DNA from: Bacteroidota bacterium
GTDB lineage: Bacteria > Bacteroidota > Bacteroidia > Palsa-948
Assembly (NCBI GenBank): GCA_016213435.1
Contig: JACRAL010000037.1
Coordinates: forward strand, 83,503 to 115,916
Reading direction: 5' to 3'
Length of the DNA: 32,414 bases
The first letter of the stretch is position 1. Each line of letters starts with the position of its first letter. Under the pieces are notes generated by a model that made no database searches, was not told where the DNA came from, and saw nothing but the letters and a program-made list of their open reading frames with translations. Of this stretch, positions 1 through 32,414 are shown one piece after another. The position numbers were made by a program, and so were the translations under genes.

Positions 1-941
1 GAAGATTTCTCAGGATAAAAGTGATGCAGGCACTGTATGCGTACTTTCATTCAGAAGACAAAAGCATTGCCAAGCACGAAAAAGAAATGTTTTCGAGTTT
101 TGAGCGGATATACGATCTCTATCTTTATCTCCTCCTTCTCCTTATCGAAATACGCGAGTGTGGACGAAACCGCATAGCCATCCGAAAGGTGAAAAGACTT
201 CCTACTCAGGCAGACATCACTCCAAATACAAAATTTGTCGATAATAAAATTTTCAGCATCATTTCCATTAACAAACAAGTTGCCTCGGAGTCTTTTAAAA
301 GAAAAATCACTTGGGAAAAAGATATGGAGATCGTGCAGAAACTATTTGAGAAGGTTGCTGAAAGTGAAGAGTATGCTTCTTACATGAACAGTTCTGTAAG
401 AAATTTCAAGGAGGATAAGAAATTTATCAGTGAGATATACCGGAATATCATTGCCGGTGACGAATCGATCGAAATGTTTTTTGAAGAGAAAAACATTCAC
501 TGGGCAGATGACATTGATTTTGTGAATACCCTCGTGCTTAAAACAATGGATTATATTCATGAGACGGCCACTGATAATCTCCCCATTGCGTCACTTTATA
601 AAGATGAAAAGGAAGATAAAGAGTTTGCAAAAGAACTTTTTAAGATGGTAATTGAACGTGGTGATGAGACAGATAAAATGATTCAGGGCAAAACTGAAAA
701 TTGGGAGTTGGAGCGGATCGCATTCATGGACGTGTTGCTCATGAAAATGTCGATCGTTGAGTTTCTTTACTTTCCTACGATTCCGGTGAAAGTTACTTTG
801 AACGAATACATTGAACTTGCAAAGCAGTATAGTACTCCTAAAAGCAGTGTGTTCATCAATGGGATTCTTGATAAACTTCTTGCTGAATTTAAAAAGGACG
901 GAAGATTGCAGAAAGAGGGGAGAGGACTTGTTGAGAATTAG
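1..941 (+). CDS. nusB: Transcription antitermination protein NusB (5' end outside window)
   Basis: NusB joins NusE (ribosomal protein S10) on boxA RNA and promotes antitermination on rRNA operons. The open frame runs into the left edge: codons read from base 3 give RFLRIKVMQALYAYF, the usual start of Bacteroidota NusB, so the true start lies upstream and the GTG at base 21 is internal. The conserved NusB helical domain is in the C-terminal half, with the core motif NWELERIAFMDVLLMKMSI followed by FPTIPVKVTLNEYIELAKQY and a final helix SSVFINGILDKLLAEF. At more than 306 residues it is about twice the E. coli length, as is common in this phylum, where an extra helical N-terminal half precedes the canonical domain. 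A DUF1573 lipoprotein and yajC follow on the same strand, a familiar Bacteroidota order. Identification is firm; only the start is missing. Confidence 0.93.
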   Translation, partial: RFLRIKVMQALYAYFHSEDKSIAKHEKEMFSSFERIYDLYLYLLLLLIEIRECGRNRIAIRKVKRLPTQADITPNTKFVDNKIFSIISINKQVASESFKRKITWEKDMEIVQKLFEKVAESEEYASYMNSSVRNFKEDKKFISEIYRNIIAGDESIEMFFEEKNIHWADDIDFVNTLVLKTMDYIHETATDNLPIASLYKDEKEDKEFAKELFKMVIERGDETDKMIQGKTENWELERIAFMDVLLMKMSIVEFLYFPTIPVKVTLNEYIELAKQYSTPKSSVFINGILDKLLAEFKKDGRLQKEGRGLVEN

Positions 942-960
942 AAATTAAAAAGTATTTTTG
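931..960 (+). promoter_or_regulatory. Putative Bacteroidota-type promoter before the DUF1573 gene
   Basis: TTG (931-933), 19 bases, then TATTTTTG (953-960) fits the Bacteroidota -33/-7 pattern (TTG ... TAnnTTTG). The next ATG is at 968, so transcription would begin within a few bases of the start codon, giving a very short or absent leader. Read by eye only. Confidence 0.45.
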
Positions 961-967
961 TTTTTAA

Positions 968-1432
968 ATGAAAAAGCTATTCCATTATACCTTATACCTT
1001 ATACCTTTTTGCCTTTTGTCCTCCTGCGGGCAAAAACAAGAACAACTTCCTACAGACATAGTAAATATTCCTGCCACTGCAAATAATGGACTGGATAAAT
1101 CAGAATTGCCGGATATGAAGTTTGATGAAGATATTTTTGATTTCGGCACCATTACTCAGGGAGAAAAAGTTACTCATGATTTTAAATTTATAAATATTGG
1201 AGATAAAGATCTTATCATTGCCACTGCGAGTGCTGATTGCGGATGCACGGTGGCAGAAGTTCCTAAAGCGTCAATCCCTTCGGGAGAAGGGAATATAATC
1301 CGTGTAACTTTTGACAGTGAAGGTAAAACAGGAATTGTAACTAAAACAATTACAGTAGTAACGAATTGCATTCCAAACATGCGGACGGTAAAAATTAAAG
1401 CTAATATATTTGTTCCACAATCTAAACAATAA
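968..1432 (+). CDS. DUF1573 lipoprotein
   Basis: A 154-residue predicted lipoprotein. The signal peptide ends in a lipobox LLSSC, with Cys20 as the lipidated residue. The mature part carries one DUF1573 domain, an immunoglobulin-like fold related to ASH/HYDIN domains: FDFGTITQGEKVTHDFKFIN, then ADCGCTV and a closing strand TVKIKANIF. DUF1573 proteins are abundant in Bacteroidota and mostly uncharacterised; the Cys-Gly-Cys pair is typical of the family. The protein is expected on the periplasmic side of a membrane. The signal-peptide region is encoded by a 7-bp tandem repeat (985-1005). It lies 26 bp after nusB and 20 bp before yajC, so co-expression with yajC is likely. No enzymatic role is inferred. 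Confidence 0.85.
   Translation: MKKLFHYTLYLIPFCLLSSCGQKQEQLPTDIVNIPATANNGLDKSELPDMKFDEDIFDFGTITQGEKVTHDFKFINIGDKDLIIATASADCGCTVAEVPKASIPSGEGNIIRVTFDSEGKTGIVTKTITVVTNCIPNMRTVKIKANIFVPQSKQ
985..1005 (+). repeat. Three perfect heptamers (TTATACC) inside a lipoprotein signal sequence
   Basis: TTATACC occurs three times head to tail, followed by decayed units (TTTTTGCC, TTTTGTC). Because the unit is 7 bp, gain or loss of one copy would shift the reading frame of the DUF1573 gene. Confidence 0.85.
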
Positions 1433-1452
1433 CCATTTTAAAACATAACTCT

Positions 1453-1788
1453 ATGAATCTACTGAATGTAATACTGATGATGGGTGGTCCCGATGGGCAA
1501 GGAGGAGGCCAAACAATGAATATTATTTTTATTGCTCTCATGGTTGTCGTATTTTGGTTTTTTATGATCCGCCCCCAGATGAAGAAACAAAAAGCACAGC
1601 AAAAATTTAAGGAAGCACTCGGTAAGGGGAATAAAATTGTAACCATTGGGGGTATACATGGTAAAATTCTTGAGGTACAGGATGCCACTTTTATTATAGA
1701 AGTGGAAGGCGGTAACCGGTTGAAGATCGAGAAGAGCGCGGTGTCAATGGAATCTTCCCAGCCGCTTTTGGATAAGGAGAAAAAGTAA
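1453..1788 (+). CDS. yajC: Sec translocase accessory subunit YajC
   Basis: A 111-residue inner-membrane protein of the SecDF-YajC complex, which assists Sec-dependent export. A Gly/Met-rich N-terminus is followed by one transmembrane segment (about residues 19-39, IIFIALMVVVFWFFMI) and then the YajC signature RPQMKKQKAQQKFKEALGKG. After that come GNKIVTIGGIHGKI and a short beta-rich cytoplasmic domain ending in LKIEKSAV. Length and motif order match the family. In Bacteroidota the gene often lies between DUF1573 and ybbR/coaE genes, as here. A 125-bp repeat-bearing gap separates it from the next gene. Confidence 0.95.
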   Translation: MNLLNVILMMGGPDGQGGGQTMNIIFIALMVVVFWFFMIRPQMKKQKAQQKFKEALGKGNKIVTIGGIHGKILEVQDATFIIEVEGGNRLKIEKSAVSMESSQPLLDKEKK

Positions 1789-1815
1789 TAATCGATACCA
1801 ATTAACGATGCCTAT

Positions 1816-1871
1816 ATGCGAATGGGTGCTAATGATGCGAATACGGATCCGATTAGTATCATTATTCGCAT
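1816..1871. repeat. Intergenic repeat with direct and inverted ATGCGAAT units
   Basis: ATGCGAAT occurs at 1816-1823 and 1835-1842, and its inverse ATTCGCAT at 1864-1871. The last two form perfect 8-bp arms around a GGATCC-containing centre. The block fills most of the yajC-ybbR gap. It looks like a dispersed repeat rather than a terminator, since no T tract follows. Confidence 0.55.
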
Positions 1872-1913
1872 GAATTTGTATATTGGAATCGCATATCATC
1901 AGAATCGCACACC

Positions 1914-2339
1914 TTGAAAACAGACCTCTTTCGATTTTTGCAACACCGTTCCGAGATCAAACTGAACAGAAAGGTTTTTGTTTTTATCGTTTGTCTCGTC
2001 ATTTCATTTTTTAGCTGGCTGCAGATCAATCTGTCTAAGAACCATGTGGATACTATTCCCGTGAAAATCGATTTTGTTAATTTGCCTAAGGCCAGATTTG
2101 GAGTCAGCAAAATTTCAGATACTCTCCTTGTGGAAGTGGAAGCCAATGGGTACGGACTTTTGAAATATAAAATCAAAGACATTTCAATTGACTTTAAAAA
2201 ATTGAAAAGAGATGATAACTCAGGAAGTTATTATTTTCTTCCCAATAATTTTACGAAGACCATAGCAAAACACATGGGAGAAAATTTTAAAGTGCTTAGG
2301 GCGATTACTGATACCCTTCAGTTTAATACAGCACATTGA
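1914..2339 (+). CDS. Short YbbR/CdaR-like membrane protein
   Basis: A 141-residue protein with a cytoplasmic basic segment, one transmembrane helix (KVFVFIVCLVISFFSWLQI, about residues 21-39) and a periplasmic region resembling a single YbbR repeat: VDTIPVKIDFVNLP, then LLVEVEANGYGLL. YbbR-domain proteins of Firmicutes (CdaR) regulate a diadenylate cyclase; Bacteroidota members usually sit next to coaE, as here, with unknown role. No ATG precedes the conserved part in frame, so translation probably starts at TTG 1914, directly after the intergenic repeat. It is shorter than many Bacteroidota relatives. Its stop is one base before the coaE ATG, implying translational coupling. The family call rests on architecture and neighbours and is moderately secure. 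Confidence 0.7.
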   Translation: MKTDLFRFLQHRSEIKLNRKVFVFIVCLVISFFSWLQINLSKNHVDTIPVKIDFVNLPKARFGVSKISDTLLVEVEANGYGLLKYKIKDISIDFKKLKRDDNSGSYYFLPNNFTKTIAKHMGENFKVLRAITDTLQFNTAH

Positions 2340-2340
2340 T

Positions 2341-2925
2341 ATGCTAATTGTAGGAATAACAGGAGGAATAGGCAGTGGCAAGACCACTGTCTGTAAGATA
2401 TTTGAATTGATTGGCGTTCCTGTTTTTTATGCCGATGATGAAGCAAAAAAGATTTATAATAATAAAGCTATTAAGCTTAAAGTTGTAAAGGTTTTTGGCG
2501 CAACAATATTGAATAAAAACAAAGAGGTTGACAAGAAAAAATTATCAGAAAAAGTGTTCAATGATAAAGTATTGCTTGCTAAATTAAATGCAATCATTCA
2601 TCCGGAAGTTCGGAAGAGATTTGGTGAGTGGAGGAAGAAGCAGAAGGGTAAAAAATATGTGATAAAAGAGGCCGCAATTATGATTGAGAGCGGTGCTTAT
2701 AAAGAACTTGATTATTTGATCTCTATAAATTCACCTAAGTTGCTGAGAATAAAAGGAATAATAAATAAAAATATTCTTACTATTTCAGAGATTAAGAAAC
2801 GAATGAACAAGCAGATTTCCGATAAAAAAAGAGCAGAATATTCTGATGTTGTAATTACGAATGATGGCAAACATTCTTTAATAAAGCAAGTACTTGATTT
2901 GCACAAAAAATTATCCCGTAAATAG
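2341..2925 (+). CDS. coaE: Dephospho-CoA kinase
   Basis: Catalyses the last step of coenzyme A synthesis, ATP-dependent phosphorylation of the 3'-hydroxyl of dephospho-CoA. The P-loop GITGGIGSGKTTVCKIF is at residues 5-21. It is followed by the CoaE hallmark VFYADDEAKKIY (Asp-containing substrate loop), then LNAIIHPEVRKRF and the LID region around KKRMNKQISDKKRAEYSDVV with the closing VITNDG. The 194-residue length is normal. The ATG lies one base after the ybbR-like stop. A possible -7 box for the next gene begins just after it. Identification is secure. Confidence 0.96.
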   Translation: MLIVGITGGIGSGKTTVCKIFELIGVPVFYADDEAKKIYNNKAIKLKVVKVFGATILNKNKEVDKKKLSEKVFNDKVLLAKLNAIIHPEVRKRFGEWRKKQKGKKYVIKEAAIMIESGAYKELDYLISINSPKLLRIKGIINKNILTISEIKKRMNKQISDKKRAEYSDVVITNDGKHSLIKQVLDLHKKLSRK

Positions 2926-2931
2926 TTGGAT

Positions 2932-2939
2932 TATATTTG
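2932..2939 (+). promoter_or_regulatory. Possible -7 promoter box (TATATTTG) upstream of the NAD(P)HX repair gene
   Basis: An exact TAnnTTTG match, 21 bases before the ATG at 2961. No clear -33 TTG is found at the expected distance, so this is tentative. Confidence 0.3.
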
Positions 2940-2960
2940 AAGATTGATTGATATAAAGGC

Positions 2961-4520
2961 ATGAAAATTCTTACCTCAGATGAACTCAGAAAGGCCGATG
3001 CTTATACCATTGCGCATGAACCTGTCAAATCCATTGGCTTGATGGAGCGTGCTGCAAAGGCGTGTGTGGATTGGATCGCCTCATCCTCATCCCTTCTCCC
3101 AAAGGAGAAGGGAACAAAGCCAACAGCCAAAATATTTTGTGGGTTGGGGAATAATGGAGGAGATGGCTTGGCAATTGCCCGCCTGCTTGCTGCAAAGAAA
3201 TTTAAGGTTGAAGTTTATATCATACGTTATTCACAAAAATGTTCAGAAGATTTTTTGATCAATGAGAAGAGACTAAAGAAAGCAAAAGGAGTAAAAGTTC
3301 ATAACATATTATCGGCTGTTCAACTTTCAACTTTCCTGTCTAGCCGTCAGGCAGGCAACTTTCAACTTTCAACTATTTGTATTGATGCTTTGTTTGGTTC
3401 CGGCTTGAACAAATCCATTGAAGGATTAGCTGCTGAAGCGGTAAACTATATTAACAAATCCGGCTGTCGGATTATTTCCATTGATATTCCTTCCGGATTG
3501 TTTTCCGATAAAACTTCTCATGGAAAAGATGCAGTTATTGTTCGCGCAAACCATACACTTACATTCCAGTCGCCAAAACTTGCTTTCATGTTCCCTGAGA
3601 ATGGAAGCTATGTTGGCGATTTTTCCGTTCTGAATATCGGGCTGGATGAAGAATTCATTTCCTCCTTACCTTCAAAGAATTATTTTGTCACCGAAGAACA
3701 TGCGCGGTTCATCCGTAAGCCGAGAAACAAGTTTTCCCACAAAGGAACTTTTGGCCATGCGCTGATCGTTGCCGGAAGTTACGGTAAGATGGGAGCATGC
3801 GTTCTGTCAAGCAAAGCTTGTCTTTCTGCAGGTGCAGGGCTTGTTACCGTTCATATCCCCAAATGCGGTTACGATATTTTGCAGACTGCAAATCCTGAAG
3901 TGATGGTTGAAACGGATTCTTCTGAAACCATAGTATCCGATAACATTAAGTTGGATAAATACAACGTGATCAGTATTGGTCCAGGAATTGGAACAGAAAA
4001 GGAAACACAGAATGCATTGAAAGTTCTGATTCAGAATTCTTCAGATCCGATGGTGATTGATGCGGATGCGCTGAATATTCTTGCTGAGAATAAAACATGG
4101 ATTTCTTTTCTTCCGAAGAATTCAATTCTGACCCCTCATCTCGGAGAATTCAAAAGGTTGGTTGGAGACGCTGATAGTGATTTTGAAAAATGGCAGAGGC
4201 AAAAAGAATTCTCTCTTAAGCACGGTGTGTATGTTGTTTTAAAAGGTGTACACACCTGCATCACTTGTCCTGACGGAGAAGTATATTTCAATTCTACCGG
4301 AAACCAGGGCATGGCTACTGCCGGAAGCGGAGATGTGTTAACGGGTATTCTTACAGGGTTATTGGCTCAGCGATACGATTCAAAGCAGGCGGCTATTCTT
4401 GGGGTTTATTTGCATGGACTTGCTGGTGACTTTGCTACAAACAATCTTAGCGAAGAAAGTTTGATGGCAAGCAACATTATTGAATTTCTTGGGCAAGCAT
4501 TCAGGAAGATTTCTGTCTAA
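2961..4520 (+). CDS. nnr: Bifunctional NAD(P)H-hydrate epimerase / ADP-dependent dehydratase
   Basis: Repairs hydrated NADH and NADPH. The N-terminal NnrE (YjeF) half epimerises R- and S-NAD(P)HX, and the C-terminal NnrD half dehydrates the S form using ADP. The N-terminal domain shows FCGLGNNGGDGLAIARLL (about residues 57-74) and IDALFGSGL. The C-terminal domain has the ribokinase-like core: VAGSYGKMGACVLSSKACLSAGAG, then VIDADALNIL, ILTPHLGEFKRL and the ADP-site motif MATAGSGDVLTGILTGL (about 449-465). The 519 residues match the fused form. Two stretches in the epimerase domain look foreign: residues about 40-52 (palindrome at 3091-3112) and about 120-138 (heptamer array split by a palindrome, 3319-3374). 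Both fall between conserved blocks and keep the frame. Confidence 0.95.
   Translation: MKILTSDELRKADAYTIAHEPVKSIGLMERAAKACVDWIASSSSLLPKEKGTKPTAKIFCGLGNNGGDGLAIARLLAAKKFKVEVYIIRYSQKCSEDFLINEKRLKKAKGVKVHNILSAVQLSTFLSSRQAGNFQLSTICIDALFGSGLNKSIEGLAAEAVNYINKSGCRIISIDIPSGLFSDKTSHGKDAVIVRANHTLTFQSPKLAFMFPENGSYVGDFSVLNIGLDEEFISSLPSKNYFVTEEHARFIRKPRNKFSHKGTFGHALIVAGSYGKMGACVLSSKACLSAGAGLVTVHIPKCGYDILQTANPEVMVETDSSETIVSDNIKLDKYNVISIGPGIGTEKETQNALKVLIQNSSDPMVIDADALNILAENKTWISFLPKNSILTPHLGEFKRLVGDADSDFEKWQRQKEFSLKHGVYVVLKGVHTCITCPDGEVYFNSTGNQGMATAGSGDVLTGILTGLLAQRYDSKQAAILGVYLHGLAGDFATNNLSEESLMASNIIEFLGQAFRKISV
3091..3112. repeat. GC-rich palindromic element inside nnr
   Basis: CCCTTCTCC (3091-3099) and GGAGAAGGG (3104-3112) form a perfect 9-bp hairpin with a 4-base loop, preceded by CCTCATCCTCAT, the reverse of the GGGGTGAGG tail seen in other copies. 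It encodes a Ser/Lys-rich loop upstream of the GNNGGDG motif. Confidence 0.75.
3319..3374. repeat. Heptamer array (TTCAACT) interrupted by a palindrome, inside nnr
   Basis: Two TTCAACT units (3319-3332) run into CCTGTCT-AGCCGTC-AGGCAGG (3335-3355, 7-bp arms with one mismatch). Then a partial unit CAACT is followed by two more TTCAACT units (3361-3374). The palindrome appears to have landed in, or grown from, the array; the gene frame is preserved. Confidence 0.75.
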
Positions 4521-4590
4521 ATAGGTTTAGTATTCTTTAAATTCCTTCTCAATCACATCTTTGAAAATAATTTCGATGAAATTGTTTTCA

Positions 4591-4630
4591 ATTTAAATAT
4601 ATATCGTAATATTGCGATATATATTTAAAT
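4591..4630. promoter_or_regulatory. ArsR operator: perfect 16-bp inverted repeat before arsR
   Basis: Perfect arms 4591-4606 and 4615-4630, with inner ends ATATATCG and CGATATAT, flank the 8-base spacer TAATATTG. The spacer itself is one mismatch from a TAnnTTTG -7 box, so a bound repressor would cover the promoter. The site ends one base before the arsR ATG at 4632. A second TCG-N8-CGA site precedes arsM. Confidence 0.75.
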
Positions 4631-4631
4631 T

Positions 4632-4964
4632 ATGGGTATCACAAAAGCAGAAGAGTTCTCGGTAAAAGACAACAGGGTGGCGAAGTTTGCAAAAGCATTA
4701 TCCCACCCTGCGAGAGTAGCAATTCTTAAATTCCTTATTAAGCAGGAATCTTGCATTTGCGGAGACATTGTAAATGAATTGCCGCTTTCTCAGAGCACTG
4801 TGTCGCAGCACTTAAAGGAGTTAAAGGATGCAGGGTTGATCAAAGGTGATATTGAAGGAGCGAGTGTTTGTTATTGCATTGACCCAAAAGAATGGCAGGA
4901 AGCTAAAAAGTATCTCAATGAATTGTTTGACGATTACAAAAATGTAAAAACTAAATGTTTCTGA
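4632..4964 (+). CDS. arsR: ArsR-family arsenic-responsive repressor
   Basis: A 110-residue winged-helix repressor expected to release DNA on binding As(III). The helix-turn-helix is clear: [21 protein letters not shown] (about residues 50-70), preceded by [14 protein letters not shown]. The likely metalloid site is SCICGD with Cys41 and Cys43. Further cysteines are Cys80 and Cys82 (VCYC) in the wing and Cys109 one residue from the C-terminus. It starts directly downstream of the 40-bp palindrome at 4591-4630 and probably represses itself. A matching site lies before arsM, so the downstream genes are probably under the same control. The family is certain; arsenic as effector is inferred from the neighbours. 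Confidence 0.92.
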
Positions 4965-4974
4965 TCTCTTAATT

Positions 4975-4998
4975 ATATATCGTAATAATACGATTTAA
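4975..4998. promoter_or_regulatory. Second ArsR-type operator before arsM
   Basis: ATATATCG (4975-4982), an 8-base spacer TAATAATA, then CGATTTAA (4991-4998). The TCG-N8-CGA core and spacer match the arsR operator, while the right arm is less perfect. It lies in the 64-bp arsR-arsM gap, so arsM and the following genes may have their own ArsR-controlled promoter. Confidence 0.65.
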
Positions 4999-5028
4999 AA
5001 ATATATTAATATCTAAAAACTTAAACTT

Positions 5029-5862
5029 ATGAATGCTTCAACTATCAAACAAACCGTAAAAGAAAAATACGGAGAAATTGCTAAGCAAAGCAAGGAGCAA
5101 AACGAATCTTCCTGCTGCGGTGCAGGAGGATGTTCAACTGTTGACTACGCTGTGTTTAGCGAGAACTACAATCAACAGGAAGGATATGTTCCCGATGCCG
5201 ATCTTGGTTTGGGATGCGGACTTCCAACAGCCTTCGCATTGATTAAAAAAGGCGATACGGTAATTGACCTTGGCTCGGGTGCAGGAAACGATTGCTTCGT
5301 TGCGCGTGCCCTTACTGGCGAAAACGGAAAAGTCATCGGCATTGACATGACCGAAGCTATGATAGACAAAGCGCGTGAGAATGCAGAGAAGTTAGGATTC
5401 AACAATGTGGAATTTCGCTTTGGCGATATTGAAACAATGCCGGTTGGGGCTGATCGCGCAGATGTGGTCATTAGTAATTGCGTGCTGAATCTTGTTCCTG
5501 ATAAACGAAAAGCCTTTCAGGAAATTTTCAGAATACTGAAACCAAATGGACATTTTAGTATTTCAGATGTAGTGCTGGTTGGAAATCTTCCGCAGAACTT
5601 ACAGCAAGCGAGTGAAATGTATGTAGGATGTGTGAGCGGTGTGCTTCAGAAATCTGACTATCTCAGCATCATTAATGAAACAGGCTTTGTGAATTGTAAA
5701 GTGCAAAAAGAAAAGCTCATCACACTTCCCGATGATATTCTTGCCGATTATCTCACCCCACAACAAATTCAGGATTACAAGAACAGTGGAGTAGGAATAT
5801 ATAGCATTACCGTTTATGCAGAAAAGCCAAAAGAATGTACTCATGGAAAAGGTTGTTGCTAA
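5029..5862 (+). CDS. arsM: Arsenite S-adenosylmethionine methyltransferase ArsM
   Basis: Methylates As(III) stepwise using SAM and thiols. The SAM-binding motif VIDLGSGAGNDCFVA is at residues 78-92, with the acidic strand-2 end GIDMTEAMI after it. The three cysteines expected to ligate As(III) are visible: Cys63 in LGLGCGLP, Cys151 in ISNCVLNLVPDK and Cys201 in MYVGCVSG. Extra cysteines lie at the N-terminus (SSCCGAGGC, 29-35). The protein ends with KECTHGKGCC, a vicinal pair at the very C-terminus. The 277-residue length is typical of bacterial ArsM. The GDCCVxC gene follows 12 bp later. Identification is firm. Confidence 0.96.
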   Translation: MNASTIKQTVKEKYGEIAKQSKEQNESSCCGAGGCSTVDYAVFSENYNQQEGYVPDADLGLGCGLPTAFALIKKGDTVIDLGSGAGNDCFVARALTGENGKVIGIDMTEAMIDKARENAEKLGFNNVEFRFGDIETMPVGADRADVVISNCVLNLVPDKRKAFQEIFRILKPNGHFSISDVVLVGNLPQNLQQASEMYVGCVSGVLQKSDYLSIINETGFVNCKVQKEKLITLPDDILADYLTPQQIQDYKNSGVGIYSITVYAEKPKECTHGKGCC

Positions 5863-5874
5863 TAGGACAGAGCG

Positions 5875-6105
5875 ATGAAGATTATAAGTGATAATGGAAA
5901 GGCGGTTGAGTTAAAATCAATCATTACTTGTCCTCATTGCGGGTTTAAGAAAGAAGAAACAATGCCAACAGATGCCTGTCGGTTTTTTTATGAGTGCGAA
6001 AATTGTAAAACGGTATTAAGACCAAAGCAAGGCGACTGCTGTGTTTATTGCAGCTACGGAACAATAAAATGTCCGCCAATGGAAACGGACAAAAAATGTT
6101 GCTGA
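5875..6105 (+). CDS. GDCCVxC-domain small cysteine-rich protein
   Basis: A 76-residue protein with 12 cysteines. It matches the family named for the GDCCVxC motif, some members of which replace a Cys with selenocysteine; here every position is an ordinary Cys codon. In order: CPHC (19-22), C35 and CENC (41-44), the signature GDCCVYCSYG (53-62), C66 before PP, and a terminal KKCC. The first four groups could form a zinc ribbon. The function of the family is not known to me. Position between arsM and arsC suggests a thiol role in arsenic handling, such as a metalloid carrier or reductase partner, but that is inference. It ends six bases before the arsC ATG, so it is part of the operon. Confidence 0.85.
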   Translation: MKIISDNGKAVELKSIITCPHCGFKKEETMPTDACRFFYECENCKTVLRPKQGDCCVYCSYGTIKCPPMETDKKCC

Positions 6106-6111
6106 AATAGA

Positions 6112-6546
6112 ATGAAAAATATTTTAGTCTTATGTACCGGCAATTCCTGCCGCAGTCAAATAGCGGAAGGATACTTGCGACACTTTGCAAATGGTAAAGC
6201 AAATATTTACAGCGCAGGCATTGAAACTCATGGAGTAAATCCAAAAGCAATTCAGGTAATGAAAGAAGATGGTATTGATATTTCTGCACATACTTCAAAT
6301 AATGTGAATGAGTATTCAGATATTGCTTTTGATTATATCATCACCGTTTGCGATAACGCCAATGAGAATTGTCCTTACTTTTCATCAAAAGCAAAACGAT
6401 TTCACCAAAACTTTATTGATCCTGCAAAGAAGAAAGGAAGTGAAGAAGAAATATTAAATTCATTTAGAAAAGTAAGAGACGAAATAAAATCATATTCAGA
6501 AGAGTTTATTAATAAAATATGCCCCGACCCTAAAGGGAGAGAATAA
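6112..6546 (+). CDS. arsC: Arsenate reductase ArsC, low-molecular-weight phosphatase type
   Basis: Reduces As(V) to As(III) by a three-cysteine relay and is recycled by thioredoxin. The PTP loop [13 protein letters not shown] holds nucleophile Cys8 and Arg14. The redox pair is Cys80 (ITVCDN) and Cys87 (ENCPYF), matching the Bacillus/Staphylococcus-type enzyme. The 144 residues are normal in length. The last residues (PDPKGRE) and the stop codon lie within a palindromic repeat (6521-6567), so the native tail may have been replaced by element-encoded residues. It is followed after 31 bp by acr3, which exports the arsenite product. Confidence 0.95.
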
Positions 6547-6567
6547 TAGCTCCCTTCAGGGATGGGC
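6521..6567. repeat. Long hairpin spanning the arsC stop codon
   Basis: CCCTAAAGGGAG (6528-6539) pairs with CTCCCTTCAGGG (6550-6561) with one mismatch. Outer GCCC (6521-6524) pairs with GGGC (6564-6567). Each arm contains its own small palindrome, so this looks like two copies of one short element head to head. The arsC TAA lies in the loop; acr3 begins 10 bases later. Confidence 0.7.
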
Positions 6568-6577
6568 GACACCATTT

Positions 6578-7606
6578 ATGAAAAAAAAACTTAAAACATT
6601 AGATCAGTACTTAACCCTCTGGATCTTTCTCGCCATGGCAATTGGCGTTGGTTTGGGATATTTTATTCCATCCACAGCCGATTTTATTAATTCATTTTCA
6701 AGCGGAACGACCAATATTCCTTTGGCGATCGGATTAATACTCATGATGTACCCGCCACTGGCAAAAGTGCGCTTCGAAAAAATGGGAGAAGTTTTCCGCG
6801 ACACCAAAATACTCAGCCTTTCATTAGTTCTCAATTGGGTCATCGGTCCCATGCTGATGTTTTTGCTGGCTATTATTTTCCTGAAAAATTATCCTGAGTA
6901 TATGGTCGGGCTTATCCTGATAGGGCTTGCACGCTGTATAGCCATGGTCATCGTGTGGAACGAACTTGCCGAAGGCAACCGCGAATATGCCGCAGGGCTG
7001 GTGGCGCTCAATAGTATTTTCCAGGTATTGTTCTTCAGCGTGTATGCGTATGTATTTGTTTCGCTGCTGCTGCCTATGTTCGGCATGAAAGCCGCAGCGG
7101 TGAATGTAACCATCAGCCAGATTGCAAAAAGTGTGGGTATCTATCTCGGCATTCCCTTTGCCGCAGGCGTCATTAGTCGTTACGGGTTAATAAAACTGAA
7201 AGGCGAAGATTGGTTCGATCGGAAATTTATTCCATTGGTTTCTCCCATCACGCTCATAGCCCTGCTTTTTACCATAGTGGTCATGTTCAGTTTGAAAGGA
7301 CAGCTCATCGTGCAGATACCGATGGATGTGCTGCGCATCGCACTTCCGCTGGTAATTTATTTCGCCATCATGTTCCTGGTAAGTTTCTTTCTTGGCAAAT
7401 CTCTGGGCGCTGATTATTCAAAGAATGCTTCCATTGCTTTCACCGCTGCCGGAAATAATTTTGAACTCGCCATTGCTGTAGCCATCGGTGTTTTCGGAAT
7501 AAATTCCGGACAGGCATTTGCGGGGGTCATCGGTCCTTTGGTAGAAGTGCCCGCTCTCATCATACTGGTGAATGTTGCCTTTTGGCTTAGGAAGAAATAT
7601 TATTAG
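6578..7606 (+). CDS. acr3: Arsenite efflux transporter, ACR3 family
   Basis: A 342-residue inner-membrane arsenite extruder with about ten predicted helices, driven by the membrane gradient. The ACR3 signature is present: [20 protein letters not shown], with the conserved Cys in the fourth helix. Near the end, [17 protein letters not shown] and [11 protein letters not shown] carry the conserved Glu. The N-terminus [21 protein letters not shown] is also family-typical. Codon and base use looks GC-richer than arsR to arsC next door, which hints that this gene joined the cluster separately; this is a visual impression. It faces the minus-strand permease gene across 21 bp with no obvious terminator. 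Confidence 0.95.
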
Positions 7607-7627
7607 GATGTTGTGTGTCATCGTTGT

Positions 7628-8872
7628 TTATAATCTGCGAGTAAAAATCTTCACCGGATACCATGCAGCAAAAAATCCTATCAGTAATACAGTGGCAAAT
7701 ACCATTGCTAAATCCATGGGTATTATTTTTACAGGATAAGAATCCACGACAAATCCTTCGCTGAAGGGAACAAGTTTAAACTTTAGTTGTATCCAGCAAA
7801 TAAGAAGTCCGAGTACAAGTCCGCTCAATGCCCCAGTGAGAGTGATCATTAACCCTTCGCGCATAAATATATTCCGTATCAGATTTTTATCCGCCCCAAG
7901 GAACATTAGCGTTTGAATATCTTTTTTCTTTTCAATAATCAGCATTGTGAGCGAACCGATGACATTAAATGTGGCTATTACAAGGATGAATGCAAGAATT
8001 AGAAATGTCCACCATTTTTCTGAGTTGATAGTTTTGAACAGGACTTCATTTTGCTCGTAGCGGGATTTAATAGCAAAAGAAGGGGAGAGCGGAGGAGTGG
8101 GAGAATCGGAGATTACTCCGCTTCTTAAGATCATTTCGATTTCTCTTTTGATACTCCTTATATCTGTTCCTTGTTTTAATCCTATTTCAATCGCACTTAA
8201 TTCGTTTTTTCTGTTCAGTAATTCTCTCGCCAGAGAAAGAGGGATGAGTGTATAACGATAATCAAAATCATCATTCAACGAAAAGATGCCTGATACGTTA
8301 ACGCTCCGGATAAAAAATGCATCTTCCGGATTCAGGTAAGATTGATTTCCTCTTTTTGGAACATATATCTCCAGCGGGTGCATGAAATCTGAGAGAGAAA
8401 TATTTAATCGTCTTGCAATTCCATATCCGAGAACTGAATAATCAATGCTGTCGTGCTTCAGCATAAATTCTCCTTCGAGAATAACAGTATCAATGCGTGT
8501 CATCTTCACGAAATCATCGCTTACGCCTTTAATAGTGGCGATCACTTGCTTGTCACCATATTTAAGAAGCGCGTTTTCCTGGAGTACTTCCGTGTAGTAG
8601 GCAACGCCATCTATCTTTTTTATTTTCTCAGCGGATAAAGGATCGATCAGAAAAGTTTTTCCTTCCTTAGGTGTGATCTTGATATCGGGATCGAAGGTGT
8701 TATAAAGTCCGAATACTAAATCGGAAATCCCGTTAAAAGCAGAAAGTACAATGACAAGAGCCATCGTTCCGATGCAAACTCCGGCAACAGAAATAAAAGT
8801 GATGATGTTGATCGCATTATGCGACTTCTTGCTTATTAAATATCTTTTTGCTATGAAAAACGATACATTCAT
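7628..8872 (-). CDS. LolC/LolE-like ABC transporter permease (FtsX family)
   Basis: A 414-residue inner-membrane permease. It has an N-terminal helix after MNVSFFIAKRYLISKK (core VAGVCIGTMALVIVLSAFNG), a large periplasmic domain (about 50-280) and three C-terminal helices: WWTFLILAFILVIATFNVIG, a second near GALSGLVLGLLICW, and MVFATVLLIGFFAAWYP. It also has the FtsX-type loop EKKKDIQTLMFLGAD. This is the LolC/E pattern for lipoprotein release to the outer membrane; the ATPase partner is not in the window, so the substrate is inferred. Residues about 254-266 (DSPTPPLSPS) are encoded by an octamer array and look like an added loop before KSRYEQNE. The stop lies close to the acr3 end. Confidence 0.85.
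   Translation of the reverse strand: MNVSFFIAKRYLISKKSHNAINIITFISVAGVCIGTMALVIVLSAFNGISDLVFGLYNTFDPDIKITPKEGKTFLIDPLSAEKIKKIDGVAYYTEVLQENALLKYGDKQVIATIKGVSDDFVKMTRIDTVILEGEFMLKHDSIDYSVLGYGIARRLNISLSDFMHPLEIYVPKRGNQSYLNPEDAFFIRSVNVSGIFSLNDDFDYRYTLIPLSLARELLNRKNELSAIEIGLKQGTDIRSIKREIEMILRSGVISDSPTPPLSPSFAIKSRYEQNEVLFKTINSEKWWTFLILAFILVIATFNVIGSLTMLIIEKKKDIQTLMFLGADKNLIRNIFMREGLMITLTGALSGLVLGLLICWIQLKFKLVPFSEGFVVDSYPVKIIPMDLAMVFATVLLIGFFAAWYPVKIFTRRL
8073..8104. repeat. Degenerate octamer array inside the LolC/E-like gene
   Basis: Four 8-bp units read GCAAAAGA, AGGGGAGA, GCGGAGGA, GTGGGAGA on +. They encode a Pro/Ser-rich segment on the minus strand. The period and purine/pyrimidine bias resemble the array at 11006-11037. 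Confidence 0.5.
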
Positions 8873-8890
8873 TTTTTTATCAATCGGCTC

Positions 8891-8929
8891 GTTTTGTTTA
8901 GTAGAACGAAAAGCAAAACTAAACGAAAA
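8891..8929. promoter_or_regulatory. Inverted repeat upstream of the LolC/E-like gene
   Basis: GTTTTGTTTAGT (8891-8902) and ACTAAACGAAAA (8918-8929) are inverted matches at 10 of 12 positions. They lie 18-57 bases upstream of the minus-strand start codon. It may be a leader hairpin or an operator; function unknown. Confidence 0.35.
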
Positions 8930-8959
8930 TACATCAATCCGCGGTAATTAATTTTACAT

Positions 8960-8967
8960 TATCTTTG
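8960..8967 (+). promoter_or_regulatory. Possible -7 box (TATCTTTG) before the exported protein gene
   Basis: An exact TAnnTTTG match, 22 bases before the ATG at 8990. No clear -33 element is seen. This is the only good promoter candidate in the divergent gap. Confidence 0.35.
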
Positions 8968-8989
8968 ACGACATTGTTGGAAATTGCTC

Positions 8990-9673
8990 ATGGGAATTGA
9001 ACAACAAATATATTTCAACTTGAAAAAAATACTACTCTCCTTCTTTTATTTTGCGGTATTATCTTCTTCAGTGGCGCAGGTAACAACTAATACTCCTGTT
9101 CAGAAAAAAGCCACCAAACTCCATTACGATGAATTCTGGATCACCGGAGGAATAGGAGCCGGAGCAGTGGTAAGTACCAACATTGTAAACTCGGGTGCTG
9201 TGTTTCCGGTCCGTACAGAATTTCTTTGGCAGAGAAGGCATAGAAGGTTAGGCGTAGGTTTCGGGAAAGAGTTGGAAGTTACCCCTGAGCAATTGTTTAA
9301 TCTAGTTTTGGGTAAGAAACCGGGCATTTCCAAATTATATTTTGTTTATGAACAATATGTTTTCAGGAACTTCCCTATTAACTTAGGGTTTAGTTCTCAC
9401 TTGGGATTTTTTGGTACAAACGATACTACAAATTCAAAAGGCGGATTATTTGGAAATATTGGTTTCCCGGTTGAATTGGGTATCCGTCCGTTTTATTTGT
9501 TTGTCAGGCCGGATATTGAGTATCAATCATGGAGTGGATTTCACAAGCAGATACAGGCAACTGCTACTGTTGGAATGAAATTGAAATTCTTATCCAAAGA
9601 GGAAAAAGACCGAAGGGCAGCAGTGAAAGCGGCACGCAAAAAACATAGAGCACTAAGGCATAAACACAAATAA
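8990..9673 (+). CDS. Exported protein of unknown function, possible outer-membrane barrel
   Basis: Not recognised. From ATG 8990 the product has 227 residues. The signal peptide core is LLSFFYFAVLSSSVAQ, with cleavage likely after the Gln-preceding Ala. An upstream TTG (8984) and a downstream TTG just before the KK of the signal peptide are alternative starts. The mature region is rich in short alternating strands with Gly and aromatic residues (FWITGGIGAGAVV, LYFVYEQYVF, LGFSSHLGFFG, LFVRPDIEYQSW), as in small outer-membrane barrels. An unusual basic tail follows: KEEKDRRAAVKAARKKHRA and a His/Lys-rich end, about 28 residues. The next exported protein starts 12 bp later, so the two may be co-expressed. 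Confidence 0.65.
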   Translation: MGIEQQIYFNLKKILLSFFYFAVLSSSVAQVTTNTPVQKKATKLHYDEFWITGGIGAGAVVSTNIVNSGAVFPVRTEFLWQRRHRRLGVGFGKELEVTPEQLFNLVLGKKPGISKLYFVYEQYVFRNFPINLGFSSHLGFFGTNDTTNSKGGLFGNIGFPVELGIRPFYLFVRPDIEYQSWSGFHKQIQATATVGMKLKFLSKEEKDRRAAVKAARKKHRALRHKHK

Positions 9674-9684
9674 AAAATATATAC

Positions 9685-10299
9685 GTGAAAAATTTAATAA
9701 TAGCAACTGTCATCTTAGTTTATTTTAACATTGGGTATGGTCAAAATAAATTTTATTCGTATTCTCCATCCGGTAAGAATATTTCTGACAAGCCTCTTTT
9801 CTTTAATGTGGATTCTGTTCTTACCCTGACGAACTATAAAGTCACGGATTGTACCTATTCTGTTATTGATGATAAACTTGCAAATTACGACTTGGATGTG
9901 TTGGGGGAAACGCATCGCGAATCATTTATTCAAGGAATAGATCATACATTTATCAGAGACATAGGTGTTTTAGTAACTGATAATATAAATAAGGATATTG
10001 ATACTGTAATATTAAAACTGAGGGCATTTGTGTATAAAGATTCAGCGGAAGCACGTAAAGTGTTTTATCATTTGAATGGAAAGACATTATCGGCAATCAC
10101 TGTGCCTGATTATAGAATCATTTATAAAGTAGAAAATAAAATATACTTTATCTCATTGAAGGAATATGACCCGGAGTTGAAAAATGAACTTTCTAAAATA
10201 ATCAATCCTCTGTATGATGCTTTAATAGCAAGAAAGAATAACTTGTATTTGTTATTTCATTATGATAGGAGGATGAAAACAAATGCTGACAGTAAATAG
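9685..10299 (+). CDS. Exported protein of unknown function
   Basis: Not recognised. It starts at GTG 9685 and has 204 residues. The signal peptide IIATVILVYFNIGYGQ suggests cleavage near residue 19-20 and export to the periplasm. The mature part is mixed alpha/beta with no obvious catalytic motif, repeats or further membrane segments. It contains VLGETHRESFIQGIDHTFI and a closing helix-rich region ENKIYFISLKEYDPELKNEL. It lies 12 bp after another exported unknown, and a 47-bp gap separates it from the convergent methyltransferase gene. The reading frame shows normal codon use for the region, so it is probably a real gene. Confidence 0.6.
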   Translation: MKNLIIATVILVYFNIGYGQNKFYSYSPSGKNISDKPLFFNVDSVLTLTNYKVTDCTYSVIDDKLANYDLDVLGETHRESFIQGIDHTFIRDIGVLVTDNINKDIDTVILKLRAFVYKDSAEARKVFYHLNGKTLSAITVPDYRIIYKVENKIYFISLKEYDPELKNELSKIINPLYDALIARKNNLYLLFHYDRRMKTNADSK

Positions 10300-10346
10300 A
10301 ATGTTATTTCTGTTTATTCTCTACTAGAAAAAATCTCTCATCCAAA

Positions 10347-11168
10347 TTACTTCCGCGCTTTTACGATCAAACCTGTTCCTGTTTTATGACTTGTGTTTGT
10401 GTCGAGATAATTCAGGATGAAGGAAATCGGATAAGTAATAACATAGTAGAATGGAAGAAGGATGAAAAACAATTTTGAAGTGCTCAGTATCTGCATAGGG
10501 TATTTCATTGATAATCTCCATGAAATTTTTCCCGGAGTTCCATAAACGTAACGCGGTTCTACCTTTGAAAAGCCTGCCAGCTTAAGCTTGTCTTCAATCT
10601 CTTTAATGTTATAACCATCGCGCACATGCTCTCCGATGAATGACCCCTCGTGTTCTTCGTGCACATCGCTTCCCCCCTGATCGGAGGGGGTAGAGATGAG
10701 AAGCATTCCTCCCTGTTTGAGCGATGCGTGAATGTTTTTGAAGACTTGAACATCTTCAAGAATATGTTCCATCACATCTACGGAAATAGCAAGATCAAAA
10801 CTATCTTCACGAACAAACTTTGTAAGGTCGGCAACTTCAAACTTCACGTTCTTTCTTCCGATTGATTGAAAGAAACTATTGCAATCCTTCACCTGTTCGT
10901 CTTTTACATCCACTGAAAATATTTTTGCATTCGGAAATTTATCCGACATCCAGTAACTGTATTGCCCGAAACCCGCTCCTGCATCCAAAATCGAAAAATT
11001 CTCTCTTTCTCCGTTTCCTCGTTTCCCTGTTTCCCAGATCCGTAACTCCTTATGCACATGCCAGGAACGCAAAAGCAAAAGATCGAGCAAATGATAAAAA
11101 GCCTTCCTTAGAAAAGGAGATTTATTGAAGATGTTTCCAAGCGAGCGTTTAATTGGGTCGTACTCCAT
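10347..11168 (-). CDS. Class I SAM-dependent methyltransferase
   Basis: A 273-residue methyltransferase with the Rossmann core in order: motif I ILDAGAGFGQYSYWMS, strand-2 acid FSVDVKDEQV, a motif II region FEVADLTKF, then DLAISVDVMEHI and LLISTPSDQGGSDVHEEHE. The substrate is unknown; the His/Glu-rich GGSDVHEEHE stretch and a hydrophobic C-terminal segment (FFILLPFYYVITYPISFIL) suggest membrane association, perhaps lipid or glycan methylation. Residues about 45-55 (ETGKRGNGER) come from an octamer array and interrupt the region just before motif I. It is downstream of rbfA on the same strand with a 25-bp gap. Confidence 0.82.
   Translation of the reverse strand: MEYDPIKRSLGNIFNKSPFLRKAFYHLLDLLLLRSWHVHKELRIWETGKRGNGERENFSILDAGAGFGQYSYWMSDKFPNAKIFSVDVKDEQVKDCNSFFQSIGRKNVKFEVADLTKFVREDSFDLAISVDVMEHILEDVQVFKNIHASLKQGGMLLISTPSDQGGSDVHEEHEGSFIGEHVRDGYNIKEIEDKLKLAGFSKVEPRYVYGTPGKISWRLSMKYPMQILSTSKLFFILLPFYYVITYPISFILNYLDTNTSHKTGTGLIVKARK
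11006..11037. repeat. Octamer array inside the methyltransferase gene
   Basis: Four 8-bp units on +: TTTCTCCG, TTTCCTCG, TTTCCCTG, TTTCCCAG. They encode a Gly/Lys/Arg/Glu-rich stretch just before SAM motif I. Confidence 0.7.
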
Positions 11169-11193
11169 TCTGTAATTTTCTGGTTAAGAAAAA

Positions 11194-11616
11194 TTATTCT
11201 TCTTCTTTCTTTTTTCTTTTTGGCTTTGTTTCCAGTTCCTCCTTCGGATATGTTTCCGGTGGAGCAGGGCTGATGGTGATTGTGCTGAATACCTTTTCCA
11301 TCTTATCGGCATAGTCTGCAGATTCATCCACAAAAAAAGCAATTTCAGGAACGATGCGGAGTTGCTTTTTAATTTTTGTTCCGAGAATTCTTCGGATCTC
11401 TTTCGCCTCTTTTCTGATAGCACCCAGCATTTTTTCTTTGTCTTGAACTCCGAACAAGCTTAGGTAGATTTTGGCGAAAGATAGATCCGGACTCATAAAC
11501 ACGTGAGTAACAGAAATTAATCCCGAGCCAAAGGCATTTTTCATTTCCTTCTGGAAAACTGCTGCTACGTCCTTTTGAATGACGCGTGCTACTTTACTTT
11601 GTCGGATGGTCACCAT
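11194..11616 (-). CDS. rbfA: Ribosome-binding factor A
   Basis: RbfA is a KH-fold factor that binds the immature 30S subunit during late 16S maturation and cold adaptation. The 140-residue sequence has SKVARVIQKDVAAVFQKEM at the N-terminus, then LISVTHVFMSPDLSFAKIYL (beta strands) and RRILGTKIKKQLRIVPEIAF before the last helix. The C-terminus is an extended Lys/Glu tail beyond the fold, partly simple-sequence. The ATG at 11614-11616 is well placed: a palindromic leader block ends 7 bases upstream and is shared with the LptF/G-like gene. A methyltransferase follows on the same strand. Identification is firm. Confidence 0.92.
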   Translation of the reverse strand: MVTIRQSKVARVIQKDVAAVFQKEMKNAFGSGLISVTHVFMSPDLSFAKIYLSLFGVQDKEKMLGAIRKEAKEIRRILGTKIKKQLRIVPEIAFFVDESADYADKMEKVFSTITISPAPPETYPKEELETKPKRKKKEEE

Positions 11617-11623
11617 AAATTAA

Positions 11624-11667
11624 CGAAAAACGTCCCGATAGTTATCGGGATTGCGAAAGTACGAAAG
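11624..11667. repeat. Palindromic leader block before rbfA (copy 1)
   Basis: TCCCGATA (11633-11640) and TATCGGGA (11643-11650) form a perfect hairpin with a 2-base loop. The surrounding 44 bases match the block at 21905-21949 in inverse orientation: the first 29 bases are identical and most of the rest match. Read on the gene strand it ends 7 bases before the rbfA ATG. Confidence 0.8.
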
Positions 11668-11777
11668 AAAAGCATTTTATAGTTATCAAAATCCATAGTG
11701 GAAACATAGTGCAATACAACAAAACTTAAATCCGTACGTTTCGGTTTTTTCGTATAAATTCGCTTTTCGAAGATTTG

Positions 11778-13634
11778 ATGAAAAGATTTTTACATATCCT
11801 CAGTTATGTGCGCAATTACATGCGCTATGCTTTCCTGAATGTGGTTTTCAATATTCTCTCAGTAATTTTCTCCCTCTTCTCGTTGACGATGATCGCACCT
11901 TTTCTCAATCTTCTTTTTCTCAAGCAGGCGGATGAATACGCAACTATTCTTGCCAAAGGAGTTCCGGTTCTAAAATTGTCGGTCGATTCTCTTATTGGTA
12001 ATTTCAATTATTATCTCTCGAAAGTGATAATGGAAAACGGAAAATTACATGCGCTTATATTTATTTGCGTGCTCGTGGTCTCTATTATTTTTCTCAAAAA
12101 TGTTTTCCGTTACTTAGGGATGTTTTATATGGCCAATGCGCGTAATGGCGTGGTGATGGACCTGCGCAATGCAATGTATAAAAAAATTCTTGCCCTTCCA
12201 CTCTCTTACTATTCTAATGAGCGCAAAGGAGACCTTATGTCGCGCATGACAACCGATGTGCAGGAAATAGAATGGAGTGTAATGCAATCCATCGAAATGG
12301 TTTTCCGCAATCCAATAAACATCATTATTCTTCTGGGTACGATGATCTACATGAGTCCGGCATTAACTCTGCTTGTGATGATTCTGATTCCTGTTCCGGC
12401 TCTGCTGATCGGTTTGGTGTCAAGCAGTTTGCGCAGAACCTCCGTGAAAGGAAAAACAAGGTTGGGTGTGCTTTTTTCTATCATAGAAGAAACGCTTGGC
12501 GGACTTCGTATCATCAAAGCGTTTAATGCGGAAAGGTTCATGGACAAGAAATTCGTGCAGGAAAATAAATTCTACACGCATACCATGATCCGCATGTACC
12601 GCAAGGTAGATTTGTCCTCTCCTCTGAGCGAATTTCTGGGTGCAGGCGTTCTGATGGCGCTCGTTTATCTTGGTGGAAAAATGGTTTTAGATAACTCGCT
12701 TCCTGCAGCTACTTTCATCACTTACATTGCGGTGTTCTACCAAATTATCGGGCCTTCGAAAGAACTCACGCAGGCATTTTACAGCATCCAGCGCGGACTG
12801 GCTTCGGCAGAGCGTATAGAGAAAATTGTGAAAGCGGAGGAAAGCATTAAAGAAGTTGCTTCGCCAAAAGGTATTTCAACTTTTGAAAAAGAAATTGAAT
12901 TCAAAAATGTTTCCTTCTCCTATACCCGTGGTGATACTGGTTATGTATTAAAGGGTATCAATCTGAAAATAGGAAAAGGAAAAGTTATTGCGCTGGTAGG
13001 ACAATCCGGTTCCGGAAAATCTACATTGGCAGATATGCTTCCCCGCTTTTACGATCCCGACAAAGGCGAGATACTGATAGATGGAATTTCGTTGAAAGAT
13101 TTGAAGATCACTTCCCTCAGAGACCTTATGGGAATCGTAACGCAAGAATCCATTTTGTTTAACGATACAGTTGAAAATAATATCGCATTCGGCATTTCTC
13201 CCATCTCCTCTGGGAGAGGGGCAGGGGGTGAGGTAGAAGCCGCTGCTAAGATTGCCAACGCCCATGACTTTATCCTGCAGATGCCCGAAAAATATCAGAC
13301 AAACATTGGTGACCGTGGCAGTAAACTTTCAGGCGGACAGCGCCAGCGCATCGCCATTGCACGCGCGGTGTTGAAAAATCCTCCGATACTTATTTTAGAT
13401 GAAGCCACTTCAGCTCTCGACAGTGAATCGGAGCGATTGGTGCAGGATGCGTTGAATAATTTAATGAAGAGCAGAACCTCTGTTGTAATTGCTCATCGCC
13501 TCTCTACCATCCAGCACGCAGATGAAATAATTGTTTTGCAAAAAGGCGAAATTGCTGAGCGCGGAACTCACAACGCCCTGCTTGCCAAAGGAGGAGTGTA
13601 TAAGAAGTTGTATGATATGCAGGTATTTGTATAA
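11778..13634 (+). CDS. MsbA-like ABC exporter (membrane and ATPase domains fused)
   Basis: A 618-residue half-transporter of the MsbA/lipid-exporter type, probably flipping lipid A core or another lipid across the inner membrane as a homodimer. ATG 11778 is preferred to the adjoining TTG 11775. Six transmembrane helices occupy about residues 15-310, with LPLSYYSNERKGDLMSRMT as the usual intracellular loop. The nucleotide-binding domain has Walker A GQSGSGKST (about 408), signature LSGGQRQRIAIARA (about 516), Walker B ILILDEATSALD (about 537) and the H-loop IAHRLSTI. Between NNIAFG and AAKIANAHDFI an extra Gly/Ser-rich loop (about 474-487) is encoded by a palindromic element. A TTTTCG-type leader resembling those of rbfA and lptG precedes it. 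Confidence 0.92.
   Translation: MKRFLHILSYVRNYMRYAFLNVVFNILSVIFSLFSLTMIAPFLNLLFLKQADEYATILAKGVPVLKLSVDSLIGNFNYYLSKVIMENGKLHALIFICVLVVSIIFLKNVFRYLGMFYMANARNGVVMDLRNAMYKKILALPLSYYSNERKGDLMSRMTTDVQEIEWSVMQSIEMVFRNPINIIILLGTMIYMSPALTLLVMILIPVPALLIGLVSSSLRRTSVKGKTRLGVLFSIIEETLGGLRIIKAFNAERFMDKKFVQENKFYTHTMIRMYRKVDLSSPLSEFLGAGVLMALVYLGGKMVLDNSLPAATFITYIAVFYQIIGPSKELTQAFYSIQRGLASAERIEKIVKAEESIKEVASPKGISTFEKEIEFKNVSFSYTRGDTGYVLKGINLKIGKGKVIALVGQSGSGKSTLADMLPRFYDPDKGEILIDGISLKDLKITSLRDLMGIVTQESILFNDTVENNIAFGISPISSGRGAGGEVEAAAKIANAHDFILQMPEKYQTNIGDRGSKLSGGQRQRIAIARAVLKNPPILILDEATSALDSESERLVQDALNNLMKSRTSVVIAHRLSTIQHADEIIVLQKGEIAERGTHNALLAKGGVYKKLYDMQVFV
13197..13235. repeat. GC-rich palindromic element inside the MsbA-like gene
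   Basis: CCCATCTCC-type and GGGAGAGGG arms (13200-13221, one mismatch) are followed by the GCAGGGGGTGAGG tail. It encodes SPISSGRGAGGE in a loop between the Q-loop and the signature motif. Confidence 0.75.
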
Positions 13635-13666
13635 TCTGCGAAAAACGAATCTCTACGAATTTGCGA
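13635..13666. repeat. Degenerate octamer array between convergent genes
   Basis: TCTGCGAA, AAACGAAT, CTCTACGA, ATTTGCGA. The array begins right after the msbA stop codon and contributes the last codons and stop of the minus-strand hydrolase (QLANS). Confidence 0.5.
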
Positions 13667-14501
13667 GTTGAATAATTGTTTTTGCAAACTCCTCGGGCTT
13701 ATCCGCATGCACCCAATGCCCCGCATCTTCAATGGTTTTAAATTCTGAGTTGGGGAATATTTTTTTGATCTCAGTTATATCTGAATACAGAATGTAATTT
13801 GATTTTTCTCCGCGTATAAATAGGGTAGGAGTATCAATTTTATTTTTGATGCTGAAAGTTTCTCCGATCTTATCCTGATTTTTTGCAATCACTTTCAAAT
13901 TAAATTTCCATTCCAGAATCTGGCTGTTTCTTCCCTCTCCTTCGGAGAGGGACTGAGGGTGATGCCGGAGAGGGGCAGGAAGTGCGGTCCAGTGTATATT
14001 CTTTAGCAAAAGCTGAATCGTAGCATTGTCATTAATTATTTTTTTTAACTCAGCTTCCACTTCCTTCCTTGATTTCATTTCAGCAAGATTGAGCGTAAGA
14101 AGTTTCTCAATAAAGCCATCCCGATAGCTGTCGGGATGATTTCCGGGATAATCTTTCGGAGCCATGTCCACAACGATTAGTTTTTCCAGTTTCTCAGGAT
14201 ACATCGAAGCAAATTGCATCGCCACCTTTCCGCCCAATGAATGACCCAAAAGAATTTGTTGATTTGTCGATTTGTCGATGTGTAAATCATTCATTAGTTC
14301 CAAAACATCGTTCGCTATTACAGAATACGTCCATTCATCGCTATGGGGCGAACTTCCGTGATTGCGAAGGTCAATTAAATAGACTTCAAAATGTTCAGCA
14401 AGCATTTTCCCAACCGTTGCCCAGTTGTCAGAGAGACCAAATAAACCATGCAGGATGAAAAGGGGTTTTCCTTGACCGAGTTTTCGATAATTCAATCGCA
14501 T
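13653..14501 (-). CDS. Alpha/beta-fold hydrolase (YbfF-like)
   Basis: A 282-residue serine hydrolase. The oxyanion region LFILHGLFGLSDNW is at about 14-27. The nucleophile elbow GHSLGG holds Ser88, and the acid and His are expected at FIRGEKSNYI and DAGHWVHADKPEEF. The pattern VYLIDLRNHGSSPHSDEWTY is typical of YbfF-type esterases; the natural substrate is unknown. Three repeat classes lie within it: an octamer array (about residues 71-82, just before the nucleophile elbow), a CCCGA/TCGGG palindrome (about 121-128) and a large palindromic element (about 176-190). All leave the catalytic elements intact. The purE gene is upstream on the same strand. Confidence 0.88.
   Translation of the reverse strand: MRLNYRKLGQGKPLFILHGLFGLSDNWATVGKMLAEHFEVYLIDLRNHGSSPHSDEWTYSVIANDVLELMNDLHIDKSTNQQILLGHSLGGKVAMQFASMYPEKLEKLIVVDMAPKDYPGNHPDSYRDGFIEKLLTLNLAEMKSRKEVEAELKKIINDNATIQLLLKNIHWTALPAPLRHHPQSLSEGEGRNSQILEWKFNLKVIAKNQDKIGETFSIKNKIDTPTLFIRGEKSNYILYSDITEIKKIFPNSEFKTIEDAGHWVHADKPEEFAKTIIQLANS
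13933..13975. repeat. GC-rich palindromic element inside the hydrolase gene
   Basis: CCCTCTCC (13933-13940) and GGAGAGGG (13944-13951) are perfect arms with a TTC loop. A partial second copy, GGAGAGGGGCAGG, follows at about 13967-13979. It encodes a Pro/His/Ser-rich loop (HHPQSLSEGEG) on the minus strand. Confidence 0.8.
14117..14138. repeat. CATCCCGA/TCGGGATG palindrome inside the hydrolase gene
   Basis: Perfect 8-bp arms (14117-14124 and 14131-14138) around TAGCTG. It is the same core palindrome type as at 11633-11650 and 21923-21940, but here in coding sequence (HPDSYRDG). Confidence 0.7.
14256..14287. repeat. Octamer array inside the hydrolase gene
   Basis: TTGTTGAT, TTGTCGAT, TTGTCGAT, GTGTAAAT. 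It encodes DLHIDKSTNQQ just before the nucleophile-elbow strand. Confidence 0.65.
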
Positions 14502-14520
14502 ATTCGAAGGATGTCTTTAC

Positions 14521-14553
14521 TCCCTCTCCTTCAGGATAGGGCCGGGGTGAGGT
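14521..14553 (+). repeat. GC-rich palindromic element between purE and the hydrolase gene
   Basis: CCCTCTCCT (14522-14530) and AGGATAGGG (14533-14541, one mismatch) are followed by CCGGGGTGAGG. This is an intergenic copy of the family found inside ggt, msbA and the hydrolase. It fills the gap between the purE stop and the hydrolase start. Confidence 0.8.
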
Positions 14554-14554
14554 C

Positions 14555-15064
14555 TTAAATCCTATTATCAAACTTAAACTGCTTCAACTCCTCATTCGCT
14601 TTCAAAACTTTCTCTTTCAGCTTTTCTTTGAATTTTTTTAATTCGGCAGTAATTTTTTCATCACCAGTTCCGAGCATTTGCACGGCAAGAATGCCTGCAT
14701 TTTGTCCTCCATCCACACCCACCGTTGCTACCGGAACTCCGGGAGGCATTTGCACGATCGAAAGAAGAGAATCCCATCCATCCAGCGAAATAGTGGATTT
14801 GCATGGAACTCCAATCACGGGACAAGTTGTAAAGGCAGCGATCACACCCGGCAGATGTGCTGCTCCCCCTGCACCGGCAATAATCACTTTTACTCCGCGC
14901 GAAGAAGCGTTTTTTCCAAATTCGGCTACTTGTTCCGGCACGCGGTGTGCGGAGAGCGCGTTCACTTCAAAAGGAATTTTGAACTGGTCAAGAATTTTTG
15001 CGGCCTCCTGCATTACAGGCCAATCGCTTGTGCTTCCCATGATGATTGAAACTTTTGGTGTCAT
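14555..15064 (-). CDS. purE: N5-carboxyaminoimidazole ribonucleotide mutase
   Basis: PurE converts N5-CAIR to CAIR in de novo purine synthesis. The 169-residue sequence starts with VSIIMGSTSDWPVMQEAAKI, the phosphate-binding loop. It continues with ALSAHRVPEQV, which carries the catalytic His, and then VKVIIAGAGGAAHLPGVIAA and the GLDS-like segment LDGWDSLLSIVQMPPGVPVA. This is the class I (bacterial) form. PurK is not in the window. It is divergent from ggt across 123 bp and probably drives the downstream hydrolase. Secure. Confidence 0.96.
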   Translation of the reverse strand: MTPKVSIIMGSTSDWPVMQEAAKILDQFKIPFEVNALSAHRVPEQVAEFGKNASSRGVKVIIAGAGGAAHLPGVIAAFTTCPVIGVPCKSTISLDGWDSLLSIVQMPPGVPVATVGVDGGQNAGILAVQMLGTGDEKITAELKKFKEKLKEKVLKANEELKQFKFDNRI

Positions 15065-15129
15065 ATATTTTAAAGTTTAATTCTGAAATTTTAGTGTGTA
15101 AAGATAAACCTTTCTGATGATTCTTTATG

Positions 15130-15159
15130 TTTGGACTCATTCAATAAATATTAGATTTG
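15130..15159 (+). promoter_or_regulatory. Putative promoter of the gamma-glutamyltransferase gene
   Basis: TTTG (15130-15133), an 18-base spacer, then TAGATTTG (15152-15159) fits the Bacteroidota -33/-7 consensus. The start codon follows 28 bases downstream. This is the best-formed promoter in the window. Confidence 0.6.
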
Positions 15160-15187
15160 TGGCGTAGCCATCCCTTGGGGACCAACG

Positions 15188-16981
15188 ATGAAGAAATGCT
15201 TTCACATATTATGGATTCTTAATTCTGTTTTCTTCTTTTCATGCAACTCTTCTTATAATAAAGTGGAAGAAGAAAGTTTAATTGCAAAAAGAGATTCCGG
15301 ATTAATTGCCGATTCGGGAATGGTGGTTTGCGCACATATAGAAGCGTCAAAAGTTGGTGTAGCTATTTTAAAGAAAGGTGGAAATGCTGTGGATGCGGCT
15401 GTCGCGGTGCAGTTTGCGCTCGCAGTGGTGTTTCCGGCTGCAGGAAATATCGGTGGCGGTGGATTTATGGTTCTTCGCTTGAATAATGGCGAAATCAACT
15501 CGCTGGATTTCCGAGAGAAAGCTCCGATGAAAGCATCGCGCGATATGTATCTCGATAAAAACGGAAATGTGATTGCCAATATGAGCGGAGAAGGATTGCT
15601 TTCTGCAGGAGTTTCGGGTTCTGTGGACGGAATGATTCGTGCACATGAGAAATACGGAAAACTTCCATGGAAAGAATTAGTTCAACCTGCGATTGATCTG
15701 GCAGAAAAAGGATTTCAAATCACGGAAAGTCAGGCGAAGGATTTTAATATCTCGAAAGAAATTTTTCTTAAAAAGAATGATTCTTTGTATTCTCTCCCCC
15801 TTGTAAAGGGGGACAGGGGGGATTGGTCTGTTGGCGACACTCTTATCCAAAAAGAACTTGCAGAAACTTTGAAACGCATCCGCGATAAAGGAAGAGAAGG
15901 ATTTTATTCCCGAAAAACTGCAAAAAATATTGTAAAAGAAATGAAACGTGCCGGAGGAATTATATCCTATGAAGATTTAAAGAACTATAAAAGTGTTTGG
16001 CGTAAACCAATTGTCGGCTACTATAATTCGCCCTCCCTATTGGGGAGGGATGGGGTGGGGTCTTACCGTATCATTTCCATGCCTCCTCCTTCCAGCGGTG
16101 GAATTGCGTTGATGCAATTGCTGAATATGGTAGAGAATTATTCCTTGAAAGAGTGTGGCTATAACAAAGAAAAAACAGTTCATCTCATGGCGGAAGCAGA
16201 GAAAAGAGTTTATGCTGACCGCGCAGAATATCTTGGCGATCCAGATTTTTATCCTGTGCCGGTGACGCAGCTGCTTGATTCGAATTATTTAGTTTCTCGC
16301 ATGAAGGATTTTAGTTTTGAAGCAGCTACGGATTGCAAAAAAATCAGATCAGGATTATGTACTCCCTCTCCTTCGGAGAGAGCTGGGGTGAGGCAGGAGA
16401 AAGAAGAAACAACCCACTTTTCCATCATTGATAAATGGTACAATGCTGTTTCAGTAACAACAACACTTAACGGTGCTTATGGCTCTGGAGTATTTGTTCC
16501 GGGTTCAGGATTTTTGCTGAATAACGAAATGGATGATTTCAGTTCCAAGCCGGGAGTGCCGAATATGTTTGGCTTAATTGGTTCAGAAGCAAATACCATT
16601 GCTCCCGGAAAAAGAATGTTGAGCTCCATGACACCTACAATCATTGAGAAGGATGGAAAACTTTTTATGGTAGCAGGAACTCCCGGTGGTTCAACCATTA
16701 TTACGACCGTGTTTCAAACGATCCTGAATGTTCTTGAACACGACATGACCATGAACGAAGCGGTGAATGCAAAACGTTTTCATTATCAATGGAAACCCGA
16801 CACGATTTATATGGAGAAAGATGCGATGGATAGTCTGACAGTTTCTGATCTCAATAAAAAAAAACATCACGTTGTGGAAAGAGCTTCTATTGGAAGAGCA
16901 GACTGTATCCTTCTCCTTCCGAATGGAAAAATGGAAGGTGGAGCAGACAAGAGAGGAGATGATATAGCGGTAGGATATTAA
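15188..16981 (+). CDS. ggt: Gamma-glutamyltransferase, lipoprotein form
   Basis: Hydrolyses or transfers the gamma-glutamyl group of glutathione and related compounds. The precursor self-cleaves at a Thr to form two subunits. A lipoprotein signal ends at Cys19 (FFFSCNSS). The large-subunit region contains GGNAVDAAVAVQFAL, AAGNIGGGGFMVLR, LDFREKAPM and ISMPPPSSGGIALMQLL. The new N-terminal Thr is Thr408 in EETTHFSIID, followed by NGAYGSGVFVPGSGFLLNNE and the oxyanion/substrate region MLSSMTPTII. The 597 residues are slightly long. Three palindromic elements encode extra loops: about 203-212, about 281-292 and about 392-403, the last only a few residues before Thr408. A clear promoter precedes it. 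Confidence 0.95.
   Translation: MKKCFHILWILNSVFFFSCNSSYNKVEEESLIAKRDSGLIADSGMVVCAHIEASKVGVAILKKGGNAVDAAVAVQFALAVVFPAAGNIGGGGFMVLRLNNGEINSLDFREKAPMKASRDMYLDKNGNVIANMSGEGLLSAGVSGSVDGMIRAHEKYGKLPWKELVQPAIDLAEKGFQITESQAKDFNISKEIFLKKNDSLYSLPLVKGDRGDWSVGDTLIQKELAETLKRIRDKGREGFYSRKTAKNIVKEMKRAGGIISYEDLKNYKSVWRKPIVGYYNSPSLLGRDGVGSYRIISMPPPSSGGIALMQLLNMVENYSLKECGYNKEKTVHLMAEAEKRVYADRAEYLGDPDFYPVPVTQLLDSNYLVSRMKDFSFEAATDCKKIRSGLCTPSPSERAGVRQEKEETTHFSIIDKWYNAVSVTTTLNGAYGSGVFVPGSGFLLNNEMDDFSSKPGVPNMFGLIGSEANTIAPGKRMLSSMTPTIIEKDGKLFMVAGTPGGSTIITTVFQTILNVLEHDMTMNEAVNAKRFHYQWKPDTIYMEKDAMDSLTVSDLNKKKHHVVERASIGRADCILLLPNGKMEGGADKRGDDIAVGY
15796..15823 (+). repeat. GC-rich palindromic element 1 in ggt
   Basis: CCCCCTT (15796-15802), loop GTA, AAGGGGG (15806-15812), then ACAGGGGGGAT. 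Perfect 7-bp arms. It encodes LPLVKGDRGDW. Confidence 0.75.
16031..16061 (+). repeat. GC-rich palindromic element 2 in ggt
   Basis: CCCTCCC (16031-16037) and GGGAGGG (16043-16049), followed by ATGGGGTGGGGT. It encodes SPSLLGRDGVGS between YYN and YRIISMPPPSSGG. Confidence 0.75.
16363..16396 (+). repeat. GC-rich palindromic element 3 in ggt, next to the autoprocessing site
   Basis: CCCTCTCC, loop TTC, GGAGAGAG (one mismatch), followed by CTGGGGTGAGG. It encodes TPSPSERAGVR and ends about five codons before the catalytic Thr408. Confidence 0.8.
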
Positions 16982-16984
16982 AAG

Positions 16985-17011
16985 AAAGTAAGAAGACAAA
17001 AGGCATAAGGC
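16985..17011. repeat. Degenerate heptamers in the ggt-hpt gap
   Basis: On the minus strand the gap reads CTGCC, TTATGCC, TTTTGTC, TTCTTAC, TTTC. It closely resembles the TTATACC/TTTTGTC heptamers at 985-1020, in opposite orientation. Confidence 0.45.
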
Positions 17012-17013
17012 AG

Positions 17014-17553
17014 ATGGGAAAGATTGTAGTTATTCACGATAAGAAATTCAGAAAATTTATTTCTTCTCAGAAGATTCAAAAGACAATTGCTGTAATTGCA
17101 AGAAAGATCAATAAAGATTTCAAGAATGAAAACCCGGTTTTTCTTTCGGTGCTGAATGGTTCTTTTCTGTTTACTGCCGATCTGTTGAAGAAAGTAAAAG
17201 TTGACTGCGAGGTTTCTTTTATTAAAGTTGCTTCGTATTCTGGAATTCGCTCAACTGGAAATCTGAATACCTTAATTGGTGTGAATGAAAATCTGAAGAG
17301 GAAAAATATTGTTATTCTTGAAGATATTATTGATTCCGGAAACACGATTGAAAAAGTTATGCTCGAATTAAAAAAACACGATCCCCAAAAAATAAGTATT
17401 GCCACACTTCTCTTCAAGTCAGGTGCTTATAAGAAGAGATTGAAGATTGATTATATCGGCATGGAAGTGCCCAATGATTTTTTAGTTGGCTATGGTTTGG
17501 ATTATGATGGCTTGGGACGAAATTTATCCGACATTTACATTCTTAAATCTTAA
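17014..17553 (+). CDS. hpt: Hypoxanthine phosphoribosyltransferase
   Basis: Salvages hypoxanthine (and usually guanine) to the nucleoside monophosphate using PRPP. The 179-residue protein has the PRPP-binding motif IVILEDIIDSGNTIEKVM (about 105-122), the early VFLSVLNGSFLFTADLL loop, VSFIKVASYSG (flexible loop) and the base-contact end IGMEVPNDFLVGYGLDYDG. All are classic HPRT features. It is 12 bp ahead of adk, making a nucleotide-metabolism pair. Start ATG 17014 follows a heptamer-like spacer. Secure. Confidence 0.95.
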   Translation: MGKIVVIHDKKFRKFISSQKIQKTIAVIARKINKDFKNENPVFLSVLNGSFLFTADLLKKVKVDCEVSFIKVASYSGIRSTGNLNTLIGVNENLKRKNIVILEDIIDSGNTIEKVMLELKKHDPQKISIATLLFKSGAYKKRLKIDYIGMEVPNDFLVGYGLDYDGLGRNLSDIYILKS

Positions 17554-17565
17554 ATTCTAAATTTT

Positions 17566-18150
17566 ATGTTGAACATCGTTTTGTTTGGTCCTCCGGGTGC
17601 AGGCAAAGGTACACAGGCGGAGAAATTAGTGAAGAAGTATCAGCTGGTTCATCTATCCACCGGAGATATTTTCCGTGCAAATATCAAAAACGGAACAGAA
17701 CTCGGAAAACTCGCAAAGGGTTATATGGATAAAGGTGAACTTGTTCCGGATGAAGTTACCATTAAAATGCTGGAATCAGAAGTGGGGAAATATGCTTATC
17801 CCAAAGGTTTCATCTTTGACGGTTTCCCGCGCACCACGGCACAGGCACAGGCACTGGATAAATTTTTAGCAACCAGGAATCTTTCTATTACGATAACTTT
17901 GGCGCTGGAAGTGGATGAAGAAGAACTTACAAAAAGAATTTTACTGCGCGGAAAAGAATCGGGCAGGGCAGATGATCAGGACGAAAATATTGTACGCAAT
18001 CGGGTGAAAGAATACAACAATAAAACTGCACCGCTAAAAGAATTTTATTTAAAACAAGAGAAGCTGAAAACTATTCAGGGTGCCGGAGGAATTGATGATA
18101 TCTTTACTGAACTTTGCAAGATGATTGAAGCCAACGCTAAAACAGTATGA
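17566..18150 (+). CDS. adk: Adenylate kinase
   Basis: Interconverts ATP + AMP and 2 ADP in the cytoplasm. The P-loop LFGPPGAGKGTQAEKL is at residues 5-20. LSTGDIFRANIKNGTELG is the AMP-binding region, FIFDGFPRTTAQAQAL follows, and the lid is short with RADDQDENIVRNRVKEYNNK. It lacks the zinc-type four-Cys lid. The 194 residues fit the short-lid form. The stop overlaps the start of the rraB-like gene by four bases (ATGA), so the two are translationally coupled. Confidence 0.97.
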   Translation: MLNIVLFGPPGAGKGTQAEKLVKKYQLVHLSTGDIFRANIKNGTELGKLAKGYMDKGELVPDEVTIKMLESEVGKYAYPKGFIFDGFPRTTAQAQALDKFLATRNLSITITLALEVDEEELTKRILLRGKESGRADDQDENIVRNRVKEYNNKTAPLKEFYLKQEKLKTIQGAGGIDDIFTELCKMIEANAKTV

Positions 18151-18485
18151 GCCGGAAAGGAGCAAATGCCCGTGTTTTGGAATTGATGGAGCATTTTGGA
18201 GCAAAGAATAATTCACTTATGTCTGTTGAATTTTTCTTTTATGCCAATAAGCAAGATGATGCCAGTAACCTGCTGATTGATTTGAGTAAACTTGGTTACA
18301 AGATATATACAGTGGATGAACCAGATGCGGCAAAAAAACAATGGGCGATTATCGGCAATACTCCAAAAATGGATGTGAGTGAAACTGCGCTTGCCGAATG
18401 GACAGAAAAGATGGAGCGATTAGCAATAGAAAATAATTCCGCATTTGATGGATGGGGAACTTTGATAGATCCCAAAGGTGCTTAA
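18147..18485 (+). CDS. RraB-like protein (RNase E regulator family)
   Basis: A 112-residue soluble protein resembling RraB, the E. coli inhibitor of RNase E. Family-like features are VEFFFYANKQDDASNLLIDL (strand then helix), LGYKIYTVDEP, KQWAIIGNTPKM and the ending FDGWGTLIDPKG. The Phe/Tyr-Asp-Gly-Trp-Gly-Thr motif is characteristic. It overlaps adk by four bases and precedes obgE by 22 bp, so it belongs to an adk-rraB-obgE transcription unit. Whether it acts on an RNase E/G homologue in this organism is unknown. The family call rests on motif similarity. Confidence 0.7.
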   Translation: MSRKGANARVLELMEHFGAKNNSLMSVEFFFYANKQDDASNLLIDLSKLGYKIYTVDEPDAAKKQWAIIGNTPKMDVSETALAEWTEKMERLAIENNSAFDGWGTLIDPKGA

Positions 18486-18507
18486 ATATTAAAAGACAAA
18501 ACTACAC

Positions 18508-19515
18508 ATGGCAGATTCCAATTTTATTGATTATGTAAAGATTTGCTGTCGCTCAGGAAGAGGCGGAGAGGGATTTGTACATTTTCATAGAGAAAAATTT
18601 GTTGACAAAGGCGGACCGGACGGAGGCAATGGCGGACGTGGCGGGCATATTATTGTACGTGGAAGCAAAAATGTGTGGACCATGCTTCACCTAAAATACC
18701 GCAAGCATGTAATTGCTGATGCGGGCGGTAAAGGAGAAAAAAAACTTAGTTCCGGTAAAAATGGCGAAGACATAATTTTGGATGTGCCGATCGGTACAAT
18801 TATTAAGAATGCAGAAACAGGAGAAGTGGAAGTTGAAATTACCGAAGAGGGACAAGAATACATTGTTGCAAAAGGCGGTAGAGGAGGGAAGGGGAATGCT
18901 TTTTTCAAATCTGCTACCAACCAGTCGCCTCGTCATGCTCAGCCCGGTGAACCGGGACAAAATGATTGGAAAATTTTTGAACTAAAACTTTTGGCAGATG
19001 TAGGTCTTGTTGGATTTCCCAATGCTGGAAAATCTTCTTTACTCGCTGTTGTTTCGGCTGCTAAACCTGAAATTGCAAATTATCCTTTTACTACGCTTGT
19101 GCCGAATCTCGGCATTGTAAAATACCATGACCATCAATCATTTGTGATGGCAGATATCCCGGGAATCATTGAAGGAGCAAGTGAAGGAAAAGGATTGGGT
19201 TTGCGTTTTCTCCGCCATATAGAAAGAAATTCTGTTTTGCTTTTCCTTGTGCCCTGCGATGCGAAAGATGTTGTGAAGGAATATAAAATCCTCGTGAACG
19301 AACTTAAACTTTATAATCCCGAACTGCTAAAAAAAGACCGCGTGCTTGGAATTTCAAAATCCGATCTGATGGATGAAGAGCTGATGCGTGAATTTCAAAA
19401 GGATATGAAGAAGAAGTTTAAAGAGAAAAAAGTTCCGCTGGTTTATTTTTCTTCACACACGCAAAGAGGATTAACTGAACTGAAAGATGTTCTCTGGAAG
19501 CAAATAAATAAATAA
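18508..19515 (+). CDS. obgE: Obg/CgtA GTPase
   Basis: An essential GTPase that binds the 50S subunit and links ribosome assembly with growth and stress. The Gly-rich Obg fold occupies residues 1-160 ([31 protein letters not shown]). The G domain follows with G1 [13 protein letters not shown]2 [13 protein letters not shown]3 [18 protein letters not shown], and a G4 region [11 protein letters not shown] that uses Ser-Lys-Ser-Asp where others have NKxD. G5 is FSSHTQRGL. The 335 residues end after the G domain without the C-terminal OCT extension, as is usual in this phylum. Secure. Confidence 0.96.
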
Positions 19516-19516
19516 A

Positions 19517-20950
19517 ATGAAATTTCATTTTATTGTCTACTGTTTACTGTTTATTGTTTATTGTTCTTCCTGCTCCAGGAAGAATTCCGGTTCTGTCAAT
19601 AAAAATGGCATTGATAGTGTGAAAACGATTGTTCTTTCGTTCGACACATCTTTTGAAAATGGGAAAATTATTCCTGTCATTAAGTGCGTAAAAGATCCTT
19701 CTGTAAATTACGCGCTCTATCTTCCTCGAAAATATTCTTCCGCTAACAAAAATCCTGTTATTTATTTTTTTGATTCCCATGGAAGCGGTTCTTTTCCTCT
19801 TGAGAAATACAAAGGACTCGCTGAAAAATACGGATACATTCTTGCCGGATCCAATAATTCCAAGAATGGAATGTCGTGGGAACAAAATCATCCTCAGATA
19901 CAAACATTCATGAGTGATGTGAAATCGCGATTCAATATTGATGGTAGAAGAATTTACGTTTGCGGATTCTCCGGTGGTTCCCGCGTGGCAAGTTCGGTGG
20001 CGATATTTGATGGCGGAGTTTCTTGCGTGATCGGAATGGGTGCGGGATTTCCTTCGTTGAGCGAACCGATTAATAATAAGTTTGATTACATTGGGTTTGC
20101 AGGCAACGAAGATTTCAATATGAATGAAATGATTGCGCTGAGTGCTTCTATGGATAACTCCCTCATCCGTCATCAGCTCATAATTTTCAATGGCCATCAC
20201 GAATGGGCTCCGGTCGAAAAAGCGGAAGATGCTTTTGTGTGGATTGAATTTAATGCGATGCGAGAGGGCTTGATTTCAAAAAATGATTCGCTGATTAAAA
20301 ACTTTATTTCTAAAAACGAAAACGAGTTGAAAGTTTTTGGGAAAAAGAAAAAGAAATATGAAGAAATGTTTTTATGGAAGAAGATGAATGTTTTTTTGGA
20401 TGGACTTACCGATGTTTCAGATTTTCAGAAAAAAGCAGAGCAACTTAGCGCTTCTGAAGAGTTGAAAAAGGAGATGTTGCAAAAAAATAATCTTGCCAAA
20501 CAAGAATTGGTTCAGCAGGAGCAATATCGCAACGATTTCGTGTTGAGAGATTTATCGTGGTGGATGAATGAAATCAAAAAACTTAACCAGCTTGCTAAAA
20601 ACAAGAGCGATGAAGAAAAAGCCGTGATGAGCAAACGATTGCTGAATTATTTGAGTTTGCTTGCATATATGAATGCCTCCTCAGCTTTACAGTCAAATCA
20701 ACTTGACATGACTGAGAAATCTCTTAAGATATACGAACAGGTTGATCCTGAAAATTCAGAACATCAGTATTTGTTTGCAGATTTTTATGCAATAAAGAAA
20801 GAGAATGCAAAAGCAATTTTAGCTCTGAAAAATGCTGTCAAACTTGGATTTAATGATCTTGTAAGAATGGAATCCGATGCCATGCTTTCCATGTTGAAAA
20901 GCGATGAGGAATACAAGCAGTCAGTTGAAAGGCTGAAGGTTAAAAACTGA
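19517..20950 (+). CDS. Lipoprotein with esterase/PHB-depolymerase-like hydrolase domain and helical C-terminus
   Basis: A 477-residue predicted lipoprotein: the signal ends VYCSSC, with Cys19 lipidated. The N-terminal half resembles the alpha/beta-hydrolase esterase family: YALYLPRKYSSANKNPVIYF, then RRIYVCGFSGGSRVASSVA with the nucleophile Ser in GFSGG, GFAGNEDFNM and a His in FNGHHEWAPVEKAEDAFVWI. The second half (from about 250) is almost all helix, Lys/Glu/Gln-rich. It ends in a region reminiscent of tetratricopeptide helices (KIYEQVDPENSEHQYLFADF). The substrate is unknown. Its signal-peptide codons come from a 7-bp repeat array (19532-19566). It starts one base after the obgE stop. Confidence 0.75.
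   Translation: MKFHFIVYCLLFIVYCSSCSRKNSGSVNKNGIDSVKTIVLSFDTSFENGKIIPVIKCVKDPSVNYALYLPRKYSSANKNPVIYFFDSHGSGSFPLEKYKGLAEKYGYILAGSNNSKNGMSWEQNHPQIQTFMSDVKSRFNIDGRRIYVCGFSGGSRVASSVAIFDGGVSCVIGMGAGFPSLSEPINNKFDYIGFAGNEDFNMNEMIALSASMDNSLIRHQLIIFNGHHEWAPVEKAEDAFVWIEFNAMREGLISKNDSLIKNFISKNENELKVFGKKKKKYEEMFLWKKMNVFLDGLTDVSDFQKKAEQLSASEELKKEMLQKNNLAKQELVQQEQYRNDFVLRDLSWWMNEIKKLNQLAKNKSDEEKAVMSKRLLNYLSLLAYMNASSALQSNQLDMTEKSLKIYEQVDPENSEHQYLFADFYAIKKENAKAILALKNAVKLGFNDLVRMESDAMLSMLKSDEEYKQSVERLKVKN
19532..19566 (+). repeat. Five heptamers inside a lipoprotein signal sequence
   Basis: ATTGTCT, ACTGTTT, ACTGTTT, ATTGTTT, ATTGTTC, contiguous. The unit length is not a multiple of three, so copy-number change would break the lipoprotein's frame. 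Confidence 0.8.
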
Positions 20951-20951
20951 C

Positions 20952-20967
20952 AATTCGTAAATTCGTG
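20952..20967 (+). repeat. Two octamers (AATTCGTA, AATTCGTG) between genes
   Basis: Two near-identical 8-bp units occupy most of the 19-bp gap before the PAP2 gene. They belong to the AATTCGT/AATCTGCG-like class also seen at 13635-13666. Confidence 0.4.
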
Positions 20968-20969
20968 CT

Positions 20970-21533
20970 GTGATAGAACTTCTGAAATATATTGACACCC
21001 GCCTTTTTCTGTTCTTCAACGGAAATCATACTGACTTTATGGATTCGGTGATGATGGCTGTTACGGGTAAGTTCACCTGGATTCCCCTGTATGCCTTGCT
21101 TCTCTTTTTTGTCTGGAAGAAAACAAAAAGTAAAATGTGGCTGGTGGTTCTGTCTGTTGCCGTTCTGATCACGTTCTCGGACCAAATCTCTGTTCATCTT
21201 TTTAAAGAAACATTTCAGCGTTATCGTCCCTGCCATAATCTTCTTCTCAAGGATAAAATACATTTGCTGAATGGTGAATGTGGTGGCTTATATGGTTTTG
21301 TTTCTTCGCATGCGGCAAATACCTTTGCGCTCGCCACTTTTCTGATCTTCTTTTTTTGCAGGAGGGATTTCGCGCTATGTATGTATCTTTGGGCTGCATT
21401 TGTTTCTTACAGCAGGGTGTATGTGGGAGTTCATTATCCTTTTGATATCTTGGGAGGAATGGTTCTTGGGATATTTTTAGGAGCGATAGGATACAAAATT
21501 TATTTTCACCTTAATAAAAAATATGCTGACTAA
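20970..21533 (+). CDS. PAP2-superfamily membrane phosphatase
   Basis: A 187-residue membrane phosphatase with several transmembrane helices, probably acting on a lipid (di)phosphate on the periplasmic side, such as undecaprenyl or lipid A phosphates. All three PAP2 motifs are intact: KETFQRYRP (K-x6-RP), FVSSHAANTFA (SH motif, Ser where Pro-Ser-Gly-His is commoner) and SRVYVGVHYPFD (SR-x5-H-x3-D). Translation probably begins at GTG 20970. It overlaps crcB by 11 bases. The exact substrate cannot be told. Confidence 0.88.
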   Translation: MIELLKYIDTRLFLFFNGNHTDFMDSVMMAVTGKFTWIPLYALLLFFVWKKTKSKMWLVVLSVAVLITFSDQISVHLFKETFQRYRPCHNLLLKDKIHLLNGECGGLYGFVSSHAANTFALATFLIFFFCRRDFALCMYLWAAFVSYSRVYVGVHYPFDILGGMVLGIFLGAIGYKIYFHLNKKYAD

Positions 21534-21897
21534 TCTTTTTGTTGTTTTCATCGGTGGCGGAATCGGAAGCGTGTTGCGCTTCGGAATTTCCTTGCTGACC
21601 TTTCATTATTATAAAACAGTTTTTCCTCTTGCAACTTTATTGTCAAATCTTTGCAGTTGTTTTGTTTTTGGACTGGCAATTTACCTCTTGGGCGAAAAAC
21701 TAAATACGGAAATGTCTTTACGTCTGCTCATCATCACAGGCTTCTGTGGAGGATTCAGTACCTTTTCTGCTTTTAGTTTTGAAACGGTGGAACTGATCAA
21801 GAGCGGATATATTATGTATGCGATTTTGAATGTTGCAATAAGTATTGCTGTATGTTTTGGAATTATTTTTTTTCTAACAAGGAATATTCAGCATTAA
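21523..21897 (+). CDS. crcB: Fluoride channel Fluc/CrcB
   Basis: A small four-helix fluoride exporter channel that works as an antiparallel dimer. The 124-residue protein shows GGGIGSVLRFGISLL, PLATLLSNLCSCFVFGLAIYLL and the signature GFCGGFSTFSAFSFETVEL, which holds the Phe/Thr fluoride path and the central sodium site. Only one subunit gene is present, so a homodimer is expected. It overlaps the PAP2 gene by 11 bases, so expression is tied to that gene. No room exists for its own fluoride riboswitch. Confidence 0.93.
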   Translation: MLTNLFVVFIGGGIGSVLRFGISLLTFHYYKTVFPLATLLSNLCSCFVFGLAIYLLGEKLNTEMSLRLLIITGFCGGFSTFSAFSFETVELIKSGYIMYAILNVAISIAVCFGIIFFLTRNIQH

Positions 21898-21904
21898 GGT
21901 TTTA

Positions 21905-21949
21905 CTTTCGTATTTTTCGTAATCCCGATAACTATCGGGACGTTTTTCG
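21905..21949 (+). repeat. Palindromic leader block before the LptF/G-like gene (copy 2)
   Basis: TCCCGATA (21923-21930) and TATCGGGA (21933-21940) around AC, within 45 bases that match the block before rbfA (11624-11667) in inverse orientation. On the gene strand it ends 7 bases before the ATG at 21957, the same distance as at rbfA. Confidence 0.8.
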
Positions 21950-21956
21950 AAGATCC

Positions 21957-23033
21957 ATGAAGAAATTAGACATATATATTATTAAGAAATTTCTCGGAAC
22001 ATTTTTTCTTTCCATCGTTCTTATTTTGATGATTGTTGTGGTGTTTGATATTTCTGAGCGTATGGAAGATTTTATAGATAAAAAACCTCCTTTAAGAGAA
22101 ATTATTTTTGATTATTACCTGAACTTCATTCCTTTTTTTGCAAACCTGTTCAGTCCGCTGTTTACTTTTATTGCGGTGATTTATTTTACATCACGCATGG
22201 CATACCGCAGCGAGATCATTGCTATTCTAGGAAGCGGAGTTAGTTTTCGCAGACTGCTTTTCCCCTACATGCTTTCTGCGACTGTGCTTGCTGTTGCATC
22301 TCTTTACCTGAATCATTTTGTGATTCCTCAGTCCAACAAAAAACGCCTAGCATTTGAGGAAATATATCTGAGAGACAGATATTATAACAATGATAAAAAT
22401 ATTCATCGGCAGATAGAGCCCGGAACATTTATTTATTTTAACAGTTACAACAGCCTGATGAATACAGGGTATCAGTTTTCGCTTGAAAAAATTCATGATG
22501 GAATGCGTAATTATTATCTGAAATCAGATTTTATTAAATGGGATAGTATTAAAAATAAATGGTCGATTGAAAATTATTTTATAAGGAAGATAGAAGGAAT
22601 GAACGAAGTGATGATCTCAGGGACTAAACTCGATACGGTTTTTAATTTTCAGCCCGCAGAATTCGGCAAAAGAGAGAATAGAACGGAAGCTATGCAAACG
22701 CCTGAGCTCAGCCGTTTTATTGCCGATGAAAAAGAACGAGGTTCTTATCTTATTCCTTTTTACGAAGTAGAAAAATACAGGCGCACTGCATTTCCATTTG
22801 CCACGTTTGTACTTACACTGATCGGTGCATCCGTTGCGAGCAGGAAGGTGAGGGGAGGAATCGGCTGGCACATCGGGCTCGGACTGATGATTAGTTTTTC
22901 CTATATACTTTTCATGCAGGTGTCAACCACTTTTGCTACCTACGGAAGTTTGCCTGCTTCTATTGCGGTATGGATTCCTAATGTAATTTTTTCGGTGCTC
23001 GCGTTGTTTATGCTGAGAGCTGCACCTAAATGA
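21957..23033 (+). CDS. LptF/LptG (YjgP/YjgQ)-family permease
   Basis: Permease of the LptB2FG lipopolysaccharide extractor. Start ATG 21957 gives MKKLDIYIIKKFLGTFFLS, the usual beginning; the open frame also extends 35 codons upstream, but that part overlaps crcB and the palindromic leader. The 358-residue protein has helices near residues 12-32, 55-80 and 100-125, a periplasmic jellyroll middle (about 130-270), then three C-terminal helices from AFPFATFVLTLIGASVASRK, with GIGWHIGLGLMISFSYILF. LptF and LptG cannot be separated by eye; Bacteroidota often carry separate or single homologues. A possible tiny gene overlaps its stop by four bases. Confidence 0.9.
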   Translation: MKKLDIYIIKKFLGTFFLSIVLILMIVVVFDISERMEDFIDKKPPLREIIFDYYLNFIPFFANLFSPLFTFIAVIYFTSRMAYRSEIIAILGSGVSFRRLLFPYMLSATVLAVASLYLNHFVIPQSNKKRLAFEEIYLRDRYYNNDKNIHRQIEPGTFIYFNSYNSLMNTGYQFSLEKIHDGMRNYYLKSDFIKWDSIKNKWSIENYFIRKIEGMNEVMISGTKLDTVFNFQPAEFGKRENRTEAMQTPELSRFIADEKERGSYLIPFYEVEKYRRTAFPFATFVLTLIGASVASRKVRGGIGWHIGLGLMISFSYILFMQVSTTFATYGSLPASIAVWIPNVIFSVLALFMLRAAPK

Positions 23034-23140
23034 AAATGTTGTTTAGAAGTTACAGAATTGATATGCGTATATTTGTTGTAGGAATTTTTTTAATAAATGG
23101 AATTGTTATAAGCATTGCGCTTTTCCATTTTAAAAAATAA
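23030..23140 (+). CDS. Possible 36-residue membrane peptide overlapping the LptF/G-like stop
   Basis: ATG at 23030 overlaps the upstream TGA (ATGA), the usual signature of translational coupling. The product is a basic start MKMLFRSYRIDMR, then one hydrophobic helix IFVVGIFLINGIVISIALF, and HFKK at the end. This is a plausible single-pass membrane peptide. No homologue is recognised. It could also be a chance open frame, since no other strand or frame supports it. Confidence 0.35.
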   Translation: MKMLFRSYRIDMRIFVVGIFLINGIVISIALFHFKK

Positions 23141-23170
23141 ATACGAATAGTCTAGGTCTGAAGAGAGTAG

Positions 23171-24301
23171 ATGAGATTTTTAGCAGTAACCTTATTTATG
23201 CGATTATTAATTGTCCTGTCTTTTTTTTTACTTAACAGTTTCTTCTGCATTGCAGATGGTGGAGACAGTTTGATGACTTTTCGCAGCCGGATAAAACATA
23301 GGCGTGAAGGAGAGCATCTATTAATAGCAAAAATGAGCGATGAGCAATTTCTTCGTCTTGTTAACCATTTGTTTGAAGCAAGTTATATTCCTCCTGACAT
23401 TTGGGAGAAAATAATGCTGGAAACGGCAAAAAGAAATCTTCATAAAGAGAGCATAGATGAAATTACAGGTGATGCTTTGACAAAACCATGCGGTTTGTTG
23501 TTTATAGACAAGATGCAGCCTGATTCTATTATTCCGTTTCCAATAATAGAACCTATTGATTCTCGTCCTGCTTCCAATTATTATTCTGAATGGGATGAAG
23601 ACATTTCTAATCTTTTTAAAGACCAATTTGCTGCGGATACCACCTACCAGATAGAACTTGAAAATCCTCAATTTGGGTGTTTTAAAATGCCTGCTTGGGG
23701 TCCGCTTTCATCGCCCTATGGATTAAGACACAGAAGGTACCACAAAGGAATAGATATTCAACTAAGAAAAGGCGATACTATTACTGTTGCCTTTTGTGGC
23801 ATGGTTCGTTTTGCACAAAAAAAAGGTGGATTTGGAAATGTGGTTATTGTACGTCATTACAACGGCTTGGAAACAGTATATGCTCATCTTTCGAAAATAA
23901 ATGTCCAAGAGGGACAACTGATTTCTACAGGAGACCTAATTGGATTGGCAGGAAGTACCGGACATTCAACAGGACCTCATTTGCATTTTGAAATTCGTTT
24001 TATGGGATTACCTATAGATCCGCAATATATTTTATCTCTTGATTATGGAAATCTTCTTTTCAATACAGTAACTTTGCAAAAGCAAAAAAGCGGATTGCTT
24101 TCAGCTTACCATCCGGATATAGAATTTCACACAGCAGTAAAAGGAGAAACTCTTCTCGAAATTGCAAATCATTATGGAGTCACTTCAGCAAAGATCCGAG
24201 AAATGAATCATATGGGGGCTAAACAGTACGTCCGCATTAAGCAAGGGCAAATTCTTAGAGTGAGAACTATTAACAATTCCGAATCTTTTTCTACAAAGTA
24301 A
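23171..24301 (+). CDS. M23 peptidase with C-terminal LysM domain
   Basis: A 376-residue exported peptidoglycan endopeptidase of the LytM/M23 family. The signal peptide core is LLIVLSFFLLNSFFCIADG; ATG 23171 or the internal ATG 23201 are both possible starts. The zinc-site motifs are HKGIDIQLRKGD (His and Asp, about 193-204), VYAHLSK and GPHLHFEIRF (HxH, about 272-281). Together they define an active-looking M23 site. A LysM module lies at the C-terminus: HTAVKGETLLEIANHYGVTS, then KIREMNHMG and VRIKQGQILRV. It is likely to trim or split cell-wall peptides. It is not obviously co-transcribed with the glycosyltransferase, as an 88-bp repeat-rich gap follows. Confidence 0.93.
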   Translation: MRFLAVTLFMRLLIVLSFFLLNSFFCIADGGDSLMTFRSRIKHRREGEHLLIAKMSDEQFLRLVNHLFEASYIPPDIWEKIMLETAKRNLHKESIDEITGDALTKPCGLLFIDKMQPDSIIPFPIIEPIDSRPASNYYSEWDEDISNLFKDQFAADTTYQIELENPQFGCFKMPAWGPLSSPYGLRHRRYHKGIDIQLRKGDTITVAFCGMVRFAQKKGGFGNVVIVRHYNGLETVYAHLSKINVQEGQLISTGDLIGLAGSTGHSTGPHLHFEIRFMGLPIDPQYILSLDYGNLLFNTVTLQKQKSGLLSAYHPDIEFHTAVKGETLLEIANHYGVTSAKIREMNHMGAKQYVRIKQGQILRVRTINNSESFSTK

Positions 24302-24324
24302 TGTTGACGTGTAGGGATTAAAAT

Positions 24325-24373
24325 CCTTATCACTTTTCCTTATCCTTTTTCGTTATTTCCTTATACCTTTATG
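24325..24373. repeat. Degenerate heptamer array upstream of the glycosyltransferase
   Basis: Units such as CCTTATC, ACTTTTC, CTTATCC, TTTTTCG, TTATTTC, CTTATAC and CTTTATG run on for about 49 bases. The composition and period match the TTATACC heptamers at 985-1005. Confidence 0.45.
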
Positions 24374-24389
24374 CCCAATATTTTACGTA

Positions 24390-25511
24390 ATGAAAATCGG
24401 ATTTGATGCCAAACGAGCTTTTCTGAACCATAGCGGATTGGGAAATTATTCCCGTATGCTTATAAGATCGCTTCTTGATTTTTATCCTGAAAACAATTAT
24501 TCCCTTTTTACAACAAGAAAAAGAAAAACTGATTTTTCAGAATTCATTTCTTCTCAGAAAAACACTTCTGTTATTCATCCTGAAAATTTTATAGACAAAC
24601 AAATAAGTAGCAGATGGCGTTCTTATAAAATCACACCACTTCTTTTGGAAAATAAAATTGATGTATATCACGGCTTGAGCAATGAACTGCCTTTTAACAT
24701 CAGCAAATTCAAGGGAAAAAAAATAGTAACAATTCATGATCTGATCTTTCTCCGCTATCCAAAACTCTATCCGTTTTTTGACAGAAAAATATATGACAAG
24801 AAATTTAAGTCGGCTTGTGATTTGTCAGATAAGATAGTGGCTGTGAGCCAGCAGACAAAGAATGATATTGTAAAATTTTACTCAGTGGATCCGGAAAAAA
24901 TAAAAGTTATTTACCAAAGTTGTGATGAAGTGTTTTGTAGGCAGATCACTGTAGATAAAATCAAAAATGTCAAATCAAAATATAAATTACCTCAAACGTA
25001 TTTGCTCTATGTCGGAACGATTGAAAAAAGAAAAAATTTGCTAACTATTCTGAAAGCGCTGACCATTGTAAAGGATATTTCGCTTGTTGTTGTCGGAAAA
25101 AAGAAGTCCTATTTTAAAAAGGTGCAGGATTTTATTTCCTCGAATGATCTTGGTAAAAGGATAAACTTTCTTGAAGATGTGTCGAATGAAGATTTGCCGG
25201 CAATTTACAATAGTGCGGAGATCTTTATTTATCCATCGTTATTTGAAGGATTCGGAATTCCAATCATCGAAGCGCTTACATGTAAAACTCCTGTTATAAC
25301 AACACAGGATGGATGTTTTGCAGAAGCAGGCGGACCTGATTCGATCTATATTGATCCGATGAACCACGAACAGCTTGCTGAAGAAATAAAAAAGATTCTA
25401 TCATCTCCTGAGTTAAGAAAAAACATTGCAGAAAAGGGATATGAACATTCAAAACTTTTTTTACCTCAAGTCATTGCTGCCGAAGTGATAGCATTATATT
25501 CTAAAAAATGA
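24390..25511 (+). CDS. GT4-family glycosyltransferase
   Basis: A 373-residue glycosyltransferase of the GT-B fold, family 4 type. The N-terminus KIGFDAKRAFLNHSGLGNYS is the usual acceptor-domain start. The donor domain contains YLLYVGTIEKRKNLLTILKA (Lys of the sugar-nucleotide site), DVSNEDLPAIYNSAEIFIYP, and FEGFGIPIIEALTCKTPVIT with the E-x7-E motif. It probably adds sugars in envelope polysaccharide or glycolipid synthesis; donor and acceptor are unknown. The stop overlaps the next gene by four bases (ATGA). No signal or membrane helix is evident. Confidence 0.92.
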   Translation: MKIGFDAKRAFLNHSGLGNYSRMLIRSLLDFYPENNYSLFTTRKRKTDFSEFISSQKNTSVIHPENFIDKQISSRWRSYKITPLLLENKIDVYHGLSNELPFNISKFKGKKIVTIHDLIFLRYPKLYPFFDRKIYDKKFKSACDLSDKIVAVSQQTKNDIVKFYSVDPEKIKVIYQSCDEVFCRQITVDKIKNVKSKYKLPQTYLLYVGTIEKRKNLLTILKALTIVKDISLVVVGKKKSYFKKVQDFISSNDLGKRINFLEDVSNEDLPAIYNSAEIFIYPSLFEGFGIPIIEALTCKTPVITTQDGCFAEAGGPDSIYIDPMNHEQLAEEIKKILSSPELRKNIAEKGYEHSKLFLPQVIAAEVIALYSKK

Positions 25512-26098
25512 TGGAGCACGAAATTCAAAATGCATTAAAAGTTTTGAGAGGTGGAGGCACAATACTCTATCCTACAGATACTATATGGGGAATTGGCTGC
25601 GATGCCACCAATGAAAAAGCAGTAGGAAAAATATATAACATCAAACAAAGAGAAGATAAGCAAGGACTAATTGCATTGGTCAGCGATGACGGCATGCTAA
25701 ATCGTTTTGTTAAGGATGTTCCTGAGATGGCATGGGATTTAATCGGCATAAGTAATAATGAAGATGATTATGAAGAAGAGAAACCGCTCACCATTATTTA
25801 TGATGCAGGAAGAGGATTTGCAAAAAATGTTTTAGCCGATGATGGCAGTATTGGAATAAGAATGGTGAAAGATGATTTTTGCCAAAGAATGATACATAAA
25901 TTCAGCAAACCGGTTGTTTCTACATCTGCTAACATAAGCGGAACACCGGCTCCGCAGAATTTTTCAGAAATTTCGGATGAAATAATCAAGGTGGTGGATT
26001 ATGTTGTAAATTGGAGACAGCATGAGAATGGAAATGCAAAACCATCTTCCATTATTCGGCTAAAAGGAAACGGAGAGTTTCAGATAATCAGGCAATGA
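25508..26098 (+). CDS. L-threonylcarbamoyladenylate synthase (TsaC/YrdC type)
   Basis: Makes threonylcarbamoyl-AMP from Thr, bicarbonate and ATP, the donor for t6A at position 37 of ANN-decoding tRNAs. The 196-residue protein has [16 protein letters not shown] at the N-terminus, then [20 protein letters not shown], the Lys/Arg substrate patch. A third block follows: [20 protein letters not shown], then [18 protein letters not shown] with the Ser-Thr-Ser-Ala-Asn motif. It lacks the extra Sua5 domain. It overlaps the glycosyltransferase upstream and cca downstream by four bases each, forming a tightly coupled trio. Confidence 0.93.
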
Positions 26099-27525
26099 AA
26101 GACAAACTTACGCATCCCATCTTTAAGATCGTTTCCGACTGTTCGGAGGAGATGGGCATTCATGCTTTTGTTGTTGGAGGATGGGTGCGTGATGTAATAC
26201 TCAATCGCCCCTGCAAAGACATTGATTTTGTTTGTGTGGGAAGCGGAATAGAATTAGCAGAACGAGTTGCGAAAAAACTAGGAGATGATTATCACGTAAC
26301 GGTTTATAAAAATTTTGGAACGGCAAATATCAAGTATGGCGAATTTGATATTGAATTCGTAGGAGCAAGAAAAGAATCGTACAGCAGAGGTTCTAGAAAT
26401 CCTATAGTGGAAGACGGCACGCTGGAAGATGATCAGAACAGGCGCGATTTCAGTATTAATGCAATGGCAATTTCTCTGTCTAAAGATAATTACGGAGAAC
26501 TGATGGATCCTTTCCGCGGAATAAAAGATCTGGAAGAAAAAAATCTGCGCACACCACTTGACCCTGACATTACCTATTCTGACGATCCGCTTCGGATGAT
26601 GCGCGTCATTCGTTTTGCATCGCAACTGAATTTTAATATAGAGGAAAATTCTTTTGATGCAATTTTAAAGAACAAAGAGAGAATCAAAATAGTTTCGAAA
26701 GAACGCATTGCGGATGAGCTGAATAAGGTTATTCTTTCGTCAAAACCTTCTGTCGGTTTCAAATTATTGTTCGACAGCGGATTGCTTCATATTATTTTTC
26801 CTCAACTTGTTCATCTTCATGGCGTGGATTATGTCGATGGTAAAGGGCATAAGGATAATTTTTATCACACGCTGGAGGTGCTCGATAATATTTCACGCAA
26901 CACAAATGATCTCTGGCTGAGATGGGCTGCTCTGCTTCATGATATTGCAAAGCCACAGACCAAAAGATTTGAGCAGGGACACGGATGGACATTTCACGGT
27001 CACGAAGACAAAGGTTCGCGCATGGTGCCGAAAATATTTGCAGAACTCAAACTTCCGCAGAACGAAAAAATGAAGTACGTGCAGAAACTTGTGCTGCTTC
27101 ATCTGCGCCCCATTGTGCTTGCAAAAAATGAAGTAACAGATTCTGCAGTGCGCAGATTGCTGTTTGAAGCCGGCAATGATATTGACGACCTGATGATGCT
27201 CTGCGATGCCGACATTACATCAAAAAATCCGGAGAAGGTGAAACGCTACCTGAGGAATTTTGAGATAGTGCGCACGAAATTGAAAGAGGTGGAAGAAACG
27301 GATAAGATCAGGAACTGGCAGCCTCCCATTACAGGAGAAGTTGTGATGAAGACATTCGGAATTCCTCCAAGCAAAAAAGTGGGTATCATCAAAGATGCAG
27401 TGCGCGAAGCCATTCTGGATGGGATTATTTCAAATGAATATGAAAAAGCATTTCAATTCATGTTGGAAAAGGGAAAGGAGTTAGGGTTTATTGCTGTGAA
27501 TAATATTTTTAGCGGAAAGGAGTAG
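26095..27525 (+). CDS. CCA tRNA nucleotidyltransferase / HD-domain protein
   Basis: A 476-residue class II nucleotidyltransferase that builds or repairs the CCA end of tRNAs (CCA- or poly(A)-adding type). The catalytic head is [20 protein letters not shown] (Gly-Gly motif then DxD), followed by [14 protein letters not shown] and [17 protein letters not shown]. The RNA-binding motif is [20 protein letters not shown]. An HD hydrolase domain follows: [24 protein letters not shown] and [10 protein letters not shown]. The C-terminal helices bind tRNA. The HD domain is complete (His, HD and Asp present), so phosphohydrolase activity is plausible. It overlaps the TsaC-like gene by four bases. Confidence 0.93.
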
Positions 27526-27532
27526 TATTTTT

Positions 27533-27540
27533 TATTTTTG
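27533..27540 (+). promoter_or_regulatory. Possible -7 box (TATTTTTG) before the PRiA4-ORF3-like gene
   Basis: An exact TAnnTTTG match preceded by T-rich sequence, 52 bases before the ATG at 27593. The -33 element is not clear. Confidence 0.35.
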
Positions 27541-27592
27541 TATCTGTTGGAGTTTATTTTAAATCCATAATTTATAATTCATCATTTCGGCT

Positions 27593-28234
27593 ATGGTTTA
27601 CCGTTTCAGAGTTACATACGAAGATCACGAAGATGTGTTTCGTGACATTGAGATCAGATCTTCTCAATCTTTTTTAGAGTTGCATGCTGCTATTCAGCAG
27701 GCAATAAGTTTTGATAATTCCAAGTCCGCTTCTTTTTATATGAGCGATGATTATTGGAGAAAAGAGGAAGAAATATCTGTTGAGAACACAAACGAAAAGA
27801 AAACAAAAAAAACCAAAAGTAAAAGAGAGGAATCAGGAAATAAAAAAACTATTGCAGATCTTGTTAACGACCCCCACCAGAAATTTATTTATGTATTTGA
27901 TCCGGAAAAGGAATGGACTTTCTTAATTGAACTCATCAAAATTATTCCTGAAAACAAAACTATTTCTTATCCTCAATGCGTGAAGAGTTCCGGCACTGCT
28001 CCAAAACAATACAAGCCCACTAATCTTCCGCCACCTCCCGCAGAAGAAGATACTGTCCTTCCTTTGATGGAAAAGGAAATTATAATCGATGCTCCGGAAG
28101 AAAAAATTTCTGTAGATGATGTGGAAGAAGGCGCCATTCTGTTGGATGAGGAAGATGTAAAAACAGGGGAAGAAGGGGAAGGCGGTGCGGAAGATGAAGC
28201 AGGAGAGGAGTCTGAAGAATTTGATATAGATTAA
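27593..28234 (+). CDS. PRiA4-ORF3-like protein with acidic tail
   Basis: A 213-residue protein of the plasmid pRiA4b ORF-3-like family (also found as an IS1096 passenger protein). Typical parts are VYRFRVTYEDHEDVFRDIEI, SFLELHAAIQQAISFDNSKS and the ASFYMSDDYWRKEEEI region. Then comes FIYVFDPEKEWTFLIELIKI, with a Cys-containing YPQCVKSSG before the tail. Residues from about 140 are almost all Glu/Asp with Pro, low-complexity and probably disordered. The molecular function of the family is not established. It stands alone between cca and miaA, and such genes are often maintained chromosomally in Bacteroidota. No transposase is nearby. Confidence 0.82.
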   Translation: MVYRFRVTYEDHEDVFRDIEIRSSQSFLELHAAIQQAISFDNSKSASFYMSDDYWRKEEEISVENTNEKKTKKTKSKREESGNKKTIADLVNDPHQKFIYVFDPEKEWTFLIELIKIIPENKTISYPQCVKSSGTAPKQYKPTNLPPPPAEEDTVLPLMEKEIIIDAPEEKISVDDVEEGAILLDEEDVKTGEEGEGGAEDEAGEESEEFDID

Positions 28235-28280
28235 GTTAACTAATTTGATTAGATTTTGAATTTATTTTCCTATTCCTGCA

Positions 28281-29207
28281 ATGTCATTTAATCAAAGTAA
28301 AAAGTACTTAATAGTCATTCTCGGCCCCACTGCAGTTGGAAAAACAGTTCTTGCTATTGATATTGCTAAAGAATTCGACACGGAAATTATTTCTGCAGAC
28401 TCCCGACAGTTCTTCCGGGAGATGAACATCGGCACGGCAAAGCCCAACAATGAGGAACTCAAATCCGTCAAACATCATTTTATCAATTCGATTTCCGTTC
28501 ACGATGAATACAATGCAGGAATCTTTGAGAGAGAGGCATTGAAGACGCTGGAAACCATTTATCAGAAGAATGGCATAGCCGTGATGACAGGAGGTTCGGG
28601 ATTATATATTAACGCGGTGTGTAATGGTTTTGATGAATTGCCGCATGCGGATAAGGAAATACGCGCTAAGATTATTGAAATGTATAAACTTGAAGGAATT
28701 GAATACCTGCGTGATACACTGAAAAAATTAGATGAAGAACATTATAAAAAAATTGACATAAAAAATCCTCATCGCTTGATACGCGCCATTGAGGTGTGTA
28801 TGGTAACAGGGATGAAATATTCCGAAATGAGGGTAAGGGATAAAGGTCAGGGGGCAAAGGAAAGAAAGTTTGCAGTTATAAAAATAGGATTAGAAATGGA
28901 GCGCGAAAAACTTTATGAAAGAATTAACTTGCGTGTAGATGAAATGATGAAGCAGGGATTGTTGGACGAAGTAAAAAATCTCTTTAAATACAAACATTTA
29001 AATTCTTTGCAAACGGTTGGTTATAAAGAACTGTTTGATTTCATGGAGGGAAAAATAGATTTGAACAGAGCCGTTGAGCTCATCAAACAGAACACCCGCA
29101 ATTTTGCTAAAAGACAGATGACATGGTTCAGAAAAGACAAGACTATAAAATGGTTTGATCCAAGAGAGAAAACAAAGATTATTCAGTATGTTAAAGATGA
29201 ATTCTGA
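28281..29207 (+). CDS. miaA: tRNA dimethylallyltransferase
   Basis: Adds an isoprenyl group to A37 of UNN-decoding tRNAs. The 308-residue enzyme has the P-loop ILGPTAVGKTVLAIDIA, then ISADSRQFFREMNIGTAKP with the catalytic Asp. It continues with VKHHFINSISVHDEYNAGIF, MTGGSGLYINAVCNG and the C-terminal LQTVGYKELFDFMEG and NTRNFAKRQMTWFRKD. A segment near residues 184-195 (RDKGQGAKER) comes from degenerate heptamers and lies in a naturally variable loop. Together with the TsaC-like and Cca genes it makes a tRNA-maturation neighbourhood. Secure. Confidence 0.96.
   Translation: MSFNQSKKYLIVILGPTAVGKTVLAIDIAKEFDTEIISADSRQFFREMNIGTAKPNNEELKSVKHHFINSISVHDEYNAGIFEREALKTLETIYQKNGIAVMTGGSGLYINAVCNGFDELPHADKEIRAKIIEMYKLEGIEYLRDTLKKLDEEHYKKIDIKNPHRLIRAIEVCMVTGMKYSEMRVRDKGQGAKERKFAVIKIGLEMEREKLYERINLRVDEMMKQGLLDEVKNLFKYKHLNSLQTVGYKELFDFMEGKIDLNRAVELIKQNTRNFAKRQMTWFRKDKTIKWFDPREKTKIIQYVKDEF
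28831..28865. repeat. Degenerate heptamers inside miaA
   Basis: GGGTAAG, GGATAAA, GGTCAGG, GGGCAAA, GGAAAGA on +. Reversed, they resemble the CTTACC/TTTATCC heptamers elsewhere. They encode VRDKGQGAKER. Confidence 0.4.
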
Positions 29208-29303
29208 AATAATGATACCTGACAGACTGTCTACATTGATTGTCAAGAAGAGCGCTATAATGCAGTTCCAACCTTTTTATGTTCTTATTCGTCTAAGTTG
29301 CAT

Positions 29304-29993
29304 ATGAAACACACTCGCTTTTTACATTTGACCCTATCTGTACTGGTTCTTTCATTTTACTCCTGTGGTAAAAAATGGAAAAAACCTACTGATGTTTCTT
29401 TTAAGTTTCAGCTTAATAGTAATTCGAATAGCGGATTTGTGAAATTTACAGACGCTTATCTTGTGCTGGATAAAGTTTCTTTTAAGGGCGAAAGGAAACA
29501 GGGGACAAAAGAAGTTAATTTGGAGCAACAGTTCAGCAGTACTATGCCGATTTATCTTTCTCTAAATGCTACAAGTCCTGGAATAAAGTTTGATATACCT
29601 CAGGGAACTTATTCTCAAATAGAAATCAAGTTGGAAACAAGTACAGACCCGAGCGGAACAGCATTACAAGTTAACGGTACATATTTAGATTCCTCCAATA
29701 ACGATGTCGCAGTTCAGTTTACATTTTCTGCAGCAGATGTTACTGATATTATAGCAAAAAATTCAAGTGGAGGAAATCAAATAGTCCTTATTGCAGATCA
29801 ACCGGCAACTGTAACAATTATAATAAATCCCGTTTACTGGTTTGCTCCTGTTTCAGAAAGCATATTGGACGAGGCAGCAGAGGACATTGAAAATGGAGTT
29901 CCAGTTATTCAAATTAATAAAGATAAGAATCAAGATATTTATAACCTGATAATAAATCGTATTAACGATGGTTGTGAGGCTGTTTTTAATTAA
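29304..29993 (+). CDS. Lipoprotein of unknown function, first gene of the sigma/anti-sigma operon
   Basis: ATG 29304 is preferred over an upstream TTG (29298) and gives 229 residues. A lipoprotein signal ends VLSFYSCGKK, with Cys as the lipidated residue. The mature part is beta-rich: VSFKFQLNSNSNSGFVKFTD, AYLVLDKVSFKGER, IKFDIPQGTYSQIEIKLETS and QIVLIADQPATVTIIINPVY. It resembles DUF4382-type surface lipoproteins in outline, but I cannot assign a family. An acidic helical tail (ESILDEAAEDIENG) follows. It is 20 bp upstream of the ECF sigma factor gene, so it is likely part of the same signalling unit, perhaps a ligand or structural partner for the barrel. Confidence 0.7.
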   Translation: MKHTRFLHLTLSVLVLSFYSCGKKWKKPTDVSFKFQLNSNSNSGFVKFTDAYLVLDKVSFKGERKQGTKEVNLEQQFSSTMPIYLSLNATSPGIKFDIPQGTYSQIEIKLETSTDPSGTALQVNGTYLDSSNNDVAVQFTFSAADVTDIIAKNSSGGNQIVLIADQPATVTIIINPVYWFAPVSESILDEAAEDIENGVPVIQINKDKNQDIYNLIINRINDGCEAVFN

Positions 29994-30013
29994 GTTTTGA
30001 TTTAGTTCGGAAT

Positions 30014-30577
30014 ATGATGGAAAATCTGACAGAAGCGGAGTTGATTAAGCATTGTACTGCTGGTAATCGATCGTATCAGGAACTGTTTTACAAAAAATAT
30101 GCCTCGAAAATGTTCGGAGTATGTCTGGGCTATGCTAATTGCCGTGATGATGCCAAAGATATTTTACAGGATGGATTTGTGAAAGTCTTTGCTGCATTAA
30201 AAAATTACAACGGAAGTGGTTCTTTGGAAGGGTGGATAAGAAGGATTATTGTTAACACGGCAATTGATTATTGCCGAAAGGCGCTGAAAGACCAAAAAAA
30301 CATTGATGTTGAAAATGCCGGAGATATTCAAGTGGAAGTATCCGTGCTGGAAAAAATTCATGCACAGGAATTGATGGAGCTGATCCATAAATTACCCGAA
30401 GGCGCAAGAACTATTTTTAATTTATATGTAGTGGAAGGATATAGTCATGGTGAGATTGCTGAAATGCTTGATATCAGCACCGGAACTTCCAAGTCGCAAT
30501 TTTCAAGAGCGCGGACTTTATTGCAGAAATGGGTGAGTAACATGTATGACACAAGAATGATTCCTGGAAACGCATAA
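30014..30577 (+). CDS. ECF-type RNA polymerase sigma factor
   Basis: A 187-residue extracytoplasmic-function sigma factor. Region 2 is CLGYANCRDDAKDILQDGFV with FAALKNYNGSGSLEGWIRRI and VNTAIDYCRK. Region 4 is LPEGARTIFNLYVVEGYSHG then EIAEMLDISTGTSKSQFSRA, an evident helix-turn-helix. There is no region 3 or extended C-terminal domain. Start ATG 30014 or ATG 30017. Five bases separate its stop from the anti-sigma gene. It should direct a regulon that includes its own operon; the promoter was not identified by eye. Confidence 0.92.
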   Translation: MMENLTEAELIKHCTAGNRSYQELFYKKYASKMFGVCLGYANCRDDAKDILQDGFVKVFAALKNYNGSGSLEGWIRRIIVNTAIDYCRKALKDQKNIDVENAGDIQVEVSVLEKIHAQELMELIHKLPEGARTIFNLYVVEGYSHGEIAEMLDISTGTSKSQFSRARTLLQKWVSNMYDTRMIPGNA

Positions 30578-30582
30578 AAATA

Positions 30583-31935
30583 ATGAAAGAAAAAGATCAG
30601 TTTTCTGAATGGTATTTGAGGCAATTCAATCAGATTACGGAAGAGCCGCCAAAGGAAGTTTGGGATAATGTTTCCAATGAACTGGATGTGAATGATGTTT
30701 GGACTAAGATTGATTTGAAGCTCAACAGTATTGACAGAAGAAGACTTTTCATACGCAGAACCGCTTATGCTGCTACAGCTCTTCTTTTGCTGTTTATTTT
30801 CGGTACGACCGTTTTCAAAACATATACCAATCCTGAAAATAGAATCATCCTGTCGGATAAAGAAACTAACCGTGTTGCAAAAGATATCACTTTGCCCCTC
30901 GACAATAAAACAAACGCTGTAGAAAAAGAATTGGCAAAATCTTTGGATGTTGCTCCAAACATTAAGAATTCTGTATCTGTTTCCGAAAAATATTCTCCCG
31001 TTTCTTCTGCTGAATCGAATCCTCATGCAATAGTTATGCAGACAAGTTCTGCAATTTCCGAAAATCATTCTATCAGTAAAGAAGGCGACAAAGAACGTGT
31101 TTCTGCTGCAAATGTTATTCAAACGAATGTAGATACCACTTCAATATCTTCGGAAGGAGATAAGAAAAGCAATGCGGGTGAACTATTTATTGTTCCAATT
31201 AAAACATTATTTATTGCGGCCAATGCGGTTGATTCCTTTGTGCCGCGTTTTACGCTGCATTCTATTGTAAATGCCGATTCAAATAAACATACTCAACAAT
31301 CCGCAAAAAATGAATTTTATGGATTTTACTTAGGCGGAGTGTTTTCTTCGCATAATATGTGGTTACTTAACCAATTGACTTTTGATGGACTGAAAGCAAA
31401 CTCGCTTAATGAAACAAAAATAAGTTTTGGATATTCTTTTGGAATTTCTACAGGTTATAATTTTAGCGATCACTGGGGGGGAGAGTTGAACTGGTATATT
31501 AATTCTCGGCAAGGACAAACCTATAATGTGTATAATGAAGGGCAGTATGTTGCAAGGAAAATAAAAATGGATTTTTCTATACTTAATCCTATGTTGAAAT
31601 ACCGCAATCAAGGATATAGCAACTTGATGAAAACGGCAGACTCGAAAAATATATTGATGGGGATTACTATAGGAATGCTTAAGAGAGGGGAAGATAATTT
31701 CAATTTGAAATCAGAAGACATTACTACTCGTTTTCATAAAGCAAATTATAGCCTCCAAATAGGATATGAATATGAGGTTATTGCTTTTCGCAAAATACTT
31801 TTGTCTTCAGCAATAGTTGCCAATCTTGGAGTAAAGAATATATATAAAGGAGATGCATATATTCCGGCAAGTTTTAACAGAACGCATATTGCGTCAATAG
31901 AATTAAATATTGGCTTGAAGTACTTGTTGCGGTAG
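30583..31935 (+). CDS. Trans-envelope anti-sigma factor with C-terminal outer-membrane barrel (Dma-like)
   Basis: A 450-residue protein with three parts. Residues 1-58 are soluble and acidic, with the repeated W-motif FSEWYLRQFNQITEEPPKEV and VWDNVSNELDVNDVW, like anti-sigma segments. Residues about 60-78 are one transmembrane helix (YAATALLLLFIFGTTVF). Residues about 80-240 are a Ser/Asn/Lys-rich linker without structure. From about 245 it has amphipathic strands ending in an aromatic/basic C-terminus (YGFYLGGVFSSH, SFGYSFGISTGYNF, GGELNWYINSR, ASIELNIGLKYLLR), typical of an outer-membrane beta-barrel. This is the dual membrane-spanning anti-sigma architecture described in Bacteroides. It follows the ECF sigma gene by five bases. 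The assignment rests on layout, not on a search. Confidence 0.75.
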   Translation: MKEKDQFSEWYLRQFNQITEEPPKEVWDNVSNELDVNDVWTKIDLKLNSIDRRRLFIRRTAYAATALLLLFIFGTTVFKTYTNPENRIILSDKETNRVAKDITLPLDNKTNAVEKELAKSLDVAPNIKNSVSVSEKYSPVSSAESNPHAIVMQTSSAISENHSISKEGDKERVSAANVIQTNVDTTSISSEGDKKSNAGELFIVPIKTLFIAANAVDSFVPRFTLHSIVNADSNKHTQQSAKNEFYGFYLGGVFSSHNMWLLNQLTFDGLKANSLNETKISFGYSFGISTGYNFSDHWGGELNWYINSRQGQTYNVYNEGQYVARKIKMDFSILNPMLKYRNQGYSNLMKTADSKNILMGITIGMLKRGEDNFNLKSEDITTRFHKANYSLQIGYEYEVIAFRKILLSSAIVANLGVKNIYKGDAYIPASFNRTHIASIELNIGLKYLLR

Positions 31936-31966
31936 TTCCTCCTCTTTTTCTATTAATAGGAACTAC
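31932..31966. terminator. Stem-loop at the anti-sigma stop codon
   Basis: GTAGTTCCT (31932-31940) and AGGAACTAC (31958-31966) are perfect 9-bp arms with a 17-base loop; the stop TAG lies in the left arm. No T tract follows, so it is more likely an mRNA 3'-end structure than a terminator on its own. Confidence 0.5.
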
Positions 31967-31997
31967 GCAGAGGTCTCTTATTTGCTACAAATTTCAT

Positions 31998-32030
31998 AAA
32001 AGTTTCAGCCATAACCTGAAACTTTTGTTT
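31998..32030. terminator. Rho-independent terminator closing the sigma/anti-sigma operon
   Basis: AAAAGTTTCAG (31998-32008) and CTGAAACTTTT (32016-32026) are perfect 11-bp arms with a 7-base loop, followed by GTTT. A and T tracts on the two sides would let it act in both directions. Confidence 0.75.
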
Positions 32031-32281
32031 CACAATCTAAAGTTTTGACTTCATAACCTTAGGACTTACGCAAAGAAAACATGTTGTTTCCTGTCCGACT
32101 TTTATGATCAGGCGGGCATAAGAAATGCGTCACCTTATTTCTTATCCAAAATATTAATCATCGGTTATTAATTGTTCGGATAGATGATGAAAAAAATTAT
32201 AACCAAGCGCAATGCTGAACTCCCATAGCACATAGGCTTGCAGCGATGGTTTTTTCATAAGGGTTGTAACCGTAGCAGGTT
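32031..32281. other. Gene-free stretch with a possible insertion-sequence end
   Basis: No convincing gene. TAGGACTTACGCAAA at about 32061-32075 resembles the outer end of some insertion sequences. CCTGTCCGAC and CAGGCGGGC nearby may be a weak palindrome. The right part leads into the transposase-like fragment on the minus strand and may be that element's internal non-coding end. Confidence 0.3.
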
Positions 32282-32414
32282 TTACGCATTATAATTTAAT
32301 AGTGTTTTCAAGTATGCAGTATCGTAGTTGGCTCTTAGTTTTTTATGGGTCATTGAGAGTTTGGATTCTATTTCTTGGTTTAACAGATTGATTGCAATTT
32401 TATTTGTGAGTGCA
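32282..32414 (-). CDS. C-terminal fragment of a probable transposase (continues beyond window)
   Basis: The minus strand is open from the right edge to a TAA at 32282-32284, giving 43 residues. It contains KIAINLLNQEIESKLSMTHK followed by KLRANYDTAYLKTLLNYNA. The ALNLL-type helix, basic segment and W/Y-D-x-x-YL-x-x-LL ending resemble the C-termini of ISAs1/H-repeat-type DDE transposases, but so short a piece cannot settle the family. The catalytic region would lie outside the window. Taken with the possible terminal repeat near 32061, it suggests an insertion sequence bordering the sigma/anti-sigma operon. Confidence 0.45.
   Translation of the reverse strand, partial: ALTNKIAINLLNQEIESKLSMTHKKLRANYDTAYLKTLLNYNA

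Follow-up and report, generated by a model that had tools for sequence, protein, structure and literature searches.

Dma1/Das1 and Dma2/Das2 of Bacteroides thetaiotaomicron, reportedly the subject of Pardue et al. (2024, PNAS), and EcfO-Reo of Phocaeicola vulgatus are the systems with which we compare the locus analyzed here. FecR and RseA are also membrane anti-sigma factors that control an ECF sigma factor; however, they rely on a separate outer-membrane sensor and receive the signal via a partner or a protease, whereas in the present locus the anti-sigma segment and the barrel would lie on one chain. In B. thetaiotaomicron, the Dma proteins consist of an N-terminal anti-sigma segment, a transmembrane (TM) helix, a disordered tether and a barrel, and such proteins have been reported only from Bacteroidota (PMC13088901). 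EcfO-Reo has the same architecture and responds to outer-membrane-active toxins (PMC9308784); it is also found in B. fragilis (PMC9308784, PMC13114119). The anti-sigma action of the Dma/Reo family was shown genetically (PMC13088901, PMC9308784). Lipoproteins accompany both systems: in B. thetaiotaomicron, vesiculation downstream of Dma1 requires NigD1 (PMC13088901), NigDs are members of the EcfO regulon in P. vulgatus (PMC13114119), and one EcfO regulon lipoprotein, M0N98_03762, has the locus number that follows that of the sigma gene, M0N98_03761 (PMC9308784, PMC13114119).

We re-analyzed a stretch of 32,414 nucleotides from the genome of a Bacteroidota bacterium (the window), in which an initial annotation had described a lipoprotein, an ECF sigma factor and an anti-sigma/barrel fusion as one operon. 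Three co-directional ORFs in that order are confirmed at 29304-31935, separated by gaps of 20 bases (lipoprotein to sigma) and 5 bases (sigma to barrel protein). The unit is probably an autoregulated switch of the Dma/Reo type that responds to outer-membrane stress, with the lipoprotein as its dedicated co-sensor or feedback partner. If so, Dma-type switches occur beyond gut Bacteroides in many environmental lineages that are uncultured, and the subgroup offers three handles on Dma signalling to RNA polymerase: a conserved partner lipoprotein, a sharp promoter, which in several genomes points to a very small regulon, and natural differences in how many N-terminal motifs a protein has.

Layout of the unit and architecture of the Dma/Reo-type protein

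The sigma factor (187 aa; 30014-30577, + strand) matches Pfam Sigma70_r2 (E = 1.9e-15) and Sigma70_r4_2 (E = 5.8e-16) as well as NCBIfam sigma70-ECF (4.9e-26), and it is related to the sigma factors beside Bacteroidaceae Dma at E of about 1e-38 to 1e-40. It is preceded by the lipoprotein gene (29304-29993, +) and followed by the gene for a 450-aa protein (30583-31935, +). An antisense ORF of 225 aa (30445-31122) was taken to be a coding-strand shadow. Upstream of the lipoprotein, at a distance of 96 bases from its ATG, lies a gene of the tRNA dimethylallyltransferase type (IPPT), itself preceded by the gene for a PRiA4 ORF-3-like protein whose C-terminal tail is acidic (27593-28234). The three genes sit at a contig end, which is reached at window position 32414 (G000:C196, 115916 bases). 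The unit had been described as ending in a perfect terminator, a claim that did not survive. The inverted repeat at 31928-31969 (+), which overlaps the Dma stop codon, forms a good stem (-13.8 kcal/mol, z = -1.97), but its T-run lies inside the 17-nt loop and no T-tract follows the stem, so it is not a canonical terminator; it was absent from the output of the terminator scan, and no comparable stem was seen in six relatives. It may still mark a non-canonical transcript end.

For the 450-aa protein, hydropathy and an AlphaFold2 model built with 15 homologues agree on the single chain proposed earlier, with an N-terminal segment, one inner-membrane helix, a disordered linker and a barrel. The model places helices at residues 6-16, 24-33 and 36-82, the last of which covers the membrane helix at about residues 60-78 (30760-30816, +). 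The presumed periplasmic linker, residues 90-239 (30850-31299, +), has a pLDDT below 50 throughout (about 24-42 per block). Across homologues, the segment from the TM helix to the barrel measures 108-192 aa, enough, if extended, to cross the periplasm. An eight-stranded barrel had been expected for residues 245-450, and eight strands are indeed modelled between residues 247 and 449 (31321-31929, +), mostly at pLDDT 80-96. Foldseek returns barrels of the OprG, OmpA, OmpW, NspA and OmpX type (E down to 4.8e-8), which points to an OmpA/OmpW/OprG-type fold in the outer membrane, and Pfam PF13505 scores 3.3e-6 on this region, just under its cut-off. As modelled, the protein thus has the Dma/Reo architecture known from Bacteroides, and it shares with Dma1/Das1 and Dma2/Das2 the N-terminal segment, presumed here to be anti-sigma, the single TM helix, the disordered tether, the C-terminal barrel and the adjoining ECF sigma gene. 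Sequence similarity to Bacteroidaceae Dma, however, was found only in the N-terminal motif and the TM region.

That motif, of about 33 residues, is conserved as x-WY-xxx-F-xxxxxx-PP-xx-VW-xx-I-xxx-LD and occupies residues 3-35 of the window protein (30589-30687, +), where it contains FSEWYLRQFNQITEEPPKEVWDNVSNELD. When a motif HMM was run against 1176 distinct ORFs of the loci examined, 50 matched at a full-length E of at most 0.0025, all of them Dma, a count that includes some genes more than once via overlapping loci. Profile comparison (hhalign) with Bacteroidaceae Dma aligns the same motif (P = 2.8e-4 and 1.1e-4), and residues 3-35 are presumed, by homology to the Bacteroidaceae N-terminus, to bind the sigma factor. 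This lends indirect support to the contact between sigma and residues 1-58 that had been expected earlier. It could be argued that the 450-aa protein is no anti-sigma factor and that the genes merely share a promoter, given that no curated FecR, RseA or other anti-sigma domain scores above cut-off in Pfam or NCBIfam. We regard this as very improbable: sigma and Dma genes adjoin in the loci examined, and the N-terminal motif is specific to Dma and matched in the Bacteroidaceae proteins, the family for which there is genetic proof of anti-sigma action.

The upstream lipoprotein and its linkage to the sigma-Dma pair

The first gene encodes 229 aa from its ATG, with a signal peptide and a lipobox (FYS/C, lipid-bearing Cys21). 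Its predicted structure is nearly all beta (pLDDT 88), and family members share the motifs C..KWK.PT.V.F, F.G.R.Q and DIPQGTY. The protein has no Pfam or NCBIfam family match, and no solved structural relative was found; the best Foldseek matches, to fimbrillin-like folds, have E of about 0.02 and TM of about 0.2 and are not credible. Two families of Bacteroidota lipoproteins were considered as a home for it. In profile comparison with six NigD proteins, only the signal peptide aligns, and NigD (PF12667) has no match anywhere in the source genome. DUF4382 (PF14321), another group of beta-rich Bacteroidota lipoproteins, shows a distant profile similarity, in that distant relatives of the window protein grade into it; those relatives mostly stand alone. 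The window protein itself has no DUF4382 match, and one of six relatives reaches E = 0.11, below cut-off. The lipoprotein, present as a single copy in its own genome, thus belongs to an unnamed family and is not a NigD.

A lipoprotein gene beside a Dma pair is not wholly new, given the NigD precedent, although that concerns another family. In Bacteroidaceae-like genomes, nigD adjoins the sigma-Dma pair in divergent orientation (L117:922-3695, L118:990-3700), and the neighbours of Bacteroidaceae Dma are NigD or DUF4943/DUF4858 proteins. The window unit is like these in that a lipoprotein is encoded next to an ECF sigma gene and the gene for a presumed barrel anti-sigma factor, but differs in that its lipoprotein is unnamed, co-directional and placed first, and that NigD is probably exposed on the surface. 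The comparison with EcfO-Reo runs along the same lines: an anti-sigma factor, here a presumed one, reaches from the cytoplasm to an outer-membrane barrel, and the regulon, here a predicted one, includes lipoproteins, but the EcfO-Reo lipoproteins are of the NigD surface type, and the NigDs examined are acidic after the cysteine whereas the window protein is basic and unrelated by profile.

These charges bear on orientation. In Bacteroidota, lipoproteins displayed on the cell surface have acidic residues behind the lipid-bearing cysteine, and those lacking them are expected to stay on the periplasmic face (PMC6222051). For the eight residues that follow this cysteine, we subtracted the number of basic from the number of acidic ones. 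The window lipoprotein scores -4 and 21 operon lipoproteins average -1.9, whereas the six NigDs range from +1 to +3 (p = 0.0007 against the operon lipoproteins) and 34 other lipoproteins of the same loci average +1.0 (p = 4e-6). As the residues after Cys21 are basic and the acidic export signal is absent, the lipoprotein probably faces the periplasm, on the outer membrane.

The upstream lipoprotein had been predicted to accompany the pair in relatives, and it does, in 22 distinct lipoprotein-sigma-Dma units drawn from a genome set and GTDB contigs (genomes seen twice removed) and spread over at least nine families. Because a genome of the same genus carries the same unit (56% identity for the lipoprotein, 67% for sigma, 41% for Dma) and the order is kept in at least nine families, the trio is not a chance arrangement. 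On the sigma tree, presence of the lipoprotein needs three gains or losses, versus 10.8 in shuffles. When the GTDB contigs were searched with a lipoprotein-only profile, all 14 loci recovered were lipoprotein-sigma-Dma; a search of the same contigs with a single Dma sequence found nothing, whereas the lipoprotein alignment did find loci. Among 395 genomes, 26 have a lipoprotein match at E of at most 1e-5, 13 of these with an adjoining sigma-Dma pair, and all eight matches below E = 1e-60 sit in sigma-Dma units. Since the profiles were built from operon members, the sample is biased toward such members. No close lipoprotein relative away from sigma-Dma was found in the GTDB contigs or the 395 genomes, and some distant relatives have no Dma gene beside them. 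The converse association is looser: several sigma-Dma pairs occur without the lipoprotein (L051, L054-L057, L059, L061), and it is therefore not required for the switch.

Divergence of the lipoprotein tracks that of the barrel slightly more than that of sigma (r = 0.79 versus 0.74; partial correlation 0.51), a weak difference that is only suggestive because all the distances correlate.

Predicted promoter and regulon

A predicted ECF-type promoter, TTCCAACCTTTT...C(G/A)TC, precedes lipoprotein-sigma-Dma units and often the next gene as well. In the window, the predicted promoter is TTCCAACCTTTTTATGTTCTTATTCGTC (29266-29293, +), with a -35-like TTCCAACC and a -10-like CGTC; CAACC...CGTC spans 29269-29293, with 16 nt from CAACC to CGTC. 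As some 10 nt lie between the end of the predicted -10 element and the lipoprotein ATG, the mRNA would be nearly leaderless; in L072, the leader would measure about 50 nt. We searched the 200 bases 5′ of the first gene of each unit for CAACC-N15..17-C(G/A)TC or CGTA and found the pattern upstream of 17 of 24 units, versus 0.10 expected, with 13 of 17 units that have the lipoprotein and four of the seven that lack it. Thirteen of 27 loci have the element again just 3′ of Dma (0.39 expected). The genes that follow it there often encode lipoproteins, among them a paralogue of the unit's own lipoprotein (L073, L075) and one of the DUF4382 family (L082). The paralogues are second, diverged copies lying directly 3′ of Dma, each with its own promoter copy (L073:8649-9332, L075:5109-5792). 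Beside the NigD genes of the Bacteroidaceae-like genomes (L117, L118), the CAACC...CGTC promoter was not found. The promoter that links the genes of the present unit appears to be new, as does the association of this lipoprotein with Dma-type switches across many families.

For a strict form, TTCCAACC(A/T)TT-N13-C(G/A)TC, we counted 14 copies across eight genomes that carry the unit, six of which have the form, and none in ten that do not carry it, five of these of the same genus (Fisher p = 0.0015); its reversed control has no match in any carrier. As the strict promoter tracks carriage of the operon and has few copies, the pattern of sites suggests that the unit is likely autoregulated and that its regulon is likely very small. 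The same-genus genome G004 contains two exact matches, one beside the operon and one unlinked, and both precede DUF2271-like secreted proteins that are 64% identical over 184 aa. No relative of the DUF2271 domain was found in the source genome, which holds two strict copies in all. The second copy (G000:C66:8855-8882) precedes tandem soluble proteins of 139 and 137 aa with like starts (MKEQCDFPAFTAY). The loose pattern is no commoner in this genome than its reversed control (it has fewer matches), and most sites with one mismatch lie inside genes. Given two strict copies and an uninformative looser form, the regulon is either small or loosely defined.

The lipoprotein may be an output only, an envelope effector that, like NigD1 or the Spy chaperone, is produced in quantity once sigma is free and makes no contact with the barrel, and for this we see somewhat less than an even chance. 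The lipoprotein is the first gene behind the sigma promoter, the same promoter stands before other lipoproteins 3′ of Dma (L073, L075, L076, L078, L079, L082), and there is precedent in NigD1, which acts in vesiculation downstream of Dma1 (PMC13088901), and in the NigDs of the EcfO regulon (PMC13114119). However, effectors usually scatter through a regulon, while the close relatives found here all lie with sigma-Dma; the lipoprotein's divergence follows that of the barrel a little more closely than that of sigma; and it lacks the acidic signal by which surface effectors of the NigD kind are exported.

Predicted operation of the switch

In the mechanism that we propose, the barrel of Dma would sit in the outer membrane, the linker would cross the periplasm, one helix would anchor the protein in the inner membrane, and the cytoplasmic motif, short and helical, would hold the sigma factor. 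Sequestration of sigma is inferred from the motif and from precedent, and precedent likewise suggests a trigger in the outer membrane. A change in the barrel (damage, mis-assembly or a bound ligand) would release sigma, through a pull on the linker or through proteolysis, and free sigma would transcribe its own operon from TTCCAACCTTTT...CGTC, lipoprotein first, together with a few envelope genes. As lipoprotein, sigma and Dma would be transcribed together, the response would carry its own inhibitor. The lipoprotein, probably anchored in the outer membrane on its periplasmic side, may then adjust or reset the barrel sensor.

The earlier proposal was that the switch could do without a protease cascade. 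Whether sigma is instead freed by a regulated cut in the linker or helix once the barrel fails to assemble, as with RseA but with the sensor fused, is nearly an even call, and such a step would be compatible with any of the roles proposed for the lipoprotein. RseA-type cascades are the common solution, the long disordered linker is an obvious target, and housekeeping proteases would serve. On the other hand, neither the window nor the relatives listed, few of whose neighbouring genes were annotated, showed a recognizable protease gene within the unit or next to it, and the linker, which cannot be aligned, shows no conserved site for cleavage.

The lipoprotein could alternatively be, as had been suggested earlier, what the switch senses, a ligand or plug of the barrel or of its periplasmic mouth whose loss or mislocation frees sigma. 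Its strict linkage to barrel-type anti-sigma genes, its probable periplasmic orientation and the OmpA-like barrel are in keeping with this, and RcsF with OmpA in E. coli offers a comparison. We nevertheless consider it improbable. Several Dma units have no lipoprotein, eight-stranded barrels normally have little lumen, and a plug that is autoinduced and holds the switch off would amount to negative feedback, not to a simple ligand. Placed first behind a promoter that its own sigma factor probably uses, the lipoprotein suits the part of an induced output or of a feedback partner no less than that of a ligand.

A dedicated co-sensor or feedback role, to which we assign an even chance, is the reading that we favour over a pure effector and over a plug or ligand; these roles overlap, and our estimates for them are not meant to sum. 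It is favoured because of the exclusive linkage, the likely periplasmic orientation and the slightly closer, if weak, co-divergence with the barrel. A more specific version of the co-sensor role, in which the periplasm-facing lipoprotein binds the barrel and gates sigma release while the number of motifs, from one to three, sets the threshold, is speculative and on balance rather unlikely; if true, the unit would be an outer-membrane sensor in two parts with a direct line to RNA polymerase.

The motif count differs among the proteins of this group, a feature by which they depart from Bacteroidaceae Dma: the window protein has one copy, many relatives have two, and L080 has three. Tandem motifs might each engage a sigma molecule, so that several are bound, or might serve to set a threshold. 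Genes with two or three copies include L080:7255-8898, L073:7233-8570 and L077:5132-6568.

Two further loci pair a lipoprotein and a sigma factor with a TM protein that has no barrel. At L065:3599-5800, a distant lipoprotein relative lies 3′ of a sigma factor and a one-TM protein that is probably an anti-sigma factor. At L121:2999-4932, a NigD gene lies 5′ of an ECF sigma gene, which is followed by a short TM protein of 182 aa, likely an anti-sigma factor, whose N-terminus (LLPEGHFERFEQKL) looks by eye like the Dma motif.
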